From Alphaproteobacteria bacterium (lineage in GTDB: Bacteria; Pseudomonadota; Alphaproteobacteria; UBA6615): 64,000 nt of DNA. Every line of letters starts with the position of its first letter. Positions within the stretch are counted from its first letter, which is position 1. Shown in pieces: positions 1-64,000 of the stretch. The stretch covers positions 558,001 to 622,000 of the forward strand of contig JBDXCV010000003.1 in the NCBI GenBank assembly GCA_039980135.1. The letters are read 5' to 3'. The position numbers and the translations under genes are program-made. The notes under the pieces are model-generated. The model saw nothing but the letters and a program-made list of their open reading frames with translations. It had not been told where the DNA came from and searched no databases.

Positions 1-2035
1 CGCGTCGTCGGGTGTCACGGTCGGGCGCGTCTGTCGGTGGGGGCGTGTTCGGTGGCGCCGTCTCGTCCCGCTCGACGGTCGCGCCCAGCTTGGCCCAGTC
101 TATATGGGTGTCGTGGACGGCCTCATGGCGTGAGGCCTGTTCGCGCCGTGCCGGTGCGGCGGGCGCCGCCTCGGGTTCCCGGGGTCGCGCCGCAGGTCTG
201 GCCGGCGGCTCGGGCGGGGTGTCGCGCATGACCGGTTCGCGCGGCGCTGTCGCATCATGTTCGGGTGCGGCGCCCGGCGAGGCGTCCTGCATGGCGCCCT
301 GTGCGGTGTCGCGGCGGCGGCGCTTGCGGAGCCAGGGCGCCTTCTGGCGGCGTCTTCCGGCGGGTTTCTCGCCAGCGGGTCTTTCGGCGGGTCTCTCGTC
401 GACTCTTTCGGCAGAACGATCCGGGGACGAGTCCGGACGGGCTTCTACGTCCGGCGCATCTGCAATCGTCTGCCGCACTTCGGGTTGCGGGGATACGCGA
501 GGCCGGTCTTGCGCTTCGCGGGGCGCGGGATCGACCGCCGGCGGGTCCTGGCGCGACGGCGCATCGTCGGGTTCCCGCCGGTCGTCAAATTCCGGTTTGC
601 TGTCAAAGGCCGGTTCCGGATCGAGTTTCGTTGCTTCGTTGAATTCGGGTTCGTCATCGCGCGCGTAGGCGCCCTGCGCCGGTTCGTCGGAATACGCTGA
701 AGGCTCGGCCGTGCGATCCTGCTGTTCAGGTTCGAAGGCGGTGAATTCGTCGGGCTGTACCGGGGCAGCCACATTGGCGGGACGCCGGCCAAACAGCGTT
801 CCCAGCATCACCAGCACCAGTGCTGTACCGAGAAGCCCGGTCGCGAGCCACATCTCGGGGAGGGGCAGGCGCGGTACGACCGCCGGCGCGGCGAACCGGG
901 CGACGAGCACCGTGACCAGCAATATTGTCGCAAGGACGCCGAGCCCGACGTCGACGATGGCCAGCCAGATCATGGTGAAGGAGGCACCGAGCATGGCCAT
1001 GGCCGCGCAGGTGAGGACCAGCAGGATGAGTTGGCCCTGGGTGTAGGGCCAGACGAAAACGTCTGTCGATGTCGCGGATGGCGCAAACATGATGTCGGTG
1101 CCGGCCATCAGGCCGGTGGTGATCAGCAGGAATAAGAATGTCGTCGCCAGGACATGCTGGTGCCGCCGGGGGCCGAACAGGCGGGCGATAATAAAGCCGC
1201 CCAGCCCCAGACAAATGGCCGCCGCGACGTTCGGTTCGAGGCCGAACCCTTCGAGCGGGCTCCTGCGGGCGAAATCACCCAGATAAGCGGTCGCCGTGTA
1301 TCCGGTGAGCGCCATCGCGACCAGCAGTGCGTATATTTGCGGCCCGGTGAGGATGAAGCCCAACGCGGCGCGTGCATCCGCGCGCAGTTCGGCGGAGAAC
1401 AGCGCATTGGGCCGTCCGCCGCGCGCGCGCCCCATCGCCCGGAACAGGCTCAACACGAGGAGCACGGTCAGGATGATCGCCAGCCAAGCCATCGGCGCGA
1501 CGGCGCCCAGGCCGAAATTGTCCGTGAGAGCTGCGATGCGGCCCTCGGCCTCGGGGCGGGTCAGCATGCCGATGAGGGCAACCACGATGAACGGGCCGAG
1601 GATCAGGCCCGGCATGCCGGCGGCGATCTGGCGATGGGATCCGTAATGGCCGAGCACGAGTATGGGCAATATCAGCAAGGCGCCGGCGGCCAGGTTGAGC
1701 GTGGCACGGCCCCACCCGAATGTCTGTGGCGATCCGATGGCCAGCATCGCCGCGACGGCGACGACGATGGTCAGCACGGCCAGGAACATCGATTTGCGCC
1801 CGCCGATGATATAGGCGAACAGCAGGCCGATGATGCTGCCGGCGACCACGGCGCCCGGTTGTCCCGCAAACGAGAGGGATGCGGACGCGGCGCCGACGGC
1901 GCTTGCCCCGTTCCCCGTGCCCGCAACCGACAGACTCTGCATAACTGGGACGAGCGCGGCCGGGAGCGCGACCAACAGGACGAGAGAGGTCAGCGGCAAG
2001 CGCACGTGCGCGATGTCATCGGGCTCGTATGTCAC
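1..2035 (-). CDS. Multi-pass membrane protein with long charged, proline-rich tail (3' end cut by window)
   Basis: The minus frame is open from a GTG at 2035 to the left edge, so at least 678 residues are visible and the stop lies outside. The first ~430 residues hold about eleven hydrophobic segments, for example around SIIGLLFAYIIGG and LTIVVAVAAMLAIGS. The remaining ~250 visible residues form a hydrophilic Pro/Glu/Asp/Arg-rich tail with a very basic patch (KRRRRD). I chose GTG 2035 because a TAGG lies 7 nt upstream and the N-terminus MTYEPDDIAH leads straight into the first membrane helix. It starts 36 bp after the acs stop on the same strand, so co-transcription is likely. I do not recognise the family. 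The tail may lead into a soluble domain beyond the window. Confidence 0.72.
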   Translation of the reverse strand, partial: MTYEPDDIAHVRLPLTSLVLLVALPAALVPVMQSLSVAGTGNGASAVGAASASLSFAGQPGAVVAGSIIGLLFAYIIGGRKSMFLAVLTIVVAVAAMLAIGSPQTFGWGRATLNLAAGALLILPILVLGHYGSHRQIAAGMPGLILGPFIVVALIGMLTRPEAEGRIAALTDNFGLGAVAPMAWLAIILTVLLVLSLFRAMGRARGGRPNALFSAELRADARAALGFILTGPQIYALLVAMALTGYTATAYLGDFARRSPLEGFGLEPNVAAAICLGLGGFIIARLFGPRRHQHVLATTFLFLLITTGLMAGTDIMFAPSATSTDVFVWPYTQGQLILLVLTCAAMAMLGASFTMIWLAIVDVGLGVLATILLVTVLVARFAAPAVVPRLPLPEMWLATGLLGTALVLVMLGTLFGRRPANVAAPVQPDEFTAFEPEQQDRTAEPSAYSDEPAQGAYARDDEPEFNEATKLDPEPAFDSKPEFDDRREPDDAPSRQDPPAVDPAPREAQDRPRVSPQPEVRQTIADAPDVEARPDSSPDRSAERVDERPAERPAGEKPAGRRRQKAPWLRKRRRRDTAQGAMQDASPGAAPEHDATAPREPVMRDTPPEPPARPAARPREPEAAPAAPARREQASRHEAVHDTHIDWAKLGATVERDETAPPNTPPPTDAPDRDTRRR

Positions 2036-2071
2036 AACAATGCCTACATACCTTTGTATGTGTGCGTCGGG

Positions 2072-4015
2072 CTACCTGTTCTGCCGATTTTCGACGAGAT
2101 CGTCTACCACACTCGGGTCAGCCAGAGTGGAAGTATCGCCCAGCTGATCATGCTCATTGGCCGCGATCTTGCGCAGGATGCGGCGCATGATCTTGCCCGA
2201 CCGGGTCTTGGGCAGGGCGGGCGCCCACTGCAGCAGATCCGGGGTCGCGATCGGCCCGATCTCCTTGCGCACGAATTTGATCAGCTCGTTAAGCAGCGCG
2301 TCGTTGCTCTCGACCCCCGCCTTGAGGGTGACATAGGCGTAGATGCCCTGCCCCTTGATATCGTGGGGATAGCCGACGACGGCGGCCTCGGCGACATCGT
2401 CATGCTCGACGAGCGCGCTTTCCACTTCCGCGGTGCCCATCCGGTGGCCCGAGACGTTGATGACGTCATCGACGCGTCCCGTGATCCAGTAGTAGCCGTC
2501 CTCGTCGCGCCGGCAGCCGTCGCCGGTGAAGAACCGGCCGGGGTAGGCCGTGAAGTACGTCTCGGCGAAGCGCTTGTGGTCGCCATAGACCGTACGCATC
2601 TGGCCGGGCCAGCCGCCGTCGATGCACAGGATGCCCTCGCACGCGCCTTCGAGCTCGTTGCCTTCGGCATCGACGATGATCGGTTTGACCCCGAAGAACG
2701 GCAGGGTCGCCGATCCGGGTTTCAGCATCGTGGCACCGGGCAGTGGCGTCAGCAAAATGCCGCCGGTCTCGGTCTGCCACCATGTATCGACGATCGGGCA
2801 GCGATCGTCGCCGACCACCTGGTGATACCAGTGCCAGGCCTCCGGGTTGATCGGCTCACCGACCGTGCCGAGCAGGCGGATGGATTCGCGCGATGTCTTC
2901 TTCACCGGCTCGTCGCCCTCGCGCATCAGCGCGCGGATTGCCGTCGGGGCGGTGTAGTAGATGTTGACCTGGTGCTTGTCACAGACTTCCCAGTGGCGCG
3001 ATGCGTCCGGGTAGTTGGGCAGACCCTCGAAGATCAGGGTCGTGGCGCCGTTCGCCAGCGGTCCGTAGACGATATAGCTGTGGCCGGTGATCCAGCCGCA
3101 ATCCGCCGTGCACCAGTAGATATCGCCGTCGTGATAATCGAAAACATACTGGTGGGTCATCGACGCATAGACCATGTAACCGCCGGTCGTGTGGAGCACA
3201 CCCTTCGGTTTGCCGGTCGAGCCCGAGGTGTAGAGGATGAACAGCGGGTCCTCGGCATTCATCGGCTCGGGCGGGCAGTCCGCCGACTGGGCGTCGCACA
3301 GCTCGTGGTACCAGACGTCGCGCCCCTCGACCCAGTTGATGTCGGCGCCGGTGCGGTTGACCACGACGACCTTGTCGACGTGCCCGGCGGTCAGCTTCTC
3401 GATGGCCTGATCGACATTGTCCTTGAGCGGAATGGTGCGGCCGCCGCGCAGTCCCTCGTCCGACGTGATGACGAAGGAGGATTCGCAATCCTCGATGCGT
3501 CCGGCGATCGAGTCCGGTGAGAAGCCGCCGAAGACGACGGAATGCACCGCACCGATGCGCGCGCAGGCCAGCATGGTGATGGCGATCTCGGGGATCATTG
3601 GCAGGTAGACCGTCACCCGGTCGCCCTTCTTGACGCCGAGGGACTTGAGGCCGTTGGCGAACTTGCAGACCCGTTCGTACAGATCGTTGTAGTTGAGCTT
3701 GGCGTCGTCCTTGGGGTCGTCGCCTTCCCAGATGATCGCGGTCTGGTCGCCACGCGCGGGAAGGTGCCGGTCGAGGCAGTTCGCCGACGCGTTCAGCACA
3801 CCGTCATAGTACCACTTGATGTGCAGATCGGACGCGTCCCACGACACATCGCTGACATGGGTGTAGGGCTTGATCCAGTCGAGGCGTTTGCCTTCCTCGC
3901 CCCAGAACCCCTCCGGATCGTCGATCGAGCGCCGGTACATCTCCTGATACTTTGCGTTGTCGGCCCAGGCGCGGTTTGCCCATTCGTCCGGGACGGGAAA
4001 CTTTTCGCGGAACAT
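2072..4015 (-). CDS. acs: Acetyl-CoA synthetase (AMP-forming)
   Basis: Activates acetate to acetyl-CoA through acetyl-AMP in the cytoplasm. The 647 residues match the usual length (~650). The start [17 protein letters not shown] and the early [12 protein letters not shown] segment are typical of Acs. The adenylation motif [11 protein letters not shown], the WWQTETGG motif and the hinge/C-terminal [14 protein letters not shown] are all present. The conserved lysine at residue 608 in [12 protein letters not shown] is the one reversibly acetylated in this family, so post-translational control is likely. The gene is followed after 36 bp by the truncated membrane protein. Nothing looks damaged. 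Confidence 0.98.
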
Positions 4016-4193
4016 GGCGCGGTCTCTCCCCTGATTTGATCGCGTTGTCCGGCGTTTCTTGCGCCCGGGTCCGCCCTGCGAGGGTGGGCCCGATGCCGCC
4101 GGTTTCGTTGCGCCGCATTATCGGGAAATCGGCGCGCCCAGACAACCGCCCGCAGCGTCCGGCGTCGCGTTCTTTTTTGTTGAGCAGCGGTTC

Positions 4194-4592
4194 CTAGGCG
4201 CCGAAGAGGACCATGCCGTCATCGTCGATCATCACCGGGAGCGGTCTCAGGGATTTGCCGACGCACGGTCCCTTCACGCAATAGCCGTCTTCCTTGCGGA
4301 ACATGGCCCAGTGGGTCGAGCATTGGATCAGCTTGCGATCGACGTCGAGAAAGGTGTCGGGCTTCAGTTCCAGATATGTGCCCTGATGCGGGCAGATATT
4401 CATGTAGCAGAACAGGGAACCGGCCTCGTCGCCCGGGATGATGAAGATCGGCATCGTCGCATCCGGGTTGTCCTTGAAGATGTGATGCAGGACGAATCCC
4501 TTGCCGGCTTCGCCGATCTCGTCGGCGTGACAAAGGACGCGGCGGTTGCCGCGCATCACCGGCTTGGTGATATCGTCACTCTCGGTGTTCAT
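4194..4592 (-). CDS. Rieske [2Fe-2S] small ferredoxin-like protein
   Basis: A 132-residue protein with the Rieske ligand set C67-P-H69 and C91-S-T-H94, the first in NICPHQG and the second in QCSTHWAMF. The PDTFLDVDRKLIQCSTH layout fits small NirD-like Rieske proteins that serve as electron carriers or subunits. There is no signal peptide or membrane segment, so it is cytoplasmic. I chose the ATG at 4592 because it overlaps the stop of the EVE gene as ATGA, which implies translational coupling. The longer upstream frame is only a shadow of that gene. The redox partner is not identifiable here. Confidence 0.88.
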   Translation of the reverse strand: MNTESDDITKPVMRGNRRVLCHADEIGEAGKGFVLHHIFKDNPDATMPIFIIPGDEAGSLFCYMNICPHQGTYLELKPDTFLDVDRKLIQCSTHWAMFRKEDGYCVKGPCVGKSLRPLPVMIDDDGMVLFGA

Positions 4593-5002
4593 GGTTTCAC
4601 ACCGGCCATCCGGCACACCTCGCGCCATTCGGCGGCCTTCACTGGCTGCACCGACAGGCGCGAATTGTTGACGAGCACCATGTCGGCGAGCTTTGGGTTC
4701 GACTTGACGTCGGCGAGCGTGACCGGGGTCTCCACGGGCTTGACGGTCTTGATGTCGACCATGCCGAAGCGGCCGGATTCGTCGGTGTGATCGGGGTAGT
4801 GCGTCCGCACCACCTCGACGATCCCGACGACCTGCTTCTCGTTCACCGAATGATAGAAGAAGCCTTTGTCGCCGACCTTCATGGCCTTCATGTTGTTGTT
4901 GGCCTGATGGTTCCGGACCCCGTCCCAATGCTCGGTGCCCTTCTTGACCTGGTCGTCCCACGACCAGGTACCCGGTTCGGTTTTGAAGAGCCAGTACGCC
5001 AT
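4589..5002 (-). CDS. EVE domain protein (PUA-like, modified-base/RNA binding)
   Basis: A single 137-residue EVE domain starting MAYWLFKTEPGTWSWDD, with GVRNHQANNNM and GDKGFFYHSVNEKQVVG, closely like bacterial homologues of human THYN1. The family has a PUA-like fold and is thought to bind modified bases in nucleic acid; the exact role in bacteria is open. It is coupled to the downstream Rieske gene by an ATGA overlap. The SD-like AGGAAG lies just upstream of the ATG at 5002. Confidence 0.93.
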   Translation of the reverse strand: MAYWLFKTEPGTWSWDDQVKKGTEHWDGVRNHQANNNMKAMKVGDKGFFYHSVNEKQVVGIVEVVRTHYPDHTDESGRFGMVDIKTVKPVETPVTLADVKSNPKLADMVLVNNSRLSVQPVKAAEWREVCRMAGVKP

Positions 5003-5027
5003 ATGTCTTCTTCCTTTCAGTCGTCTT

Positions 5028-5135
5028 CATCTTTCGAGACGGCGCCGCGAGCCGCTTCTCGAGGTGAGAATATAGTCAAAAAGTCAGGCTGAGGAGGTCT
5101 GCGTCCAAAGAAAGCAGGCCGTCTCGACGCATTGT
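5028..5135. repeat. Degenerate intergenic mosaic repeat
   Basis: The gap between gpsA and the EVE gene contains TTTCGAGACGG followed by an imperfect palindrome and TTCTCGAGGTGAG, then GCTGAGGAGG and GCCGTCTCGA. The same word types (CTTCGTGACG...CCTCAGGGTGAG and GCTGAGGCGC) occur at 61100-61165. Dispersed intergenic palindromic elements of this style are common in alphaproteobacterial genomes. The assignment rests on resemblance to the second copy in this window. Confidence 0.4.
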
Positions 5136-5139
5136 GAAA

Positions 5140-6126
5140 TCAACCCTCGGCGCGCAGGGGCCGCGCCAGAATTGCGGTGATGGTTTCGTCGACGTCGGCG
5201 TCGTCATGGAGGATCGCGCTGACCGCGGCGCAGATCGGCATCTCGACGCCAAGCGCCGCCGCGCGGGTCAGGACGGCAGGTGCGGTGGTGGCGCCCTCGG
5301 CGACGGAAGATTTTCCGGCGATCGCATCGGCATAGGAGGAGCCGGACCCGAGGGACTTGCCGAGGCTGTAGTTGCGCGATGCCGTCGAGGTACAGGTCAG
5401 GGTCAGGTCGCCCAATCCGGACAGGCCCATCAAGGTACGCGGGTCCGCGCCGAGTGCGGCGGCGAAGCGCGTGATCTCGGCCAGCCCGCGTGCGATGACG
5501 GCGGCGCGGGCGTTCTGGCCCAGCGCACGGCCCTCGACGATCCCGCAGGCGATGGCGATCACGTTTTTTATCGCGCCGCCGACTTCGGCGCCGACCAGGT
5601 CGGTCGCGGTGTAGGGCCGGAACGAGGGTGTGCCGAGCGCAGCGGCGAGGCCGGCCGCCGTGCCGGCATTGGTGCAGGCCAGCGTGACCGCTGTCGGAAG
5701 CCCGCGCGCAACTTCGGCGGCAAAGGTTGGGCCGGAAAGCACGGCCAGTTCCGTGTCGGGTGCCGTTTCTTCCGCCACCTCGTTCATCAGTTTGCCGGTG
5801 TCGAGCTCGATCCCTTTCGAGCAGATGATCAGGGGTGTGTCCGGCGCTGGTGCCAATGCTGTCAGCGTGGTGCGCAGGAACTGCGCGGGTGTGACCATCA
5901 CGATTGCGTCGGCCTCGTCGGCGGCATGGGAAATATCGTCGGTTGCCGTGATCGCCGGATCGAGTGCGATACCGGGCAGGAAAATCCTGTTCTCATGGCT
6001 ATCATTGATGGCGGCGGCCGTTTCGGCCTCATGGGCGTGGATCACCACGTCGCGCCCGGCCCGGCGCGCCACGGCGGCAAGCGCGGTGCCCCAGGCGCCC
6101 GCACCGATCACGGCTATGCGTTGCAT
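5140..6126 (-). CDS. gpsA: Glycerol-3-phosphate dehydrogenase [NAD(P)+]
   Basis: Reduces dihydroxyacetone phosphate to sn-glycerol-3-phosphate for phospholipid synthesis. The 328 residues show the N-terminal Rossmann motif IGAGAWGTALA, the substrate-domain segment VGGAIKNVIAIACG with the catalytic lysine, and GLGDLTLTCTS followed by SRNYSLG. Length and motif order are normal for GpsA. It begins 10 bp after the 2OG-oxygenase stop and probably belongs to one tsaD-oxygenase-gpsA transcription unit, a common alphaproteobacterial arrangement. Confidence 0.97.
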   Translation of the reverse strand: MQRIAVIGAGAWGTALAAVARRAGRDVVIHAHEAETAAAINDSHENRIFLPGIALDPAITATDDISHAADEADAIVMVTPAQFLRTTLTALAPAPDTPLIICSKGIELDTGKLMNEVAEETAPDTELAVLSGPTFAAEVARGLPTAVTLACTNAGTAAGLAAALGTPSFRPYTATDLVGAEVGGAIKNVIAIACGIVEGRALGQNARAAVIARGLAEITRFAAALGADPRTLMGLSGLGDLTLTCTSTASRNYSLGKSLGSGSSYADAIAGKSSVAEGATTAPAVLTRAAALGVEMPICAAVSAILHDDADVDETITAILARPLRAEG

Positions 6127-6136
6127 CGGCGGGCTC

Positions 6137-6778
6137 CTAGCTCAGATTGATCGCGACGGAAATGCGCGTACCGTCGCCGAAATAGGGTCGCACGGCGTGG
6201 GAGACCCAGGACGGGAACATCAGCACGGTGCCGGGCTTGGGGCTGATCGACTCGCTGGCACCGAACGCGGCACCGCCGGGCACATTGGGCACCAGTTCGG
6301 GCCTGAACATCGCCGGCGCGACGCCGCGCGGATCCTGCAGTTCGAACTGTCCGCCCAGCGAGGGGTCGCCGGCGGCGCCGCCATCGTCGACATAATACAC
6401 GGCAGACCAGACGCAGCCCGGATGGGTGTGGAACTCGTTGCCATGTCCCGAGCGGTTGACGTTGGCCCAGGCGTTCATGCGCCAGGTCTGGGGGGCCGGT
6501 TTGCCGTGGCGGTCGATGGTCAGGGTGTCGGCCATGTGACGTACGAAAGAAAGAAGATAATCCGCCGCGTCTCCACCCCAGTCCGCCATGTCCCAGCTCG
6601 ATTGCCAGCCGCCGAGATTGGAATGGGCAGTGGACGGCTCCTGTTCGGCGCGGGCCAGGATGGTCTCGCGCAGCGCAGCGCTGATGCGTTTGTCCTCGGG
6701 CAGGGTCGCGATCGCCACTGGTGTGGCGAACAACGGCTGGATATCGATCTTGGTATTTGGTGTGGCGTCCGCGGCCAT
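6137..6778 (-). CDS. Putative 2-oxoglutarate-Fe(II) oxygenase (TIGR02466 type)
   Basis: A 213-residue protein whose core fits a double-stranded beta-helix oxygenase. The iron ligands are likely His in FHTHPGCVWSAVYYV (around 117-119) and His194 in WVSHAVRPY, with an Arg (RISVAINLS) near the C-terminus for 2-oxoglutarate. The family has no established substrate; some members may hydroxylate peptides. I chose ATG 6778 because GGGAGA precedes it and the extended frame upstream lies inside tsaD. It is sandwiched between tsaD and gpsA on the same strand. Confidence 0.85.
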   Translation of the reverse strand: MAADATPNTKIDIQPLFATPVAIATLPEDKRISAALRETILARAEQEPSTAHSNLGGWQSSWDMADWGGDAADYLLSFVRHMADTLTIDRHGKPAPQTWRMNAWANVNRSGHGNEFHTHPGCVWSAVYYVDDGGAAGDPSLGGQFELQDPRGVAPAMFRPELVPNVPGGAAFGASESISPKPGTVLMFPSWVSHAVRPYFGDGTRISVAINLS

Positions 6779-6804
6779 GATGATTGTCTCCCGGCGCGCG
6801 CAGC

Positions 6805-7842
6805 TTATTCCGCGGCGTGCAGTTCGGCCAGCGGCCAGCGCGGGCGCGGCCGGAAGTCGAGCGGGTCGGTGGCTCCCGTGCGCAGCCGCTCGACGCCCGC
6901 CCACGCGACCATCGCGGCGTTGTCGGTGCACAGCGCCGGCGGCGGGGCGACCATGGAGGCGCCCTGTGCCTTGCCGACCGCGGTCAATGCCGCGCGCAGC
7001 GTCTTGTTGGCAGCCACGCCGCCTGCCGCCACCAAAATCGGCGGCACGTCGGGGTGGCGCGCGGTGAATTCGGCCAGCGCATGTCGGCACCGGTCGGCGA
7101 GGACGTCGGCGACGGCGGCTTGGAAACCGGCGGCGAGGTCGGCGGCGTCCTGCGCAGTCGGGTCGCGGCCAAGATCGAGTGCCGCCTGTCGGACGGCCGT
7201 CTTCAGGCCGGAAAACGAAAAATCACAGCCCGGCCGGCCCTTGAGTGGCCGGGGCAGCCGGAAGCGTTCCGGATCACCGTCGAGCGCCGCGGCCTCGACG
7301 GCGGGGCCGCCGGGAAAACCGAGGCCGAGAAGCTTCGCCGTCTTGTCGAAGGCCTCGCCGACCGCGTCATCCATCGTCGTGCCGAGCAGCACATGACGTC
7401 CGACATCCTCGACGATCAACAACTGGCAATGGCCGCCCGAGATCAGCAGCAGCAAATACGGAAAAGCCACATCGTCGGTGAGCCGCGCCGTCAGCGCATG
7501 GGCTTCGAGATGATTGACCGCGATGAAAGGGAGATCGCGCGCTACCGCGATGGCCTTGGCCGTCATCACCCCGACGATCACCCCGCCGATCAGACCCGGT
7601 CCGCCGGTCGCGGCGATGCCGTCGAGCATGTCCAGATCGATGCCGGCCTCGTCGCGTGCCCGCGCGATGATCGAATCCAGATGCTCGAGATGCGCGCGTG
7701 CGGCGATCTCCGGGACCACGCCACCGAACGGCCGGTGATCGTCGAGTTGGCTGAGCACGACGTTCGACAAGATCGACCGGTCGTCGGACACGATCGCGGC
7801 CGCCGTCTCGTCACAGCTGGTTTCAATTCCGAGGACAAGCAT
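6805..7842 (-). CDS. tsaD: tRNA N6-adenosine threonylcarbamoyltransferase
   Basis: Transfers the threonylcarbamoyl group to A37 of ANN-decoding tRNAs. The 345 residues begin [14 protein letters not shown], the canonical TsaD N-terminus. [12 protein letters not shown] and the metal-binding VNHLEAH motif follow, then the conserved [10 protein letters not shown] and FPGGPAVE segments. Two further in-frame ATGs lie at 7851 and 7860. I prefer 7842 because family members start at this point and no better ribosome site marks the others. It diverges from hemC across ~100 bp, so that gap must hold both promoters. Confidence 0.96.
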
Positions 7843-7942
7843 GGGGATCATATACCCCATTTGAAGGGCGGCGTCGCACCGTCACGAGCGCGCCATCGAG
7901 AAGCGGTTTTGCAATCGGCGCGCATGCGGCTATGAGTTTTAC

Positions 7943-8866
7943 ATGAATGACACGAAACTCCGTATTGGCACCCGGGGCAGCCCGCTCGCCCTGTACCAGG
8001 CGAACGCGGTGCGCGACCTGCTGGCCGCCGCGAACCCCGGCGCCCCTGCAGCCGAGATCGTCCCGATCCGCACCACGGGTGACGCGGTCACGGACCGCCC
8101 GCTGGCCGAGCTCGGCGGGAAAGGGTTGTTCACGAAGGAAATCGACCGCGCACAGCTGGATGGAGAGATCGATATCGCGGTGCATTCGGCAAAGGATATG
8201 GAAACCTGGCTCGTCGACGGCATCACCATCGGTGCGGCATTGGAACGCGAAGACCCGCGCGATGCGCTGATCGGTGCGAACGCCATCGCTTCGATTCCCA
8301 AGGGCGGTCGCGTCGGCACCGCCTCCCTGCGCCGGCGTGCGCAGTTGCTCGCGCTGCGGCCGGATCTGGAGACGGTTCTGTTTCGCGGCAACGTGGAGAC
8401 CCGGCTGCGCAAACTCCGCGACGGCGAGGCGGACGCAACCCTGCTGGCCTATGCGGGCTTGCGTCGTTTGGGCCGGGACGACGCAGCCGATGCCATATTG
8501 GATGCGGGCGAAATGTTGCCGGCCGCGGGCCAGGGAATCATCGCGATCACCCATCGCGGTGACGATGCCCGCGCCGCCAGCGCGCTGCAGGTGATATCCC
8601 ATGCGGAAGCGATGACATGCCTGCGTGCGGAGCGCGCCATGCTCGACGCGCTCGACGGGACCTGTCACACCCCGATCGCCGGGCTGGCGCGTCTGGATGG
8701 TGATGACTTGCATCTCACCGGCCTTGCCGCCTGGCCCGACGGGCGTGATCTCGTCCGTCTCTCGCAATCGGACCACGCATCGGACCCCGAGGCGTTGGGC
8801 AAAACCGTCGGTTCGGCACTACGCGCCCGCATGGGCCCTGAATTTTTCGCGGCCCTGGGCGGCTGA
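7943..8866 (+). CDS. hemC: Porphobilinogen deaminase (hydroxymethylbilane synthase)
   Basis: Polymerises four porphobilinogens to hydroxymethylbilane in tetrapyrrole synthesis. The 307 residues start LRIGTRGSPLALYQA, contain the catalytic HSAKD segment (H81-D85) and the dipyrromethane attachment residue C241 in DGTCHTPIAG. It is the first gene of hemC-hemD-mic60-hemY. HemD begins one base after its stop, so translation is probably coupled. Confidence 0.98.
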   Translation: MNDTKLRIGTRGSPLALYQANAVRDLLAAANPGAPAAEIVPIRTTGDAVTDRPLAELGGKGLFTKEIDRAQLDGEIDIAVHSAKDMETWLVDGITIGAALEREDPRDALIGANAIASIPKGGRVGTASLRRRAQLLALRPDLETVLFRGNVETRLRKLRDGEADATLLAYAGLRRLGRDDAADAILDAGEMLPAAGQGIIAITHRGDDARAASALQVISHAEAMTCLRAERAMLDALDGTCHTPIAGLARLDGDDLHLTGLAAWPDGRDLVRLSQSDHASDPEALGKTVGSALRARMGPEFFAALGG

Positions 8867-8867
8867 C

Positions 8868-9581
8868 ATGCTTGTGGCGGTGACCCGGCCCCGGCCTGAC
8901 GCCGATGATACGGCCGCAGAACTTTCGGCGCGTGGCCACGACCCGATTGTGGCCCCGCTTCTGACGGTCACCATTCCGTCGGACGCGACACTCGACCTGG
9001 ACACCGTACAGGCGATCCTGATTACCAGCGCGAACGGCGCGCGCGCCCTCGCGGCCGCGACCGACCGGCGCGATGTGCCGGTTTTCGCGGTCGGTCACGC
9101 AAGCGCGGCCGCCGCGCGGGGCTGCGGTTTCGATCGAACCGAGAGCGCCGATGGAGATGTAGCGGCGCTGGCCGAACTGGTCGCTTCCCGGCTTTCACCG
9201 CGCGACGGCGGGCTGCTTCACGTGGCCGGATCCGTTACCGCGGGGGACCTGTCGGGCATGCTCGGCAGTTCGGGGTTTACGGTGCGCCGGGCGGTCGCGT
9301 ACCGCGCCGATCCCGTGACGGTGCTGCCCCCCGCAATGACGGCGCCGCTGCGATCCGGCACGCTCGGTGCGGTGTTGTTCTATTCACCGCGTACGGCGGC
9401 GCAATTCGTGAAACTCGTTGCCGAGGACAGCCTGTCGGAGGCGTGCGTCGGGGTGACCGCCATCGCACTTTCCCAGGCGGTCGCCGACAAACTGGCGGCG
9501 GTGCCGTTCTCGGACGTCAGGATTGCGGAATCGCCGGACCAGCCAAGCCTGCTGCAAGCGTTGGACGGGCTGAACGCGTAG
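8868..9581 (+). CDS. hemD: Uroporphyrinogen-III synthase
   Basis: Cyclises hydroxymethylbilane with inversion of ring D. The 237-residue protein starts MLVAVTRPRPDADDTA and has the weakly conserved two-lobed HemD layout, with ILITSANGARAL in the first lobe and VLFYSPRTAAQFVKL followed by AIALSQAVADKL in the second. HemD sequences diverge strongly, so position directly after hemC is important evidence. ATG 8868 was chosen because it follows the hemC stop by one base; the frame upstream is a hemC shadow. Confidence 0.93.
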   Translation: MLVAVTRPRPDADDTAAELSARGHDPIVAPLLTVTIPSDATLDLDTVQAILITSANGARALAAATDRRDVPVFAVGHASAAAARGCGFDRTESADGDVAALAELVASRLSPRDGGLLHVAGSVTAGDLSGMLGSSGFTVRRAVAYRADPVTVLPPAMTAPLRSGTLGAVLFYSPRTAAQFVKLVAEDSLSEACVGVTAIALSQAVADKLAAVPFSDVRIAESPDQPSLLQALDGLNA

Positions 9582-9684
9582 ACGTACGCCTATAAAAATT
9601 GCCAGAAAACCGGGATTTTGTGGCGGAACGAGCAGATTTGGCGTATGTACGCGTCAGTACGCAAGGAAACAGCGGAATCCGATC

Positions 9685-11151
9685 ATGACCGACGATACAG
9701 ACCAGCCGGCAGGCGCGATCATTGATGCATTCGGCGGCATTCGCCCCATGGCGGCCCGTCTGGACATCCCTGTCAGCACCGTCCAGGGCTGGAAACAGCG
9801 CGATTCGATCCCGGCGGGGCGGATGCAGGCGGTTCGTGACGCCGCCGAAGCCGACGGGATCGCCCTGGAATCCGTAGCCGGGGACGCCGCGCCCATGTCT
9901 GAATCGGTCGTGGTCGAACCGACCGTGATTGACGCAACCGGGCCGGAAACGTCGCACGAAGCGGGAGATCAGTACGAAACGGGTGCCGAGAACCGGCGAC
10001 CGGAATCCGACTTGCGGTCGATTACCCCGTCGCGTGCCAGCAATGTCGCGGTGTTCGCGCTTCTGGTCTCCCTTGGCGTCGGCGGTTGGCTCGGATGGAC
10101 CACGGTGGGACCGGGTGCCGCCGGCGGCGACAACGCCCGATTGTCCGCACTGGAAGGCCGGGTCGCCCGCCTCGCGGATGGGCCGGGCGAAGGCGCATCC
10201 GGCATTGACGTCACGGCCTTGACCCGGGACGTGGCGGCGCTGCGTGCGCAGCTGGCCGATTTGTCTGCGCCCGATCTGGAATCCGGCCTCGCGCCTCTGC
10301 AGGCGGAGATCGACAGTTTGCGCGATGCGTTGGTGGCCCAGGCCGCCGACGGCGGCGCGGGCGGGACGCGCGGGGCCGCCATGCTCGATTCATCCCTGCT
10401 CGCGCGTCTGGACGCGATCGAGGTTGAAATTCAGAACGCCACCCAACTCGCATCGACCAACATGCAGGCCATGGCCGGCGGGTTGCTCGAGTTCGACACC
10501 AGGTTGAAGGCGCTGGCGGACTCCCAGACGGAATCCGCCGCTGGTCTGGGGACGCGAATCGCGGCATTGGAGGCCGGCCGAAGCGCGGATGAAGTCGAGA
10601 TAAGCAGGGCGTCGATCCTGGCGCTCGCGGCAGGCCAGCTGCGCACGGCGCTGGAACGCGGCGCACCCTTTGCGGGGCCGCTCGAACTCGTGGAAACGGT
10701 GAGCGCCGACGACCCGAAGCTGGACGCGGCCCTGACGACGCTTCGCGGGATGTCCGGGACGGGCGTTGCGACCGGATCGGCGCTCGAGTTGTCGTTTGCG
10801 AGACTGGTGCCCGACCTGCTCGCCGCGGATCGCGCCGCAACCGCCGGCGCAGATGGCGACCTGGTCCAGCGCCTGACCGGGCGGCTCAATGACATCATCA
10901 GCGTGCGCCGCACCGGTGCCAATGTCGACGGCGACGATGTGGAGGCGCGCATCGCCCGGGCGGAAATCTTCCTGGCGGATCGTGACGTTGTGGCGGCGAT
11001 ACTTGAGTTCAACGGGCTTGGCGGGCCTGCCGCGGATATTCTCGTGCCCTGGCTGGCGCGCGCGCGCGGGCATGTCGATGCCCGCGATGCGCTCCGTGTG
11101 ATCGAAGAACAGGCGATCGCCCGGTTGCGTGTTGACGGTGGTGCGCAATGA
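9685..11151 (+). CDS. Mitofilin/Mic60-family inner membrane protein with N-terminal HTH-like segment
   Basis: A 488-residue homologue of alphaproteobacterial Mic60, the cristae-shaping protein family. Residues ~10-55 (IIDAFGGIRPMAARLDIPVS, then VQGWKQRDSIPAGRM) read like a small helix-turn-helix. A disordered stretch follows, then one membrane helix at ~120-140 and a coiled-coil-rich periplasmic part. The C-terminus has the mitofilin-like AEIFLADRDVVAAILEFNGL region. The position between hemD and hemY is the classic alphaproteobacterial location of this gene. It overlaps hemY by ATGA. The N-terminal extension is unexpected for a membrane-shaping protein. Confidence 0.88.
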   Translation: MTDDTDQPAGAIIDAFGGIRPMAARLDIPVSTVQGWKQRDSIPAGRMQAVRDAAEADGIALESVAGDAAPMSESVVVEPTVIDATGPETSHEAGDQYETGAENRRPESDLRSITPSRASNVAVFALLVSLGVGGWLGWTTVGPGAAGGDNARLSALEGRVARLADGPGEGASGIDVTALTRDVAALRAQLADLSAPDLESGLAPLQAEIDSLRDALVAQAADGGAGGTRGAAMLDSSLLARLDAIEVEIQNATQLASTNMQAMAGGLLEFDTRLKALADSQTESAAGLGTRIAALEAGRSADEVEISRASILALAAGQLRTALERGAPFAGPLELVETVSADDPKLDAALTTLRGMSGTGVATGSALELSFARLVPDLLAADRAATAGADGDLVQRLTGRLNDIISVRRTGANVDGDDVEARIARAEIFLADRDVVAAILEFNGLGGPAADILVPWLARARGHVDARDALRVIEEQAIARLRVDGGAQ

Positions 11152-12551
11152 TCCGTTTTCTGATCTATGCGATTGAAGTCGCGGTCGTGGTGGCGGTCGC
11201 GGTGTGGCTCGCCGACCATCCCGGCGTGGTCTCGCTCGACTGGCAGGGCTGGCGAATCGAGACGTCCGTGGGAATCCTCGCGCTTTCGGTATTCCTGCTC
11301 GCGGTTGCGGCGGCGGCGATTTTTGCGGCCTGGCGCTGGTTGCGTCGCCGGCCACGTGAATGGTCCATACGCCGCCGCCTGAGCCGCCAGGAAGCTGGTC
11401 TGCGGGCGTTGTCCGACAGCCTGGTGGCGATCGCTTCGGGCGACGCGGACAATGCGCGTAAAGCCACACGACGCGCGGGCGCACTTCTCGATCACGCGCC
11501 GGTATCATTGTTGCTTGAGGCCCAGACGGCGCAGATCGCCGGGGATGAGGCGGCGGCGCGCGCCACATTCGAACGCATGACCCAGAATGAGGAGACCGAG
11601 TTCCTCGGGCTGCGTGGCCTGATTACCGATGCCTTGCGCGACGGTGACGATAGCCGCGCCCTGGTCTATGCACGGCGCGCCTACGCGCTGAAGCCGCGCA
11701 CCCCATGGCTGGTTGATACGATGGTGCCCCTGTTGAGCCGGGCCGGGGATTGGCGCGAGGCGCAGCGGCTGATCGAGGAATCCGAGAAGTCGAAACGCAT
11801 GTCGTCGGCACGGGCCCCGCACCAGCAGGCCGCCCTGCTCACCGAACGCGCGCGTGCGGCGCAACGCGATGGCCGGGCGGCCGATGCCTATGCCCAGGCG
11901 CGCAAGGCGAATGAACTCGACCCCGCCCTGGTGCCGGCGGCAAGCATGCTTGCGCGGCTGGTTGCCGAAGACGGCCGCGCCAGGCGGGCGCGGAAGTTTG
12001 TCGAAAAATCATGGGTCGCCGCCCCGCATCCTGAATTGCGCGACGTCTATCTCGGCTTGCTCGACGCGGACACTCCGCCGCTCGAGCGATACAAGGCGGT
12101 CGAGGCGTTGGTGCGGTCGACGGCGGAACATCCCGAAAGCCGCCTCGCACTGGCCCGCGCGGCCCTCGATGCAAGTTTGTGGGGCGAGGCCCGTCGGCAA
12201 CTCGATGAGTTGCAGGCGATGGCGCCCACGGCAGATGTGTATCGTCTCCGGGCGCGGCTTGCCGACGAGGACGAGGAAGACTTGTCGACCCCCGCGGACT
12301 GGCTGGAGCTTGCGGCCGGCGCGGATTCCGATCACGCTTGGGTCTGCAGCGATTGCGGCACGGTGGCGGATGACTGGTCGGCCGTGTGCGGGCATTGCGG
12401 TGCGTTCGCGACACTCGACTGGAACCAACCGCCACGCATCCATCGCGCGATCGAGAGCGGGGCGGGCGCCGGCGGAACTGCGGCGGCCGGCGCGCCGGTC
12501 GCGGGCGACGCCGGAGACATCCCGACCGGGGAAACCACGAGCCCGGCCTGA
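11148..12551 (+). CDS. hemY: HemY-family heme-biosynthesis-associated TPR membrane protein
   Basis: A 467-residue protein with two N-terminal membrane helices (FLIYAIEVAVVVAVAVWLAD and ILALSVFLLAVAAAAIFAAW) and a cytoplasmic TPR region, matching the HemY_N plus TPR architecture. Near residue 400 there is a zinc-ribbon-like pair, CSDCG and CGHCG, then WNQPPR. This tail is typical of alphaproteobacterial members. It is not protoporphyrinogen oxidase, despite the shared symbol. The start overlaps the mic60 stop, so the two are translationally coupled. The true role in heme synthesis is unproven. Confidence 0.9.
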   Translation: MIRFLIYAIEVAVVVAVAVWLADHPGVVSLDWQGWRIETSVGILALSVFLLAVAAAAIFAAWRWLRRRPREWSIRRRLSRQEAGLRALSDSLVAIASGDADNARKATRRAGALLDHAPVSLLLEAQTAQIAGDEAAARATFERMTQNEETEFLGLRGLITDALRDGDDSRALVYARRAYALKPRTPWLVDTMVPLLSRAGDWREAQRLIEESEKSKRMSSARAPHQQAALLTERARAAQRDGRAADAYAQARKANELDPALVPAASMLARLVAEDGRARRARKFVEKSWVAAPHPELRDVYLGLLDADTPPLERYKAVEALVRSTAEHPESRLALARAALDASLWGEARRQLDELQAMAPTADVYRLRARLADEDEEDLSTPADWLELAAGADSDHAWVCSDCGTVADDWSAVCGHCGAFATLDWNQPPRIHRAIESGAGAGGTAAAGAPVAGDAGDIPTGETTSPA

Positions 12552-12680
12552 TGCGGGTCGGTTGCCCGCTGCGTCGCGATGCGGCCGGGGCCGGGGCCGT
12601 CGTAAAGCCTTTGCTAACCAAATTTGCGTTCAATGACATCTCGAACGCCGGCTCTGCCGTGCGCCGCGAATATTCGAAAG

Positions 12681-14645
12681 ATGTCGATGACCGAACTATC
12701 CCTGTTTCAGAAGAATCTCGTCTTCCTCGATACCGCCTTGCCCGGTGTCGCGTCGCTGGTGCGGCGTTCCAAAGACACGATTACCAAGCCGGTTTTTGAC
12801 GACGCCGGCCGGGCGGTCGACATCGATATCGGCGCGGGTCGGCTGTACAACACGGACGCCGGTGAATTCGCACGTTTGCAGGTGGAGTCCTGGCGGAAGT
12901 CCCCGATGCGCGTCGTCGTCAGCCGCCCCGAGCCGGACGCTCTTTCCGATCAGTGCACGAAGATATTGTCGGCGGATCTCGCGGCCTGCGCGGGCGAATC
13001 CCTGCTTGCGATCCCGCCCGTCGAACATGCCGGCATGCTCGTTGTCGTCGGCCTCGGTCTCGGGCTGCAGGTGCCGGCGCTGCTGGAGAATTTGTCGCCC
13101 CGCCATGTGGTTCTGATCGAACCGATGGAAGAATTTCTGGTCCACAGTCTGCACGCGCTCGACTGGTGTGCCCTGTCCGACCAGTGCACGGCCCAGGGTG
13201 CCACGCTCGATGTCATCGTCCAGCTCGACCCGCGCGCCGCACAGAAGGAACTCGAGGAACTGATGAGCCGGTTTGGCGCCTCGTCCGTCGATGGCGCCTA
13301 CACCTATGTCCATTATCAGACCGATGCGACGATCGCGATCACCCGGGGATTCCATGAACTCGTCGGCATGAAGTCGATCATGCAGGGTTATTACGGCGAC
13401 GAGAAACTGATGATCGAGAACACGGTCTCGAACGTCGACAACCATGAATTCTGGATGGTCGACGGCAGCTATCAGGCGCCGCACGACCTGGCGGCCTTCA
13501 TTGTCGGTTCGGGCCCGTCGCTCGATCGCTCGATCGAGGCCATCCGCGCCTGGGAAGGGCATGCCGTGGTGTTCTGTGCCGGGTCGGCCCTGCAGACATT
13601 GTTGAGCGCCGGGATCAGGCCGGACTTCCAGATCGAGAAAGAGAATAACGAGACCACCGAGGCGCGCATCGCGCACATCTTCGAGCGAAATGGCGGGGAC
13701 GGTGAAACATTCGGTGTCGATCTGATGGCGTCGGTTTCGGTCAAGGCTGGGGTGACGCGCCTGTTCGACGACAAGTTCCTGTTCCATCGCGAGTTTTTGA
13801 GTTCGACGCGGATGTTCGGTGACGGACATCATCCGGTCGTTGGCACGGGCCCCTTTTCAGCGAACACCGCGATGGCGCTCGCCACGACACTGGGGTTCCG
13901 GAAAATCTATCTGTTCGGCTGCGATTGCGGCTCCGTCGATCAGGCGCTGCATCACGCGAAGGACACAGTCTATCACACCCGTGCGGGCCATACTCAGGGG
14001 CACAACGATATGCCCATCCAGGTGCCGGGGAACTTCGGGTCACCGGCCTGGACCAATTCCTACTTCCTGTGGAGCCGCTGGGTCTTCGAGACGGTGATCG
14101 CCAGTGCGGAAGTCACCGCGTTCAACTGCAGCGACGGTGTCGCCATCCCTGGTGCGATGCCCGTACGGCCCGAGGATCTCGCGCTGCCGGGGGCACCGCT
14201 CGACAAGCAGAAAGTCACGCGCGCGATCAAGGGGGCGGGCCGTCACTTCGATGCCGGCCAGTATATGGAAAGTCAGGATGTCGCGGGACGGCTGCGGACC
14301 TGGCACGCCTTCGTCCGGGAGATGCGCGCGTTCATGGACGAGACCCTGCAGCATGCCGACCAGCTGCATGAATTCGAGGTCGTGCTCACCCGTTTCCTGA
14401 CCCGATGTGACGAAGAATATGGCGGCGTGGTGGTGCCCGTCAGCGGATCGGCCCGCGGCATGCCGCCGATCGCCGGCTACTACATCAACCGTGCGGCGGA
14501 TACCGATGCGCACACGCGGATGATGGACGTGTTCCGTGACGTGTTCCGCGCGCAGATCGAGAATATTCTCGACGATGCGACGGGGCTCATGGAGACCATC
14601 GCGGCGGACCATGCGCACGGCAGTCAGATGAGGGAAGCGGGATGA
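12681..14645 (+). CDS. Maf/DUF115 (MptE-like) flagellin glycosylation protein
   Basis: A ~654-residue motility-associated factor family protein. The N-terminal region (HVVLIEPMEEFLVHSL) and the central MptE-like domain (AAFIVGSGPSLDRSIEAIRA, then FCAGSALQTLLSAGIRPD and YLFGCDCGS) are characteristic. Family members transfer nonulosonic acids (pseudaminic or legionaminic type) to flagellin. It heads a four-gene run joined by 4-bp stop/start overlaps with a NeuC-like epimerase and two methyltransferases. Start 12681 (MSMTELSLF) is my choice; 12687 has better spacing to GAAAG and is equally possible. Confidence 0.88.
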   Translation: MSMTELSLFQKNLVFLDTALPGVASLVRRSKDTITKPVFDDAGRAVDIDIGAGRLYNTDAGEFARLQVESWRKSPMRVVVSRPEPDALSDQCTKILSADLAACAGESLLAIPPVEHAGMLVVVGLGLGLQVPALLENLSPRHVVLIEPMEEFLVHSLHALDWCALSDQCTAQGATLDVIVQLDPRAAQKELEELMSRFGASSVDGAYTYVHYQTDATIAITRGFHELVGMKSIMQGYYGDEKLMIENTVSNVDNHEFWMVDGSYQAPHDLAAFIVGSGPSLDRSIEAIRAWEGHAVVFCAGSALQTLLSAGIRPDFQIEKENNETTEARIAHIFERNGGDGETFGVDLMASVSVKAGVTRLFDDKFLFHREFLSSTRMFGDGHHPVVGTGPFSANTAMALATTLGFRKIYLFGCDCGSVDQALHHAKDTVYHTRAGHTQGHNDMPIQVPGNFGSPAWTNSYFLWSRWVFETVIASAEVTAFNCSDGVAIPGAMPVRPEDLALPGAPLDKQKVTRAIKGAGRHFDAGQYMESQDVAGRLRTWHAFVREMRAFMDETLQHADQLHEFEVVLTRFLTRCDEEYGGVVVPVSGSARGMPPIAGYYINRAADTDAHTRMMDVFRDVFRAQIENILDDATGLMETIAADHAHGSQMREAG

Positions 14646-15826
14646 ACGCGATCCGGAAACTCAACGGCAGTCCGGCGATCCGCAAGGTCTGCGTCGTCGT
14701 TAACAGCCGGGCCAACTACGCGCGTATCAAGTCGGTCATGCGCGCCGTCCAGCAGCATAACCGCCTGGAGCTGCAGCTGATCGTCGGCGCGTCGGCGTTG
14801 CTCTATCGCTACGGCAATGTCGTCGATCTGATCCGCGCCGACGGGTTCGAGCCATCGGCGGTGATCTACTCGATCGTCGAGGGCGAGAACCCGACCACCA
14901 TGGCGAAATCGACCGGCATGGGCATCATCGAGCTGTCGAGCCAGCTGGAAAACCTGCAACCCGACATCGTGCTCACCGTCGCCGACCGGTTCGAGACCAT
15001 GGCGACCGCCATCGCGGCGGCCTACATGAATATTCCGTTGGCCCACACCCAGGGCGGTGAGGTCACGGGCTCCATCGACGAAAGCGTACGCCACGCCATC
15101 ACCAAGCTGGCCCATATCCATTTCCCGGCAACCGAACGCGCCCATGATTTCGTCACCCGCATGGGCGAGGCGCCGGAGACCGTCCATCTGACCGGCTGCC
15201 CGGCCATCGACCTGCTGGTCGATACCGACCTCAGTCTGGACCCGGGCCTGCTCAATGGCGGGCGGGGCACGGGTGCCCATCTCGACCCGTCGCGCCCTTA
15301 CATGGTGGTCCTGCAGCATCCGGTGACCACCGAATACGGCTCCGGCTTCGATCAGATCTCGGCGACGCTCGAGGCGGTCCGCCGGATCGACATGCAGACG
15401 GTCTGGCTGTGGCCGAACGTGGACGCAGGCTCGGACGACGTGTCCAAGGGGCTGCGCATGTACCGGGAGGAAAACCCGGACGCCAACGTACATTTCTACC
15501 GGAACTTTCCGGCCGAGGATTACGCCAGGTTGATCAACAACACCGCCGTGCTGGTGGGCAATTCGAGCTCGGCCCTCCGCGAGGGCGCCTATCTTGGTGT
15601 GCCGGCCGTCAATGTCGGCACCCGCCAGGGCGGCCGCGAGCATGCCGCGAATGTGCGACATGCCGGCTATGACCCGGATGCCATCGAGCTGGCAGCGCGC
15701 GAACAGATGGAACATGGCCGATATGAATCGTCGCACATGTTCGGCGATGGACACGCCGGCAAGCGGATCGCCAACTTGCTCGCGGAATCCGAGATCGTCG
15801 TCCAGAAAAGGCTGGCTTACGCATGA
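14642..15826 (+). CDS. UDP-N-acetylglucosamine 2-epimerase (hydrolysing), NeuC/LegG type
   Basis: A 394-residue GT-B-fold epimerase that would release ManNAc or a 2,4-diacetamido analogue from a UDP-sugar for nonulosonic acid synthesis. Family segments visible are CVVVNSRANYARIKSVMRAV, VLTVADRFETMATAIAAAY, AHTQGGEVTGSIDESVRHA and, near the end, VGNSSSALREG. The REG ending marks UDP-binding 2-epimerases. ATGA overlaps on both sides place it firmly in the Maf operon, which supports a role in supplying the glycan donor. A sialic/legionaminic synthase (NeuB) is not in the window. Confidence 0.92.
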   Translation: MNAIRKLNGSPAIRKVCVVVNSRANYARIKSVMRAVQQHNRLELQLIVGASALLYRYGNVVDLIRADGFEPSAVIYSIVEGENPTTMAKSTGMGIIELSSQLENLQPDIVLTVADRFETMATAIAAAYMNIPLAHTQGGEVTGSIDESVRHAITKLAHIHFPATERAHDFVTRMGEAPETVHLTGCPAIDLLVDTDLSLDPGLLNGGRGTGAHLDPSRPYMVVLQHPVTTEYGSGFDQISATLEAVRRIDMQTVWLWPNVDAGSDDVSKGLRMYREENPDANVHFYRNFPAEDYARLINNTAVLVGNSSSALREGAYLGVPAVNVGTRQGGREHAANVRHAGYDPDAIELAAREQMEHGRYESSHMFGDGHAGKRIANLLAESEIVVQKRLAYA

Positions 15827-16782
15827 GTATCGCATCCCTCGAACAGGCCGCGTTCGACCTTCCCGATCTCCGCGACGCGGTCGCCTTTCCTGATTGCGGC
15901 GTGTGCGGGGCGCAGGCCTGGATTCCGATCTATGAGGGTCCGGTTCGTGACGGCGGGTTCGGGAGCAGCCGCAAGGGCGCGGCAGTCGCGGAATGCATGG
16001 GCTGCGGTGTGCGCCGCCTCGATGAACATTCCTGCCACGACGACGCGGTCTATACGGACGAGACCTACCGGGAAATCCTGGGCGAGGAGACCGATACCAA
16101 CGGTTTTCACGCGGCCCATGACCCCCTCCAGCTTGAGCGGCTCAACGTCGTCGACCCGATGACGTTGCGTGGCAAGGTTGTCGCCGATGTGGGCTGTGCG
16201 GCGGGCAGTTTTCTGGATTTCGTCTCCGGCCTGGCGCGCAGCGTCATCGCGGTCGAGCCGGGCAAGCCCTATCACGACTCGCTCAAACGGCGTGGGTTTC
16301 ACGTCTACGATTTTACAAGCCATGCGCTGGATGATTGCGCGGGCGCGGTCGAGCATGCGTTTTCCTTTCAGGTTATCGAGCATGTCGCCGAACCCGCCGC
16401 GTTCCTGACCGAGATTGCCGCACTCATGGCGCCCGGTGGCCGTCTGACCATCTCGACCCCCAACCGGGGCGATCTCCTGATGGAACTCCTGCCCGAGGAC
16501 TATCCGCCCTTCTTCTACCGCTGTGTCCATCGCTGGTACTTCAGCGACGATTCCCTCGCCCGCTGCGGCCGTGTCGCCGGCCTGGTGCCGGTCGAGACGC
16601 GCTACGTACACCGGTTCGGTGTGGCCAACACCCTGCGCTGGTTGCGTGAACGCACGCCGGGCGGCCGCAGCCCCCTGCCGGGCCTCGACGATCCCGCGCT
16701 CGATTCCGTCTGGCGTGACACGCTGGCGCGCGAAGGCACGGCCGACACGATCTACATGACCTTCGAAAAGCCGCTGCCGTGA
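15823..16782 (+). CDS. Class I SAM-dependent methyltransferase with N-terminal zinc-ribbon-like cysteines
   Basis: A 319-residue protein. The N-terminus has two Cys pairs, CGVC (25-28) and CMGC (~63-66), probably a structural zinc site as in sugar methyltransferases. The SAM motif VADVGCAAGSFLDF follows, then FSFQVIEHVAEPAAFL and LMAPGGRLTISTPNRG. This is the usual Methyltransf_23 order. Context in the Maf/NeuC operon suggests it modifies a surface or flagellar glycan precursor. The start overlaps the epimerase stop by ATGA. Confidence 0.88.
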   Translation: MSIASLEQAAFDLPDLRDAVAFPDCGVCGAQAWIPIYEGPVRDGGFGSSRKGAAVAECMGCGVRRLDEHSCHDDAVYTDETYREILGEETDTNGFHAAHDPLQLERLNVVDPMTLRGKVVADVGCAAGSFLDFVSGLARSVIAVEPGKPYHDSLKRRGFHVYDFTSHALDDCAGAVEHAFSFQVIEHVAEPAAFLTEIAALMAPGGRLTISTPNRGDLLMELLPEDYPPFFYRCVHRWYFSDDSLARCGRVAGLVPVETRYVHRFGVANTLRWLRERTPGGRSPLPGLDDPALDSVWRDTLAREGTADTIYMTFEKPLP

Positions 16783-17600
16783 GCCTCGCCGAAGCCCGCA
16801 AGGCGCCTGATGAGAAGTTCTCGCCCGCGATGCTCGACGGTCATGCCGAAGTGCTGGCCGAGCGGGTGTTCCAGGTCGATACCAAGTGGCCCCATTTCAA
16901 ACGCCTGCTGACCGACATCCGCGCACTTGCTGGTGAAATGCCGGCCGGTGCGTCGGTCGTCTCGCTTGAGCGTGGGCTCTTGTATGGCGGCTGCTCGCTC
17001 ATCGCGCCGTTCTTCCAGGATCAGGATTACCAGGCCCTCGATTGCAGCCCGCAGAGCGCGGACGATCGCGGCGCCTACAACGCGGCGATGGTCGATGACC
17101 CGCGATTCCTCTTTGTGCCCGGCGGGCACCGCGTCGGCGTGTCCGACACCGGCCTGGAAGACTCCGCCGCGGATCTGGTGCTGGTACCCAATCTCGTACA
17201 CCACGTCGCCGATCAGACGGCGTTTTTTGCCGAGCTGGCACGGATCACGCGCCCGGGCGGGCGGGTCTATGTGTTCGAGCCCCTGCTGCGTGAACTGCAC
17301 CAGTCACCCGACGATTACCTGCGCTGGACGCCTTTTGGTATGGCGCGCGCCATGCGTGAAGCGGGCCTCCAACCGAATGAAGCCAAGACCGCCGGCGGCC
17401 CGTTCGAGGCGATTGCCTATTGCTGGGTGCAGGCGCTGGAGTATTTCCCGGAAGACGCCCGCGACGAGATGGCGGCCTGGTTCTATGACAAACATATGCC
17501 GGAATTGATGGGCTGGGATGCGGCGCACACGCGGAATAACGTGCGCGATCACACGTCTTTCCCCGTCGCCTACTCGATTACGGCAGGCAAACCCGGCTGA
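16779..17600 (+). CDS. Class I SAM-dependent methyltransferase
   Basis: A 273-residue Methyltransf_11-like protein. The glycine-rich SAM loop is unusual (VVSLERGLLYGGCSLIAPFF), but the downstream parts are clear: ADLVLVPNLVHHVADQTAFF and ARITRPGGRVYVFEPLLREL. It starts at GTG 16779, overlapping the previous stop as GTGA, which fixes the start. It is the last gene of the glycan operon and ends 75 bp before tRNA-Thr. The substrate is probably sugar or lipid-linked sugar by context only. Confidence 0.83.
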   Translation: MSLAEARKAPDEKFSPAMLDGHAEVLAERVFQVDTKWPHFKRLLTDIRALAGEMPAGASVVSLERGLLYGGCSLIAPFFQDQDYQALDCSPQSADDRGAYNAAMVDDPRFLFVPGGHRVGVSDTGLEDSAADLVLVPNLVHHVADQTAFFAELARITRPGGRVYVFEPLLRELHQSPDDYLRWTPFGMARAMREAGLQPNEAKTAGGPFEAIAYCWVQALEYFPEDARDEMAAWFYDKHMPELMGWDAAHTRNNVRDHTSFPVAYSITAGKPG

Positions 17601-17675
17601 AAGAAGCCGCGGCCCGGCCCGCAAAGTCCTTGACCGGAGACCGCGTCCCACCTAGGTAAAGCGCGGCCTTTCGGC

Positions 17676-17751
17676 GCCGCCTTAGCTCAGTTGGTAGAGC
17701 ATCGCATTCGTAATGCGGGGGTCGCAAGTTCGAGTCTTGCAGGCGGCACCA
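17676..17751 (+). tRNA. tRNA-Thr (CGT anticodon)
   Basis: A complete 76-nt cloverleaf: acceptor GCCGCCT/AGGCGGC, D-arm GCTC/GAGC, anticodon stem TCGCA/TGCGG with loop TTCGTAA (anticodon at 17709-17711, reading ACG), T-arm GCAAG-TTCGAGT-CTTGC and an encoded CCA. A strong terminator follows 10 nt later. Confidence 0.97.
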
Positions 17752-17760
17752 TTTTCTTCG

Positions 17761-17793
17761 ATGAGCTAGCGAAATCTCGCTGGCTCATTTTTC
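17761..17793 (+). terminator. Intrinsic terminator after tRNA-Thr
   Basis: A 12-bp stem (17761-17772 with 17777-17788, one G-T wobble), a 4-nt loop AATC, then TTTTTC. It lies 10 nt past the tRNA CCA end, so it probably closes the tRNA and possibly the glycan operon. Confidence 0.9.
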
Positions 17794-18019
17794 GTTCCGG
17801 GTTAACGCTCGGCGTGAATCCGGGCGCCATTCTTGCCGATACACCCCATGCCCCAACGGAATGACGACATTCGAATAAATTATTTCTGGTTATCGGTTGG
17901 TCTGCCTATAGTTTTCGCGGTGGCGACATGACTTTCGTTGCCGCAAGACCTGCGAATCCGGCCGTTCGCCCGTTCCGGTCAGAATTTATTCAAGCCGACC
18001 CAAACATACTGGAGCAATC

Positions 18020-18679
18020 GTGCATATCGTCCGATTCAATGACATAGAGTGGGAAGACCGGGTCAATATCGACAACTGGCCCTGCCGCACGCGCACATTC
18101 TACAGAAACGCAGACAGCGACCTGCGTATCCACTTGATCGACTACCCGTTCGGTTCCGTTGAACCCCGGCACGTTCACGCCGGCATGCATGCCGCAACCG
18201 TGCTGGAAAATCATGCGATCGTGGACGGCGTGAAGATGGAGCCGCTCGATGTCGTGCTCGGGCCGAGCAATGAGCCACACGGCCCTCTGGAATACCCGGA
18301 AGGCTGCCGCCTCGTCTCGGCGTTCCAGGGGAGCAACGTTCATTCCGAAGTCGAAACCCTGTCGGACGAAAAGGTCTACCGGCTGATCCTGCAGAACGAC
18401 ATCCCGTGGGTGCCCCAGGAAGACGGGAGCGAGACCAAGACCCTGGTCGACTACGGCCTGGGCCACCTTCACGTCGTGGCGATGCGCTTTGCGGCCGGAA
18501 CCACCCACAAGCCGGACTTCCTCGCCGCCATCCTGGTCGAAGGCGAAGCGTCGGTCGGAGACGAGTCGCTCGGCGTGTGGGATTTCATCTACGCTGACGA
18601 GGGTGAACAACGCTCCGACATAAACTTTGCGCGTGACACCATCATCCTGACCTTCAGTCTGCGCGAAACCAGCGCCTAA
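18020..18679 (+). CDS. Cupin-fold protein (paralogue of 27393-28049)
   Basis: A 219-residue protein with two small beta-barrel-like halves. The first contains EPRHVHAGMHAATVLENHAI and GPSNEPHGPLEYPEG; the second ends with LGVWDFIYADEG. Its closest visible relative is the minus-strand gene at 27393-28049, sharing DYPFGS.EPRHVHAG, PLDVV.GPSNEPHGPL and SLGVWDFIYAD. The start is GTG 18020 with GGAG 5 nt before it. It sits 23 bp ahead of an alpha/beta hydrolase, suggesting a two-gene unit. A cupin enzyme or sensor role is inferred only from fold; no substrate is known. Confidence 0.82.
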   Translation: MHIVRFNDIEWEDRVNIDNWPCRTRTFYRNADSDLRIHLIDYPFGSVEPRHVHAGMHAATVLENHAIVDGVKMEPLDVVLGPSNEPHGPLEYPEGCRLVSAFQGSNVHSEVETLSDEKVYRLILQNDIPWVPQEDGSETKTLVDYGLGHLHVVAMRFAAGTTHKPDFLAAILVEGEASVGDESLGVWDFIYADEGEQRSDINFARDTIILTFSLRETSA

Positions 18680-18702
18680 ACCCCCAACCTCGGAAACCTG
18701 CC

Positions 18703-19971
18703 ATGTCCAAGCTCACCGAACGCCGCCGCGACAACCAACAATGGATGCTCGACCTGGCCATCAAGACCACGGGACGGGTCCAGAACTTCGCCTATGACGC
18801 CCGGGTCATGCCGCCGGAGGTAAAGTCCTACGCGCAGATTCATCGCATTCTCGACAAGCATGGTCGCCATGTGATCTCGATCGCCGAGGAGGCCGAGAAG
18901 GCCGGTCACACCCAAACCGCCGCCGAACTCTACTGGACCGCGAGCGAACATTATCGCGAGGCCCAGCACTGCATCTTCGAGGATGACAATCCCGAGAAAA
19001 TCTACCTGCACAACATGCTGCTCAAATGTTTCGACAAGGTGATGGAGCATGCATCCCACCCGATCGAGCGGGTCGAAATTCCCTTCGAAGGCAACTTCAT
19101 CCAGGGCGTCCTTCACATGGTGCCAGGTGGTGAGAAGGCCCCGACAGTCGTGTTCTGCCCCGGCATGGACATGACCAAGGAAGCCTTCATCGACGCCCTG
19201 AACCACCCGTTCGTGAATCGGGGCATGAACTGCCTGCATCTCGACGGCCCCGGTCAAGGCACCAGCAACATCCGCAAGATCCGCGTCACGCTGGACAATT
19301 ACGAGCGGGCCGGCTCCGCCGCGATCGACTATCTGTGCACGCGCCCGGAAGTCGATGCCGACAAGATCGTCGTCTCCGGCTTTTCCATGGGTTCTTATTG
19401 GGGCATGCGCCTCGCCGCACTCGACAAGCGGGTCAAGGGCGTCGCGACCGCTGCCGCATGCTACGGCCCCAAGGTACCGATCTTCGAACAGGCGTCGCCG
19501 CGTTTCAAGCAGGTCTTCATGTATATGGCCGGCATCCATGATGAGGACGAGTTCGATGAATTCGCGTCACAAATGGTGCTCGACGACGTGGCGGGCGACG
19601 TCACCTGTCCGGCGCTGCAGGTGACGGGTGAATACGACCCGCTGGCACCGTTGGAAACCGTGCTCCCGATCTACGAAAAGGTCGCGGGGCCCAAGGAACT
19701 GTGGGTCATCGAAAACGACTTCCACAGCCCGCGAAACCGGCCGAATTTCGGCGGAATCGATGCTTTCGGGTTTCTCGCCGACTGGCTCAATGACGCTCTG
19801 GCGGGCAAATTCGGCCCCGGCCACAAGCGCGAGATACTGATACCCGAACATGGCGACGGCGGACCCTATGTTGGCCAGGTCCAGGGCGGCTTCCAACTGC
19901 CGGAGCGGGTCGGCGCGGCACCGGGGCTCAGTCCCGCGCAGCTCGGGCCGGGCGGCATCGTCGGCGGATAG
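18703..19971 (+). CDS. Alpha/beta hydrolase, C-C bond hydrolase type (DHPON-hydrolase-like)
   Basis: A 422-residue protein with an N-terminal helical cap of ~125 residues and a C-terminal alpha/beta hydrolase fold. The nucleophile is S228 in GFSMGS, with D312 in GEYDPLAP and H341 in ENDFHSP completing the triad. This layout matches 2,6-dihydroxypseudooxynicotine hydrolase and related enzymes that cleave beta-diketone-type C-C bonds, and more loosely FrsA/DUF1100 proteins. A highly similar paralogue lies at 22739-24010 in the opposite orientation. It follows the cupin by 23 bp. Confidence 0.87.
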   Translation: MSKLTERRRDNQQWMLDLAIKTTGRVQNFAYDARVMPPEVKSYAQIHRILDKHGRHVISIAEEAEKAGHTQTAAELYWTASEHYREAQHCIFEDDNPEKIYLHNMLLKCFDKVMEHASHPIERVEIPFEGNFIQGVLHMVPGGEKAPTVVFCPGMDMTKEAFIDALNHPFVNRGMNCLHLDGPGQGTSNIRKIRVTLDNYERAGSAAIDYLCTRPEVDADKIVVSGFSMGSYWGMRLAALDKRVKGVATAAACYGPKVPIFEQASPRFKQVFMYMAGIHDEDEFDEFASQMVLDDVAGDVTCPALQVTGEYDPLAPLETVLPIYEKVAGPKELWVIENDFHSPRNRPNFGGIDAFGFLADWLNDALAGKFGPGHKREILIPEHGDGGPYVGQVQGGFQLPERVGAAPGLSPAQLGPGGIVGG

Positions 19972-20037
19972 GGTCGCCACAGGAGATCGCAGAATTCCGC
20001 GGGGGCCTGATATAACCGGCCCAGGAGAGCAGCACCC

Positions 20038-21267
20038 ATGCCGATGACGCGCGAAGCCGCTCCATCCACCGGCGCCCGGCAACCCGAATCGATTATGGGC
20101 TCGGGCTATCCGCTGGCATTCAAATTCAGGCAGGGGACCGAGCGCCCGCCCCTCGTGGCGCAGGAGAATGCCCGCGGCGTGTTCGTCACAGAGGCGCGGC
20201 AACTCGCACGGTTCGGCAAGGAAGGCGTCATTCACGAGGGCGCGAACGGCAGCGTCTGGCGGCTGACGACCGACGAGGGAAAACATTTTGGCGCCGACGA
20301 CGTGGCCCCTTTCCCCCTCGGCTTCTTCAACGCCGGCCTGATCGGCGATCTGGCCAACCGTCTGCTGGCCATCGCGCGGGTACGCGGCATTGCCGTCGAC
20401 GCGCTTGAGGTCGATTTGGACAATCCATTCTGGATGCAGGGCTCATTCGTGCGCGGCGACGCCTTTAGTCACGCAGACCCGGCGACGATTGACCTGCGCT
20501 TGAATTCGCCAGCGGATGCCCACACGATTCGCCGCCTTGTGGACGACGCCATCAAGGCTTCCCCGCCAATGCACGGGCTGCGCACGCAACTCAAGAACAC
20601 GTTCGCCATTTACGTCAACGGCCGCCGTCGCCCCGTGACGAGCATGGATGCCTCAACGGCCCCCGACGCGGCCGACCCGTTCCAGACCTATTCGACGCCG
20701 CCCGCGCCGCTCGCCAACAGCGATCAGTTCGACGACATCATCACCAAGACCGGCAAGGTTCATGACGGTGAGGTCATGCGTTACCCGAGCGGGAGCAAGG
20801 CAAAGCTGGTCCGTCACGTCATCGGCAACGGCCGGTTGATCGACCCCGCCGGCATCATGGCGACCGAGTGCGCACTCGATATGCCCGGTGTGAGTTTCTT
20901 CCGCTACAAGACCGATGAGCGGTCACATATCGAGCAAGGACCGTCCGGACTGGCGCTCTTCTCCGCCGCGATCGCGTTCTGCTACATGACCCAGATCGCC
21001 CGGTTCATCGAGCATCAGAAGCTGAGTATTCGCGGCGTACGCATTGTGCAACACACGCCCTACATGCTGACCGGCAGCATCGCCGACGGGACGTGGACCG
21101 GCACGCAAGGCCCCGTCGACACGCATCTTTTCCTGTCGGGCGATGAAACCGACGAGACCCATGAGCGGCTCATGACAACAGGTGCCACAATCTGTTTTCT
21201 GCACTCCGCACTGCGCGACGCCAACGACCCGGTCGTCTCGATCGAGCTCAACAGCAACGAAATCTAG
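20038..21267 (+). CDS. Tandem OsmC-like protein with one degenerate half
   Basis: A 409-residue protein in which an OsmC-like unit appears twice. The first half (FFNAGLIGDLANRLLAIARV, then VDLDNPFWMQGSF) lacks cysteine. The second (ALFSAAIAFCYMTQIARF) keeps both likely redox cysteines, C315 and C386 (TGATICFLHSA). OsmC/Ohr proteins reduce organic peroxides through such a pair. The duplicated form may have a catalytic and a structural half. GGAGAG precedes the ATG. It is convergent with the SDR gene at 21294. Confidence 0.78.
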   Translation: MPMTREAAPSTGARQPESIMGSGYPLAFKFRQGTERPPLVAQENARGVFVTEARQLARFGKEGVIHEGANGSVWRLTTDEGKHFGADDVAPFPLGFFNAGLIGDLANRLLAIARVRGIAVDALEVDLDNPFWMQGSFVRGDAFSHADPATIDLRLNSPADAHTIRRLVDDAIKASPPMHGLRTQLKNTFAIYVNGRRRPVTSMDASTAPDAADPFQTYSTPPAPLANSDQFDDIITKTGKVHDGEVMRYPSGSKAKLVRHVIGNGRLIDPAGIMATECALDMPGVSFFRYKTDERSHIEQGPSGLALFSAAIAFCYMTQIARFIEHQKLSIRGVRIVQHTPYMLTGSIADGTWTGTQGPVDTHLFLSGDETDETHERLMTTGATICFLHSALRDANDPVVSIELNSNEI

Positions 21268-21293
21268 CCCGGAAGGACCCGTCGTCGATCAGA

Positions 21294-21971
21294 TCACCAT
21301 GCGTGGATTTCACCGAGATAGTCGAGAAAGCGACCGCTTTTGGCGGGACCGACATCAGACAATGTACGCCGGATACCTGCTGCGCTGTCCTCGACGGCAA
21401 CCGGATTGTTGGGCATTCGCGGCACACTCACCTGTCCCGGATGCATGACGACGACCGAAACACCACGATCGGCAAGGTCGTCGGCGAGGGCTTTCACGGC
21501 GTTGTGTAACGCCGCCTTCGAGGATCTGTAGATATAATTGCCCGGAAATTTTCTGACGAAGCTGCCGGCCATGCTGCCCATCGCGACAATCAGCTTACGC
21601 TCCGAGGCGGCGACATTATCGACCAGTCGCGCCGCCATGTAGAGGGGCGCGATCACATTGACATCAAACACCTGTGGCCAGATATCGAAGTCGGTCTCGG
21701 CGAGCGATGCACCGGGCTGCGGGTTGATCCCGGCATTGAGATAGAGCAAGTCGATCGGGCGGCCTTCAAGGCGGGTCGCCAGCGCATCGACGGCAGCGCG
21801 GTCGGTCACGTCGAGCCGCTCGACGGAAACATCTCCCGGCAGCGCGGTCAGCCTGCCGGCGGCCTCGGCATTCCGGCAGGTCGCGATGACCTGCCATCCG
21901 TCAGCGGCATACTGGCGTGCCAGTTCGAAGCCGATGCCGCCACCGGCACCTGTGAGCAGCATTGTCGGCAT
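21294..21971 (-). CDS. Short-chain dehydrogenase/reductase (SDR)
   Basis: A 225-residue classical SDR. It has the cofactor loop TGAGGGIG at residues 7-14, LNAG at 78-81, catalytic S133, and Y148-x3-K152 (YIYRSSK). The short length and sequence resemble C-factor-like SDRs. The basic residue R33 after strand 2 (ATCRN) would suit NADPH. It is the last gene of the long minus-strand run and is separated by 56 bp from the GST gene upstream. Confidence 0.93.
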   Translation of the reverse strand: MPTMLLTGAGGGIGFELARQYAADGWQVIATCRNAEAAGRLTALPGDVSVERLDVTDRAAVDALATRLEGRPIDLLYLNAGINPQPGASLAETDFDIWPQVFDVNVIAPLYMAARLVDNVAASERKLIVAMGSMAGSFVRKFPGNYIYRSSKAALHNAVKALADDLADRGVSVVVMHPGQVSVPRMPNNPVAVEDSAAGIRRTLSDVGPAKSGRFLDYLGEIHAW

Positions 21972-22027
21972 GTGTTTGTGATGTCCGGTTTCGGTTTTGC
22001 GCGGGTTTCTCGCCGACCGGCCCGGAT

Positions 22028-22717
22028 TCAGACTTCGCGCATATCAGCGGCGGTCGTCCCGGTGCCTGTGTCGTACGCGTATTTCGACCAACCCTGGATG
22101 ACCCTTTCCTTCGTCGGTGCGATCTCCGTTACCGACGGTCGCTGTCCCATGAGGTCGAGCCATTCCCTGACTTTCACGCATTCGTCGGGAACGCGGAAAT
22201 CCCGGTAATGCTCGATGACGGAAAGCCTCAGTGAATGCGGAAGGAATGTGAAATCGACCAGGCTCACTTCGTCTCCCAGCCAGTAGGGGCCGGGTGATTG
22301 ACTCAGCCCGTCGCGTTCCATCATCAGCAGCGCTTCCGTCAGCTTCTCCGCATGCACCGCCTGTTTCTCGGGTTCCTGCGCGAGCAACAGCTTGTAGAGC
22401 TGGGGAACGAATCGGACATTCGCGAAATCGATCCAGATGCGCGCTCTGGCCTTGTCCGCCGGGTCCTTGGGCAGCAACGGATGGTCGGGGAAAATATCCT
22501 CGATATACTCGTTGATCACCGAGGACTCGAATATGACGGTCTCGCCGTGGCGCAGCACGGGCACTTTGCCATAGGGAGATATTTTCAGGAACCAGTCGGG
22601 CTTGTCGTTCAGATCAATGACGTTCAGATCGAAATCGACTCCCTTTTCGCGCAAGGCCATGCGGGTCCGCAGCGCATAGGGACAAATTTCGGAACTGATG
22701 ATCTCGATTTCTGACAT
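22028..22717 (-). CDS. Glutathione S-transferase family protein (Cys-type, omega/beta-like)
   Basis: A 229-residue GST with a thioredoxin-like N-terminal domain carrying C12 in SEICPYALRTRM, the cis-Pro segment YGKVPVLRHG and the ESSVINEYIED motif, then an all-helical C-terminal domain. The CPY-type active site points to thiol transfer or glutathione-dependent reduction rather than simple conjugation. It starts 22 bp after the alpha/beta hydrolase stop and is likely co-transcribed with it. Confidence 0.92.
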   Translation of the reverse strand: MSEIEIISSEICPYALRTRMALREKGVDFDLNVIDLNDKPDWFLKISPYGKVPVLRHGETVIFESSVINEYIEDIFPDHPLLPKDPADKARARIWIDFANVRFVPQLYKLLLAQEPEKQAVHAEKLTEALLMMERDGLSQSPGPYWLGDEVSLVDFTFLPHSLRLSVIEHYRDFRVPDECVKVREWLDLMGQRPSVTEIAPTKERVIQGWSKYAYDTGTGTTAADMREV

Positions 22718-22738
22718 GGTTCGTCCTCCTGTCTGCGC

Positions 22739-24010
22739 CTAACTTTCGTCGACGATGCCGGCCGGCCCGAGCTGGCCGTCGCTCAGACCCGGTGCCGCAC
22801 CGACGCGCTCCGGTAACAGGAATCCGCCCTTGATCTGTTCGCCGTAGGGGCCGCAGCCGGAATGATCCGGCACCAGCGTTTCGCGTTGGTGATCGTCCGG
22901 ATACTTACCCGCTAGCGCGTCTTTTAGCCAGTCGATGAGGTATGGGAAGAAATCCATTTTGCCGAAATTCGGCCGATTGCGCGGAATATGATAATCGTTC
23001 TCGACGACCCAGAGTTCTTTCGGCGCCGGCACCGTGTCGTAGAACGCGAGAACGGTCTCGAGCGGTGCCAGTGGATCGTATTCCCCGGTCACCATAAGAA
23101 CCGGACAGGTAACATCTTTCGAGATGTCCTTGAGGTTCATTTGCGACGCGAATTCGTCGAACTCGTCCTCGTCATGGATACCGGCCATATACATGAAAAA
23201 CTGCTTGAAGCGCGGCGAAGCCTTCTCGAAAATTTCCACCTTGGGCCCATAGTTGGCCGCCGCGGTTGCGACAGCCTTGACGCGGCTGTCGAGCGCCGCC
23301 AGGCGCATGCCCCAATGGGATCCCATCGAAAACCCTGTCACCACGATCTGGTCGGTATCGACCTCGGGCCGTTCGCACAAAAAATCGATGGCGGCGGAAC
23401 CGGCACGTTCGTAGTTGTCGAGCGTAACACGGATCTTGCGGATGTTGCTGGTGCCCTGGCCCGGTCCGTCGAGATGCAGGCAGTTGAAACCGCGCGGAAT
23501 GGCCGGATGCGTGAAGGGATTGATGATCGCTTCCTTGGTCATGTCCATGCCGGGGCAATAGACGATCGTGGGCGCCTTGGGCTTGCCCGGCAGCATATGC
23601 AGGAGACCCTGGATGTAATTTCCTTCGAACGGAATTTCGACCTGTTCGATCGGGTGATTGGCGTACTCGATCACCTTGTCGAAACACTTCAGGAGCATGC
23701 CGTGGAGGTAGATCTTCTCCGGGTTGTCATCCTCGAAGATGCTGTGTTGCGCCTCCCGGTAGTGCTCGCTGGCCCGCCAGTACAACTCCGCCGCCGTATC
23801 GAAATGGCCGGCCTTTTCTGCGGCCTCGGCAATGGACAGGACGTGCCGGCCATGTTTATCGGCGATCCGGTGAATCTGGGCGTAGGACTTGACCTCGGGC
23901 GACACGATGCGTTCGTCGTAGGCGAAATTCTGGACCCGACCATGGGTCTTGACGACCAGATCCAGCATCCATTGCTGATTGTCGCGGCGGCGTTCTGTGA
24001 GTTTGGCCAT
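22739..24010 (-). CDS. Alpha/beta hydrolase, C-C bond hydrolase type (paralogue of 18703-19971)
   Basis: A 423-residue paralogue of the plus-strand hydrolase, nearly gap-free and by eye about three-quarters identical. It shares LTERRRDNQQWMLDL, the nucleophile GFSMGS, GEYDPLAP and an acid/His context ENDYHIPRN. The same family assignment applies: a helical cap plus alpha/beta hydrolase acting on beta-diketone-like substrates. It lies between SMP-30 lactonase and GST genes with gaps of about 20 bp, so it is part of a catabolic operon. The two copies may differ in substrate or be a recent inverted duplication. Confidence 0.88.
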   Translation of the reverse strand: MAKLTERRRDNQQWMLDLVVKTHGRVQNFAYDERIVSPEVKSYAQIHRIADKHGRHVLSIAEAAEKAGHFDTAAELYWRASEHYREAQHSIFEDDNPEKIYLHGMLLKCFDKVIEYANHPIEQVEIPFEGNYIQGLLHMLPGKPKAPTIVYCPGMDMTKEAIINPFTHPAIPRGFNCLHLDGPGQGTSNIRKIRVTLDNYERAGSAAIDFLCERPEVDTDQIVVTGFSMGSHWGMRLAALDSRVKAVATAAANYGPKVEIFEKASPRFKQFFMYMAGIHDEDEFDEFASQMNLKDISKDVTCPVLMVTGEYDPLAPLETVLAFYDTVPAPKELWVVENDYHIPRNRPNFGKMDFFPYLIDWLKDALAGKYPDDHQRETLVPDHSGCGPYGEQIKGGFLLPERVGAAPGLSDGQLGPAGIVDES

Positions 24011-24031
24011 TTCTGATCTCTCTGATGGGAT

Positions 24032-24940
24032 TTACGCGGTGCGCACGAAACCCCGGCGCGATGTTTCGGCGGCAAACAGCTCGCCGGCAGCCGTTGTGAC
24101 GTACAAGGTATCGAGTTCGGGGCCGCCAAAGGCGCAGCGATTGGGCATGTCGACCGGCACGCGCCAGCTTTCCAGCACCGCGCCGTCCGGCGAGAACACA
24201 TAGACCAGCGCGCCAGGCCCGTTGCGACTCCACCCGCCGCAGGCGACGATATTGCCATCGGCATCCAGGCACATGCCTTCGATGCCACGCTGGGGACCAC
24301 GATGGTCAGCACCGAATGTGTGCAGCACATGGTAGTTGCCGAGGGTACCGTCCTCGCCGATCGGATAGGCACGCAGCTCGCGCACATGGTCGGCCCGCGC
24401 TTCGCCCTCGGCGACGTAGAGCGTTTTCTCGTCGTGCGACACCAACACCGCACGGGGCGCCTTGGTGTCGTAGGTCATGCGCTGCATGACCCAGGCCCGG
24501 CGGTGATCGCGCGCCACACGCAGTACGGAGGCATGATCGAGGGGCGGAAAGAATTGCGGCCCCTGTGCAAGCACCGGACTGAACGGGTCGGTGAACCAGA
24601 TACGCCCCTGGCTGTCGACCGACAGATCACCGGGATGGTTATGATGGTCGCCGTCGAGCAATGCGTCGATTGCCGTCGAGCTGCCATTGGGCAAAAACTC
24701 GATCAAACGGCGGCTGGCTTCCTGGCCGCCATAAAGCTCACCGCCCGGACCGATCGCGAGACCGCCGGTTCGGCTGGTGTATTTGCGCGCTTCCGAAACG
24801 TCGCCGCTTGCCGGGTCGAGACGCATCAGGCGTTGCTCTTCTCGCAATGCGAACAACAGGCTTTCACCGTCCCAGACAACACCATTCGCCGGACTCTCGA
24901 ACGGACCCGCCACGCATTCGAATTTCACGTCTTGTGCCAT
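24032..24940 (-). CDS. SMP-30/gluconolactonase-family beta-propeller, divergent metal site
   Basis: A ~302-residue six-bladed propeller protein. Start ATG 24940 was chosen because GAGGGACGAG precedes it; the longer frame overlaps the upstream gene. Blade motifs such as GRIWFTDPF and TLYVAEGEAR are clear. The canonical ligands look altered: E15 is kept in FESPANG, but the usual PND Asn reads PGD and the usual DG Asp reads IEGM. It may be a lactonase with a changed site or a ligand-binding propeller. It follows the second SMP-30 gene by 10 bp. Confidence 0.83.
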   Translation of the reverse strand: MAQDVKFECVAGPFESPANGVVWDGESLLFALREEQRLMRLDPASGDVSEARKYTSRTGGLAIGPGGELYGGQEASRRLIEFLPNGSSTAIDALLDGDHHNHPGDLSVDSQGRIWFTDPFSPVLAQGPQFFPPLDHASVLRVARDHRRAWVMQRMTYDTKAPRAVLVSHDEKTLYVAEGEARADHVRELRAYPIGEDGTLGNYHVLHTFGADHRGPQRGIEGMCLDADGNIVACGGWSRNGPGALVYVFSPDGAVLESWRVPVDMPNRCAFGGPELDTLYVTTAAGELFAAETSRRGFVRTA

Positions 24941-24950
24941 AGCTCGTCCC

Positions 24951-25844
24951 TCACCAGACAGCGACGCCGGGAACACCCAGGCGCGTGCGTACGACCGTGT
25001 GAAATGTGGTGATGTAGAACGACGTCCAGTCGTCACCGCCCCACGCAATATTCGTGCAGTGCCCAGGCACCATCAGACGGCCGATCAAGTCGCCGCTGGA
25101 GTTGGTGACGTGAATGCCGCCGGGCCCGGTGCAGTAAACGTTGTCGTTTACGTCCACCTTCATGCCATCTGCGACACCCTCTTCACTGCCGGTCTGTTTG
25201 TTGAACAGACGCCCCGGCCCGACGCTGCCGTCAGCGTTGACGTCGAAAGCACGGATGTGGCCGAGTTGGGTGTCGTTGACATAGAGCAGCTTCTCGTCGG
25301 TCGAGAAGGCCAGCCCGTTGGGATAAGTGCAGTCGGCGATGGCGAGATGCACCTCGCCATCCGGCGTCATGCAATAGACACCCTGAATATCGAGGTAGCG
25401 CTGCTGATCGTGCCCCTCCATACCCGGAATGGACAGGGCGCCGGGCGGGTCGGTCCAGTAGATCGACCCGTCGGAACGGACCACGATGTCATTCGGGCCG
25501 TTGAGCGGCTTGCCATCATGCTGTGAGGCCAGAACTGTCGTTGTGCCGTCATGCTCCATGCGCCAGACGGAGCGCGACGACCAGCCAGCAACAAGCAGCC
25601 GCCCCTCCAGATCGAATGTCATGCCGTTGGCGTGCGCACTCGGGGCCATCAGCTTGCGACTGCCGACGCCGGGCCGATACTCCCAGATTGCGTCGCCGAT
25701 GATCTCGGTCCACAGGAACCGGCCCTCACGTCGGTCCCAGACCGGACCCTCGCCGAAATACAGGCCGTGCGCGATGGTATCAAGCGACGGTTCGCGGTCG
25801 CCGATGACCGCATCGAACTCCGGCGATACCCGATCAATGTCCAT
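24951..25844 (-). CDS. SMP-30/gluconolactonase-family lactonase
   Basis: A 297-residue six-bladed beta-propeller with all four expected metal ligands: E32 (FGEGPVWD), N118 (GPNDIVV), N176 (YPNGLAF) and D227 (DGMKVD). It would hydrolyse a sugar or aldonic lactone in the cytoplasm. I chose ATG 25844 because GGGGGG lies about 8 nt before it and the segment upstream has no family similarity. It is the first gene of the unit that runs down through the second lactonase, hydrolase, GST and SDR. The shared element at 26065-26099 lies 221 bp upstream. Confidence 0.9.
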   Translation of the reverse strand: MDIDRVSPEFDAVIGDREPSLDTIAHGLYFGEGPVWDRREGRFLWTEIIGDAIWEYRPGVGSRKLMAPSAHANGMTFDLEGRLLVAGWSSRSVWRMEHDGTTTVLASQHDGKPLNGPNDIVVRSDGSIYWTDPPGALSIPGMEGHDQQRYLDIQGVYCMTPDGEVHLAIADCTYPNGLAFSTDEKLLYVNDTQLGHIRAFDVNADGSVGPGRLFNKQTGSEEGVADGMKVDVNDNVYCTGPGGIHVTNSSGDLIGRLMVPGHCTNIAWGGDDWTSFYITTFHTVVRTRLGVPGVAVW

Positions 25845-26164
25845 GTTCGTTACCCCCCGCATTCTCTGCGTCGGCGAGACCCTGGCGCGGGATTGCCGTC
25901 GGAACGGGGGCACGATGAACACCGGCTTTGCGCGGAAAACGTGCGAAATATTCCTCGCCGACCGTCAATGACATGCTGGGCGCCTCCCGAATGCGCCGAT
26001 CCTTTCCCGGACCGGTCGTGATTGATAGGACGCCAGACTAAAGTCCACCTCGAATGCCTAGAAGGAATTTATTATTATGTCGTAATGCCCATTGGTTATG
26101 ACGGTTCGAATCCGTCCATACACGGGTGCGGTCTGAAAAAATCAGGTTTCCGGGACCAAATCCG
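25845..26164. other. 320-bp intergenic region upstream of the lactonase unit
   Basis: Between the LysR stop (26165) and the lactonase start (25844). Apart from the 26065-26099 element I see no coding signal. The stretch 26055-26100 is markedly A/T-rich relative to its surroundings, as expected for a promoter. No intrinsic terminator with a T-run was found after lysR. Confidence 0.5.
26065..26099 (-). promoter_or_regulatory. Shared upstream element, copy 1
   Basis: Plus-strand reading GAATTTAT, 20 bases, TGGTTAT. The same two words with the same 20-bp spacing occur at 35960-35994. Both lie 220-260 bp upstream of the first gene of a minus-strand unit (lactonase here, dctP there). A shared operator, perhaps of the nearby CysB-like regulator, or a shared promoter is inferred. 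Confidence 0.5.
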
Positions 26165-27106
26165 TCATTCTTGGTCCGGCGTATCGGCGCCGGCCATCAT
26201 GCTCACGATCTCCGCCCGCGGCCAGTTCGGCGCGACCATTTGCATGAAATCATACATGTACTCGCGCAGAAACGTTTCGGGATGGAGGATGATCTGCGCT
26301 TTCAGAATGCCGAAAAGGTCGGTCGCATCGACGGCCTCGAGCGGTTTGTCGAGCTCGGCGTCAAAGGCGACGGCCGGGACCACCGCAACGCCCAGGCCAA
26401 TGCGAACATAGGCCTTGATCACTTCGGCGTCGGTCGCGCTGATGACGATCTCGGGCGCGAGGCCCTCGCGTTCGAAGGCGCGTTTGACAGCCATTCCGCC
26501 CGGGTAGGAAGCATTGTAGGAGATGATCGGGTACTGGCTGATCTGCTGCAACTTCAGCGGCTGCACGTCGAGTAGCGGATGATCCGGTGGCATAACAAGC
26601 GAACGCCCATACTCGTAGATCGGCAGCTCGACAAGCTCGTGCTGCGTGTTCGGCAGTTCGCTCGTGATGCCGATATCCGCACGTCCCGATCCGACCAGCT
26701 CACCGGTATGTTCCGGGTCTATCTGCAGCAGGCTCAATCTCACCTTGGGATAGATTTTGCGGAATTTCTCGATGATCGCCGGCAGGACATAGCGCGCGTG
26801 CAGATGTGTGGTCGCGATGACCAGTTCGCCGGCGTCGGTATAGGAGAAGTCGTCGCCCAGCCGCCGGATGGCCTGCACGTCACGCAGGATCTTGCGGGCC
26901 AGTGCCACGACAATTTCGCCCGGTTCGGTCACACCGTCGATCCGACCTTTTCGGCGGCGCAGGATCTCGAACCCGAGCTCCCCCTCGAGCAGACGAATCT
27001 GCTTGCTGACGCCGGGTTGCGACGTGTTCAGGACGTTCGCCGCACGGGTGACGCTTAATCCCTGGTCAACGATCTCACGGAGAAAAAGGAGTTGCTCGAA
27101 GCGCAC
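26165..27106 (-). CDS. LysR-family transcriptional regulator, CysB/Cbl-like
   Basis: A 313-residue regulator starting at GTG 27106 with AAGGAAGG upstream. The N-terminus RFEQLLFLREIVDQGLSVT, followed by TSQPGVSKQIRLLEGELG, matches CysB (KLQQLRYI...TSQPGISKQ) better than generic LysR proteins. The C-terminal effector domain (ADIGITSELPNTQHELVELP, VRIGLGVAVVPAVAF) is complete. CysB-type proteins sense sulfur metabolites, but here it lies inside a catabolic gene train, so a cluster-specific effector is likely. A large inverted repeat precedes the start. Confidence 0.92.
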   Translation of the reverse strand: MRFEQLLFLREIVDQGLSVTRAANVLNTSQPGVSKQIRLLEGELGFEILRRRKGRIDGVTEPGEIVVALARKILRDVQAIRRLGDDFSYTDAGELVIATTHLHARYVLPAIIEKFRKIYPKVRLSLLQIDPEHTGELVGSGRADIGITSELPNTQHELVELPIYEYGRSLVMPPDHPLLDVQPLKLQQISQYPIISYNASYPGGMAVKRAFEREGLAPEIVISATDAEVIKAYVRIGLGVAVVPAVAFDAELDKPLEAVDATDLFGILKAQIILHPETFLREYMYDFMQMVAPNWPRAEIVSMMAGADTPDQE

Positions 27107-27245
27107 GTAATGCCTTCCTTGCTGCACGCTGGAAGGCAGAAGCTTAACGACTGTAAATTCATTACACCAGCCGATCACGGGCGGCGGATGGCGACATCAC
27201 CTGCAGCCGTGTTTCAACCGGCTGAGCGCCGCCGCGATGAAAGCA

Positions 27246-27332
27246 TGTCCGGAGACTCAAGTCAGTTTGCGGGCGCCGGACATATCGGTCGCCCGACCAG
27301 TCCGTCATCGCTGACTTGAGTCTCCGAACATC
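27246..27332. repeat. 87-bp imperfect palindrome with alternative pairing
   Basis: Arms 27246-27266 and 27312-27332 are inverted repeats matching at 20 of 21 positions. The 45-bp loop contains its own stem (27271-27276 with 27291-27296). In addition, 27246-27253 can pair perfectly with 27277-27284, so two folds compete. It lies between the cupin stop (27393) and the LysR start (27106). No T-run follows on either strand, so it is not a standard terminator. Confidence 0.85.
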
Positions 27333-27392
27333 TCCAAACGGCGGCAACGATTCACCGGGTCTTCCGGCCGGCCGCCGTACCTATGTGTGGCC

Positions 27393-28049
27393 TCAGTCTT
27401 CCTCACGCATCGTGTAGGTGAGCAGGGTGGTGTCGGTCACGAATTCGATGTCGGCGCGTGCATCCCCCGTGTCGGCATAGATGAAGTCCCATACCCCCAG
27501 ACTCTCCCCGCTGACCTTTATTTCGCCATCCTGCACCAACGCGGCCAGGAAGACCGGGCTGTGGGTCGCGCCGGCGGGAAACCGCATCGTCTCGACCAGC
27601 AAGCGGCCGGCGCCATGATCGACCTGTGTTTTCATTTTGCTTCCGTCCGGTCCGTCCACCCATGGCAGGTCGACATGCTGGATCAGTCGGTAGTGTTTTT
27701 CGGACGACAGTTCCTCGACCTCGGAATGGAAAAAACTACCCTGGAAGGCCGAAATGAGGTTGCAGCCGAGCGGATAGTGCAGCGGGCCGTGCGGTTCGTT
27801 GCTCGGGCCGATGACCACATCGAGCGGGCCGAGCGTGAGGCCATCGACAATCGCCGTGTTCTTCAACACAGTCGTCGCGTGAGTCCCGGCATGGACGTGA
27901 CGCGGCTCGGTCGATCCGAACGGATAGTCGATCAGCCTGATGACCAGCTCCGTTTCGTCGTTGGCATAGTAAAGCCCGGCCTTGCTCAACCAGTTATCGA
28001 CATTCTTCCTGTCTTCCCAGGGGATGCTATCCAATTTGACAATATTCAT
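27393..28049 (-). CDS. Cupin-fold protein (paralogue of 18020-18679)
   Basis: A 218-residue protein closely related along its whole length to the plus-strand cupin at 18020. Shared blocks include DYPFGSTEPRHVHAG, DVVIGPSNEPHGPLHYP and SLGVWDFIYAD. AGGAGCGACGT precedes ATG 28049, and the start overlaps the CMD stop as ATGA, so translation is coupled to that redox protein. Function is unknown beyond a probable metal-binding cupin fold; the His-rich EPRHVHAGTHATTV segment may provide ligands. Confidence 0.83.
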   Translation of the reverse strand: MNIVKLDSIPWEDRKNVDNWLSKAGLYYANDETELVIRLIDYPFGSTEPRHVHAGTHATTVLKNTAIVDGLTLGPLDVVIGPSNEPHGPLHYPLGCNLISAFQGSFFHSEVEELSSEKHYRLIQHVDLPWVDGPDGSKMKTQVDHGAGRLLVETMRFPAGATHSPVFLAALVQDGEIKVSGESLGVWDFIYADTGDARADIEFVTDTTLLTYTMREED

Positions 28050-28771
28050 ACGTCGCTCCTCATGTTTGCGTGTTGCCTGGTGCCGTCGGTTTGCGCCGCG
28101 GCAGGTTGTATTGAGTCCCGGTCAGCCTGACCGGATGGGGAAAACCGGCCCGCGAACGCTTCGACATCGTCGATCGACAGCGACGTGTCCTTCACGGCAT
28201 CCCATTGTTTCTTGTTGATTTCGAGAGGCTCCAATTCGGTCCAGAAGGAATCGTTGAGGCGATTGATCATGTTGAACATGGCCGACGCCACCGTGACCTC
28301 GACGATCTCCACGTCGCTACACAGGCGCTTCAGTTCGTCCCACAACGCCTTGTCGCGCCGGGATGTATTGAGCGTCACGGCCTCGGCCCAGGCGATGACG
28401 GCCTTTTCCTTGTCGGTGAACAGCGAACTTTCCTTGTAGGCGTCGCTGTCGAGCAGGGCGCACTCGTCGGGGATGATACCCAGTCCCTGGCCGAACACCG
28501 ACGTGTGCTCGGTGCAGTATTCGCAGGCGTTGGCCATCGAGGTCTTGATAATGGCCAGGCTCCGCAGACGCGGGTCTGATGTCGCACCCAGTGCGGGCTG
28601 ACGCACGGTCGCGACAAGGCCGAGAATCCAGCGTGCGAAGTAAGGATTATGTTGGGCGAGAATGCGCTGCAGGTTGGCCGTACGGCCCAGCAGCAGGGCA
28701 CAGGCATCGAGCACTTCCTTGCCAACGCCGGTGGCGTCGTCATCCGAAAGCATTTCCAGGCGCTTTGGCAT
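28046..28771 (-). CDS. AhpD/carboxymuconolactone decarboxylase-family protein (CxxC form)
   Basis: A 241-residue CMD-family protein with the AhpD-like redox motif C-E-Y-C-T-E-H in KTSMANACEYCTEHTSVFG. In AhpD the two cysteines and the following His reduce partner proteins or peroxides. The all-helical body (EKAVIAWAEAVTLN, VASAMFNMINRLNDSFW) matches the family. Start 28771 is marked by AGGAGCGCATT; the upstream extension is shadow. It is the cysteine counterpart of the UGA-containing gene at 31755-32414, which aligns to it with about one gap through the active site. Confidence 0.88.
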   Translation of the reverse strand: MPKRLEMLSDDDATGVGKEVLDACALLLGRTANLQRILAQHNPYFARWILGLVATVRQPALGATSDPRLRSLAIIKTSMANACEYCTEHTSVFGQGLGIIPDECALLDSDAYKESSLFTDKEKAVIAWAEAVTLNTSRRDKALWDELKRLCSDVEIVEVTVASAMFNMINRLNDSFWTELEPLEINKKQWDAVKDTSLSIDDVEAFAGRFSPSGQADRDSIQPAAAQTDGTRQHANMRSDV

Positions 28772-28843
28772 AATGCGCTCCTGTGATGACCTGCCGCCCG
28801 CGGGAATCACCCGCGAGCGGCGTGCCGACAACGTGAAAAAGGC

Positions 28844-30016
28844 CTAGTAGGCGCCGCCATGCGATGCGATAGCAATCCTGCAGGGCGCCGAAGACTTGTT
28901 GCTCCACGCATGGTTGGTGCCGCGCTGAACCACAACATCTCCGGCTTTTACCGACACCGAGCCCGTGTCCAGGATCAGGTCGACCTCTCCTTCCAGGATG
29001 AAGCAGAAATCGAATGCTTCGACTTTCTGCATGTACGGATGCGGCGCCGACGGCGAATAGGTCGATGCGCCGGGCGAGCCCATGGACTCGAAAAATGCCG
29101 CGACATCGTCGGGACCGACCTTGCGTTCCCAGCTCGCGTCCGGCGGAAAGGTCACGACACGACAGACGGAACCGGTTTTGGGTGGCTCGATTGTGTGGGG
29201 CAAATGCAGGGTTTCCAGCATCATTTTCGCGGGCGACTGCTCGATCACCCACAGCCGCGCTGAGGCGTAACCGGGCCGTGCCGGGTCAAAGCGCATATCG
29301 GGCGCCGGTCCGTCGGCGATGATGCTCGACCGCCCCTGTTCACGGTCCGCGACGACAATTCGGCGCGCCGGTTTGACGCCATCGGGGAACTCAAACCCCT
29401 CGGGCAGCTCGACCACAGCTTCGTCGCTCTGGACGACGCCCAGATCGCCGTCCTCGAACACGGCGTCGATCATGTCGAAACCCATGATGCAGCCGAGCCG
29501 TGGAGACGACCAGTTGTGCCAGGAGCCGACCTGGATGGCGATATCGCCAGGCTCCATTAGCAGCATGCCTTCGTCCGTGGTCAACTCGCGTTCACCGGAA
29601 AGCATGATTCCGAAATCGATCGACTGGGTCTTGTGCATGCCGGCGGAGTAGGAGTTCTTCCCGCCGCGATCCCAGCTGCGCCCGCTGGGGCGTGGTGTCG
29701 GTTCATGGAAATCGTGAATGTCGGGATCGTTTGCCGGATCGTAATCCGCCTGACGTGCCAGTGTTTCAACAACGCGCACATGCCCGCCGCCGCGCGGCCC
29801 GGGAAAATCATATGGCGTATCGCCCTCATCCGTCGTCCCCGAAAGCGCAAGCGGCGCGCCATCCCAGACCCAGATGTTGGTGTTGTGGGTGCGGCTCGCG
29901 AGCGCGGTGTTCGTGGCGTTGGGCGCGGGCCCGTCCCAGACAACCGTCGAGCGACCCTGCTCATCGGTCCCGGTCACCACGCGGCGGATGGGTGTCATCG
30001 GCAGGTCATTTGACAT
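28844..30016 (-). CDS. Two-domain cupin protein (fused form of the 36.2-38.0 kb cupins)
   Basis: A 390-residue protein made of two ~190-residue cupin units. The N-terminal unit (IRRVVTGTDEQGRS, MHKTQSIDFGIMLSGE, VGSWHNWSS) resembles the separate proteins at 36865 and 37435. The C-terminal unit (ARRIVVADREQGRSS, LHLPHTIEPPKTGSVCR, RGTNHAWSNKSSAPC) resembles the protein at 36251. It sits between the ThDP enzyme (13-bp gap) and the CMD gene. A complete classical HxH...E...H cupin metal motif is not obvious, so catalysis is uncertain. Confidence 0.85.
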   Translation of the reverse strand: MSNDLPMTPIRRVVTGTDEQGRSTVVWDGPAPNATNTALASRTHNTNIWVWDGAPLALSGTTDEGDTPYDFPGPRGGGHVRVVETLARQADYDPANDPDIHDFHEPTPRPSGRSWDRGGKNSYSAGMHKTQSIDFGIMLSGERELTTDEGMLLMEPGDIAIQVGSWHNWSSPRLGCIMGFDMIDAVFEDGDLGVVQSDEAVVELPEGFEFPDGVKPARRIVVADREQGRSSIIADGPAPDMRFDPARPGYASARLWVIEQSPAKMMLETLHLPHTIEPPKTGSVCRVVTFPPDASWERKVGPDDVAAFFESMGSPGASTYSPSAPHPYMQKVEAFDFCFILEGEVDLILDTGSVSVKAGDVVVQRGTNHAWSNKSSAPCRIAIASHGGAY

Positions 30017-30029
30017 GGTCTTGCTCCTA

Positions 30030-31706
30030 TCAACCGATCGGCAGCGGCGCTTGCGCGTCGAGGTCGGTCACAACATCAATGATTGTCGGCCGCCGGGATG
30101 CGATTGCCTTCTCCAGTGCCGGCGCAAATTCGGACGGCTTTTCGACACGGAGACCCTGCGCCCCGAAAGTCTCGGCGACTTTCGAAATGTCCACGTCGGT
30201 CCAGACCCACAGCTCTTCGGCTTGTTCGGTCTGCTTGCCGCCATAGACCTGGTCATAGCCGAGCTTGGACTGGTTGCCGGAATGGTTGTTGTTCACGACG
30301 ATCACCGCCGGGATATTCCAGCGAACCATCGTTTCGATTTCGGCGACGTGATAGAGGAAGCCGCCGTCGCCCGTGAAACAGACGACGGGCCGGTCCGGAA
30401 CCCCGCACTGCGCCCCGATCGTCGCCGAGAAGGCCCACCCCAGGTGACCCGCACAGCGGACGTAGCTTTGCGTCGGCTTCTGCAAGTCGTACATGCCGCC
30501 CATCCACATCCCTGCATGGCCCGTATCGACGACGACGAATGCGTCATCGGGAAGGTGCTTGGACAGATCGCTGCAGATGCGCTCCGGCCGTGTCGGCGCC
30601 TCTTCGGAGGACAGGAGTTCGCTATACTGCTGATACCAGCCGCCCACATGCCCGCGTGCCTGGCCGATCCAGTTCTTGCGGCTCGCTGCGGTTCCGGCAT
30701 CGGCATGCTCCACCATGCGCTCGACCGTGACCTTGGCATCACCGAGAACCGCCGCGTCGAGCATGTAGTTGCGGCCCAGTGCTTCCGGGTCGATATCGAT
30801 CTGGATCGCCGGGGTGCCGAGCTTGGGAACCTTCCAGAAATGGGTGGTCATCCCCCCGGTCTCGGTGCCGATGAAGCAAACGAGATCGGCTTCCATGACG
30901 ACCTGGTTCGCGGAACCGCGCGAATAGGTGCCGACGACGCCCACGCTCAACGGATGGGTGCCGGGAATCGAATCCTTGCCGTTGAGTGATGTTGCGACCG
31001 GGATCTGCAACTTCTCCGCCAGTGCGACCACGGCCGGGCCGGCCTCGGACCAGCGCACACCGCCGCCCGCGACGATCACGGGCCGTTTCGCCGCCTGCAG
31101 AACCGCGACGGCCTTCTTTACGCTCGCATCGTCGGGTTCCGGCCGAAACGGCGGGACTTGCGAGAACTGGGCTTCGACGAGCGGCTCCATATCCGCTTCC
31201 TCGACGTCCATCTGTCCCTCGTTGCCGCGGAACTGAAGATGCACCGGTCCGGGCGTTCCCGACACCGCGACCCGGAAAGCCTGCCGCACCATGTCGGGGA
31301 ACCGTTCCACGGAATCGACCGTGGCGTTGAACTTTGTCACGGCATCGAACACCGGTACGTCGTCATTCTGCTGATAGACCTTGCGGAATTTCGTGGCGGG
31401 GTCTCGTCCGCCGGTCATGGCGATCACCGGCGAATGGGCCAGCCAGGCGTCTCTCAGACCGGCGGCGAGATTCAGCGCGCCGACCGTCTGCGCCATGCAG
31501 ATGCCTGGCCGACGCGACGCCCGTGCATAACCGTCCGCCATGTACGCCGCGGACTTTTCGCCGTGGGTACGCACCCGACTGATCGAGGTCGATGCTTCGA
31601 GCTCGACCATGGTTCTGCGCAAGATCGCGGGCACATGGAATATGTGGGTGACCCCGTAATCTTCGAGCATTCGCGCCATTGCCTGGGCGCCGGTCATCTT
31701 TGCCAT
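30030..31706 (-). CDS. Thiamine-diphosphate-dependent enzyme (acetolactate synthase/decarboxylase superfamily)
   Basis: A 558-residue enzyme with the three-domain ThDP layout: a PYR domain with catalytic E50 in RTHGEKSAAYMADGYAR, a central domain (RPVIVAGGGVRWSEAG), and a PP domain with the ThDP/Mg motif GDGGFLYH...VVNNN. The family includes acetolactate synthase, benzoylformate decarboxylase and sulfoacetaldehyde acetyltransferase; sequence alone does not choose between them. It would cleave or form a C-C bond next to a carbonyl. The position between a CMD-Sec gene and a bicupin ties it to the catabolic cluster. Confidence 0.92.
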   Translation of the reverse strand: MAKMTGAQAMARMLEDYGVTHIFHVPAILRRTMVELEASTSISRVRTHGEKSAAYMADGYARASRRPGICMAQTVGALNLAAGLRDAWLAHSPVIAMTGGRDPATKFRKVYQQNDDVPVFDAVTKFNATVDSVERFPDMVRQAFRVAVSGTPGPVHLQFRGNEGQMDVEEADMEPLVEAQFSQVPPFRPEPDDASVKKAVAVLQAAKRPVIVAGGGVRWSEAGPAVVALAEKLQIPVATSLNGKDSIPGTHPLSVGVVGTYSRGSANQVVMEADLVCFIGTETGGMTTHFWKVPKLGTPAIQIDIDPEALGRNYMLDAAVLGDAKVTVERMVEHADAGTAASRKNWIGQARGHVGGWYQQYSELLSSEEAPTRPERICSDLSKHLPDDAFVVVDTGHAGMWMGGMYDLQKPTQSYVRCAGHLGWAFSATIGAQCGVPDRPVVCFTGDGGFLYHVAEIETMVRWNIPAVIVVNNNHSGNQSKLGYDQVYGGKQTEQAEELWVWTDVDISKVAETFGAQGLRVEKPSEFAPALEKAIASRRPTIIDVVTDLDAQAPLPIG

Positions 31707-31754
31707 GACGTTACTTTCCTTCTTTGTGCGCGCCGGCTTCGGCGCAAATACGGA

Positions 31755-32414
31755 CTAGGACTTCGAGGTCGTGCCGCCTTCTTCTTCATGGTTCCACCAG
31801 CAGTCGCGCATATAGGCGACATAGTCGGCAGGATCGATCTTCACCGACTTGGTGAACTTCTCCATCACCGGCGCGTCCTCGATATCGATCTGCAGGCTGT
31901 CGGTGAACCGGTTCCAGAAATTGAAGAATCCCGAAATCATCGTGATCTCCACAATCTGCGCGGAATTGAAATGTTCCTTCAGTTCCGGCATCGCCTTCGG
32001 GTTCTGGCCGAAATACGTCTTCTCGGTCAGCACCTCGGCCCACTTGATCGCCGCCTTTTCAGCCGGCGTAAAATGATCGGATGACTGGAAGTCCCCTTCG
32101 AGCGCCTCAACCATAGAATCTTCAAAACCCAACCCCCGACCGAGCGTTACGTTGTGACTGATTCAATGGTTGCAGCCGTTCAGCATGGACGTCTTGAGGA
32201 TGATCAGTGCCTTGAGACGAACGGGCAGATTCTCGGTGATTTCCTCGCGCAACAGCGGCACGTTGAAACCGAAAACAGCCTGCGCCAGCTTCGGCGAATG
32301 GGCCGCGACACGGATGGCGTTCGCCACCCGCCCGTACAAGACCCGGTTGTGCTTGAACAGACGTGCCACGGGGCCCGTGGCTTCCTCGTCCGTTATGTAT
32401 GGCAGTTGAGCCAT
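31755..32414 (-). CDS. AhpD/CMD-family selenoprotein (CxxU), read through in-frame TGA
   Basis: One open frame of 219 residues if the TGA at 32163-32165 is read as selenocysteine 84. Before it the frame reads IILKTSMLNGCNH; after it, ISHNVTLGRGLGFEDSM and 120 more residues to a normal stop. The result, C81-N-H-U84-x-x-H87, is the AhpD redox motif with Sec in place of the second Cys. The paralogue at 28046 has CEYCTEH at the same place. AAGGAGGAG lies before the ATG. A hairpin immediately 3' of the TGA fits a bacterial SECIS. AhpD-like CxxU selenoproteins are a known class. Without read-through the gene would give only an 83-residue fragment lacking the active site. Confidence 0.88.
32122..32157 (-). 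promoter_or_regulatory. Candidate bacterial SECIS element
   Basis: On the minus strand, 32157-32142 pairs with 32137-32122: 16 stacked positions, 13 paired and 3 single mismatches. The apical loop is GGTC (32141-32138). The loop begins 21 nt after the TGA. In E. coli fdhF the SECIS loop also carries GGUC at a similar distance. A G at the loop start and this spacing fit known bacterial SECIS rules. Confidence 0.8.
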
Positions 32415-32546
32415 TGAGGTTCTCCTCCTTAGCTTGGGGAACGATAAAAAACTGAGTTTACGAGGCCGCGAACCTGCGCGGCCATGGCCTGTCCGGCCGA
32501 TGACCGGCGACGTCGCGGCTCTCGAACTGTTTCGGCATCATGCGTG

Positions 32547-33836
32547 TCAGAGCTGAGCCGGCAGCCAGAGTGCCAGTGCCGGGAAGAAAATCAGCAATAT
32601 GAGACGAAGAATGTCGGAAGCGAAAAACGGCATGATTCCGGCGAAGATGGTCGACAGTTCGACATCCTTGAGCATGGCTTTCATGACGAACACGTTGATG
32701 CCGACCGGCGGCGTAATCAGGCTGATTTCCGTCGCCACCACAAGGAAGATCCCGAACCAGATAAGGTCGATTCCCATGGCGCTCACGATCGGCACGAAGA
32801 TTGGCACCACCAGGAGAATCATCGCCAGTCCCTCAACGAACATGCCCAGGACAATGAGAATTCCGAGAATGACGAATATTGCAAACGTCGGGCTCGCGTC
32901 AAAGCTGGTCACAAAATCCGTGATGACGAAGCTCACGCCGGACAGCTGAATGAACTGATTGAGCGCCAGCGCACCGAAGATCACGGTAAACAACATACCC
33001 GTGGTCTTTCCCGCGTCGTAGAGCGACAGGAACAGGCTGTGCCATGACATCCGCCGCCGTCCGACCGCGAACAAAAGCGCGCCCGAGGCCCCCATCGCGC
33101 CAGCTTCGGTCGGGGTAAAGACCCCGAACATGATTCCGAACATGATCATCAGGAACAGGGCGACCACACCCCAGACCCGCCCGAGCGTGCGTATCCGATA
33201 GCGCCAGCTGCTGCGTTCACCTGCCGGACCGCTATCGGGGCGAAACGCCACGATGAGCTTGATCACGCCGATATAGAGAATAACGGTCAGGATGCCAGGC
33301 ACGATGCCCGCGACGAACAGCTGGCCAACATCAGATTCGGTCAGCAGGCCGTAGACGATCAGGGCATTGCTCGGGGGAATAAGAATTCCCAGTGTACCGC
33401 CTGCCGCGATCGTGCCGGCCGCCAGACTGTCCGAGTAATTGTAGCGGCGCATCGAAGGCAGCGCGACTTTGGCCATGGTGACAACCGTCGCCACCGAATT
33501 GCCCGAAACCGCCGCAAACCCTCCGCTGGCCGCGACTGTCGACATGGCCAGGCCGCCCCTCAGATGTCCGAGCCACGAATATGCCGCGTCATACAGGTCG
33601 TCTGATAAACGCGCCTGGGATACGAACGCTCCCATGAGCAGGAACAGCGGCAGGACCACGAAACCCGGTGCAATAGCGATGTCGAAAATGACAGTACCGA
33701 TGCCGTACAGGGCGATGTCCATGCCACGCACGGTCGCCGTGCCGAAAAAGCCGACGAGCAGCATGGAGAAACCCAGTGGCACACGGGCCAGCAACAGCAG
33801 CAGCAGCGCTGCCATCCCAATCGAAACTTCAAACAT
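32547..33836 (-). CDS. dctM: TRAP transporter large permease subunit
   Basis: A 429-residue membrane protein with about a dozen helices, the DctM large subunit that couples solute uptake to the sodium or proton gradient. FEVSIGMAALLLLLLARVPL at the start and the internal AVSGNSVATVVTMAKVALPS and AGTIAAGGTLGILIPPSNAL segments are hallmarks. It overlaps dctQ by 8 bp. Gene order is dctP-dctQ-dctM-CMD(Sec) on the minus strand, so it should import the cluster's substrate, probably a carboxylate. Confidence 0.95.
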   Translation of the reverse strand: MFEVSIGMAALLLLLLARVPLGFSMLLVGFFGTATVRGMDIALYGIGTVIFDIAIAPGFVVLPLFLLMGAFVSQARLSDDLYDAAYSWLGHLRGGLAMSTVAASGGFAAVSGNSVATVVTMAKVALPSMRRYNYSDSLAAGTIAAGGTLGILIPPSNALIVYGLLTESDVGQLFVAGIVPGILTVILYIGVIKLIVAFRPDSGPAGERSSWRYRIRTLGRVWGVVALFLMIMFGIMFGVFTPTEAGAMGASGALLFAVGRRRMSWHSLFLSLYDAGKTTGMLFTVIFGALALNQFIQLSGVSFVITDFVTSFDASPTFAIFVILGILIVLGMFVEGLAMILLVVPIFVPIVSAMGIDLIWFGIFLVVATEISLITPPVGINVFVMKAMLKDVELSTIFAGIMPFFASDILRLILLIFFPALALWLPAQL

Positions 33837-34365
33837 TGGGGTTCTCCGGCCTGTGGACTGCGTCGGTATCCTGTCTCAGGAGGCGAATGAAGTTTCGTAT
33901 CGAGTAGACCGTGGCAATCATCGCCAACACGGAAAAAACCAACGAAAAGGGCCAATTGTAGAAATCGATATTCTCGTGAAACGTATTGTTGCCGTACGAG
34001 TGGACGGTCACCCTCATCAACCGCTCGGCAATGAACCCCAGCGCGCCGATGCTCACGATGTAGACGAAGATACTCTGCACTTTTCGCGCACGACCGGTGA
34101 TGAAACGGTCCAGCAAGCCAACCGTAATATGTTCATCCTCGCGGCAGACGTTGATCAATCCGCTGAATATTGTCAGGCCGAGGATCATCCCGATGACGGA
34201 AATTCCCCAGGAAAGCGGCGCGCTGAAAAGATAGCGCAGCGTCACATCGACGGTGCCGAGAAGCATCATCGAACCGATGAATATCGCGACCAGAAAATTC
34301 AGTGGCCGCCATCCATCCTTGGTCGGATCCGGCGCTTCTAATGGGTCTTGTTCGTTGTTTTCCAT
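33829..34365 (-). CDS. dctQ: TRAP transporter small permease subunit
   Basis: A 178-residue four-helix protein with helices such as LNFLVAIFIGSMMLLGTVDV and FSLVFSVLAMIATVYSIRNF. This is the size and topology of DctQ, which bridges the binding protein and DctM. The N-terminus carries an acidic, proline-containing leader (MENNEQDPLEAPDPTKDGW). Part of this 5' region has degenerate copies in the gap between dctQ and dctP. It overlaps dctM by 8 bp. Confidence 0.9.
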   Translation of the reverse strand: MENNEQDPLEAPDPTKDGWRPLNFLVAIFIGSMMLLGTVDVTLRYLFSAPLSWGISVIGMILGLTIFSGLINVCREDEHITVGLLDRFITGRARKVQSIFVYIVSIGALGFIAERLMRVTVHSYGNNTFHENIDFYNWPFSLVFSVLAMIATVYSIRNFIRLLRQDTDAVHRPENPNV

Positions 34366-34411
34366 GAATAAAAGTCCCCACCCTGACGGCTATTTTTCGT
34401 TTGGGCCGATG

Positions 34412-34644
34412 AGGATGGCGGTCAGGCACTCGGTACCGCCATTCTGATCGGTCCGAATCTGGCGGTTCAGACCAACTCTTCTTGATTGATTAGCCCGGTT
34501 CTCGGCTGCCGGTGGTTTCCGGTTATTTGTCGAGCCGACTTTACAGAACCGATGCGGATGGCGGCCGGAACACAAGTGGCCGCCATCCTTCTTCGGTTGG
34601 ATCAGGCGAATTTGCTCTCCGGATCAATCCGCAGAGCAAATTCG
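34412..34644. repeat. Repeat-rich dctP-dctQ intergenic region with three hairpins
   Basis: Three strong hairpins occupy this gap. One pairs 34412-34422 with 34435-34445 (one G-T). A perfect 11-bp stem pairs 34556-34566 with 34578-34588. A perfect 12-bp stem pairs 34607-34618 with 34633-34644, just past the dctP stop. The text around 34548-34606 resembles the dctQ 5' end (34271-34330) and again 34405-34460, so the gap looks built from decayed copies spaced ~140 bp. Confidence 0.75.
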
Positions 34645-34655
34645 GTGCTGACCGG

Positions 34656-35702
34656 CTATTTCTTCTCGGCCTGCACGGCTTTCAACTGCTCGTTGAAGTA
34701 CGCCAGGGCAGCCTTGCCATCGACCCCGCGGTTCGCGGCTTTCTCAAGCCATTGGTCGGTGTACTTCGCCGTGATCTGCTTGACCTCGGCAGTCATCTCC
34801 GGGCTTGTCGGGTGAATCTTGACGCCGTTTGCCCGCATTTTCGCCAGAGCATTCACGTTGCCCTCGTCCCAGCGGCCACTGACATTCCGCGTGAGCGCCT
34901 CTCCGAGATACTTGTCCATGATCGCCTGGTCATCGGCGGAAATGGATTCCCACTTCTGAATGTTCAGAATCGGCGTCCAGATCAGGGAGACGAACGCGCC
35001 GGGATACTCCACCCCGTAGTTCAGGAACTGATCCACCTTGAGAACCGCGGCCAGGGCGGCAGAGCCGGTCATGCCGTCAACCACGCCCTTGGATACCATC
35101 GGGAAAATCTCGGTGGCGAGCGAGGGGATCGCCGCGGCGCCGAGATCCACGAAAATGTCCTTGGCCAGACCGTTACCGCTGCGCAGCTTCAAGCCCTTGA
35201 TATCGGCAACCGAGTTGATCGGCTTGTCGATGGTGAAGATCTGCTCACCGGTATAGGTGTAGGTCGCGAGGAGCTTGGTGCCTTTGTATTCACCGGCCGC
35301 CTCGAAATGCTTCTTGTAGGTCCGCCAGCTGGCGACGCCCAGTGCCGTTGCCGACGGGTTGTGGCCGGTCAGACGACCGATATCCATCAGATGCAGGCGA
35401 TTCCGCTCGAAGCCCGCATGGATATACGCCGCATCGACAAGACCGCTGGTCACATGATCCCAGTTACGCGCCGGCGGGGCGACCGCACCCGGCGTGAATT
35501 CGAAAACGACCCGGCCTTCGGTGTCGCGTTCGACATTCTCTTTCAGCCAGTTCCAGCCGAGGTTGTTGGGATAGGTGGCCGGCGCGAAGATGTGGACGAG
35601 AATTTTCGTCTGCGCCGAAGCCGGCGTCGGTACACCAGCCGATGCAACCAGGCCGGCAGAGAGCGCCGCGGCTGCAGTTAACAGTTTAATTGAGCGTTTC
35701 AT
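34656..35702 (-). CDS. dctP: TRAP transporter substrate-binding protein
   Basis: A 348-residue periplasmic DctP-family protein. The N-terminus MKRSIKLLTAAAALSAGLVA followed by PTPASAQ is a clear signal peptide, cleaved probably after ASA. Segments such as ADIKGLKLRSGNGLAKDIFV and IFPMVSKGVVDGMTGSA are typical, and the Arg in LKLRSGN is usually the carboxylate-binding residue. Start 35702 is supported by GAGGAGG upstream. It heads the minus-strand unit; the shared element copy 2 lies 258 bp upstream. Confidence 0.94.
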   Translation of the reverse strand: MKRSIKLLTAAAALSAGLVASAGVPTPASAQTKILVHIFAPATYPNNLGWNWLKENVERDTEGRVVFEFTPGAVAPPARNWDHVTSGLVDAAYIHAGFERNRLHLMDIGRLTGHNPSATALGVASWRTYKKHFEAAGEYKGTKLLATYTYTGEQIFTIDKPINSVADIKGLKLRSGNGLAKDIFVDLGAAAIPSLATEIFPMVSKGVVDGMTGSAALAAVLKVDQFLNYGVEYPGAFVSLIWTPILNIQKWESISADDQAIMDKYLGEALTRNVSGRWDEGNVNALAKMRANGVKIHPTSPEMTAEVKQITAKYTDQWLEKAANRGVDGKAALAYFNEQLKAVQAEKK

Positions 35703-36250
35703 TTGTCGTTTCCTCCTCGTTTCGTTCGGGCGTTCTTTTTGGAACGCTTCCTTGGACATTTCGTTCTCATTGCTACTCGAAAACCTTCATCCGATAAAAC
35801 TCGTCAGACAAACACACCGGTGCCGAATGTTACCGAACCCTTGAAAAATGGCGACATTGCGAAGTTTCCGTCCCGGTGACGCAGGGTGTGCATAACCCGA
35901 CGCACCAATCCCAAATCGTCTCACCATAGAGGCTAGAGGCCGTTTGGTATTCCTGATACGAATTTATTTTCATGGTCCCATTCCATTTGGTTATATGAAA
36001 GTTCGGCCGGGAAGTACCGGAAAACCGGGGGCTGAAACCATGTCTTTGCCGGGCGATGTCCGGCGGAAACCACCAGTTGAATATATTGCCCGGATGGCCC
36101 CGGACCCTGCCTGTCACGCGGGTCGATTTTTCGTACCGATGCTGCATCCGGCTTCCCGGCGCGCAGCCGGGTTCCGCACCGTGCGTACAGCTCGGCTATC
36201 GGGTGTCTTGCGTGGCGGGAAAGCGCATTGCCCTTCCGGGCGCCCGAACG
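35703..36250. other. 548-bp intergenic region upstream of dctP
   Basis: It contains the shared element (35960-35994) in a locally A/T-rich stretch and a short GC hairpin near 36150-36170 (CCCGGC/GCCGGG). I see no convincing gene. The ~105-codon minus frame here has no ribosome site and no recognisable protein features. The region probably holds the dctP promoter and the end of the cupin operon transcript. Confidence 0.5.
35960..35994 (-). promoter_or_regulatory. Shared upstream element, copy 2
   Basis: GAATTTAT, 20 bases, TGGTTAT on the plus strand, identical in both words and spacing to 26065-26099. It lies 258 bp upstream of dctP. The 20-bp middles differ, which argues for conserved contacts rather than a copied fragment. 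Confidence 0.5.
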
Positions 36251-36814
36251 TCAGTCGCTGCGTTCGTCGCTTCCATGGTGAGAAGAAATGATCAACGTAC
36301 AGGGCGCCGATGTGCGGTTGCTCCAGGCGTGCCGCGCACCGCGCTGTACCACCGAATCTCCCTCGTCCAGTTCGACCTCTTCGGTGTCGAGAACCAGTGT
36401 CACCGATCCGTCCAGAACATAGACATAGTCGAGCGTCTCGGTCCGTTGCATGTATGGATGCGGTGCGTTCTTTTCGTACTGACACGCGTCCGGAGATCCG
36501 GCTTCGGAAAAGAAGGCTCTGACCTTATCTTCGTCGATCGCTTGCATCCAGGATGCGTCGGGCGGAATCGTGACGTAGCGACACACGGACCCGTCGACCG
36601 GCGGCTCGAGCGTGTGCGGCAGGTGAAGCGTTTCGCGGACACCTCGGACCGGCGCCGGCGTATCTTCGGTGACCCAGATCCGCGTCATTCCGAATCCGGG
36701 CCGGGCAGGGTCGATGCGGACGTCCGGCGACGGGCCGTCACTGAAAATCACCGGCTTGCCGGGCTCTTCGTCGCCGACGACGATGCGTCGTACCGGGGCT
36801 ATTCCGTGGGGCAT
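36251..36814 (-). CDS. Cupin protein related to the C-terminal half of 28844-30016
   Basis: A 187-residue single cupin unit. VRRIVVGDEEPGKPV, LHLPHTLEPPVDGSVCRYVT, HPYMQRTETLDYVYVLDG and RGARHAWSNRTSAPCTLI align with the second half of the two-domain protein at 28844. It is the third gene of a three-cupin operon (37435, 36865, 36251), whose first two members match the other half. Together they probably form the split equivalent of the fused protein. The biochemical role is unknown. Confidence 0.83.
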   Translation of the reverse strand: MPHGIAPVRRIVVGDEEPGKPVIFSDGPSPDVRIDPARPGFGMTRIWVTEDTPAPVRGVRETLHLPHTLEPPVDGSVCRYVTIPPDASWMQAIDEDKVRAFFSEAGSPDACQYEKNAPHPYMQRTETLDYVYVLDGSVTLVLDTEEVELDEGDSVVQRGARHAWSNRTSAPCTLIISSHHGSDERSD

Positions 36815-36864
36815 ACTTTCACTCCCTGTCTCATCCGCTGTTGGTTTTGGCGCGATTGTGCCAG

Positions 36865-37422
36865 CTATTCATCGTGGGCGTACTCGCCGCCGATCATGTC
36901 GAACATCATGATGCTCGGTCGATCCAGGTTGTCCCAGGAATGCCAGTGGGCGAGCTGCACCACCACGTCGCTCTTGCGCATCACGAAGTCGGATTCCGGC
37001 AATACGTGAATGCGCTCGCCCCAGGTGACGAAGCCGTAGTCGACCGTGCGTGTGCGGTGCATGTTCCAGTGCCGGTCGCTTCCGGCCATTCGCTCGGAAA
37101 GCCCGCCGTCGTTCATTTGCTGGAACTGCGCATCGGCTTCTTCCTGGTTGACCTTGCTCGGGTCTTCAGCCGTGGTTTGAATGACCCGAAAATGCGCGCC
37201 TTCTGCCGGCGGAGAATGGCTGAGGGGCCGGTCCGCACCATCCTTTTCTCCCGCCAGGGGCGCGGGAGACGCGTCGAACGTCCATATCTCGTTGAATTGG
37301 CTTGCCGCCCCCGCACCGCGCGAATATCGGTACGGATTGGCGCTGTCGTGGAGCACGGCCGATTTGCCGTCTTTCCTCGTGCCGGTGACGACCCGGCGCA
37401 CCGGTTTGTCCAGCGTGAACAT
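36865..37422 (-). CDS. Cupin protein related to the N-terminal half of 28844-30016
   Basis: A 185-residue cupin. VRRVVTGTRKDGKSAVLHD, NPYRYSRG, RHWNMHRTRTVDYGFVTWGE and VVVQLAHWHSWDN are shared with its neighbour at 37435, which looks about 70 percent identical by eye. More distant similarity is seen to the first half of the fused bicupin. The gene starts 12 bp after the 37435 stop, with GGGAGC before the ATG. Likely ligands are His residues in WNMHRTRT and AHWHSW. The duplicate pair may form a heteromer. Confidence 0.83.
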   Translation of the reverse strand: MFTLDKPVRRVVTGTRKDGKSAVLHDSANPYRYSRGAGAASQFNEIWTFDASPAPLAGEKDGADRPLSHSPPAEGAHFRVIQTTAEDPSKVNQEEADAQFQQMNDGGLSERMAGSDRHWNMHRTRTVDYGFVTWGERIHVLPESDFVMRKSDVVVQLAHWHSWDNLDRPSIMMFDMIGGEYAHDE

Positions 37423-37434
37423 TTGCGCTGCTCC

Positions 37435-38007
37435 CTATTCCCCTGAGCCGTCGGGATACTCCCCGCCGATCATGTCGAAGATCATGACGTTGTCGCCGCG
37501 TGTGCTGTCCCAGGAATGAAAATGGGCGAGCTGAACAACGATGTCGCCCTTGCGCATGGTGAATTCCGATTCCGGGAGCACATGGATTCGCTCGCCAAAG
37601 GTGACGATCCCATAGTCCACAGTCCGGGTCCGGTGCATGTTCCAGTGGCGGGCGCCCGGCAGGCGTTCAGACAAACCGCCCTCATTCATCGATGCGAACT
37701 GCTGGTCGGCTTCCTCCTGATCGACTTGGGCATCGTCCTCTTTCGCCGACTGAATAACCCTGAAATGTGCACCTTCGGCGGGCGGCGAATGGCTCATCGG
37801 CCGGTCGGCACCGTCACGCTCTCCGGCCAGCGGGGCCGGCGATGTATCGAACGTCCAGATTTCGTTGAAAACGATCGTGGATCCGCCGCCACGCGAGTAC
37901 CGGTAGGGGTTGTCGCTGTCGTAAAGCACCGCCGACTTTCCGTCGGCGCGTGTTCCGGTGACGACCCGGCGGACGGGTCCGTTAATCCTGTCCTTCTCGC
38001 GGCTCAT
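37435..38007 (-). CDS. Cupin protein, first gene of the three-cupin operon
   Basis: A 190-residue cupin starting MSREKDRINGPVRRVVTGTR; AAGGAAACG lies just upstream of ATG 38007. The longer frame upstream runs through the operator and into the GntR gene region, so it is rejected. Shared blocks with 36865 are NPYRYSRG, DRPMSHSPPAEGAHFRVIQ, MHRTRTVDYGIVTFGE and AHFHSWD. A perfect 12-bp palindromic operator lies 43-73 bp upstream, so the three cupins are very likely controlled by the divergent GntR regulator. Confidence 0.85.
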   Translation of the reverse strand: MSREKDRINGPVRRVVTGTRADGKSAVLYDSDNPYRYSRGGGSTIVFNEIWTFDTSPAPLAGERDGADRPMSHSPPAEGAHFRVIQSAKEDDAQVDQEEADQQFASMNEGGLSERLPGARHWNMHRTRTVDYGIVTFGERIHVLPESEFTMRKGDIVVQLAHFHSWDSTRGDNVMIFDMIGGEYPDGSGE

Positions 38008-38049
38008 CTGACGTTTCCTTCGTTTGCACCTCTGAACCGGGCGCCTAGT

Positions 38050-38080
38050 ACTGTATACAATCATAAATATTGTATACAGT
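38050..38080. promoter_or_regulatory. GntR-type operator (perfect 12-bp inverted repeat)
   Basis: Arms ACTGTATACAAT (38050-38061) and ATTGTATACAGT (38069-38080) are exact inverted repeats with spacer CATAAAT. Each arm holds the self-complementary box TGTATACA, a form common to FadR/VanR-group GntR operators. It lies between the three-cupin operon and the divergent GntR gene. Confidence 0.85.
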
Positions 38081-38159
38081 CTTGAGCTACGAACCAATGA
38101 CCAATTATCAACGCGCCTGAAGGCGCTCGACATTTCTGCCCGTTGGCGAGGCATTGCAG

Positions 38160-38861
38160 ATGACCACGGACGAACACCCAGCCCGAAAGCTGCCACCCCG
38201 GCGGGCCGATGTCGAAATCACAAGCTGGCTGCGCGATTCGATCATTGAAGGCGATATCCCACCGGGTTCGCGGTTGTCGGAAACGAGCATCGGTAATGAA
38301 CGGGGTGTCTCGCGCACACCGGTCCGTGAAGCGTTGCGTGTGCTCGCCTCGGAGGACCTCATCGTCTGGCAGCCGAACCGAAGCGCCGTCGTGAAACAGA
38401 TCAGCGATCAGGCCGTCATCGAGGCGCTGGATCTTCTCGGTGCGCTCGAAGAGCTTGCCGTCCGTCTCGTCGCGACACTTGCCGATGATGAACAAATGGC
38501 GCGCCTTGAGGTCGCCTATGCCCGGTTCAGACGTCGGGCGCTCGACCCTGAAATTCCGAAATATTTCGGCGTGAACATGCACCTGCACTTGGCGCTCGTC
38601 GAGGCGTCGGGAAACGAAATGCTCATGCGTTTTCACAAGGCCGTGGTGACACAGCTCATTCGTGCGCGTCAGACGGTGAATATCACCGGTCGTTCGATGA
38701 GTTCATCGCTTCAAGACCATGGCGACCTCATGGAGGCCGTGTTTTCGAGAAATCCGCGAGCAGCGCAAAACGCGGTGATGGTCCATATCGAGGCAATGAA
38801 GCGGACCCTCGTGCTCGGTGACGGCGAACAGACCGATCCGGACGGCGCCAATCGACAATAA
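38160..38861 (+). CDS. GntR-family regulator (FCD domain)
   Basis: A 233-residue FadR-group regulator. The winged helix (residues ~15-75: GSRLSETSIGNERGVSRTPV, then REALRVLASEDLI) is followed by an all-helical FCD effector domain with likely metal-binding His residues (MHLHLALVEASGN and DHGDLMEAV). ATG 38160 has GCGAGG about 8 nt before it; TTG 38154 is an alternative. The operator at 38050-38080 lies upstream of it and of the divergent cupin operon, so autoregulation plus control of those cupins is likely. Confidence 0.94.
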   Translation: MTTDEHPARKLPPRRADVEITSWLRDSIIEGDIPPGSRLSETSIGNERGVSRTPVREALRVLASEDLIVWQPNRSAVVKQISDQAVIEALDLLGALEELAVRLVATLADDEQMARLEVAYARFRRRALDPEIPKYFGVNMHLHLALVEASGNEMLMRFHKAVVTQLIRARQTVNITGRSMSSSLQDHGDLMEAVFSRNPRAAQNAVMVHIEAMKRTLVLGDGEQTDPDGANRQ

Positions 38862-38979
38862 CACGCCATTATTTCCAGCCGATCAGGAGCCGCTCGGTCA
38901 CGCGCGAACGACCCCGGGAATACCCGGCCGCCGAGCAGCTTCAAGCGTTAATAAATTGAGCCACAGGAGGGAACGACCC

Positions 38980-40203
38980 ATGGAATGTCCGAATTTTTTC
39001 TGGCCATGGTTTTCACCGGAAGAATATGAGCGCCGCTATACGCTGGTGCGTAAGGGGATGGAGGCAGAGGGTCTCGACTGCCTGCTGGTGTACGGCATCA
39101 GCCGCTCCCTGGGGATGGAGGTCGGACAGTCGAACCTCGTCTATCTGACGAGCGTTCCGTCGTTCAGCCAGTCCTACCTGGTGGTGCCGTTGCACGAGGA
39201 TCCGACGATGTTCGTCGCGACCCCGAGCCACATCAAGAATATCCGCGACAACGCTGTCATTGATGATATCCGCGGGGCGGGATCCCTGTTCAAACAGTCG
39301 GGGGGTATGTCGTCGAATACCGGCCCGGTCATCGAGCGCCTGAAGGAACTTGGCCTCGAGAAAAAACGAGTTGGTATCGTCGGCGATTCAGGCTGGCTGA
39401 ATATCAATCTGCCCCATGAGGCGCATATGACCATCACGGAGGGACTGCCGGACACGGAGTTCGAGGTGGTCACGCGGTGGTACGAAAACCTCAAGCTTGT
39501 CAAAAGCGAGGAAGAGATTGCCCGGATGCGAAAGTCGGCCGCGGTGACCGATGCCGTCTATGACGTCATGATGAACGCGGTCCGTCCCGGTGTCCGGCCC
39601 TGCGACCTCTACAGCATCATGGCGCGCACGGCGATCGAGATGAACGGGCGCCTTGCCTTGCACCATGTCGGCCGCACACCGATGAGCAATCCGGACATGG
39701 ACTATCCGCATTTCTATCCGCTTACGACGCCGATCGAGATGGGCGATGTCGTGATGACCGAGGTCGCGGCGGGAATAGGCGGCTACTACGGCAAGATCTG
39801 GGGCACGTTCTTCATGGGCGATCCGACACCCGAATACGAGAAAATGTTCGAGCTTGCGGTATCGACCAGCCACAACCTGCACGCGGCGATCAAGCCTGGT
39901 GTGCAGGCGAAGGATCTGGTCCCGCTATGTCATGACGACATCCGGAAAGCGGGCTATCGGCCGAAAACCAGCATTTCAGGCTGGTCGACCATGAACGAAC
40001 CGCCGGATATCCGGGCCACGGCCGATTCGGTGACCGAATCCGATTTTGTGTTCCAGAAGAACACCTGCGTGAGCGTCACCGGCTGGCCCATCAAGGATGA
40101 CGAGACAATGGGTGTCTGGCTCGGCGATATCTGTGTCGTCAATGACGACGGCGCGGAGAATCTTCACCAGTACCCGATCCGGGAACTGAATGTCGTCACC
40201 TGA
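38980..40203 (+). CDS. M24-family (creatinase/prolidase-like) protein lacking canonical metal ligands
   Basis: A 407-residue pita-bread-fold protein with an N-terminal creatinase-like domain and the C-terminal M24 fold (EEEIARMRKSAAVTDAVYDV). In metallopeptidases the next block carries two Asp ligands; here it reads MGDVVMTEVAAGIGGYYGKI with Glu and Lys/Gly at those places. The final Glu is replaced in GVWLGDICVV. Metal-free members such as creatinase hydrolyse small guanidino or amide compounds. Start 38980 follows CAGGAGGGAACG. It is convergent with the CocE-type hydrolase. Confidence 0.86.
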   Translation: MECPNFFWPWFSPEEYERRYTLVRKGMEAEGLDCLLVYGISRSLGMEVGQSNLVYLTSVPSFSQSYLVVPLHEDPTMFVATPSHIKNIRDNAVIDDIRGAGSLFKQSGGMSSNTGPVIERLKELGLEKKRVGIVGDSGWLNINLPHEAHMTITEGLPDTEFEVVTRWYENLKLVKSEEEIARMRKSAAVTDAVYDVMMNAVRPGVRPCDLYSIMARTAIEMNGRLALHHVGRTPMSNPDMDYPHFYPLTTPIEMGDVVMTEVAAGIGGYYGKIWGTFFMGDPTPEYEKMFELAVSTSHNLHAAIKPGVQAKDLVPLCHDDIRKAGYRPKTSISGWSTMNEPPDIRATADSVTESDFVFQKNTCVSVTGWPIKDDETMGVWLGDICVVNDDGAENLHQYPIRELNVVT

Positions 40204-40217
40204 CGTCGCCAGGACTA

Positions 40218-41993
40218 TTAGGCCTTGGGCGGAATAACCGGCAACAGGAGAAACGGGTCTCTGCCGCCGCCGGCATGCAGCGTGACATCCGTATCGAATA
40301 TTGCCGGCGGCCGGTTGTCCTCATCGTTGTGGGTCATGCCGCCGGTACCGCGAGTCGCGTAGTGGAATTTCTGCGCGAACTCCGAGAGTTCACCCTTGTA
40401 CTCGTAGTCCTTGCCGCGCACCGAAAGGCAGAGGTCCCATCCGGCCGGCACGACGATGCACGATGTGAGGATCTCGACGTCGCACTCATAGACCTCACCG
40501 GGTTCCAGAGGTTCGGTCCGGTCGTGGGGATGGAAGGGGCGTTCCGGGCGGCTCTTTTCCGGATCGAGACGACGTTGCGAGGCGCGAAGCCAGCCATTCG
40601 CGATCGGTGTGTTGGGATCGGTTGACCCCATGAAGGTCACCTCTTCGCCATCGGGGTCAAACAGACGCACGATCAGGAAAAGGTCGGCATCATTGGTTTG
40701 TGACGACAGGAAGATCTTCGACGCCATCGGTCCGATGATTTCCATATCCTCGTCGCGCCGCGGTAGCCAGAAGTCCAGACCTTCGCCCATCGTCGCATAC
40801 GTCGCCTCGGTCTCATCCTTGATGGGTTCGGTGACGAGGCGCGCATTGTCGAGATCGAGGTAGAATTTCGTCCATTGGGTGCGCGCGAGGGGCCATTCGT
40901 CTTCTTCGCGATAGACGAATTTCTCGCCGGGGTGCCGGATGTTCAGCATTACCTTCGGTCCGCGATCCCAGCCATTGTCCTCGCCTTTCAGGAAATGGTC
41001 GAAGAAGAGTTTCTGCAGGGCGCGTCCATAGTCGGTGTAGAACATCGACCAGTGCGAATCGCCATGGACCTCGAGCCATTTCTGCTTCGAGCTCGAATCC
41101 ATATAGCCATTGAAGCTGCCCCGGGGGTGGATGCCCTGGCCGCCCCAGTTGGCGCAGGACAGCAGCGGCACCTCGATCTTCTCGAGTTCGGCGGCGCGGC
41201 TTTGATGAAACTCGTTGAACAGCGGGTTGGCCTTGATGTCGTCAAAGGTTCCGCTGCGATTTGCCAGCACCTCTTCCTCGGGCAGGGTGACGGGGCCGGC
41301 GACGGATTCGCCGGTATTCGGGTTCTTTCGCGCCCGATCGCCGTTGCCATACTGGGACCCGACGACCTGGACCCTCGACGATTGTTTCTGGAATTCACTC
41401 AGGATTCCGCCGTGATAGTCCGAATCCCGATAGGGATCCGCGACCCCTTCCCAGGGAATAATAGCCGCGAGGTGAGGCGGATGCTTGGCCGCAACGCGCC
41501 ACTGGTTGCGGGCGAAATACGAAATGCCGAGCATGCCGACCTTGCCGTTCGACCATGGCTGGGTGCCGGCCCATTCGATACAGGCATACACATCCTGGAC
41601 TTCGCGCGGCGACATGTTCTGCATGTAGCCCGGCGACCAGCCCGCGCCGCGCGAATCGACCCGGATCACCACATAGTCATGGGGTATCCAGCGTTCGGGG
41701 TCCGTCACTTCCCAGTTCTGATACTTGTTCGTCGAGCCTTCGAGAACTTCCGGATAATCCTCGATCATTTTCTGCCACTGCAGGGCGAACCCTTCCTGGA
41801 AAGCCACACCCTTGCCGAAGGCGCCATAGGTCAGGATAACCGGATACTGACCGTCCTCGATCGGCTGAAACATGTCGGCGCGCAGCACGTTGCCGTCATC
41901 CATCTCGATGGGTTCATGCCATGTGACTTTCATGCCATCGCGGACTTCCGTCCGGTGATAGGCGTCGGCGGGGTCGGTCGGTTTATCGGTCAT
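40218..41993 (-). CDS. CocE/NonD (X-Pro dipeptidyl-peptidase S15) family hydrolase
   Basis: A 591-residue serine hydrolase. The alpha/beta domain has nucleophile S158 in GMLGISYFARNQW and the RVDSRGAGWSPG turn typical of the family. After it comes the C-terminal jelly-roll domain (SSQTNDADLFLIVRLFDPDG, then VRGKDYEYKGELSE). Family members hydrolyse esters or amides such as cocaine and acyl-peptides. Start 41993 was chosen over the longer frame because the family homology begins there. There is no clear signal peptide, so it is cytoplasmic. It lies beside the M24 protein, tail to tail. Confidence 0.92.
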   Translation of the reverse strand: MTDKPTDPADAYHRTEVRDGMKVTWHEPIEMDDGNVLRADMFQPIEDGQYPVILTYGAFGKGVAFQEGFALQWQKMIEDYPEVLEGSTNKYQNWEVTDPERWIPHDYVVIRVDSRGAGWSPGYMQNMSPREVQDVYACIEWAGTQPWSNGKVGMLGISYFARNQWRVAAKHPPHLAAIIPWEGVADPYRDSDYHGGILSEFQKQSSRVQVVGSQYGNGDRARKNPNTGESVAGPVTLPEEEVLANRSGTFDDIKANPLFNEFHQSRAAELEKIEVPLLSCANWGGQGIHPRGSFNGYMDSSSKQKWLEVHGDSHWSMFYTDYGRALQKLFFDHFLKGEDNGWDRGPKVMLNIRHPGEKFVYREEDEWPLARTQWTKFYLDLDNARLVTEPIKDETEATYATMGEGLDFWLPRRDEDMEIIGPMASKIFLSSQTNDADLFLIVRLFDPDGEEVTFMGSTDPNTPIANGWLRASQRRLDPEKSRPERPFHPHDRTEPLEPGEVYECDVEILTSCIVVPAGWDLCLSVRGKDYEYKGELSEFAQKFHYATRGTGGMTHNDEDNRPPAIFDTDVTLHAGGGRDPFLLLPVIPPKA

Positions 41994-42252
41994 TGCATCT
42001 CTCGCCCTTGTGTTTTTGTCGGTGTTTTTTTCGGCGCGTATTCGTCGGATAGTGATAAATCCGATGCCTTCCGACGTGCCTTCCGTCACACGTCTGTCCC
42101 GCCTATTCGGCCCCGATAATATGTATCGACCGCATGGCTGAAAAGCGCCCTCACCTCATGCCTTCACCAACTTTCGCGCATAGCTCGCGGGTTCGGAATG
42201 CGGCGGACGCCAGTTCGGGTCTGGCGGGCGGCAGCATTCTTTCCGCGAATGA

Positions 42253-43098
42253 TCATCGTGCGAAGCGCAGCAGGATGGCGCCTGTGAGCGTGATGACGGT
42301 TGAGGCGACCTTGGCCAGGTCGAGCCGTTCCTTGAGGAAAAACACCCCGATCAACAAGGCGGCGATGATGCTCGTCTCGCGCAGCGCCGTGACCAGTGCG
42401 ATCGGTGCCTGGGTGAAGGCCCAGACCACCAGCGCGTAGGCCGCGAAGGACGCCGGTCCGCCGAACAGGAAGGCGCGCGGCCCCTCCGTCGGGATGCGCG
42501 TCAGCAGGCCCGGCTTCATGACCCGCATGATGGCCGCAAACAGCACGGCGTTGACCAATGACAACCAGGCGTAGAAGCCCACGGCGGTTCCGGCCTCGCG
42601 TGCGCCCAACCCGTCATTCAGCGAATAGCCGGCGATGAAACAGCCGGTGACGAAGGCCAGGGCCGCGGCGCGCGGGTTGCGCAGCCCGTCGCGCTGGCGC
42701 ACGAGGCTCAGGCTCATGATGCCGATGGCGATCATGAACACGGGCAGCAGCTGGCGCGTTGTGAGCGCGACGCCCAGCACCAGCACCGAAACAAGCGCCA
42801 CGAGGATCGGCGCCGTGCCTCTGGCAATGGGGTAGACCTGCGTCAGGTCGCCGATCCGATAGGAATTCAGGAGGAACAGCTGGTAGCCGATATGGAGCAC
42901 CATGCCGGCCAGAAAATACGGCCAGCTGGCGAAATCCGGCAGCGGCGCGAAGAGTATCGCGACGATGGAGATGGGAATGTGACCGAGCACGACCGCGGTC
43001 ATGCCGAGATGCTTGTCCGCGCCGCCCTTGACGACCGCGTTCCAGGTGGCGTGCAGAAGTGCGGCGACCAAGACGATGAGAAAGACGGTGGTTTCCAT
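42253..43098 (-). CDS. EamA/DMT-family transporter
   Basis: A 281-residue ten-helix drug/metabolite transporter with two EamA repeats. The N-terminal FLIVLVAALLHATWNAVVKG and the end-of-repeat segments RIGDLTQVYPIARGTAPILV and APIALVTALRETSIIAALLI are typical. These proteins usually export amino acids, metabolites or toxic compounds. It diverges from yghU across 240 bp in which I see no specific operator. The substrate is unknown. Confidence 0.91.
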   Translation of the reverse strand: METTVFLIVLVAALLHATWNAVVKGGADKHLGMTAVVLGHIPISIVAILFAPLPDFASWPYFLAGMVLHIGYQLFLLNSYRIGDLTQVYPIARGTAPILVALVSVLVLGVALTTRQLLPVFMIAIGIMSLSLVRQRDGLRNPRAAALAFVTGCFIAGYSLNDGLGAREAGTAVGFYAWLSLVNAVLFAAIMRVMKPGLLTRIPTEGPRAFLFGGPASFAAYALVVWAFTQAPIALVTALRETSIIAALLIGVFFLKERLDLAKVASTVITLTGAILLRFAR

Positions 43099-43338
43099 AT
43101 TGGCGTCCTCGGGCGCGGATCAGGCGCGCGCCCGATTTGACCCGACATCAATACCGGATCGGCCGGTGCGTTTGGGAAATTTGATGCGCGGCATGGACAT
43201 ACCAGCTCATTCTCGTTGGTCAGACACGTTGCGTCGCGGGCGTCTTTATCCGAAATTGACAGTGCGATCATCAGGTCCATATGACCCTCAACGCGTTTTC
43301 ATGCGCGAGGGTCCGATCACAATTGGAAAGCGATAATC

Positions 43339-44181
43339 ATGGCCGAAGAATCTTCATACACCCCGGCGAAAGTCTGGACGTTTGACAAGGAGAATGGCGG
43401 CAGATGGGCCGGCCTGAACCGGCCGATCGCCGGCGCCACCCATGACAAGGAACTGCCGCGCGGCAAGCATCCCCACCAGCTCTATTCCCTGGCCACGCCG
43501 AACGGCGTCAAGGTGACCGTGCTGTTCGAGGAGCTCCTCGCGTTGGGCAAGGAAGAGGCCGAGTATGACGCCTGGCTGATCAGGATCGGTGACGGCGACC
43601 AGTTCGGCAGCGGCTTCGTGGAGGTCAACCCGAACTCCAAGATTCCGGCGCTGATGGACTACAGCACCAAGACCCCGACGCGGGTGTTCGAGTCCGGCGC
43701 GATCCTGCTGTATCTGGCCGAAAAATTCGGTGCGTTCGTGCCGACGGAACAATCGGCACGCGCGGAGTGTCTGTCATGGTTGTTCTGGCAGATGGGCAGC
43801 GCACCCTATCTGGGCGGCGGCTTTGGCCATTTCTACCACTATGCGCCCTTCCCGCAGGAGTACCCGATCGATCGCTTCACGATGGAAGTGAAGCGTCAAC
43901 TTGACGTGCTCGACCGGAATCTGGCCGACCGGCAGTATCTGTGCGGTGACGACTACAACATCGCCGATATCGCCACCTACGCCTGGTACGGAAACCTGGT
44001 GCTGAACAATCAGTACGAGGCCGCCGAATTCCTCGACGTGGCCTCCTACAAGAACGTTGTTCGCTGGGCCGAAGAGATTCAGGCCCGCCCTGCGGTGCAG
44101 CGGGGCCGTCGCGTCAACAAGACCTCCGGCCCCGAAGAGCTGCAGGTGCACGAGCGCCACGAAGCAAGCGATATCTCCTGA
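43339..44181 (+). CDS. yghU: Glutathione-dependent disulfide-bond oxidoreductase, YghU type
   Basis: A 280-residue nu-class GST. The N-terminal extension (YTPAKVWTFDKENGGRWAGL, then NRPIAGATHDKELPRGKHP), the LYSLATPNGVKVTVLFEELL start of the thioredoxin fold, and NPNSKIPALMD identify YghU/YfcG relatives. These have disulfide reductase and peroxidase activity with two bound glutathiones instead of a catalytic cysteine. It stands alone on the plus strand between the EamA transporter and a minus-strand GST. Confidence 0.94.
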   Translation: MAEESSYTPAKVWTFDKENGGRWAGLNRPIAGATHDKELPRGKHPHQLYSLATPNGVKVTVLFEELLALGKEEAEYDAWLIRIGDGDQFGSGFVEVNPNSKIPALMDYSTKTPTRVFESGAILLYLAEKFGAFVPTEQSARAECLSWLFWQMGSAPYLGGGFGHFYHYAPFPQEYPIDRFTMEVKRQLDVLDRNLADRQYLCGDDYNIADIATYAWYGNLVLNNQYEAAEFLDVASYKNVVRWAEEIQARPAVQRGRRVNKTSGPEELQVHERHEASDIS

Positions 44182-44210
44182 GCGGGGAAGCTGAGGCGGT
44201 CGCGCGCGGT

Positions 44211-44819
44211 CTAGGCGGCGACGACCGCCTTCACCGTGTCGCGGGCGCGCATGCGCTCGAGCCATGCGGTGACGTTGCCGGTCTTTTTCAGCAACTCGAT
44301 GCCTTCGGGGGCCATCGAAAGGTAGTCGACGACCGGCACGTAGAAGCAGTCGGCCAGTGTCAGCGCGTCGCCGGCAAAATACGGCGACTGCCCGAGAACT
44401 TCGTCGATGACAGCAAGGCTTTTCTCGGCGGCCGGGATGCCGGCCGCGATCATCGCCTCGTCGGACGGGTCACGGAGCAGGCGCTGGATGACAATCTGGC
44501 GCATCACCGGCGGGTCGAAATAGGCATTGTAGACCGAGATCCACTGGTCCATGTGCGCCCGACCAGCCGGGTCGGCCGGCTGCAGGGCGGGGCCGTCGAA
44601 GGCCTCGTCGATATAGCGGGTGACTGCCAGAGTTTCATACAGGCAAACATCGCCATGGGTCAGCGCCGGGAGCTTGCCCCAGGGGTGGCGGGCGAGTTGC
44701 TCCGGGGTCTGCGGTCGTGCCGGGTCGAGGGTGAATTCGACCCCTTTCTCGGCGAGCGTGATAAGGCAGGTGCGTACGAGGTTGCTGCGCGGTGCACCAT
44801 GTAGAATCAGCTCGGGCAT
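44211..44819 (-). CDS. Glutathione S-transferase family protein
   Basis: A 202-residue GST starting MPELILHGAPRSNLVRTCLI. It has the HPWGKLPALTHGDVCLYET glutathione-binding segment and a C-terminal helical domain with the LADCFYVPVVDYL capping-box region. No Cys lies at the usual thioltransferase site, so a Ser or Tyr type mechanism is likely. AGGAGATCAATC precedes ATG 44819. It is convergent with yghU with only ~29 bp between stops. Confidence 0.9.
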   Translation of the reverse strand: MPELILHGAPRSNLVRTCLITLAEKGVEFTLDPARPQTPEQLARHPWGKLPALTHGDVCLYETLAVTRYIDEAFDGPALQPADPAGRAHMDQWISVYNAYFDPPVMRQIVIQRLLRDPSDEAMIAAGIPAAEKSLAVIDEVLGQSPYFAGDALTLADCFYVPVVDYLSMAPEGIELLKKTGNVTAWLERMRARDTVKAVVAA

Positions 44820-44936
44820 GATTGATCTCCTGAAGTGTCGGGCCGAGACTATCACCGAATGCGACCGGCGCGATGCCGGGGATCGTTGCGTTGCCTTGGT
44901 AGCGCGCGGGTCATACTGTCCCGCGGCGTGCGCAGG

Positions 44937-45857
44937 ATGAAAAAATCGGGGATGGAAATGGCTGAGAATTTAAACGACACGGCGACGGCGCCTGAACGGG
45001 TCGTGGTGATCGGCGCGGGCGGTTTCGTCGGTTCGGCGATCGTAGTGGCGGCACGTGACCGCGGTTTCACGGTGCTGGAACTCGGCCGGGGCGAGGTCGA
45101 TCTGCTGGCGGACGGCGCGGCCGACACACTGCGCGGCATGCTCCAGCCCGGCGATGCGGTGGTGTTCGTGTCGGCGCTGGCGCCGTGCAAGGACTATGCA
45201 ATGTTCGATCAGAACATCCGCATGGCGCGGAATGCATTGGACGGCCTGACGGGCCTGCCGCTGGCGCAGCTTCTCTATATCAGTTCGGACGCGGTCTATA
45301 GCGACTTCGATGGCTCGCTGACCGAGGCGTCGGTGACGGCACCGGACAACCTCCACGGCCAGATGCATGTGGCGCGCGAGACGATGTTTTCGGCCGCGCT
45401 CGCGGAATCGAATCCCGACACGGTGTTCGCGTCGCTGCGCCCGACATTGATCTACGGTGCCGGCGATCCGCACAACGGCTACGGCCCGAACCGGTATCGT
45501 CGTCTGGTGCTGGCGGGAGAGAATATTTCCCTGTTCGGCAACGGCGAGGAACGCCGCGACCATGTCAGCGTCCTGGATGTTGCCGAGCTCGCGGTGCGCA
45601 TGCTCGAACATCGGACCAGAGGCGCGCTTAACGCCACCACCGGCACAGTGGCGTCATTCCGCGATCTGGCCGAGATGACAATCGGTTTCGCCGACCAATC
45701 GATCGAAATCGAAAATCTGCCGCGCTCGGGGCCGATGCCCCATAACGGCTATCGGCCGTTCGAGCCGTCTGAAGTCAAACGCCTGTTTCCGGATTTCGCG
45801 TTCACCGATCTGGAGGCGGGCCTGCGCGCGGCCTTCAACGAAGTGCGGGATACCTAG
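44937..45857 (+). CDS. NAD-dependent epimerase/dehydratase (extended SDR)
   Basis: A ~306-residue extended SDR. VVVIGAGGFVGSAIVVAARD is the N-terminal NAD(P) loop (GxxGxxG) and LLYISSDAVYSD carries the strand with the catalytic Ser. A YxxxK is not obvious at the usual place (DNLHGQMHVARE has His where Tyr is expected), so catalysis may be altered. LRPTLIYGAGDPHNGYGPNR and the SVLDVAELAVRMLE segment fit nucleotide-sugar epimerases. The start is uncertain: ATGs at 44937, 44952 and 44958 are in frame, the last with GGGGA at good spacing. Confidence 0.84.
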   Translation: MKKSGMEMAENLNDTATAPERVVVIGAGGFVGSAIVVAARDRGFTVLELGRGEVDLLADGAADTLRGMLQPGDAVVFVSALAPCKDYAMFDQNIRMARNALDGLTGLPLAQLLYISSDAVYSDFDGSLTEASVTAPDNLHGQMHVARETMFSAALAESNPDTVFASLRPTLIYGAGDPHNGYGPNRYRRLVLAGENISLFGNGEERRDHVSVLDVAELAVRMLEHRTRGALNATTGTVASFRDLAEMTIGFADQSIEIENLPRSGPMPHNGYRPFEPSEVKRLFPDFAFTDLEAGLRAAFNEVRDT

Positions 45858-45919
45858 GCCGGGCTGCCACGGGAAATTTCTGGCCGCTAACCGAATTTTA
45901 GACATTGTCCGCGATACAT

Positions 45920-46078
45920 ATGGCGCGTCTGGAAAAATTCGGTGATCCCATGCCCTATGTAACGATCGATGGCCCTGTTTACGAACGTTCCAAACCCCGC
46001 CGGGGTGCACACCTTGTCTTCCGGGCGTTGGTGCTTGTCTGTGCCGCGATCGGGATCGTCGGTATCATTCTGCCCTGA
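45920..46078 (+). CDS. Small single-pass membrane protein (hypothetical)
   Basis: A 52-codon frame: a polar N-terminus MARLEKFGDPMPYVTIDGPV and a C-terminal hydrophobic helix LVFRALVLVCAAIGIVGIIL, ending at TGA 46076. An inner ATG at 45950 has GGTGAT before it and may be the true start. Many alphaproteobacteria carry such tiny membrane proteins, but no homologue can be named from sequence alone. It is supported only by the polar-then-TM pattern and its isolation in a 379-bp gap. Confidence 0.4.
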   Translation: MARLEKFGDPMPYVTIDGPVYERSKPRRGAHLVFRALVLVCAAIGIVGIILP

Positions 46079-46236
46079 ATGCCGTTGACGGCAATGGTCG
46101 TCTGGCTCCCGGTTGCATCTGTCACGCGCTGACCGAACAACCTGGAACGGTCCCTGGCCGCTGATTCTTCGGGTCCCATTGCTGTGCACATCCCTGGGCC
46201 TTAGAGTCGGGCCAGACAACACAGGGGAGCCGGACC

Positions 46237-47073
46237 ATGGCGACGTCCAAATACTTCACTCACATCAATGACGTGACCCCGGAGAACATGGACGCCGGCG
46301 ACGGCTGGCTGATTACCGAGTTCCGCCTGCCCTTCAGCGACCGTCAGGGATTGGGCACGACCATGTTTCACGCGCGGTTCAATCCCGGTGCCGTGCACAA
46401 GAAGCACAAGCACGAGAATTGCGAAGAGATCTATTACATCGTCAGCGGCAGGGGCATTGCCGGCGCGGGCGGTGCCACGGAAGAGATCGGTGCCGGGCAT
46501 TTCCACTATGTGCCGGCCGACACCGAACATTGGTTGGCCAACGAGAGCGACGACGAACCCATCGTGGTGATCGGCTGGTATCTCGGCGCGGGTAACGTGG
46601 CGGCCACGGGTTATGTCTATATGGGCGATGTCACCGAGGCCGATCTCAAGGGCCCCCACAAGGGCTACGATGTGGGTTCGCTGGTGAATGTCGCCGACGT
46701 CGCCCCGTCCGATATGAGCGGGATTGAGGGCTGGGGCGGGTCCGAATTCCGCGCCTGCCTTGGCGCCGCACAAGGCATCGGCCACTCGACATGGCAACCG
46801 GTGCTCGCGGGCGGTCAGGCCCTGAAGGCCCACCGGCACAACAAGGCCGATGAATATTATCTGGTGACCTCCGGCGCGGGCCGGGCCGGGATCGGTGATG
46901 CGGTCGCCGATCTGAGCGTGGGGTCGTGCGTGCATGTCCCGGCGGGAACCGCACACTGGTTCCAATCGACCGGCGCGGACCCCCTGATCACGGTCGGCCT
47001 GCACGAGGGCGTGGATTCGCTCGTAGCGGGCGGCTTCGAGGCGCTCGGCGATATTCCGGCCGCGGCCGAATAG
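46237..47073 (+). CDS. Two-domain cupin protein with intact metal motifs
   Basis: A 278-residue bicupin. Both halves have full cupin motifs: HKKHKHENCEEIYYIVSGRG then HFHYVPADTEHW in the first, and HRHNKADEYYLVTSGAGR then HVPAGTAHWF in the second. This sets it apart from the divergent cupins at 18-38 kb. It could be a dioxygenase, isomerase or sugar-binding protein. The start follows ACAGGGGAG by a short gap. It is convergent with znuA, with stops 18 bp apart. Confidence 0.87.
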   Translation: MATSKYFTHINDVTPENMDAGDGWLITEFRLPFSDRQGLGTTMFHARFNPGAVHKKHKHENCEEIYYIVSGRGIAGAGGATEEIGAGHFHYVPADTEHWLANESDDEPIVVIGWYLGAGNVAATGYVYMGDVTEADLKGPHKGYDVGSLVNVADVAPSDMSGIEGWGGSEFRACLGAAQGIGHSTWQPVLAGGQALKAHRHNKADEYYLVTSGAGRAGIGDAVADLSVGSCVHVPAGTAHWFQSTGADPLITVGLHEGVDSLVAGGFEALGDIPAAAE

Positions 47074-47091
47074 GGACCACCCCGTCGGCGG

Positions 47092-48147
47092 CTACCCCGT
47101 CGGCGACAGGCAGGCGCGCATCGACGCGGCCATGTCCCGCATCAGCGTGAAGTAGAGATCCGGCCCGTTGGGGATGCCCGCGCCTAGCGGGTCCAGCACG
47201 CCCGCCTTTGCCGCGGTGCCCTCGGTCACGACATTCACGAGCCGCGGCGTGAACTGCGGTTCGGAAAACACACATGTGGCGCCGAGCTCTTCGACCTTGT
47301 GTCGAATGTCGCTCACACGCTCCGCGCCGGGGATCACCTCGGGGCTGACGGTGATGGAACCCGCGGCATTCAGGTCGAAACGGCGCTCGAAATGCTGGTA
47401 GCCGTCGTGGAACACAATGAAGGGCCGCTCATGTACCGGTTCCAGGGTCTGGCGCAGCTCCGCGGTTAGACCATCGATGCGTGCCTTCAGAGCCTCGGCA
47501 TTGGCCTCGTAGCGCGCGGCGTTGGCGGGATCGGCGGCACTCAGCGCCTCGGCGATCTCGTGGGTCATCGCCTTGGCATTCTCGGGGTCGAGCCAGATAT
47601 GCGCGTCACGCCCTTCACCGCTGTGATCATCGTGTCCGTGCCCTGCGTGTTCGTCTTTCTCGTGGTCGTCGTCGTGACCGTGCTCGGCGTGGTCTTCTTT
47701 TTCGTGGTCGTCGTCGTGACCGTGTTCGGCGTGATCTTCATCCTCATGGTCATCGTCGCCATTTTCGTCATGGGCGTGGTCTTCGAAGGGGCCGCCTTCG
47801 CGGAAGGACGCGTGTTGCAGGCCGTGAGCATTCATGAGGGTGACGACGCGCGCATCCTTTCCGAGAGAATCGATCGGTCGGTCGAGGAAGGCCTCCATCC
47901 CGGGCCCGATCCAGAAGATGACATCCGCATCCTGGAGCGTGCGGGCGTTCGAAGGACGCATGCTGTAGGTATGGGGCGAGCCCGCCCCCTCGATGACCAG
48001 GGACGGGGTGCCGACCCCCTGCATGACGCCGGCGACCAATGCGTGGACGGGCTTGATCGAGGCGACAACGGAGGGCGTGTCCGCATAGGCGCTGGTTCCC
48101 AGCAATGCCAGTGACCCGGCCAGAAGGCATGTTCGGTTCAATTTCAT
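47092..48147 (-). CDS. znuA: Zinc ABC transporter substrate-binding protein
   Basis: A 351-residue periplasmic zinc-binding protein of the cluster A-I group. A signal peptide (MKLNRTCLLAGSLALLGTSA, then YAD) is followed by VVASIKPVHALVAGVMQGVG with the first His ligand and GSPHTYSMRPS with the second. A long His/Asp/Glu loop (~residues 122-175) contains a 14-residue tandem repeat EDHAEHGHDDDHEK. HIWLDPENAKAM, FHDGYQHFE and FSEPQFTPRLV complete the family pattern. It diverges from znuC across a Zur box. Confidence 0.96.
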   Translation of the reverse strand: MKLNRTCLLAGSLALLGTSAYADTPSVVASIKPVHALVAGVMQGVGTPSLVIEGAGSPHTYSMRPSNARTLQDADVIFWIGPGMEAFLDRPIDSLGKDARVVTLMNAHGLQHASFREGGPFEDHAHDENGDDDHEDEDHAEHGHDDDHEKEDHAEHGHDDDHEKDEHAGHGHDDHSGEGRDAHIWLDPENAKAMTHEIAEALSAADPANAARYEANAEALKARIDGLTAELRQTLEPVHERPFIVFHDGYQHFERRFDLNAAGSITVSPEVIPGAERVSDIRHKVEELGATCVFSEPQFTPRLVNVVTEGTAAKAGVLDPLGAGIPNGPDLYFTLMRDMAASMRACLSPTG

Positions 48148-48194
48148 ATCTCTCGTCCCTGTGGCGTGTTCGCCGCCGTGTGGTTGTCCATAAA

Positions 48195-48214
48195 TGTAAT
48201 GTCATAACATTATT
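48195..48214. promoter_or_regulatory. Zur box between znuA and znuC
   Basis: The core TAATGTCATAACATTA (48197-48212) is a 6-bp inverted repeat with a 4-nt centre. The 20 bases from 48195 resemble the alphaproteobacterial Zur consensus TGTAATGTTATAACATTACA, differing at about three places. It is positioned to repress both divergent units when zinc is plentiful. Confidence 0.85.
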
Positions 48215-48277
48215 GCGTGATGGTATAACGTGTGCGATCACCCGCTTTCAAGGTTCTTGTACGAAATACGGTGTGGA

Positions 48278-49114
48278 ATGCTCGACCGAACGACATCGTT
48301 GGTGACGCTGGAGAATGTCGGCCTCAATCGAGGTGGCCGCTGGCTGGTGCGCGGCATCGATCTGGCGGTTCGCCGCGGCGAGTCCGTGACCCTGATCGGC
48401 CCGAACGGGTCGGGGAAGTCCACGACGGCCAAGATCGCCCTTGGCCTCCTCGCCCCCGATGAGGGCCGTGCCGCGCAGGCGCCGGGCCTGAAGGTCGGCT
48501 ACGTGCCCCAGAAACTCTCGATCGACTGGACCCTGCCGCTCACGGTGCGCCGCTTCATGTCCCTCACCAACAAGGTCAGCGACCCGGAGGTGCGGGACGC
48601 CCTCGAAACGGTGGGGATCGTGCACTTGGCAGATGCGGAAGTGCGCCATCTTTCCGGCGGTGAGTTTCAGCGCACACTGTTAGCCCGCGCGATCGCCCGC
48701 AAACCCGATCTTCTGGTCCTCGACGAGCCGGTCCAGGGCGTGGATTTCACGGGCGAGATCGCGCTCTACGAGTTGATCGGCAACATTCGTCGAACGCTGG
48801 GCTGCGGCATCCTGATGATCTCCCACGACCTGCATGTGGTGATGGCCGATACCGACAGTGTGGTTTGTCTGAACGGGCATGTCTGCTGTCAGGGGCCGCC
48901 GCAGATGGTTGCCGAGAATCCGGAGTATCTCGCGCTGTTCGGATCGCGTGCAGCGGGGGCGCTTGCCGTGTACGAACACACGCACGACCACACCCATCTG
49001 TCCGATGGCACCGTCCGGCATGCAGACGGTTCGGTCACCGATCATTGCCACCCCGACGACGGGCATCACGGGGCAGAATCCGAAGACAGTCAGGCGCATG
49101 ACCATGCTGGATGA
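48278..49114 (+). CDS. znuC: Zinc ABC transporter ATP-binding protein
   Basis: A 278-residue ABC ATPase: Walker A GPNGSGKST, Q-loop VPQKLSIDW, signature LSGGEFQRTLLARAI, Walker B LLVLDEP and switch ISHDLHVV. The C-terminal tail is His-rich (HTHDHTHLSDGTVRHADG, then DHCHPDDGHH), as in alphaproteobacterial ZnuC, and may sense or buffer zinc. I chose ATG 48278 as the family start; the longer frame crosses the promoter. It overlaps znuB. Confidence 0.95.
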   Translation: MLDRTTSLVTLENVGLNRGGRWLVRGIDLAVRRGESVTLIGPNGSGKSTTAKIALGLLAPDEGRAAQAPGLKVGYVPQKLSIDWTLPLTVRRFMSLTNKVSDPEVRDALETVGIVHLADAEVRHLSGGEFQRTLLARAIARKPDLLVLDEPVQGVDFTGEIALYELIGNIRRTLGCGILMISHDLHVVMADTDSVVCLNGHVCCQGPPQMVAENPEYLALFGSRAAGALAVYEHTHDHTHLSDGTVRHADGSVTDHCHPDDGHHGAESEDSQAHDHAG

Positions 49115-49922
49115 TTTCTTTGTCCGCGCGCTCGTCGCCGGCGTCGGCGTGGCACTGGTTGCCGGTCCGCTCGGCTGCCTGATCGTGTGGCGCCGGCTCG
49201 CCTATTTCGGCGACACGCTCTCCCACTCGGCGCTGCTGGGCGTGGCGCTGGCGCTGTTGCTGCAGGTCAATATCACCGCCGCCGTCTTCGCCGTCTCGGC
49301 CCTTGTGGCCCTGTCGCTGCTTTCGTTGCAGCGGCACGCCAGCCTGTCATCGGATTCCCTACTCGGGCTGCTCGCCCATTCTTCGCTTGCCCTCGGTCTG
49401 GTGGCGCTCGCCTTTCTCCCTTCGGTGCGTGTGGATCTCCTGGGCTTTCTGTTCGGGGACATACTCGCGGTCTCGAACCTCGATATTGCCGTGATCTATA
49501 TCGGCGGCGCGGCGGTTACGCTTGTGCTGATATTCGTCTGGCGGCCGCTCTTCGCCGCGACGGTGAATTACGAACTCGCCGAGGCGGAAGGCATGAAGCC
49601 CGCCCGTGCGAACGTGATCTTCATGCTCCTCATGGCGACGGTTATCGCGATTTCCATGAAAATCGTCGGTGTTCTTCTGATTACCGCGCTGCTGATCATC
49701 CCGGCCGCCACGGCACGCCGCATGGCATCGGGCCCGGAGGCAATGGCCCTGATCGCGATCGTGCTGGGGGTCGTCGCCGTGGTGGCGGGCCTGTTTGGCT
49801 CCCTGGAATGGGATACACCATCCGGCCCCTCGATCGTCGTCGCGGCCCTGATCCTCTTCCTGTTGGCGTTGCTGCCGGCAGCAGGCATAATCCGTCCACG
49901 CCCGCCCAGCCAGGGAAGCTGA
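49104..49922 (+). CDS. znuB: Zinc ABC transporter permease
   Basis: A 272-residue inner-membrane permease with eight to nine helices. MLDDFFVRALVAGVGVALVA, then RRLAYFGDTLSHSALLGVAL and FGDILAVSNLDI, are typical of ZnuB. The ATG at 49104 overlaps the znuC stop; ATG 49098 is two codons longer and also possible. The zur gene follows four bases after its stop, so znuCB-zur forms one unit under the shared Zur box. Confidence 0.95.
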   Translation: MLDDFFVRALVAGVGVALVAGPLGCLIVWRRLAYFGDTLSHSALLGVALALLLQVNITAAVFAVSALVALSLLSLQRHASLSSDSLLGLLAHSSLALGLVALAFLPSVRVDLLGFLFGDILAVSNLDIAVIYIGGAAVTLVLIFVWRPLFAATVNYELAEAEGMKPARANVIFMLLMATVIAISMKIVGVLLITALLIIPAATARRMASGPEAMALIAIVLGVVAVVAGLFGSLEWDTPSGPSIVVAALILFLLALLPAAGIIRPRPPSQGS

Positions 49923-49926
49923 GTCC

Positions 49927-50355
49927 ATGAATGCCGCCGCCGCGCCACAGACCCAACCTGACCTGACCCGCAACCAGGCGCTGGTGTTCGGGGCGCTTCA
50001 GGAGGCCGACACGCCACTCAGCGCCTACACGATCCTCGACCAACTCCGCGACGACGGCCTGCGGGCGCCGTTGCAGATTTACCGGGCACTCGACAAGCTT
50101 GTCGCGTTCGGCCTTGTGCATCGTCTCGAAAGCCTCAATGCCTTCGTCGCCTGCAACCATCCGGCCGGTGAATCGTCCGGCGAATCTCACGGCGCGGCGG
50201 CGTTTGCGATCTGCGAGAATTGCGACAGCGTGGCCGAGTTTGCCGAGCAGGATGTGACCGAGCGGTTGCGCAGCCTGGCCCGGGCCGAAGGGTTCGAATC
50301 CCACAGCACGGTGATCGAGTTACGCGGTTTGTGCGAAGCCTGCCGCGCGGCGTAA
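49927..50355 (+). CDS. zur: Fur-family zinc uptake regulator
   Basis: A 142-residue Fur-family repressor. The winged helix contains SAYTILDQLRDDGLRAPLQI and YRALDKLVAFGLVHRLES. The structural zinc site is made of C-E-N-C and C-E-A-C near the C-terminus. The dimerisation part has the HSTVIELRGLC motif. Its place directly after znuB and the Zur box upstream of znuC support Zur rather than Fur, and autoregulation is expected. Confidence 0.94.
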   Translation: MNAAAAPQTQPDLTRNQALVFGALQEADTPLSAYTILDQLRDDGLRAPLQIYRALDKLVAFGLVHRLESLNAFVACNHPAGESSGESHGAAAFAICENCDSVAEFAEQDVTERLRSLARAEGFESHSTVIELRGLCEACRAA

Positions 50356-50491
50356 GCAGGGCCACCGTACCGGGCCACCTTACCCGACCATCGTACCGGG
50401 GCATCTTTCACCAAGTTACGCTTGACGCCACGCCCCCCGTTTGGGACACCCGCACCTCGAATTCCACAAAAAGAAAATTGGAGGCGCGGCC

Positions 50492-51604
50492 ATGGCCGGC
50501 AATGTTGCAAATATCGATCCCTATGGTTCCAGCAAGGGCCGGGTTCATCCCGATCACTACCAGCGCCCGGACACCCTGATCGTCGACATCCATGGCCACA
50601 TCATGACCGAGGGTATCGATGAGGAAGTCCGCAAGCACGTGCCCGCCATGTCCCTGGACGCGGTCAAATATGCCAGCCCGCTGACCCGTGAAATCAGCAA
50701 GAAGCAGAATGAAGACCGACATGAAGAGCTGACCGGTGTGACCAAGCGCCTCGAAGATATGGACAAGATGTGCGTCGACGTGATGGCGATGTCGCCCCAG
50801 CCGCCGCAGATGCATTATGACGCGCCGGATGCGCTGGGCCAGGAAACCGCCCAGAAGGTCAATGACAACATCGCGCGCGCCGTGTCTGAGGCGCCCGACC
50901 GGCTGGTCGGCCTCGGTACCGTGCCCCTTCAAAACACCGACATGGCGCTCAAGGAGCTGGACCGGCTGATTGGCGAGCTCGGCTTCAAGGGCATCCAGAT
51001 CGGCGCCCAGGTCGGTCAGGACGAGCTGTCCGCCGAGCGCCTTGAGCCCTTCTGGGCGAAATGCGAGGAGCTCGACATTCCGATCCTGCTCCACCCGACG
51101 TCGTTTGCCAGTGAGCGTTTCGGCGCACACTACCTGACCAACATCATCGGCAACCCGCTCGATACCACGGTCGCGATCCACTACCTGATCTTCGACGGTG
51201 TGCTCGCCCGTTACCCGGGCCTGAAGATCGTCGCGGTTCATGGCGGCGCCTTCGTGGCGGCCTATGCCGCGCGCATGGACCACGCCTGGGGCCAGCGCGA
51301 GGATTGCTGCCTGCACATCGACCAGCCGCCGACGAGCTACCTCAAGCAGATGTATTTCGATACGACGGTCTTCTCAACAGACCAGCTCGATTTCCTCGCC
51401 AAGAAATACGGTGCGGACAAGATCGTGCTCGGCACCGACTATCCGTTCGACATGGCCGATTACGACCCGACCGAACACATCATGGGTCTGGAAGACTTCT
51501 CGGCGACCGACAAGGAAGCCATGTGCGGCCTCACCTCTGCCGGCCTCCTGAAGATCGACGTTAACGACTTCGCCCGCGCCAAACCCCAGGAGAACTGGAG
51601 CTAA
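50492..51604 (+). CDS. Metal-dependent amidohydrolase (ACMSD-like)
   Basis: A 370-residue TIM-barrel amidohydrolase of the amidohydrolase-2 family. The metal-site residues are visible: H34 and H36 in VDIHGHIM, a His in ILLHPTSF, a His in VAVHGGAF, and the Asp in LGTDYPFDM. Relatives include ACMSD-type decarboxylases of carboxylated aromatics and related hydrolases. Start 50492 has GGAGGCG upstream. It stands alone, ended by a strong terminator. The substrate is unknown. Confidence 0.92.
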   Translation: MAGNVANIDPYGSSKGRVHPDHYQRPDTLIVDIHGHIMTEGIDEEVRKHVPAMSLDAVKYASPLTREISKKQNEDRHEELTGVTKRLEDMDKMCVDVMAMSPQPPQMHYDAPDALGQETAQKVNDNIARAVSEAPDRLVGLGTVPLQNTDMALKELDRLIGELGFKGIQIGAQVGQDELSAERLEPFWAKCEELDIPILLHPTSFASERFGAHYLTNIIGNPLDTTVAIHYLIFDGVLARYPGLKIVAVHGGAFVAAYAARMDHAWGQREDCCLHIDQPPTSYLKQMYFDTTVFSTDQLDFLAKKYGADKIVLGTDYPFDMADYDPTEHIMGLEDFSATDKEAMCGLTSAGLLKIDVNDFARAKPQENWS

Positions 51605-51640
51605 GCGCCGCTGCCGGGAATATCGTTTCAGAGTGCGCGA

Positions 51641-51668
51641 AAGCCGCCGGGTGACCGGCGGCTTTTTT
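51641..51668 (+). terminator. Intrinsic terminator after the amidohydrolase
   Basis: A perfect 8-bp stem GCCGCCGG/CCGGCGGC (51643-51650 with 51655-51662) with loop GTGA and six Ts. A-residues precede the stem on the other side. Confidence 0.93.
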
Positions 51669-52760
51669 GCATGTGGTTGGATCAGGTCCTAAGTGGAATT
51701 TCTGAGAAGTAAACTTTTGAACTAGCGTCTTCTACCCCGAGCTCAGAGAGCGTAGTAGCGAATGCTTCGTAAATTTGGAAATGATAGTCCGACGGTCCGA
51801 TAATAACTCGATCTAGAATCTCTGGAATCTCGGCGCCGACCAGTCCTTGGTCAGGTATGTTCACAAGAGGAATCTTCTTCACTATTTGAGGGACGCCTTC
51901 AATTACTTCGACTGCCGTTTCCAGGTGGTCCACTTTGCCTGTGAAGGCGCCTGGCAAGTGTATCAGTCTCCATTCTCGCTCTTCGTGGAATCCAGGATTC
52001 TTGGAACAAGTTACCGCGAACAAAAGTGTAAAAAATATGTACGCAACTATGTGTTCTCGCTGGACAGTTTTCAGGAATTCTTGTTCTGACCGAATGTTTT
52101 CCACGATTTTTATGAAGTCACCTAAAAACTCTTCCTCATCTACGTATGCGACAGGACTTGAGTAAACTTTGAGGGCATCAGATTCAGATCGAAACACATC
52201 TGGCTTTAAAACAAGTGCTACGCCTATGTCTCGCTGATAGGCGCGCCACATGGAGAGGCGCCCGTACTTGTCTTCGGATTGGTCATGTTCGGAAAGGCAG
52301 GTGATGAAGGTCGAAGTTCTTATCCGATCTATCCAATCATCGAAGAGCCCGATTGTTTCTTCTGCCAACTTTGGGGAAACGGCGTTCAGCGCATTGAAGA
52401 ATGAATCTTTGCGCTCCTCCTCAGCAAAGCAGTTTCGAAGGTTCTCAAATCCGTGCTCAACCTCCGAAATGTCGTTCATGCATCGTGCATTCCTCATCCA
52501 GACTTTGCTCGAGCGGAGAATGCTGATGGCATTTGATGCCGTGGTGTAGTGAACAAAGCGGTTCCCACTTTCAAAAAATTTATCCATTCGCTCTTGGGCG
52601 CGAGGTTGGAAAATTTTTGCGAGTCGCGAGAAGTCGGTTTGATGTTCCATGTCCAGACTTTCGAACGTTCGAGTAGAACTCTCTTTAACGTTAAAGATTT
52701 CGGGTGAGTCTGGAAGAGTTTTGAACCACGAGAGAATTGCCGAATGACCAGCGGCTTTCT
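51652..52760. mobile_element. Putative small acquired island framed by imperfect direct repeats
   Basis: The repeats TGACCGGCGGCTTTTT (51652-51667) and TGACCAGCGGCTTTCT (52745-52760) agree at 14 of 16 positions and frame the AT-rich DUF2971 gene. The left copy is half of a terminator stem. No transposase or integrase is present. Confidence 0.4.
51682..52650 (-). CDS. DUF2971-family protein in an AT-rich insert
   Basis: A 322-residue protein with the DUF2971 pattern: HYTTASNAISILRSSKVWMR, then NARCMNDISEVEHG, a central LSMWRAYQRDIGVALVL, and EEREWRLIHLP. No function is established; such genes are often found in variable or defence-rich regions. Base composition is clearly poorer in G+C than every neighbour and codon use is unlike theirs (many TCT, AAA, GAA and ATT codons). 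It begins right after the amidohydrolase terminator and is framed by imperfect direct repeats. Horizontal acquisition is the simplest reading. Confidence 0.82.
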   Translation of the reverse strand: MEHQTDFSRLAKIFQPRAQERMDKFFESGNRFVHYTTASNAISILRSSKVWMRNARCMNDISEVEHGFENLRNCFAEEERKDSFFNALNAVSPKLAEETIGLFDDWIDRIRTSTFITCLSEHDQSEDKYGRLSMWRAYQRDIGVALVLKPDVFRSESDALKVYSSPVAYVDEEEFLGDFIKIVENIRSEQEFLKTVQREHIVAYIFFTLLFAVTCSKNPGFHEEREWRLIHLPGAFTGKVDHLETAVEVIEGVPQIVKKIPLVNIPDQGLVGAEIPEILDRVIIGPSDYHFQIYEAFATTLSELGVEDASSKVYFSEIPLRT

Positions 52761-52773
52761 CGTTTGCGGTGCG

Positions 52774-53613
52774 CTAGGGCACGTCCCCGAAAATCTCCCG
52801 GTGTCGCGCGATGGCGACCTCGATCACCTCGTCGGGGTCGCGCTGCCACCAATTGCGCTCCGAGAAGAGTTCCAGCTCGTCGAAGCCGTCGAAACCCGCC
52901 GCGCGGACCTGATCGCCCAACACACGCAGGGGGATCACCCCGTCGCCGGGCATGCCCCGGTCCGAGCCGTCCGCGGCGGTGGTGTCGCGCAGCCAGTCGC
53001 TGATCTGGAACGACACGATGCGGCCCCGCGCAGCTTCAATCGACGCCGTCAGGTTCGGGTCCCACCAGACATGATAGGCATCGACGATCAGGCCCGTCCC
53101 GTCACCCAATTCTTCGCAGACCGCGTTGGCCTGGGCCAATGTGCTCCAGACGCAGCCGCTGGCCACGCGCATGGGGTGGATCGCCTCCAGCGCCAGGCTG
53201 ACACCTGCCGCGCGTGCTTCGGGCAGAAGTTTCGCGACCGCGTCGCGGGCGCGGGCGCGGGCGCCCGCCAGATCAGTTGAGCCTTCGGGAAGGCCGCTGG
53301 AGATCATCGCCAGGTTGGTGGCCTGCAGTTCGGCTGCCAGCGCGATGGCGCGGATGTTTTCCTCATGGTTCGCCGCGATCCGGGCCGGGTCGTCTTCGGT
53401 GAGTGAGGCGCAGCGCGACACGCCGAGCACCTTCATGCCGGCATCGGAAATGAGCCGGGCCGCATTCGTGATGCCGTATTCCTCTACCAGGGAGCGGCGC
53501 ACGGTGAGAGCGGGGATGCCGTGCCGGGCATAGCCTTCGACGGATTCGACGAAGCCCCATTTGCGTTCGGTTGTGCCCTGATGCATCGCAAAGTTTGCCG
53601 GTGCGGTTTCCAT
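52774..53613 (-). CDS. Sugar phosphate isomerase/epimerase-family TIM barrel
   Basis: A 279-residue xylose-isomerase-like TIM barrel. Conserved acidic and His positions appear in LALEAIHPMR (Glu), LIVDAYHVWWDP (Asp, His), FQISDWLRD and FDELELFSERNW (Glu). This is the divalent-metal site layout of the AP_endonuc_2 family. Such enzymes isomerise sugars or cyclitols in catabolic operons. A terminator hairpin lies 26-52 bp upstream of the start, separating it from the TRAP operon. The substrate cannot be named. Confidence 0.87.
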   Translation of the reverse strand: METAPANFAMHQGTTERKWGFVESVEGYARHGIPALTVRRSLVEEYGITNAARLISDAGMKVLGVSRCASLTEDDPARIAANHEENIRAIALAAELQATNLAMISSGLPEGSTDLAGARARARDAVAKLLPEARAAGVSLALEAIHPMRVASGCVWSTLAQANAVCEELGDGTGLIVDAYHVWWDPNLTASIEAARGRIVSFQISDWLRDTTAADGSDRGMPGDGVIPLRVLGDQVRAAGFDGFDELELFSERNWWQRDPDEVIEVAIARHREIFGDVP

Positions 53614-53638
53614 GTTCTCTTCCCCAGGTGATGAAAAA

Positions 53639-53664
53639 GCCGCCGGGCGGACCCGACGGCTTTT
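53639..53664 (-). terminator. Intrinsic terminator downstream of the second TRAP operon
   Basis: A 9-position stem (53639-53647 with 53652-53660, one mismatch) with loop CGGA. On the minus strand it is followed by TTTTT (plus-strand 53634-53638 A-run), and the plus strand has TTTT after it, so it may work in both directions. Confidence 0.8.
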
Positions 53665-53693
53665 GGCATTCTTAATCTAGTGTCGCGTCAATG

Positions 53694-55061
53694 CTACGGG
53701 AATAACGCGTTGGGCAATAATGTCGCGATCTCCGGGAAGCGGACGAGCAGCGCCATGGCGGTGAGCATGATGATCCAGTAGGGGATCGAGCTCTTGAAGA
53801 TGGTCATCACGTTCATATTGGGATCGATATCCTGGATCGCCGATTTGACCGTGTAGACCAATAGGCCAAAGGGCGGCGTCAGCAGCCCGGCCTCGATGGC
53901 GATGATCGCGATGATGGCAAATGCGATCGGATCATAACCCAGCTGGATGGCGATCGGCGAGAAGATTGCCGCGGTCAGGAGCATGATCGAGATCGAATCG
54001 ATGATCATCCCCAGCGCGAACCAGATCAGCACCATCACGGCGATGATCATCCAGGGCTCCATGCCCGAGCCGATGAACAGGCTCTCGATGGCGTTCGCCA
54101 TGCCGGTCATCGCAAGCGTGCGCGAATAGAGCGAGGCGGCGACCAGCAGCAACAGGATCGGCGCCGACGTCTTGCCCACCGACAGGACCGCGTCGATGAA
54201 GTCCCGGAATTTCATGCCCTTGATGAGCGCCAATATCAGACCGATGAACGCACCCGCGCCCGCGCCCTCGGTCGGCGAAAAGATGCCGAACCAGATGCCG
54301 CCCAAAACGGCGACGATTACGGCGACGATGCCGAACAGGCTGATAAAGAACTGGGTCGTCGAAACGTCGGGCGTTTCTTCGCCCGGTTCCGCAACGGCGG
54401 CTGCCGGGTTCTGAACGACGCCGACACCGACAACGCTGGGCTTCAATAGCGCCATGGCGAAGACATACATGATGAACATGGATGTCAGCATCAGGCCGGG
54501 CAGGATCCCGCCCGCGAAGAGCTGACCGATCGATTGCTCGGTCAGGATGCCCCAGACGATCATGAGAACGCTCGGCGGGATGAGCATGCCCAGGCAGCTC
54601 GACCCGGCCACGGTGCCGAGCGCGAAGCCCGGGTGATATCCGAAGCGCTTCATCTCCGGATAGGCGATGCGCGAGAAGGTGGCGGCGGACGCGATGCTGA
54701 CCCCCGTCACGAAGGAGAACAGCGCGTTGCCCAGGACCGTGGCGATGCCGAGCCGGCCGGGCAGGTGGCGCAGCATGCGGTTCAGCCCGCGATAGACATC
54801 CGTGACGGTACCCGATTTGCTGATGAATTCACCCATCAGCAGGAACAGGGGTATCACGGCGAACACGAACTCGCGGATCGCCTCATAGGCGGTCGCGGCG
54901 AGCATGCGCTGGACGGTGTTGAAGGCGTAGCTGTCGGCCCCCGTCACCAGGAAAATGCCGAGCGCGCTGGTCATGCCCAGGGCGATGGCGATGTGCACGC
55001 CGATGGCCACCAGGGTGATCAGGCACACGATCAGCAGGATTGCGGTATTGGCTTCGAACAC
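53694..55061 (-). CDS. dctM: TRAP transporter large permease subunit
   Basis: A 455-residue DctM-type permease with ~12 helices. NTAILLIVCLITLVAIGVHI starts the protein; FVTGVSIASAATFSRIAYPE and GTVAGSSCLGMLIPPSVLMI are the conserved re-entrant-loop regions. It lies 32 bp downstream of its small subunit and ends at a terminator. Neighbours are an isomerase, an amidase and an FMN monooxygenase, so the imported solute may be a nitrogen-containing acid. Confidence 0.95.
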   Translation of the reverse strand: MFEANTAILLIVCLITLVAIGVHIAIALGMTSALGIFLVTGADSYAFNTVQRMLAATAYEAIREFVFAVIPLFLLMGEFISKSGTVTDVYRGLNRMLRHLPGRLGIATVLGNALFSFVTGVSIASAATFSRIAYPEMKRFGYHPGFALGTVAGSSCLGMLIPPSVLMIVWGILTEQSIGQLFAGGILPGLMLTSMFIMYVFAMALLKPSVVGVGVVQNPAAAVAEPGEETPDVSTTQFFISLFGIVAVIVAVLGGIWFGIFSPTEGAGAGAFIGLILALIKGMKFRDFIDAVLSVGKTSAPILLLLVAASLYSRTLAMTGMANAIESLFIGSGMEPWMIIAVMVLIWFALGMIIDSISIMLLTAAIFSPIAIQLGYDPIAFAIIAIIAIEAGLLTPPFGLLVYTVKSAIQDIDPNMNVMTIFKSSIPYWIIMLTAMALLVRFPEIATLLPNALFP

Positions 55062-55093
55062 GTCGGTGGTTCCTTATTCGTCGCGCGGCGGGG

Positions 55094-55621
55094 CTAGTGC
55101 TGCGGCGTCGCATCCGGATCCACTTCGGAATCCAGCAACTCGGGTTTGAAAAGGTCGGCATAGGCCATGACGAGATAGTTGATCATCGCCAGGGCGCTGC
55201 CGCCGATCACGGTCCAGCGCGCGGGCCAGGACGGCACGCGCAGCGCGCCTTCGCCTTCATATTCACCTTCGACGAAGGAGGAGATGCTCTCCTCCCAGCC
55301 GCCGGTGATGATCATCAGGAAGAAGGCGGCGCCCAGCAGATAGCCGATTGCGGCGAGTGCGCGCTGGACACCCGGCGAGAGATGGACGACGAGGAAGTCG
55401 GCGCGCAGCATGGAGCGGCTGCGGATGGCATAGCCCGCCTGCAGGAACACGATGATCACGATCGAGGCCGTGACGAGTTCCGTGGTCCCGTTGATCGGGG
55501 CGGCGAAAGCGCCGCGTCCGATGACATCCGCGAGAATCATGAAGGTGAGGCCAAAGGCCCAGATTGCGGCCAGCACCATCAGAAATTTGGAGATGCGGTC
55601 GCTCAGCGTAATCAGGTTCAT
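55094..55621 (-). CDS. dctQ: TRAP transporter small permease subunit
   Basis: A 175-residue four-helix DctQ protein. Helices around ISKFLMVLAAIWAFGLTFMI, VTASIVIIVFLQAGYAI and ALAAIGYLLGAAFFLMIITG are clear, and GTTELVTASIV matches the conserved DctQ loop. It is separated from dctP by 157 bp and from dctM by 32 bp, the usual spread in TRAP operons. Confidence 0.9.
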   Translation of the reverse strand: MNLITLSDRISKFLMVLAAIWAFGLTFMILADVIGRGAFAAPINGTTELVTASIVIIVFLQAGYAIRSRSMLRADFLVVHLSPGVQRALAAIGYLLGAAFFLMIITGGWEESISSFVEGEYEGEGALRVPSWPARWTVIGGSALAMINYLVMAYADLFKPELLDSEVDPDATPQH

Positions 55622-55778
55622 TTTGTCTTCCCTCAGATGCCGCGTGGCGCATCGACGTTCGGAAGGTGTCAGGGGTCACCGGGCAATTCCGGCCCCAATG
55701 AACGACCGGCTGGAATCCCCGTCACAGGGCCCCAGCCGGCTATTCAGTCAGATCGGCACGGGCCGATCAACCCATGCG

Positions 55779-56864
55779 CTACTTGATGGTGTAGCGCACG
55801 GGCCATTCGTAGCCCTGCTTTTCGGCAGCGGCCAGATAGTCATTGAGAATGGCCTTGGCCGGGAAGCCCTTGCCTTCGAGCTCGTCGGCATGCTTCTGCG
55901 GCCAGTGAGCCAGACCTTCGGCCCAGCCCTGACGTACTTCGGCCGGCAGGTCGGTGACGGTGATGTTCTCACGCAGCCACTTCATGTCCTTCTCGTAACC
56001 GGCCTTGTTGCCGGTGCCGGTCAGGGCCTGGAAACGGCCTGCCACTTCCTGGACGATCGGCTTGGCGTCGGCCGGGAGACGATCCCAGAACCGGTTGTTG
56101 ACCGTCAGGCCATGCCAGGTGATCGAGCCGAAGCCGATGGTCGTGTAGTACTGGCCGACCTCATGGAGCTTGAACACGGGACCCCAGGCGCTGGGGAACA
56201 TGATGCCGCCCTCGGCAACGCCCGTCTTGATCTTCTGGTACCAGCCCGGGAGACCGTCGGTCACCGGAATGATGCCGATACCGGCCTGTTCCATCCAGTT
56301 CAGGTTGAGGCCCGCACCCAGGATCTTGTGACCCTTGAGATCTTCGAGCTTCTTCCAGGGGAAGTTGGTGCCGAGGTTGTAACCGCCGTCGCCGATGATG
56401 GCGATGAGGGTCTGATCGAAACCCTGGAACCGCTCGGCCAGGCTCGGATACTTCTCATAGATTTCCGCGGCTGCGGCGACACTCTGGACCGGATCCATGG
56501 TGCCGAAGGGCAGCATGATCTGGAACGCGTGCATCGGCAGCTTGGAGGCCTCGAAGCAGTAGCAGAAGCCGCCGATGTCGACGACGCCGTTCTGGACGCC
56601 TTCGAAGGTGTCGAACACCTTGACGATCGAGCCGCTGTAACCCTCGATGAAGTTGACCGTGTGATCGGTCTTGGCCTCGATGGCCTTCTTCAGTTCGGGC
56701 TGGAAGAAATTCTTCATCAGGCCCGCATACACGACGGTCGGCGGATGGCCGGACGCGATGCGGATATTGATCGTGTCCGCGACCGACGGGGCGCTCGCGG
56801 CGACCATCGAGCCGGCGATCGTGCCGGCGGCGAGGGCCAGTTTCATGTTCTTAAGGTATTTCAT
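55779..56864 (-). CDS. dctP: TRAP transporter substrate-binding protein
   Basis: A 361-residue periplasmic binding protein. The signal peptide MKYLKNMKLALAAGTIAGSM continues VAASAPSVAD, with cleavage probably after SVA. DctP-family segments are LEDLKGHKILGAGLNLNWME and AEGGIMFPSAWGPVFKLHEV. The usual substrate Arg after LKGxK is not evident, so the ligand may differ from a simple dicarboxylate. GGGAGGAATCGCG precedes ATG 56864. It diverges from the amidase gene. Confidence 0.93.
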   Translation of the reverse strand: MKYLKNMKLALAAGTIAGSMVAASAPSVADTINIRIASGHPPTVVYAGLMKNFFQPELKKAIEAKTDHTVNFIEGYSGSIVKVFDTFEGVQNGVVDIGGFCYCFEASKLPMHAFQIMLPFGTMDPVQSVAAAAEIYEKYPSLAERFQGFDQTLIAIIGDGGYNLGTNFPWKKLEDLKGHKILGAGLNLNWMEQAGIGIIPVTDGLPGWYQKIKTGVAEGGIMFPSAWGPVFKLHEVGQYYTTIGFGSITWHGLTVNNRFWDRLPADAKPIVQEVAGRFQALTGTGNKAGYEKDMKWLRENITVTDLPAEVRQGWAEGLAHWPQKHADELEGKGFPAKAILNDYLAAAEKQGYEWPVRYTIK

Positions 56865-57178
56865 CGCGATTCCTCCCGGGGTAGTGCGACGTATGGAAAA
56901 CGTTTGACGTGTTGCGGGATGGTTCACGCGTTCGCGCGCCTCCCGACGTTATGGTTGTACAAGACTAGACCAACGGGACGCTCCCGGCGACCCGTCTGCG
57001 TCGGAATCCTTGTCCATGCAGGCACAACTGTACGGAAATCTCGGTCACAAGGGATGGATTTTATCGCCGGTCCCCATTTTGTGATCGCCGGATGGGCATT
57101 GGCCATCTCGCGCGCCCTGGCCGCTGGATTTTTGCCCCCATCCATTCCACTATCGGACCAGATTGATGGGGGACGTTC
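56865..57178. other. 314-bp divergent promoter region (dctP / amidase)
   Basis: It must carry promoters for both genes. I see one 8-bp palindrome TTGTACAA (56955-56962) and a looser ACTGTAC near 57030, which could be regulator contacts, but no pair strong enough to call an operator. There is no coding signal. Confidence 0.4.
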
Positions 57179-59500
57179 ATGGCCACGAAACCGGGGAATC
57201 CCGACACATCCTTCGACGTGGTCGAAGCGACGATCGATGATTTGCACGCCGCCATACGGGACGGTGCCACGACCCTGGTCGAGGTGGTGCAACAATATAT
57301 CGACAGGGCGAAGGCCTATAACGGCGTCGCCGGCATGCTCGTCACCGAAGACGGCCAGCCGGTTCCCGAGGCGACCGGGACCGTGCGCGCCGGTGCGGCC
57401 CTGACATTCCCGACCGAGACCGTCGCGGCGTCCGATGTTCTGCCCGACCTCGACAAATATGCCGGCCCGCCGCTGGAGTACGGCCGGATGGAAGCAACGG
57501 CGTCGGACCCCGACGTGCAACAGCAGTTCGGCATGCTCCGGGGGGTTCCTGAGGGCGGACAGCTCAACGCCCTGCAGACCCTGAACATCCGCGGCGAACG
57601 GTCCGTGACCTGCAAGGGCGATTTCGACCGGCATCCGTCCGAAGGCCCGTTGCCCGCGGGTGCGCCGCCGGTCTGCGAGATATTCCGCCAGATGCCCGAT
57701 GCGCTGGAGCGCGCCGCCGAACTCGATGCGGAATATGGCAACGACCCCGATCTCGAGGCGATGCCCATGTATGGCGTGGTCTTCTCGTTCAAGGATCCGT
57801 TCGACACCAAGGACATGCGCTCGACCGGCGGTGCCGACGCCGCCTATGACATCGACTTTCCCGCCCGCGACCACACGCTGGTGGCACAGCTGCGCAACAA
57901 GGGCGCGATCATCTTCGCCAAGGCGGTGCTGACGGAATATAACGGCCGGGCGGGTGACCCCGGGGGCACGCACAAACGCGAAAAGGTCCTGCCATCGACG
58001 GTTGGGTACCAACGCTCGACCTGGGCCGGCAACCCCGCCAATCCCTATGATACGACCCGCGCCGCCTCGCTGGGCTCTTCGTCGGGTTCGGGTGTTTCGG
58101 TGTCGGCAAACCTGGTGATGGCGAGCCTCGGCGAGGAAACGCGCGCCTCGACCCGCGGGCCGGCCAATCACAACTCGGTTGCGTTGATCCTGCCGCACAA
58201 GGCGCTCATTTCATTCCACGGCAACGCGATCGGCGCCGATATCCAGTGCGATCGCACGGGCATCCTGTGCCGGCGGGTCGCCGATTCGGCCAAGGTGCTC
58301 GATGCGCTGAAGGACCCCGAGGACGGCTACTATGATCCCCGCGATCCCTGGACTGCGGTGCCGCGTTCCGGCGTGCTCGACGGCTACGCGAAACACATCG
58401 CCGACGGCGCGCCCGGCGTGCTCACCGGCATGCGTATCGGGATTGTCCGGGAATCGATGATCGCGACGCCGGGTTCGAAAACCGAAGGGCCCATCACCAC
58501 CGCGGCGGCCACCGAAATCAAGGCGGTGCTGGCCGATACACTGAGCGCGACCCTGGTCGAATCCCGGCATTCGCGTTGGGAACCCGACCCCGACTGCGAG
58601 CAGATGACGGTCGATTTCCGGACCGCGCTATGCCGCATGGTGGGCATCTTCATGCCCAATCTGATGTTCTATCTGAAGCCCGACGGCACACCACTCTATC
58701 CCGAATTCGCCGCGGCGATCGAACCGACCGAGTTCGCCCCGGGCAAGATGTTCGGGTCCGGTGAATTGACGCCGATGGAGTATTTCGTCGGCCTGTCGGA
58801 GGGCCGGATCGAACCGCCGGCGGATTTCGACATCCGCAATATCCAGCCCCAGGCGCTGGCCCACACCTTCCAGTTCCACATCGCGCAGTATCTGATGCGG
58901 CGTAGCACGGACTGGGCGGCGATGGGCTTCGAGGAGACGCTCGCGACGTGGTCGGATCTGAACGCGCGCTCGAAATTCTGGGGCGAGGATCACCGGGCCG
59001 GGTTCGCGAACTGGGAAGAAACGGCGGATCCGCGCAACAAGCTGGGGCAACGTCAGGGCATTGACGAGCGGATCATGCTCCGCGAGCTGTTGCGGCGCAT
59101 CGACATGATGGTGATCCTCGAGAACAAGCTCGATTGTCTCGTCCGGCTGCACACGCCCTGGGCACCTGCCGTCATCGGTGGCGCGCATCAGCCGGCGGGC
59201 GGGCCGAACAATCTGGCGCTGGAATCGCTGTACGGGCCGAACGCCGGCCTGACCGAAATCCTGATCCCGGCCGGTTTCGTCACGACCGTCTATGATCCGG
59301 TGTTCAAACTCTCCGAGGATGGTACGCGCTACGAGAGCCACCATTCCGATGTCGCGACCGAGCTGCCGGAACCCGGCCTGCCCTTTTCGCTGACCTTCCG
59401 GGCCGAACCCGGCATGGAGGATGTTTCCCTGAAGGTCGCGTCGGCCTATGAGGCGGCCTCGAACCGCCGCGTGCCGCCGCCGGCCTTCGGTGCGCTGTAA
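57179..59500 (+). CDS. Amidase-signature family hydrolase, unusually long
   Basis: A 773-residue amidase-signature enzyme; typical members are 450-550. The Ser-Ser-Lys triad is present: K205 in VVFSFKDPFDT, S300 in SLGSSSGSG and nucleophile S324 in ETRASTRGPAN, 24 residues later as usual. The loop around the nucleophile is RASTR instead of GGSIR. About 100 extra residues lie between the N-terminal helix and the Lys. GGGGGACG precedes the ATG. Following genes suggest a pathway for an amide- or amine-bearing compound. There is no signal peptide. Confidence 0.88.
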   Translation: MATKPGNPDTSFDVVEATIDDLHAAIRDGATTLVEVVQQYIDRAKAYNGVAGMLVTEDGQPVPEATGTVRAGAALTFPTETVAASDVLPDLDKYAGPPLEYGRMEATASDPDVQQQFGMLRGVPEGGQLNALQTLNIRGERSVTCKGDFDRHPSEGPLPAGAPPVCEIFRQMPDALERAAELDAEYGNDPDLEAMPMYGVVFSFKDPFDTKDMRSTGGADAAYDIDFPARDHTLVAQLRNKGAIIFAKAVLTEYNGRAGDPGGTHKREKVLPSTVGYQRSTWAGNPANPYDTTRAASLGSSSGSGVSVSANLVMASLGEETRASTRGPANHNSVALILPHKALISFHGNAIGADIQCDRTGILCRRVADSAKVLDALKDPEDGYYDPRDPWTAVPRSGVLDGYAKHIADGAPGVLTGMRIGIVRESMIATPGSKTEGPITTAAATEIKAVLADTLSATLVESRHSRWEPDPDCEQMTVDFRTALCRMVGIFMPNLMFYLKPDGTPLYPEFAAAIEPTEFAPGKMFGSGELTPMEYFVGLSEGRIEPPADFDIRNIQPQALAHTFQFHIAQYLMRRSTDWAAMGFEETLATWSDLNARSKFWGEDHRAGFANWEETADPRNKLGQRQGIDERIMLRELLRRIDMMVILENKLDCLVRLHTPWAPAVIGGAHQPAGGPNNLALESLYGPNAGLTEILIPAGFVTTVYDPVFKLSEDGTRYESHHSDVATELPEPGLPFSLTFRAEPGMEDVSLKVASAYEAASNRRVPPPAFGAL

Positions 59501-59583
59501 TGGCGTTTTGACCTGTTGGCCGGGAGGCCTATTTTGTATCTCGTCCAAGCAACCGCCACCGACCGGCGACAAATGAGGCAGCC

Positions 59584-60930
59584 ATGACCGACAACGGCCG
59601 AATGCATCTCGCGGCGTTCATGCGTCCGATCAGTATTCACACCGGCGCGTGGCGCTATCCGGGCGGCACCCCCGACGCCAACTTCAACTTCCCGGCGATC
59701 GTGAAATATGCCCAACGTCTGGAGGAGGCGAAGTTCGATGCCTTCTTCATGGCCGACCATCTGGCGATGCTCAACATGCCGATGGATGCGCTGAAGCGCA
59801 GCTCGACGGCGACCTCGTTCGAACCCTTCACCCTGCTGTCGGCCCTGTCGATGGCCACCGAGAATCTCGGCCTGATCGCGACCGGCTCGACGTCGTTCGA
59901 CGAACCCTTCCATCTGGCGCGCCGGTTTGCCTCGCTCGACCATATCAGCGGCGGGCGTGCAGGCTGGAACATCGTCACCACATCGAACCCCGACGCGGCG
60001 AAGAATTTCGGCCTCGAGGAGCATCTCGACCATGGCGAGCGCTATGCCCGTGCGCGCGAGTTCTACGATGTGGTCACCGGCCTGTGGGACAGCTGGGCCG
60101 ATGACGCCTTCATTCGCGACGTGGAGTCAGGCGTCTACTTCGATCCGGACAAACTCCACACCCTCGATCACAAAGGCGCGTTCTTCTCGGTGCATGGCCC
60201 GTTGCATGTCGCGCGGCCGGTCCAGGGCTGGCCGCTCATCGTGCAGGCGGGGGGATCGGAGGCCGGGCGCCAGCTCGCCGCCGAGACCGCCGAGGCGATC
60301 TTCGCGGCCCAGCGGACGATCGAGGACGGACGCGAGTTCTACGCCGATGTGAAGGGCCGGATGACGAAGCTCGGCCGCAACCCGGACCATCTGAAGATTC
60401 TGCCCGCCTGCCTTGTGGTGGTCGGCGACAGCGTCGAGGAGGCCCGCGAGAAGCGTGCGGTACTCGATTCGATGGTGCATCTGGACAGCGCGATTGCGTC
60501 GCTCTCGATTTCGCTCGGGCATGACGCCTCCAAATTCGATCTCGACGGGCCCTTGCCGGATATCCCCGAGACCAACGCCTCCAAGAGCGGGCGCGAGCGG
60601 GCGATCCGGTTGGCCGAGGCGGAGAATCTCACGGTGCGCCAGTTGGCCCAACGCATGGGCGGTTATTCGGGGCTTGCACTGGTCGGCACGGCCGAAACCA
60701 TCGCCGACGACATGGAAGAATGGATCGAGACCGGGGCCAGCGACGGTTTCACCATTATGTTCCCGTTCCTGCCCGAGGGTCTCGACCTGTTCGTGGACCG
60801 TGTGGCGCCCGAGCTGCAGCGGCGTGGCTTGCTGCGAACCGAGTATGCAGGCAAGACCCTGCGCGAGAATATGGGCCTGCCGCGCCCGGAGAACCGGTTC
60901 TTCGCGGCGACCAACGAGGCCGCGCAGTAG
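59584..60930 (+). CDS. FMN-dependent monooxygenase, NtaA/SnaA/DmoA family
   Basis: A 448-residue bacterial-luciferase-fold monooxygenase. AFMRPISIHTGAWRYPGG, FFMADHLAMLN, FEPFTLLSALSMATENLGLI and ASLDHISGGRAGWNIVTTSN are hallmark segments of the nitrilotriacetate/EDTA/dimethylsulfide monooxygenase group, with QAGGSEAGRQLAAETAEAIF later. These use FMNH2 supplied by a separate flavin reductase; one lies at 61222. It probably shares a unit with the amidase 83 bp upstream. Confidence 0.94.
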   Translation: MTDNGRMHLAAFMRPISIHTGAWRYPGGTPDANFNFPAIVKYAQRLEEAKFDAFFMADHLAMLNMPMDALKRSSTATSFEPFTLLSALSMATENLGLIATGSTSFDEPFHLARRFASLDHISGGRAGWNIVTTSNPDAAKNFGLEEHLDHGERYARAREFYDVVTGLWDSWADDAFIRDVESGVYFDPDKLHTLDHKGAFFSVHGPLHVARPVQGWPLIVQAGGSEAGRQLAAETAEAIFAAQRTIEDGREFYADVKGRMTKLGRNPDHLKILPACLVVVGDSVEEAREKRAVLDSMVHLDSAIASLSISLGHDASKFDLDGPLPDIPETNASKSGRERAIRLAEAENLTVRQLAQRMGGYSGLALVGTAETIADDMEEWIETGASDGFTIMFPFLPEGLDLFVDRVAPELQRRGLLRTEYAGKTLRENMGLPRPENRFFAATNEAAQ

Positions 60931-61017
60931 GTCTGCCGGACGGGCGGGACACAGACCCACCCCTACATGTCTCTGGCGCATTCCGGTGAAACCCGCCGAT
61001 ATATGCATTCGAGACTA

Positions 61018-61195
61018 TCTGTAGGGGCGGGTTTCAAACCCGCCCGCATTCAAGAAAATTTTATCGTCATGCGCGGACTCGATCCGCGCATCTCGGCGAC
61101 CCTTCGTGACGCCCGCTTCGCGGGCTCCTCAGGGTGAGAGCATTTCCTTTTAGCTTCATGCTGAGGCGCGTTCTGACGAAACGCCCTTCAAAGCA
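61018..61195. repeat. Composite intergenic mosaic repeat
   Basis: Three short palindromic modules lie in series. GGGCGGGTTTCAAACCCGCC is a near-perfect hairpin near 61025-61045. GCGCGGACTCGATCCGCGC lies near 61071-61090. Then CTTCGTGACG...CCTCAGGGTGAG and GCTGAGGCGCGTTCTGACG with its matching ACGCCCTTC occupy 61105-61185. This style is typical of dispersed repeats in alphaproteobacterial genomes. It lies between the monooxygenase and the convergent flavin reductase. Confidence 0.7.
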
Positions 61196-61221
61196 TCCGG
61201 GTAACGAAATCACCTTGATTG

Positions 61222-61734
61222 CTAATCCAGATACCCGCCGCGGAAATACACCAGCGGTGCGGCATCGGGATCACCACCGACGGCGACAACCCGGCCAATC
61301 GCCAGAATGGTGCCGTGGCGTTCGAGCGTTTCCTCGAGCCGGCAATCCATGACACCGACGGCGCACTTGTAGACCGGTGCGCCGGTCGCGAGCGAGGACC
61401 AGCTATGGGCGTCGAACCGGTCGGGACCCTTGATGTCGCTCTTGCCCGAGAAAAGGTCGACCACGTCCTCGGTGCCGCGCGGCAGATAGTTGATGGCGAA
61501 ATGGCTCGAGTCCCGGATCGCGCCGAGCGCCGACGTGCGGGCATCGATCGACACCAGCATGGTCGGCGGGTCGGCGCAGACATGGGTGGCCGACAGGCCG
61601 AGGAAGCCCGCAGGGCCGGCGCTGCCGCGCGCCGTGACGATGGTCGCCGCCACCGCGCGCTGGCCGACCGCTTGCCAGAAGGCGCCAATATCGATGTCGG
61701 CATTGCCGGCGCCCGTCCCGTCCGTTCCCATCAT
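61222..61734 (-). CDS. Flavin reductase-family protein (NtaB/HpaC-like)
   Basis: A 170-residue FMN-binding split-barrel protein. VGQRAVAATIVTARGSAGPA, FLGLSATHVCADPPTMLVSI and SHFAINYLPRGTEDVVDLFS are the conserved flavin-reductase order, ending with LVYFRGGYLD. It would supply FMNH2 to the NtaA-type monooxygenase, which is convergent with it across the mosaic repeat. Two adjacent ATGs (61734, 61731) follow GGGAGCAC; either may start translation. Confidence 0.92.
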   Translation of the reverse strand: MMGTDGTGAGNADIDIGAFWQAVGQRAVAATIVTARGSAGPAGFLGLSATHVCADPPTMLVSIDARTSALGAIRDSSHFAINYLPRGTEDVVDLFSGKSDIKGPDRFDAHSWSSLATGAPVYKCAVGVMDCRLEETLERHGTILAIGRVVAVGGDPDAAPLVYFRGGYLD

Positions 61735-61754
61735 GTGCTCCCGTGTCTGCGCGG

Positions 61755-62066
61755 CTAGGCCTTCTGACCCCGACTCTCGATGCGGTCGTTGATCCAGTCG
61801 GAGTAAATGTCCACGGCCAGCCAGATCGCCTGCGCCGCGGCGTAGTTCAACATGCCGAACAGCCAGGGGAACTCGAAACCGCCCGCGAACCAGACGCCCG
61901 CGGCCAGGAAAACGGCGATGCAGATGATGGCCGAGGCGATATTCGTGGCAACGAGCCGGGAGAGCTTGCCCTCCCATTTTTTGGTGAGCCGGAAGATGAT
62001 CCGGCTGACCAGGAAGCTCGGCACGAACGCCGCCGCGAAGAACCCCATATTGAAAACGAAACCCAA
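61755..62066 (-). CDS. Small membrane protein, four helices, unknown function
   Basis: A ~103-residue hydrophobic protein (FFAAAFVPSFLVSRIIFRLT, then ATNIASAIICIAVFLAAGVW and LFGMLNYAAAQAIWLAVDIY). TTG 62066 is preferred because GAGG lies 5 nt upstream; an ATG at 62117 in the same frame would give 120 residues. It is 20 bp upstream of the flavin reductase on the same strand. I do not recognise the family. Confidence 0.65.
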   Translation of the reverse strand: MGFVFNMGFFAAAFVPSFLVSRIIFRLTKKWEGKLSRLVATNIASAIICIAVFLAAGVWFAGGFEFPWLFGMLNYAAAQAIWLAVDIYSDWINDRIESRGQKA

Positions 62067-62177
62067 AGGGACCTCACAAGTCGATCCAAACGTGTCACTA
62101 GCATACAATGCGCGCACGCGTGGCCGAACCGCATTTCGGCGTTATCTGTGATTTTTCGCTCCCGAGGGAACCGATTT

Positions 62178-62309
62178 ATGGATGAGCAGACAAAAAGCGA
62201 AGAGCGGCCCGCTTCGGGCCGGCTGATGCTTGCGGCGGTTCTGACCGTGGTCGGGCTCGGCGCGGCGGCGATGCTGGTTTTGGCCGCGGCGTCGGTCGTA
62301 TTCCGCTAG
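62178..62309 (+). CDS. Small single-pass membrane protein (43 aa)
   Basis: A 43-residue frame starting MDEQTKSEERPASGRLMLAA and ending with a hydrophobic helix through VLTVVGLGAAAMLVLAAASV. GAGGGAA lies ~8 nt before the ATG. Its stop overlaps that of the convergent EamA gene. It is too short for family assignment, but the ribosome site and polar-plus-TM pattern make it plausible. Confidence 0.5.
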   Translation: MDEQTKSEERPASGRLMLAAVLTVVGLGAAAMLVLAAASVVFR

Positions 62310-63199
62310 GCGGTCCTGCGGCGCCGTGCGCGGCTTTCGCGGTGCGCGATATAGGTGGCGCTGGCGACGATGATGCCGCCGCCGACCCAGGTCCAGATTT
62401 CCGGCTGTTCGCCAAACAACGTCAGGCCCAGTAATGTCGCCCAGACCAGTTGCAGGAACTGGATTGGCTGGGTGACCGTGATGTCAGCCGAGCGAAACGC
62501 CTGGGTCAGGGTTACATGGCCCGCTGTGGCGCAGACGGCCGTCGCGAACAACCAGCCCAGTTCGACCAGCGTGGGGGTCCGCCAGACAATCATCGCGGGC
62601 GGCAGTAGGGTCAGGGTCACGAAGATCGACAGATAGGCGACGATGGCCGGGCTTGATTCCGTGCGGGTCAGGCGCTTGGCGATCAGGAACGAGCAGGCAA
62701 ACAGGGGCGCGGCCACCAGCTGCGCGACCGACCCGATGCTGATTTCCTGGAAACCCGGCTGCAGCACGACAATCGCACCGCCGAAACCGATCAACACAGC
62801 GCCGACCCGGTACAGGTGGAGTTTCTCGCCGAGAAACAGTGCCGCGCCGAGCGTGGTGAAGATCGGGGCGGTGAACCCGAGCGCGGTGACCTCGGCGATG
62901 GGTATCTTCGCCATCGCGAAGAACCAGAGCATTACGCCGATCCCATGGATGAGGCCGCGCACCGCATACAGTCCCATGGTGTTTCGGTCGCGGATGAAAT
63001 ACCCGACCTTGAAGAACACCGGCGCCAGCAGCAGCAAGCCGAACACGTAGCGGATGAATGCGGCCTGAACCGCGCTCATGTCCGTGCCCAGATGGCGCAC
63101 GATCCCGGTGACCGCCACGAACAGGACGCCGGTCGTCGCCATCCAGAAGATGCCGCGGAGGTTTCCGTTGATACGCGAACCCGCGTCGCTGACCGACAT
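62306..63199 (-). CDS. EamA/DMT-family transporter
   Basis: A 297-residue ten-helix transporter with two EamA repeats. GIFWMATTGVLFVAVTGIVR, IPIAEVTALGFTAPIFTTLG and ADITVTQPIQFLQLVWATLL are characteristic. The tail is basic (HRESRARRRRTA). It is more like the S-adenosylmethionine/RhaT-like alphaproteobacterial group than the first EamA protein at 42253. It is likely co-transcribed with the membrane protein gene that ends 10 bp upstream. Substrate unknown. Confidence 0.92.
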   Translation of the reverse strand: MSVSDAGSRINGNLRGIFWMATTGVLFVAVTGIVRHLGTDMSAVQAAFIRYVFGLLLLAPVFFKVGYFIRDRNTMGLYAVRGLIHGIGVMLWFFAMAKIPIAEVTALGFTAPIFTTLGAALFLGEKLHLYRVGAVLIGFGGAIVVLQPGFQEISIGSVAQLVAAPLFACSFLIAKRLTRTESSPAIVAYLSIFVTLTLLPPAMIVWRTPTLVELGWLFATAVCATAGHVTLTQAFRSADITVTQPIQFLQLVWATLLGLTLFGEQPEIWTWVGGGIIVASATYIAHRESRARRRRTA

Positions 63200-63208
63200 C
63201 GCGTTGGG

Positions 63209-63574
63209 TCAGGATGGCCGCGACGCGTGGCCGATGGTCACGAAGGCCTGCAATATCAACAACAGCGACAGGACGAAGACCGGGCCGTCGGGTGCGTTGG
63301 TGCGGCCGCCGACGAACGCGTTTGCGGCCAGTCCCACGACCCCGATGACCAGCGCGACCAGTGCTGCACGTTTCAGGAGGCGGGCCTGGTCATGGGTCGG
63401 CCGGATGAGTTGTCGCCAGGTGACTACCGAGGTGCCGATCACCAGTACGGCGACCGTGGCACGGGCCGAGCGCCAGATGGTGAGGCCGTCATCGCCGGTC
63501 ACGGACAGATAGATCGTGTACAGGGCGCCGAGCCCGGTCAGGCTCGCGATCAGGAGGAGTGCAGCGCGGTTCAT
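63209..63574 (-). CDS. Four-helix membrane protein of unknown function
   Basis: A 121-residue protein beginning MNRAALLLIASLTGLGALYT, with further helices ATVAVLVIGTSVVTW, AALVALVIGVVGLAANAFVG and PVFVLSLLLILQAFVTIGH. Start 63574 was chosen because the hydrophobic N-terminus begins there and the longer frame overlaps the neighbouring gene. It sits between the PAS-like gene and the EamA transporter on the same strand. No family recognised. Confidence 0.7.
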   Translation of the reverse strand: MNRAALLLIASLTGLGALYTIYLSVTGDDGLTIWRSARATVAVLVIGTSVVTWRQLIRPTHDQARLLKRAALVALVIGVVGLAANAFVGGRTNAPDGPVFVLSLLLILQAFVTIGHASRPS

Positions 63575-63602
63575 ACCCGCGTCATAGCACGGGCGAATGC
63601 GC

Positions 63603-64000
63603 TTATCGTCCGAAAAGCCGTTTGATCCCGGTGCGGTCGCGCGGCGGCAGGCTGTGTTCTGCGTCGATCTCGCCTTCAACCACCCGGTCGTCGACGCGAT
63701 ACAAATGACAAAGCACATGGTCGACGCCCGTCTCGGCACCGAAGGGAAGCGCGATCACGCCGCAATTGATCGGGCCGGCGCCCGTGGGTACCGCGTCGGT
63801 TTCGTGGACCGGCCCACCGGTGATCACCACTTCGCGTCCCAGGCCGACGATCCAGTCGACGGTCATGGCATCGATGGGGATCGCGGATGTGGGGCCGCCG
63901 GCGGTCGGCGCGAACATATGTGCGACCTCCAGCCCGGGGCGGCGGCCGCCCTCGGTCACCCGTAAAAGAAGACTGTTGGGCCATTGTCCGGCGATCGTGA
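63603..64000 (-). CDS. PAS-like domain protein (5' end cut by window)
   Basis: The frame is open from the right edge to a stop at 63603, giving the last ~132 residues. WPNSLLLRVTEGG followed by a strand-rich stretch and LPFGAETGVDHVLCHLYRVD resembles the C-terminal part of the PAS_5 group common in Rhodospirillales. A GTG at 63959 could start a shorter protein, but the in-frame upstream sequence continues the domain, so I treat it as truncated. Function is unknown. Confidence 0.6.
   Translation of the reverse strand, partial: TIAGQWPNSLLLRVTEGGRRPGLEVAHMFAPTAGGPTSAIPIDAMTVDWIVGLGREVVITGGPVHETDAVPTGAGPINCGVIALPFGAETGVDHVLCHLYRVDDRVVEGEIDAEHSLPPRDRTGIKRLFGR

Follow-up and report, generated by a model that had tools for sequence, protein, structure and literature searches.

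Selenoproteins with a CxxU motif in a CMD or AhpD-like domain have been in print since 2005, and surveys of Sargasso Sea and GOS data as well as a 2026 review describe them (PMC1088965, PMC2398784, PMC13188914), which bears out the statement of an initial annotation of the present DNA that AhpD-like CxxU selenoproteins are an established class. The described groups (PF02627 CxxU; TIGR01926/COG2128 CxxU; NF041238; NF053654), among which TIGR01926 corresponds to what the review calls AhpD-like selenoproteins, share the CMD domain and the CxxU motif with the gene reported here. A UGA followed by a bacterial SECIS, the existence of Cys homologues and, for many members, a marine origin are also common to both.

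In AhpD, the proton relay consists of Glu118, Cys130, His132, Cys133 and His137. The AhpD-like protein PA0269 has invariant residues Cys48, Cys51 and His55, with Glu36 at the relay position.

The gene analysed here lies on the minus strand of a 64,000-nucleotide stretch of an alphaproteobacterial contig (the window). Its features are as follows:

31755..32414, minus strand: predicted CMD/AhpD-like selenoprotein gene, 219 residues and a TAG stop, with Sec84 from UGA
32163..32165, minus strand: in-frame TGA (UGA), codon 84, predicted Sec, the second residue of C81-x-x-U84
32424..32430, minus strand: Shine-Dalgarno-like AAGGAGG 5' of the ATG, seen directly in the sequence
32130..32149, minus strand: putative SECIS core, a stem around the GGUC apical loop (32138-32141), which starts 21 nt after the UGA
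32116..32164, minus strand: extended SECIS-like hairpin, predicted fold with z -3.1 to -4.0

Translation of 31755-32414 gave 220 codons with an ATG start, a final TAG and a single internal TGA at codon 84; the frame holds no further stop or frameshift and can be aligned over its whole length with most of the 30 other loci. This agrees in every detail with the initial annotation, which had described one minus frame of 220 codons interrupted only by TGA 32163-32165, the TGA standing for the second redox Cys (C81-N-H-TGA-I-S-H) before 135 sense codons, and a paralogue at 28046 that reads CEYCTEH. An automatic annotation would split such a gene or label it broken. According to the analysis described below, codon 84 is almost certainly decoded as Sec in a functional CMD-fold protein. 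In the proposed mechanism, Sec-tRNA(UCA), made with the help of SelA and SelD, would be brought to codon 84 on the ribosome by SelB, which would bind the GGUC hairpin immediately 3' of the UGA. The product would be a full-length thiol-redox enzyme of 219 residues with the CMD/AhpD fold and the redox pair Cys81-x-x-Sec84.

The gene is part of an operon-like run with the following neighbours:

34656-35759, minus strand: TRAP solute-binding-type gene, matching DctP-type NCBIfam models
32547-33836 and 33829-34365, minus strand: TRAP large and small membrane subunits, assigned by sequence and gene order (TRAP genes together span 32547..35759)
30030..31706, minus strand: ThDP-dependent enzyme (acetolactate synthase / glyoxylate carboligase superfamily), the next operon gene
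28844..30016, minus strand: double-cupin protein, a conserved operon neighbour
28046..28831, minus strand: CMD paralogue of the same run, with Cys in its motif (CEYCTEH)
27393..28049, minus strand: protein that matches no Pfam or NCBIfam model, whose homologue adjoins the second CMD selenoprotein gene of the genome

The order TRAP transporter, CMD-Sec gene, ThDP enzyme, double cupin recurs in G004 (locus L089) and G012 (L018/L090), with extra genes interspersed. Orthologues of the ThDP enzyme are 94 % (L089) and 88 % (L018) identical and stand beside orthologous CMD-U genes; the closest PDB entries to this enzyme are BbmA, glyoxylate carboligase and acetolactate synthase. Because the run combines TRAP uptake, a ThDP C-C lyase/ligase and cupins, the CMD-Sec gene probably works within a single module of uptake and catabolism, where its product would either catalyse a step or render a reactive intermediate harmless, and we infer that the run is co-expressed. 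At the end of the run lies a LysR gene of the CysB family (26165-27178; 349 bits to PRK12684, under the cut-off). We dropped this CysB-type regulator as a hint of sulfur metabolism, as it was too weak.

The read-through protein matches the Pfam domain CMD (PF02627) with 35.6 bits against a gathering threshold of 23, and the matched residues 56-127 span the TGA. Scores for the peroxidase-related enzyme model TIGR01926 (42.1 bits, curated cut-off 81.8), NF053654 (47.2, cut-off 310) and NF041238 (18.8, cut-off 175) all stay below the curated cut-offs, which places the protein outside these three subfamilies. In the predicted fold (mean pLDDT 79.7), AhpD-like proteins and the debrominase Bmp8 were matched about equally well. 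With AhpD of M. tuberculosis and PA0269 (2o4d, 2ijc, 7xw1) the window protein shares the all-helical CMD fold and the two-helix hairpin that bears the redox motif, and in both M. tuberculosis AhpD and the window protein a His precedes the second redox residue. In contrast to AhpD, Sec replaces the second Cys, Ala69 stands at position -12 from the first Cys, where classical AhpD has the relay Glu (or a His), and the His follows residue 84 at +3 instead of +4; this His and an Asn at +4 are both invariant in our alignment. The initial assignment to the AhpD family thus stands at the level of fold and superfamily, but the Glu at -12 and the His at +4 are absent.

Bmp8 (6ohi, 6ohj) aligns with the window protein over nearly its full length (profile 12-185, 56 bits), and the two agree in the spacing C-x-x-C/U-x-x-H, which Bmp8 realises as CMYC-KS-H; neither protein has a Glu at -12 from the first Cys, and both have a Lys at -13. 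Bmp8 differs in having Cys at the position of Sec84, and its sequence identity to the window protein is low. Judged from these residues, the active-site spacing (CxxU-xx-H, no AhpD Glu) is a better match to Bmp8 than to AhpD. A rival reading accepts the Sec decoding but takes the enzyme for the Sec form of a reductive dehalogenase like Bmp8 and not for one of peroxidase type. We consider this reading unlikely: the pairwise match is weak (38.8 bits), the fold comparison does not favour Bmp8 over peroxidase-related proteins, the genes beside the window gene are not recognisable as halogenation or other halogen-metabolism genes, and the activity of Bmp8 is taken from the PDB title and a review. 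The more specific proposal of a Sec-dependent, Bmp8-like reductive dehalogenase in a TRAP/ThDP operon that serves the breakdown of a halogenated compound is somewhat less probable still. If true, such an enzyme would be a bacterial, fold-unrelated counterpart of the thyroid deiodinase.

The most likely reaction is therefore described more broadly, as thiol/selenol redox chemistry of the CMD superfamily, because the protein has Ala69 and the His at +3, and Bmp8 likewise has the +3 His and no Glu. Peroxidase-like chemistry, taken alone, has about an even chance, and the label 'AhpD peroxidase' is not established. Within the preferred thiol/selenol chemistry, the selenolate of Sec84, aided by His87, would attack an electrophilic substrate (peroxide-type or similar); Cys81 would resolve the product via a selenenylsulfide, which cellular thiols would then reduce.

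Sec decoding depends on dedicated machinery, and the search for selA, selB, selD and tRNA-Sec suggested in the initial annotation returned a gene for each. The genome (3.76 Mb, 98.8 % complete), which has the window and the Sec machinery on one contig, encodes a tRNA-Sec with anticodon TCA (71 bits), SelB (467 bits) and SelA (583 bits), the selA gene overlapping the start of selB. A SelD domain (281-284 bits, cut-off 125 bits) is fused to a pyridine nucleotide-disulfide oxidoreductase domain; Ndh-SelD fusions of this type are mentioned in PMC2398784. SelD is the least certain member of the set, since the fusion also matches TIGR04369 'fusion_not_SelD' with 472 bits, under its cut-off of 700. 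Among the relatives that carry the TGA, selB was found in every genome tested and tRNA-Sec in all except the draft G023 (84 % complete).

Directly 3' of the UGA, the transcript is predicted to form a hairpin (-16.7 to -17.9 kcal/mol) with a 4-nt GGUC apical loop 21 nt downstream, which fits the bacterial SECIS model as quoted in PMC13188914. The z-scores of the fold lay between -2.7 and -4.0 for three stretches whose ends coincide with the hairpin or lie close to it; a stretch with more 3' sequence gave -0.9. In most relatives the stem has 7 bp without interruption. Across 21 diverse TGA genes it is 92 % paired with double-sided changes at three pairs, and its covariation score was reached by none of 500 shuffles. 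Here the stem consists of 3 bp, a G.G mismatch and 4 bp: in the clade of the window gene, Gly (GGG) replaces Ala (GCG) at codon +10, which creates the mismatch in the upper stem, so that only three pairs directly support the loop. The extended lower stem showed no covariation in an 8-sequence clade alignment and rests on energy prediction.

In our judgement, the strongest single fact for a SECIS is the choice of the Gly codon in the loop. It is GGT in 40 of 42 TGA genes versus 5 of 31 Cys genes with Gly at this position (Fisher p 1e-12, a value that overstates independence because the genes share ancestry), while the amino acid is the same in the TGA and Cys genes compared. For other TGA genes, the z-score of single-sequence folding was often unremarkable, and the argument for a SECIS therefore rests on the shared stem together with the codon use. 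An Rfam scan of the gene at a relaxed threshold gave matches at chance level only. The covariance model R1 found the three CMD TGA genes of the genome and nothing else significant, a result that is not independent, as R1 was built partly from these genes.

A scan of genome contigs yielded 31 loci, to which 60 related genomes were added before deduplication. The initial annotation had proposed to look for Cys or UGA at the column of codon 84 in homologues, and precisely these two were found: 42 genes have TGA, 33 have a Cys codon (TGC/TGT), and nothing else occurs. The TGA is kept in the same-genus G004 (87 % identity), in G012/L018 (80 %) and in all of six further family genes at 64-72 % identity. 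In the tree, the 28 TGA genes that are orthologous fall into a single well-supported group adjoined by Cys genes, and three changes between U and C sufficed for 79 rows, as counted by a quick method with some long rows unsure. One Cys-type CMD homologue (L083; G023 C73:776-1405) has one TGA and one TAG elsewhere in its frame and is possibly a real pseudogene or the product of assembly errors.

Reading of the UGA as another amino acid, for example as Trp by codon reassignment or by programmed near-cognate readthrough, would likewise give a full-length protein. We regard it as very improbable: Cys is the sole alternative in homologues and Trp never occurs, the genome has a tRNA-Sec, and the gene bears the SECIS signature. 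In addition, TGA is the stop codon of the adjoining upstream gene (32547-33836), which implies that UGA still terminates translation in this genome.

In comparison with the same-genus orthologue (L061), dN/dS was 0.10 on either side of the UGA; with L018, the values were 0.08 before and 0.17 after. Selection at the protein level downstream of the UGA implies that this part is translated. A pseudogene, in which a CMD gene of the Cys type had acquired a nonsense mutation, would look alike in a single sequence, as one base change turns TGC into TGA, but it has next to no probability given TGA at the same codon in so many distinct homologous genes, purifying selection equally strong behind it, a frame otherwise free of stops and frameshifts and a SECIS kept through synonymous-codon choice. 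A TGC/TGT codon misread in sequencing or assembly, the outcome that the initial annotation had set against its own reading and one that the many relatives with Cys at this column might suggest, is just as improbable, since the same TGA is present in the separately assembled G004, G012, G018, G019, G007 and G015 and also in numerous marine MAGs. All three alternatives, a pseudogene, a sequencing error and a reassigned codon, were thus rejected on conservation, selection, the SECIS and the continued use of TGA as a stop. The reading of TGA as Sec84, put forward in the initial annotation, is in turn supported by the SECIS, the synonymous-codon constraint, covariation, purifying selection and the Sec machinery.

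The window gene has company in its genome. Among twelve CMD-type matches, three have one in-frame TGA, in all cases at the same motif position. The second such gene (L097:7316-7939; G000 C3:1000315-1000926, plus strand) reads CQH-TGA, adjoins a homologue of the protein at 27393 and lies near TRAP genes; the third (L098:17222-17830; G000 C9:87221-87823, plus strand) reads CFY-TGA and shows the GGUC hairpin signature as well. An in-frame TGA is also present in two GrdB/PrdB-like genes, in the UxxC contexts VPV-U-PQC and VPV-U-PAC. These genes are located at L109:1399-2640 and, on the reverse strand of the locus, in L108, and one stands beside the selD fusion gene. No in-frame stop interrupts the best genome match to formate dehydrogenase alpha (TIGR01591), which was therefore not seen as a Sec gene, and a search for the UGSC family gave no match in this genome or in control genomes. 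With at least five UGA-containing redox genes encoded, three of them CMD-type, the Sec system appears to be kept in use.

In marine Rhodospirillales-type MAGs, we observed two divergent CMD-type genes close together, both with TGA at the redox position (L020, L022, L024, L026, L030, L032-L040, L042, L048). In L022, a GrdB/PrdB-like TGA gene (6667-7899) comes after the CMD pair.

Taken together, these comparisons indicate that 31755-32414 adds a well-supported CxxU selenoprotein to a known class, outside the curated subfamily cut-offs. The contrast in the SECIS-loop codon between Sec and Cys homologues provides a clean natural test of SECIS constraint. A TRAP/ThDP/cupin operon is not described in the available passages of the surveys and the review on CMD-like selenoproteins. 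The function of these proteins is left open by the surveys, and the conserved run of TRAP uptake, ThDP enzyme, cupins and CMD-Sec gene offers a concrete setting in which to find it.

Follow-up and report, generated by a model that had tools for sequence, protein, structure and literature searches.

Within the 64,000-nt stretch of DNA analysed here (the window), a gene of the AhpD/CMD family is interrupted by a single in-frame UGA that is followed by a hairpin. On comparative sequence evidence we are highly confident that this hairpin is a bacterial SECIS element and that the UGA is read as selenocysteine by a predicted SelB-dependent insertion. Among relatives of the gene the hairpin is confined to those that likewise carry the UGA, and the cell therefore very probably reads this codon as selenocysteine. 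The gene is a well-supported new addition to the already known AhpD-like CxxU selenoproteins.

Table 1. Positions in the window of the predicted selenoprotein gene, its UGA, the parts of its hairpin and the adjoining genes.
Feature	Positions	Strand	Evidence or remark
AhpD/CMD-family gene for a predicted selenoprotein, 219 aa with U84 (NGCNHUISHN)	31755..32414	-	open through the TGA; homology, selection, fold
In-frame UGA, second position of CxxU, predicted selenocysteine	32163..32165	-	aligned with TGA or Cys of homologues
Predicted SECIS hairpin, 13 pairs over 16 facing positions	32122..32157	-	fold and homologue comparison
Conserved core, 7-position stem around the loop (6 paired here, one G-G mismatch)	32131..32148	-	alignments; model R1, 57.4 bits
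GGUC apical tetraloop, 21 nt past the UGA	32138..32141	-	GGTC in 19/21 and GGCC in 2/21 TGA rows
Extended lower stem of the window sequence, draws in the UGA	32100..32181	-	RNAfold; nearest relative L046 in part, most other relatives without it
Thiamine-pyrophosphate enzyme gene, next downstream	30030..31706	-	beside the selenoprotein gene also in L014, L046 and L047
TRAP transporter DctM gene, next upstream	32547..33836	-	neighbour also in L014

The reading frame and its protein

Apart from this one TGA, no in-frame stop occurs across the window copy of the gene. With the TGA translated as U the frame gives 219 residues, and the U stands where the second Cys of a CxxC motif would be (...KTSMLNGCNHUISHNVTLGRGLGF...). 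Standard gene calling cuts the gene at the UGA into frames of 83 and 125 aa, a split that would cost it its redox centre. In five comparisons pN/pS was 0.20-0.34 after the TGA vs 0.14-0.40 before it, which points to purifying selection on the frame on both sides of the codon.

The protein scores 35.6 bits against the Pfam CMD domain (cut-off 23), and no model of NCBIfam 20.0 takes it above its cut-off: TIGR01926 (peroxid_rel) gives 42.1 bits against 81.8, NF053654 gives 47.2 against 310 and NF041238 gives 18.8 against 175. Among 18 aligned homologues E58, C81, position 84 and H87 are invariant. The AlphaFold model (pLDDT 86.8) has the AhpD fold, with U84 near the start of helix 82-94, and its best Foldseek matches in the PDB are 6k40, 6ohi (the debrominase Bmp8) and 3c1l; these and a further AhpD structure, 2o4d, share the fold. 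At E up to 0.001 Foldseek gave 35 matches, 13-32% identical to the window protein, and none of them is named a selenoprotein there. A role as a thiol/selenol reductase or peroxidase would fit the model.

The gene is flanked by TRAP-transporter genes and the TPP-enzyme gene, an order conserved solely in the closest relatives. The cluster also includes a CMD-family Cys paralogue with the motif CEYC, on the minus strand at window positions 28046-28831. A plasmid search returned no match.

The hairpin and its expectation by chance

The preliminary description of this DNA had placed a 16-position stem with 13 pairs, topped by a GGUC loop 21 nt after the UGA, directly downstream of the codon, and had named a stable computed fold as one check. 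All coordinates that were tested proved correct, including the spacing of exactly 21 nt to the GGUC at 32141-32138. Read from the loop outward, the pairing of 32157-32142 with 32137-32122 runs as three pairs, a mismatch, four pairs, a mismatch, three pairs, a mismatch and three pairs. The computed fold likewise bore the description out: RNAfold gave -33.8 kcal/mol for the 82 nt from 32181 to 32100, with the GGUC hairpin as its apex and a z-score of -4.5 against 200 dinucleotide shuffles, none of which folded equally well. The 36-nt hairpin element alone reaches -12.4 kcal/mol. The G-G mismatch, the fourth pair from the loop, belongs to the window's own lineage, where the codon is Gly GGG, as against Ala GCG in most of the other TGA rows.

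The SECIS of E. coli fdhF is a hairpin right after the UGA with a GGUC-type apical loop that is recognised by SelB, and it carries a bulged U. The window hairpin differs from it in having a symmetric G-G mismatch, separated from the loop by three pairs, and it serves a different host gene. No match to the region was obtained in Rfam at E up to 10.

How readily such a structure arises by chance depends on how strictly it is defined. Of the window's 1,797 TGAs (any frame, both strands), the UGA of this gene is alone in being followed at +21 by GGTC on a stem with six or more of its seven positions paired; 0.13 such sites are expected in first-order Markov sequence. If the GGTC is allowed anywhere from +16 to +37, there are seven sites where 3.1 are expected, and if the loop on such a stem may be any four nucleotides with a G at the first or second place, the window has 312 sites. 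The published bSECIS limits are a loop of 3-9 nt, an upper stem of 4-16 bp, a G at loop position 1 or 2, a UGA-to-loop distance of 16-37 nt and an MFE of -7.5 kcal/mol or lower (PMC13188914), and the window hairpin lies within them (4-nt GGUC loop, 13/16 paired, 21 nt, -12.4 kcal/mol). In our own implementation these lax rules (about -7.5 kcal/mol or lower) took in all 21 TGA rows of the homologue comparison and also 9 of its 10 Cys rows; since they failed to separate the two, they were discarded as a test and replaced by an exact-position stem test. The low chance of occurrence argued in the preliminary description holds for the exact GGUC at +21 but not for the general bSECIS rules, which are too lax. 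Structures within such lax limits often arise by chance, and the hairpin by itself is weak, suggestive evidence; the homologues make the case convincing.

Conservation and covariation among homologues

Scanning the genome collection yielded 31 homologous loci. At the position of U84, 20 of them have TGA and 10 have TGC or TGT, while one (L043) is short of the site and was left out of the counts. GGTC on a stem with six or more of seven positions paired was found in 19 of the 21 TGA rows (window included) and in none of the 10 Cys rows (Fisher p 1.5e-6, a statistic that ignores shared ancestry). The two exceptions, L015 and L019, are Nitrospinota-type rows that group together in the tree; they have a GGCC loop without the full 7-pair stem, and their SECIS may be built differently. 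A wider tree of 62 proteins, from which nine loci repeating others or the same gene were dropped (L045, L047, L053, L054, L056, L068, L078, L079 and L080), had the hairpin in 34 of 36 U rows vs 0 of 26 C rows and needed three U/C changes. The hairpin is likewise present in paralogous U rows (L057, L075-type and L076-type), at a protein identity of 32-39%, although they join the tree on long branches, so that either inheritance or repeated origin would fit. Fifteen loci (L016, L018, L020, L022, L026, L028-L036 and L038) have, nearby on the other strand, another AhpD-like gene with a UGA (NxCxYUFAHNTSLGQAAGI) and a GGUC hairpin of its own.

These loci bear directly on the proposal that the TGA simply ends translation, or reflects a sequencing error or a pseudogene, and that the hairpin is a coincidence. 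The upstream frame alone would then encode a protein of 83 aa, and loosely defined hairpins after TGAs are indeed common in this GC-rich DNA, as the 312 in the window illustrate. The same TGA nevertheless recurs in 20 of the 31 homologous loci, which stem from separate assemblies and include Nitrospinota and SAR324 records, and the frame past it is conserved and free of further in-frame stops in the window copy, which makes the proposal highly improbable.

Covariation was assessed in two alignments. The first, A1, holds 20 of the 21 TGA rows, exceptions included, L035 having been dropped because it is identical to L034 over 60 nt. In A1, 93.6% of the cells are paired vs at most 47.9% for slid structures; its rows are less diverged, and both-sided change is confined to one pair (A-U to G-C, 2 cells). 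The second, A3, consists of 19 TGA rows hand-chosen for spread, with paralogues added and no row of the window's genome; L015, L017, L019 and further rows, near-copies for the most part, are absent from it, which biases its counts in favour of the structure. Here 94.7% of the cells are paired and both-sided change affects 4 of 7 pairs in 9 cells, against a mean of 1.2 cells in shuffled controls (0 of 500 as high) and at most 2 in slid ones. The same structure applied to the 10 Cys rows is 57.1% paired, no better than shuffled. Both comparative checks named in the preliminary description thus came out in its favour: the hairpin stands at the same place in nearly all TGA homologues of the narrower and the wider set, and compensatory changes do occur, with the hand-picking of the A3 rows to be kept in mind.

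The covariation also weighs on the notion that the hairpin merely follows from conservation of the protein in the LGRxLG segment and is no selected RNA element. The loop bases do form Gly-Arg or Gly-Gln codons kept by the family, and when codons were redrawn with the protein fixed the fold energy of the window lay close to the synonymous-codon mean (z -1.0), a measure that was uninformative as a test. Such a by-product should also appear in Cys rows with the same LGR residues, yet these lack the stem, and their loop Gly codon is GGC in three, GGA in three, GGG in three and GGT in one, whereas the TGA rows have GGT in 19 and GGC in 2. Redrawing the codons returned stem plus loop in 0.5% of cases for the window (P = 0.005) and mostly in less than 0.2% for rows with 7 of 7 pairs. 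With both-sided pair changes added to the absence of a GGUC stem from every Cys orthologue, we regard this explanation as having next to no probability.

Selenocysteine machinery and related selenoproteins

Profile searches of the window's genome recovered SelA (583 bits), SelB (467 bits) and SelD (284 bits), all above cut-off, with the SelB wing domain present. A tRNA-Sec scores 71.2 bits against a gathering threshold of 47 and has the anticodon TCA according to ARAGORN. The genes selA, selB, selD and tRNA-Sec are all on the window's contig, between 827,000 and 846,000. Across the family genomes SelB was found in 20 of 24 and tRNA-Sec in 18 of 24. Of the 13 genomes with a TGA row at E up to 1e-20, 12 have SelB, which is consistent but a weak test given that 20 of the 24 genomes already have it. 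The exception, G003, contains a UGA paralogue with a GGUC hairpin (L111, G003:C26:1875-2462), and its assembly, 87% complete, yielded no SelB and no tRNA-Sec. A formate-dehydrogenase-type selenoprotein was sought in the window's genome via PF04879, and none of the three matches had a stop.

Decoding of the UGA by a near-cognate tRNA, or its recoding as some other residue with the hairpin merely pausing the ribosome, has in its favour that a stable hairpin past a stop could in principle promote readthrough. It is very unlikely all the same: the genome encodes the full Sec machinery, the site is aligned with Cys, the usual partner of Sec, and the loop sequence is conserved as well as the stem, as expected of a SelB site. 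For insertion of selenocysteine, we infer the following course. At the UGA the ribosome would meet SelB with GTP and Sec-tRNA(Sec), held by the GGUC-topped hairpin just downstream. Delivery of selenocysteine by SelB would allow translation to continue to the full 219-residue AhpD-fold protein, in which C81 and U84 would form the CxxU redox pair close to the invariant E58 and H87. Most likely the selenol acts in place of the second Cys of the Cys relatives, in peroxidase, disulphide or other reductive chemistry.

The pattern is specific to this class of gene. Among 13,119 TGAs in any frame of the 432,097 bases of gathered loci, 49 distinct sites have GGTC at +21 on a stem with six or more of seven positions paired, and every one of them is the CxxU of an AhpD-like frame. 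As the loci were gathered largely with the window protein, such genes are enriched in them, and the absence of any other match is the informative part. A covariance model built without rows of the window's genome, R1, found three strong sites in that 3.76-Mb genome (58.1, 57.4 and 56.9 bits), although the model includes orthologues of all three; the next match, among the 150 of 1,722 first-look candidates that were scored, reached 15.5 bits. The three sites are C3:1000564, the window UGA (57.4 bits) and C9:87422, each the CxxU UGA of an AhpD-like frame; the two outside the window belong to L075 (C3:1000315-1000926) and L076 (C9:87221-87823), both with GGUC at +21. The hairpin thus offers a precise covarying signature that could correct split-gene annotations.

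It is conceivable, if somewhat doubtful, that a single, almost invariant SECIS code, with GGUC exactly 21 nt past the UGA on a 7-position stem, is common to this group of AhpD-like selenoproteins, across paralogues of only 32-39% identity both within one genome and in other phyla. If so, the SECIS would have been inherited, or repeatedly re-formed, together with the CxxU site, and SelB would have a strict loop preference; the class would also be sharp enough for RNA-only selenoprotein gene finding, unlike what the general bSECIS rules allow. The orthologues, some with UGA and some with Cys, some bearing the SECIS and some lacking it, form a natural series for studying the joint evolution of the RNA element and Sec/Cys exchange.

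AhpD-like and CMD-domain CxxU selenoproteins with a SECIS were described from the Sargasso Sea in 2005 (PMC1088965), the AhpD-like ones were counted in the GOS survey (PMC2398784), and both kinds (COG2128/TIGR01926 and PF02627) are tabled in a 2026 review (PMC13188914). The published AhpD-like selenoprotein resembles ours in its AhpD/CMD fold, in Sec at the second Cys of CxxU and in a UGA followed by a SECIS stem-loop. The window protein differs from the TIGR01926 group in falling well below that model's cut-off. It is like the CMD-domain selenoprotein (PF02627; PMC1088965, PMC13188914) in having CxxU and a Pfam CMD score above cut-off. The YciW-related (seleno)protein NF053654 and AhpD_rel_CFYUT NF041238, both NCBI-named (seleno)proteins, are of the same superfamily, and the window protein is below both cut-offs. 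A partial literature search (AhpD/CMD, selenoprotein, SECIS, CxxU) found no paper on the GGUC element of the window protein's subfamily. In three other CMD-family frames of the window's genome (L100, L101 and L103) the UGA stands at CSYU or CFYU and the GGUC element is absent; two of them resemble the CFYUT motif of NF041238.
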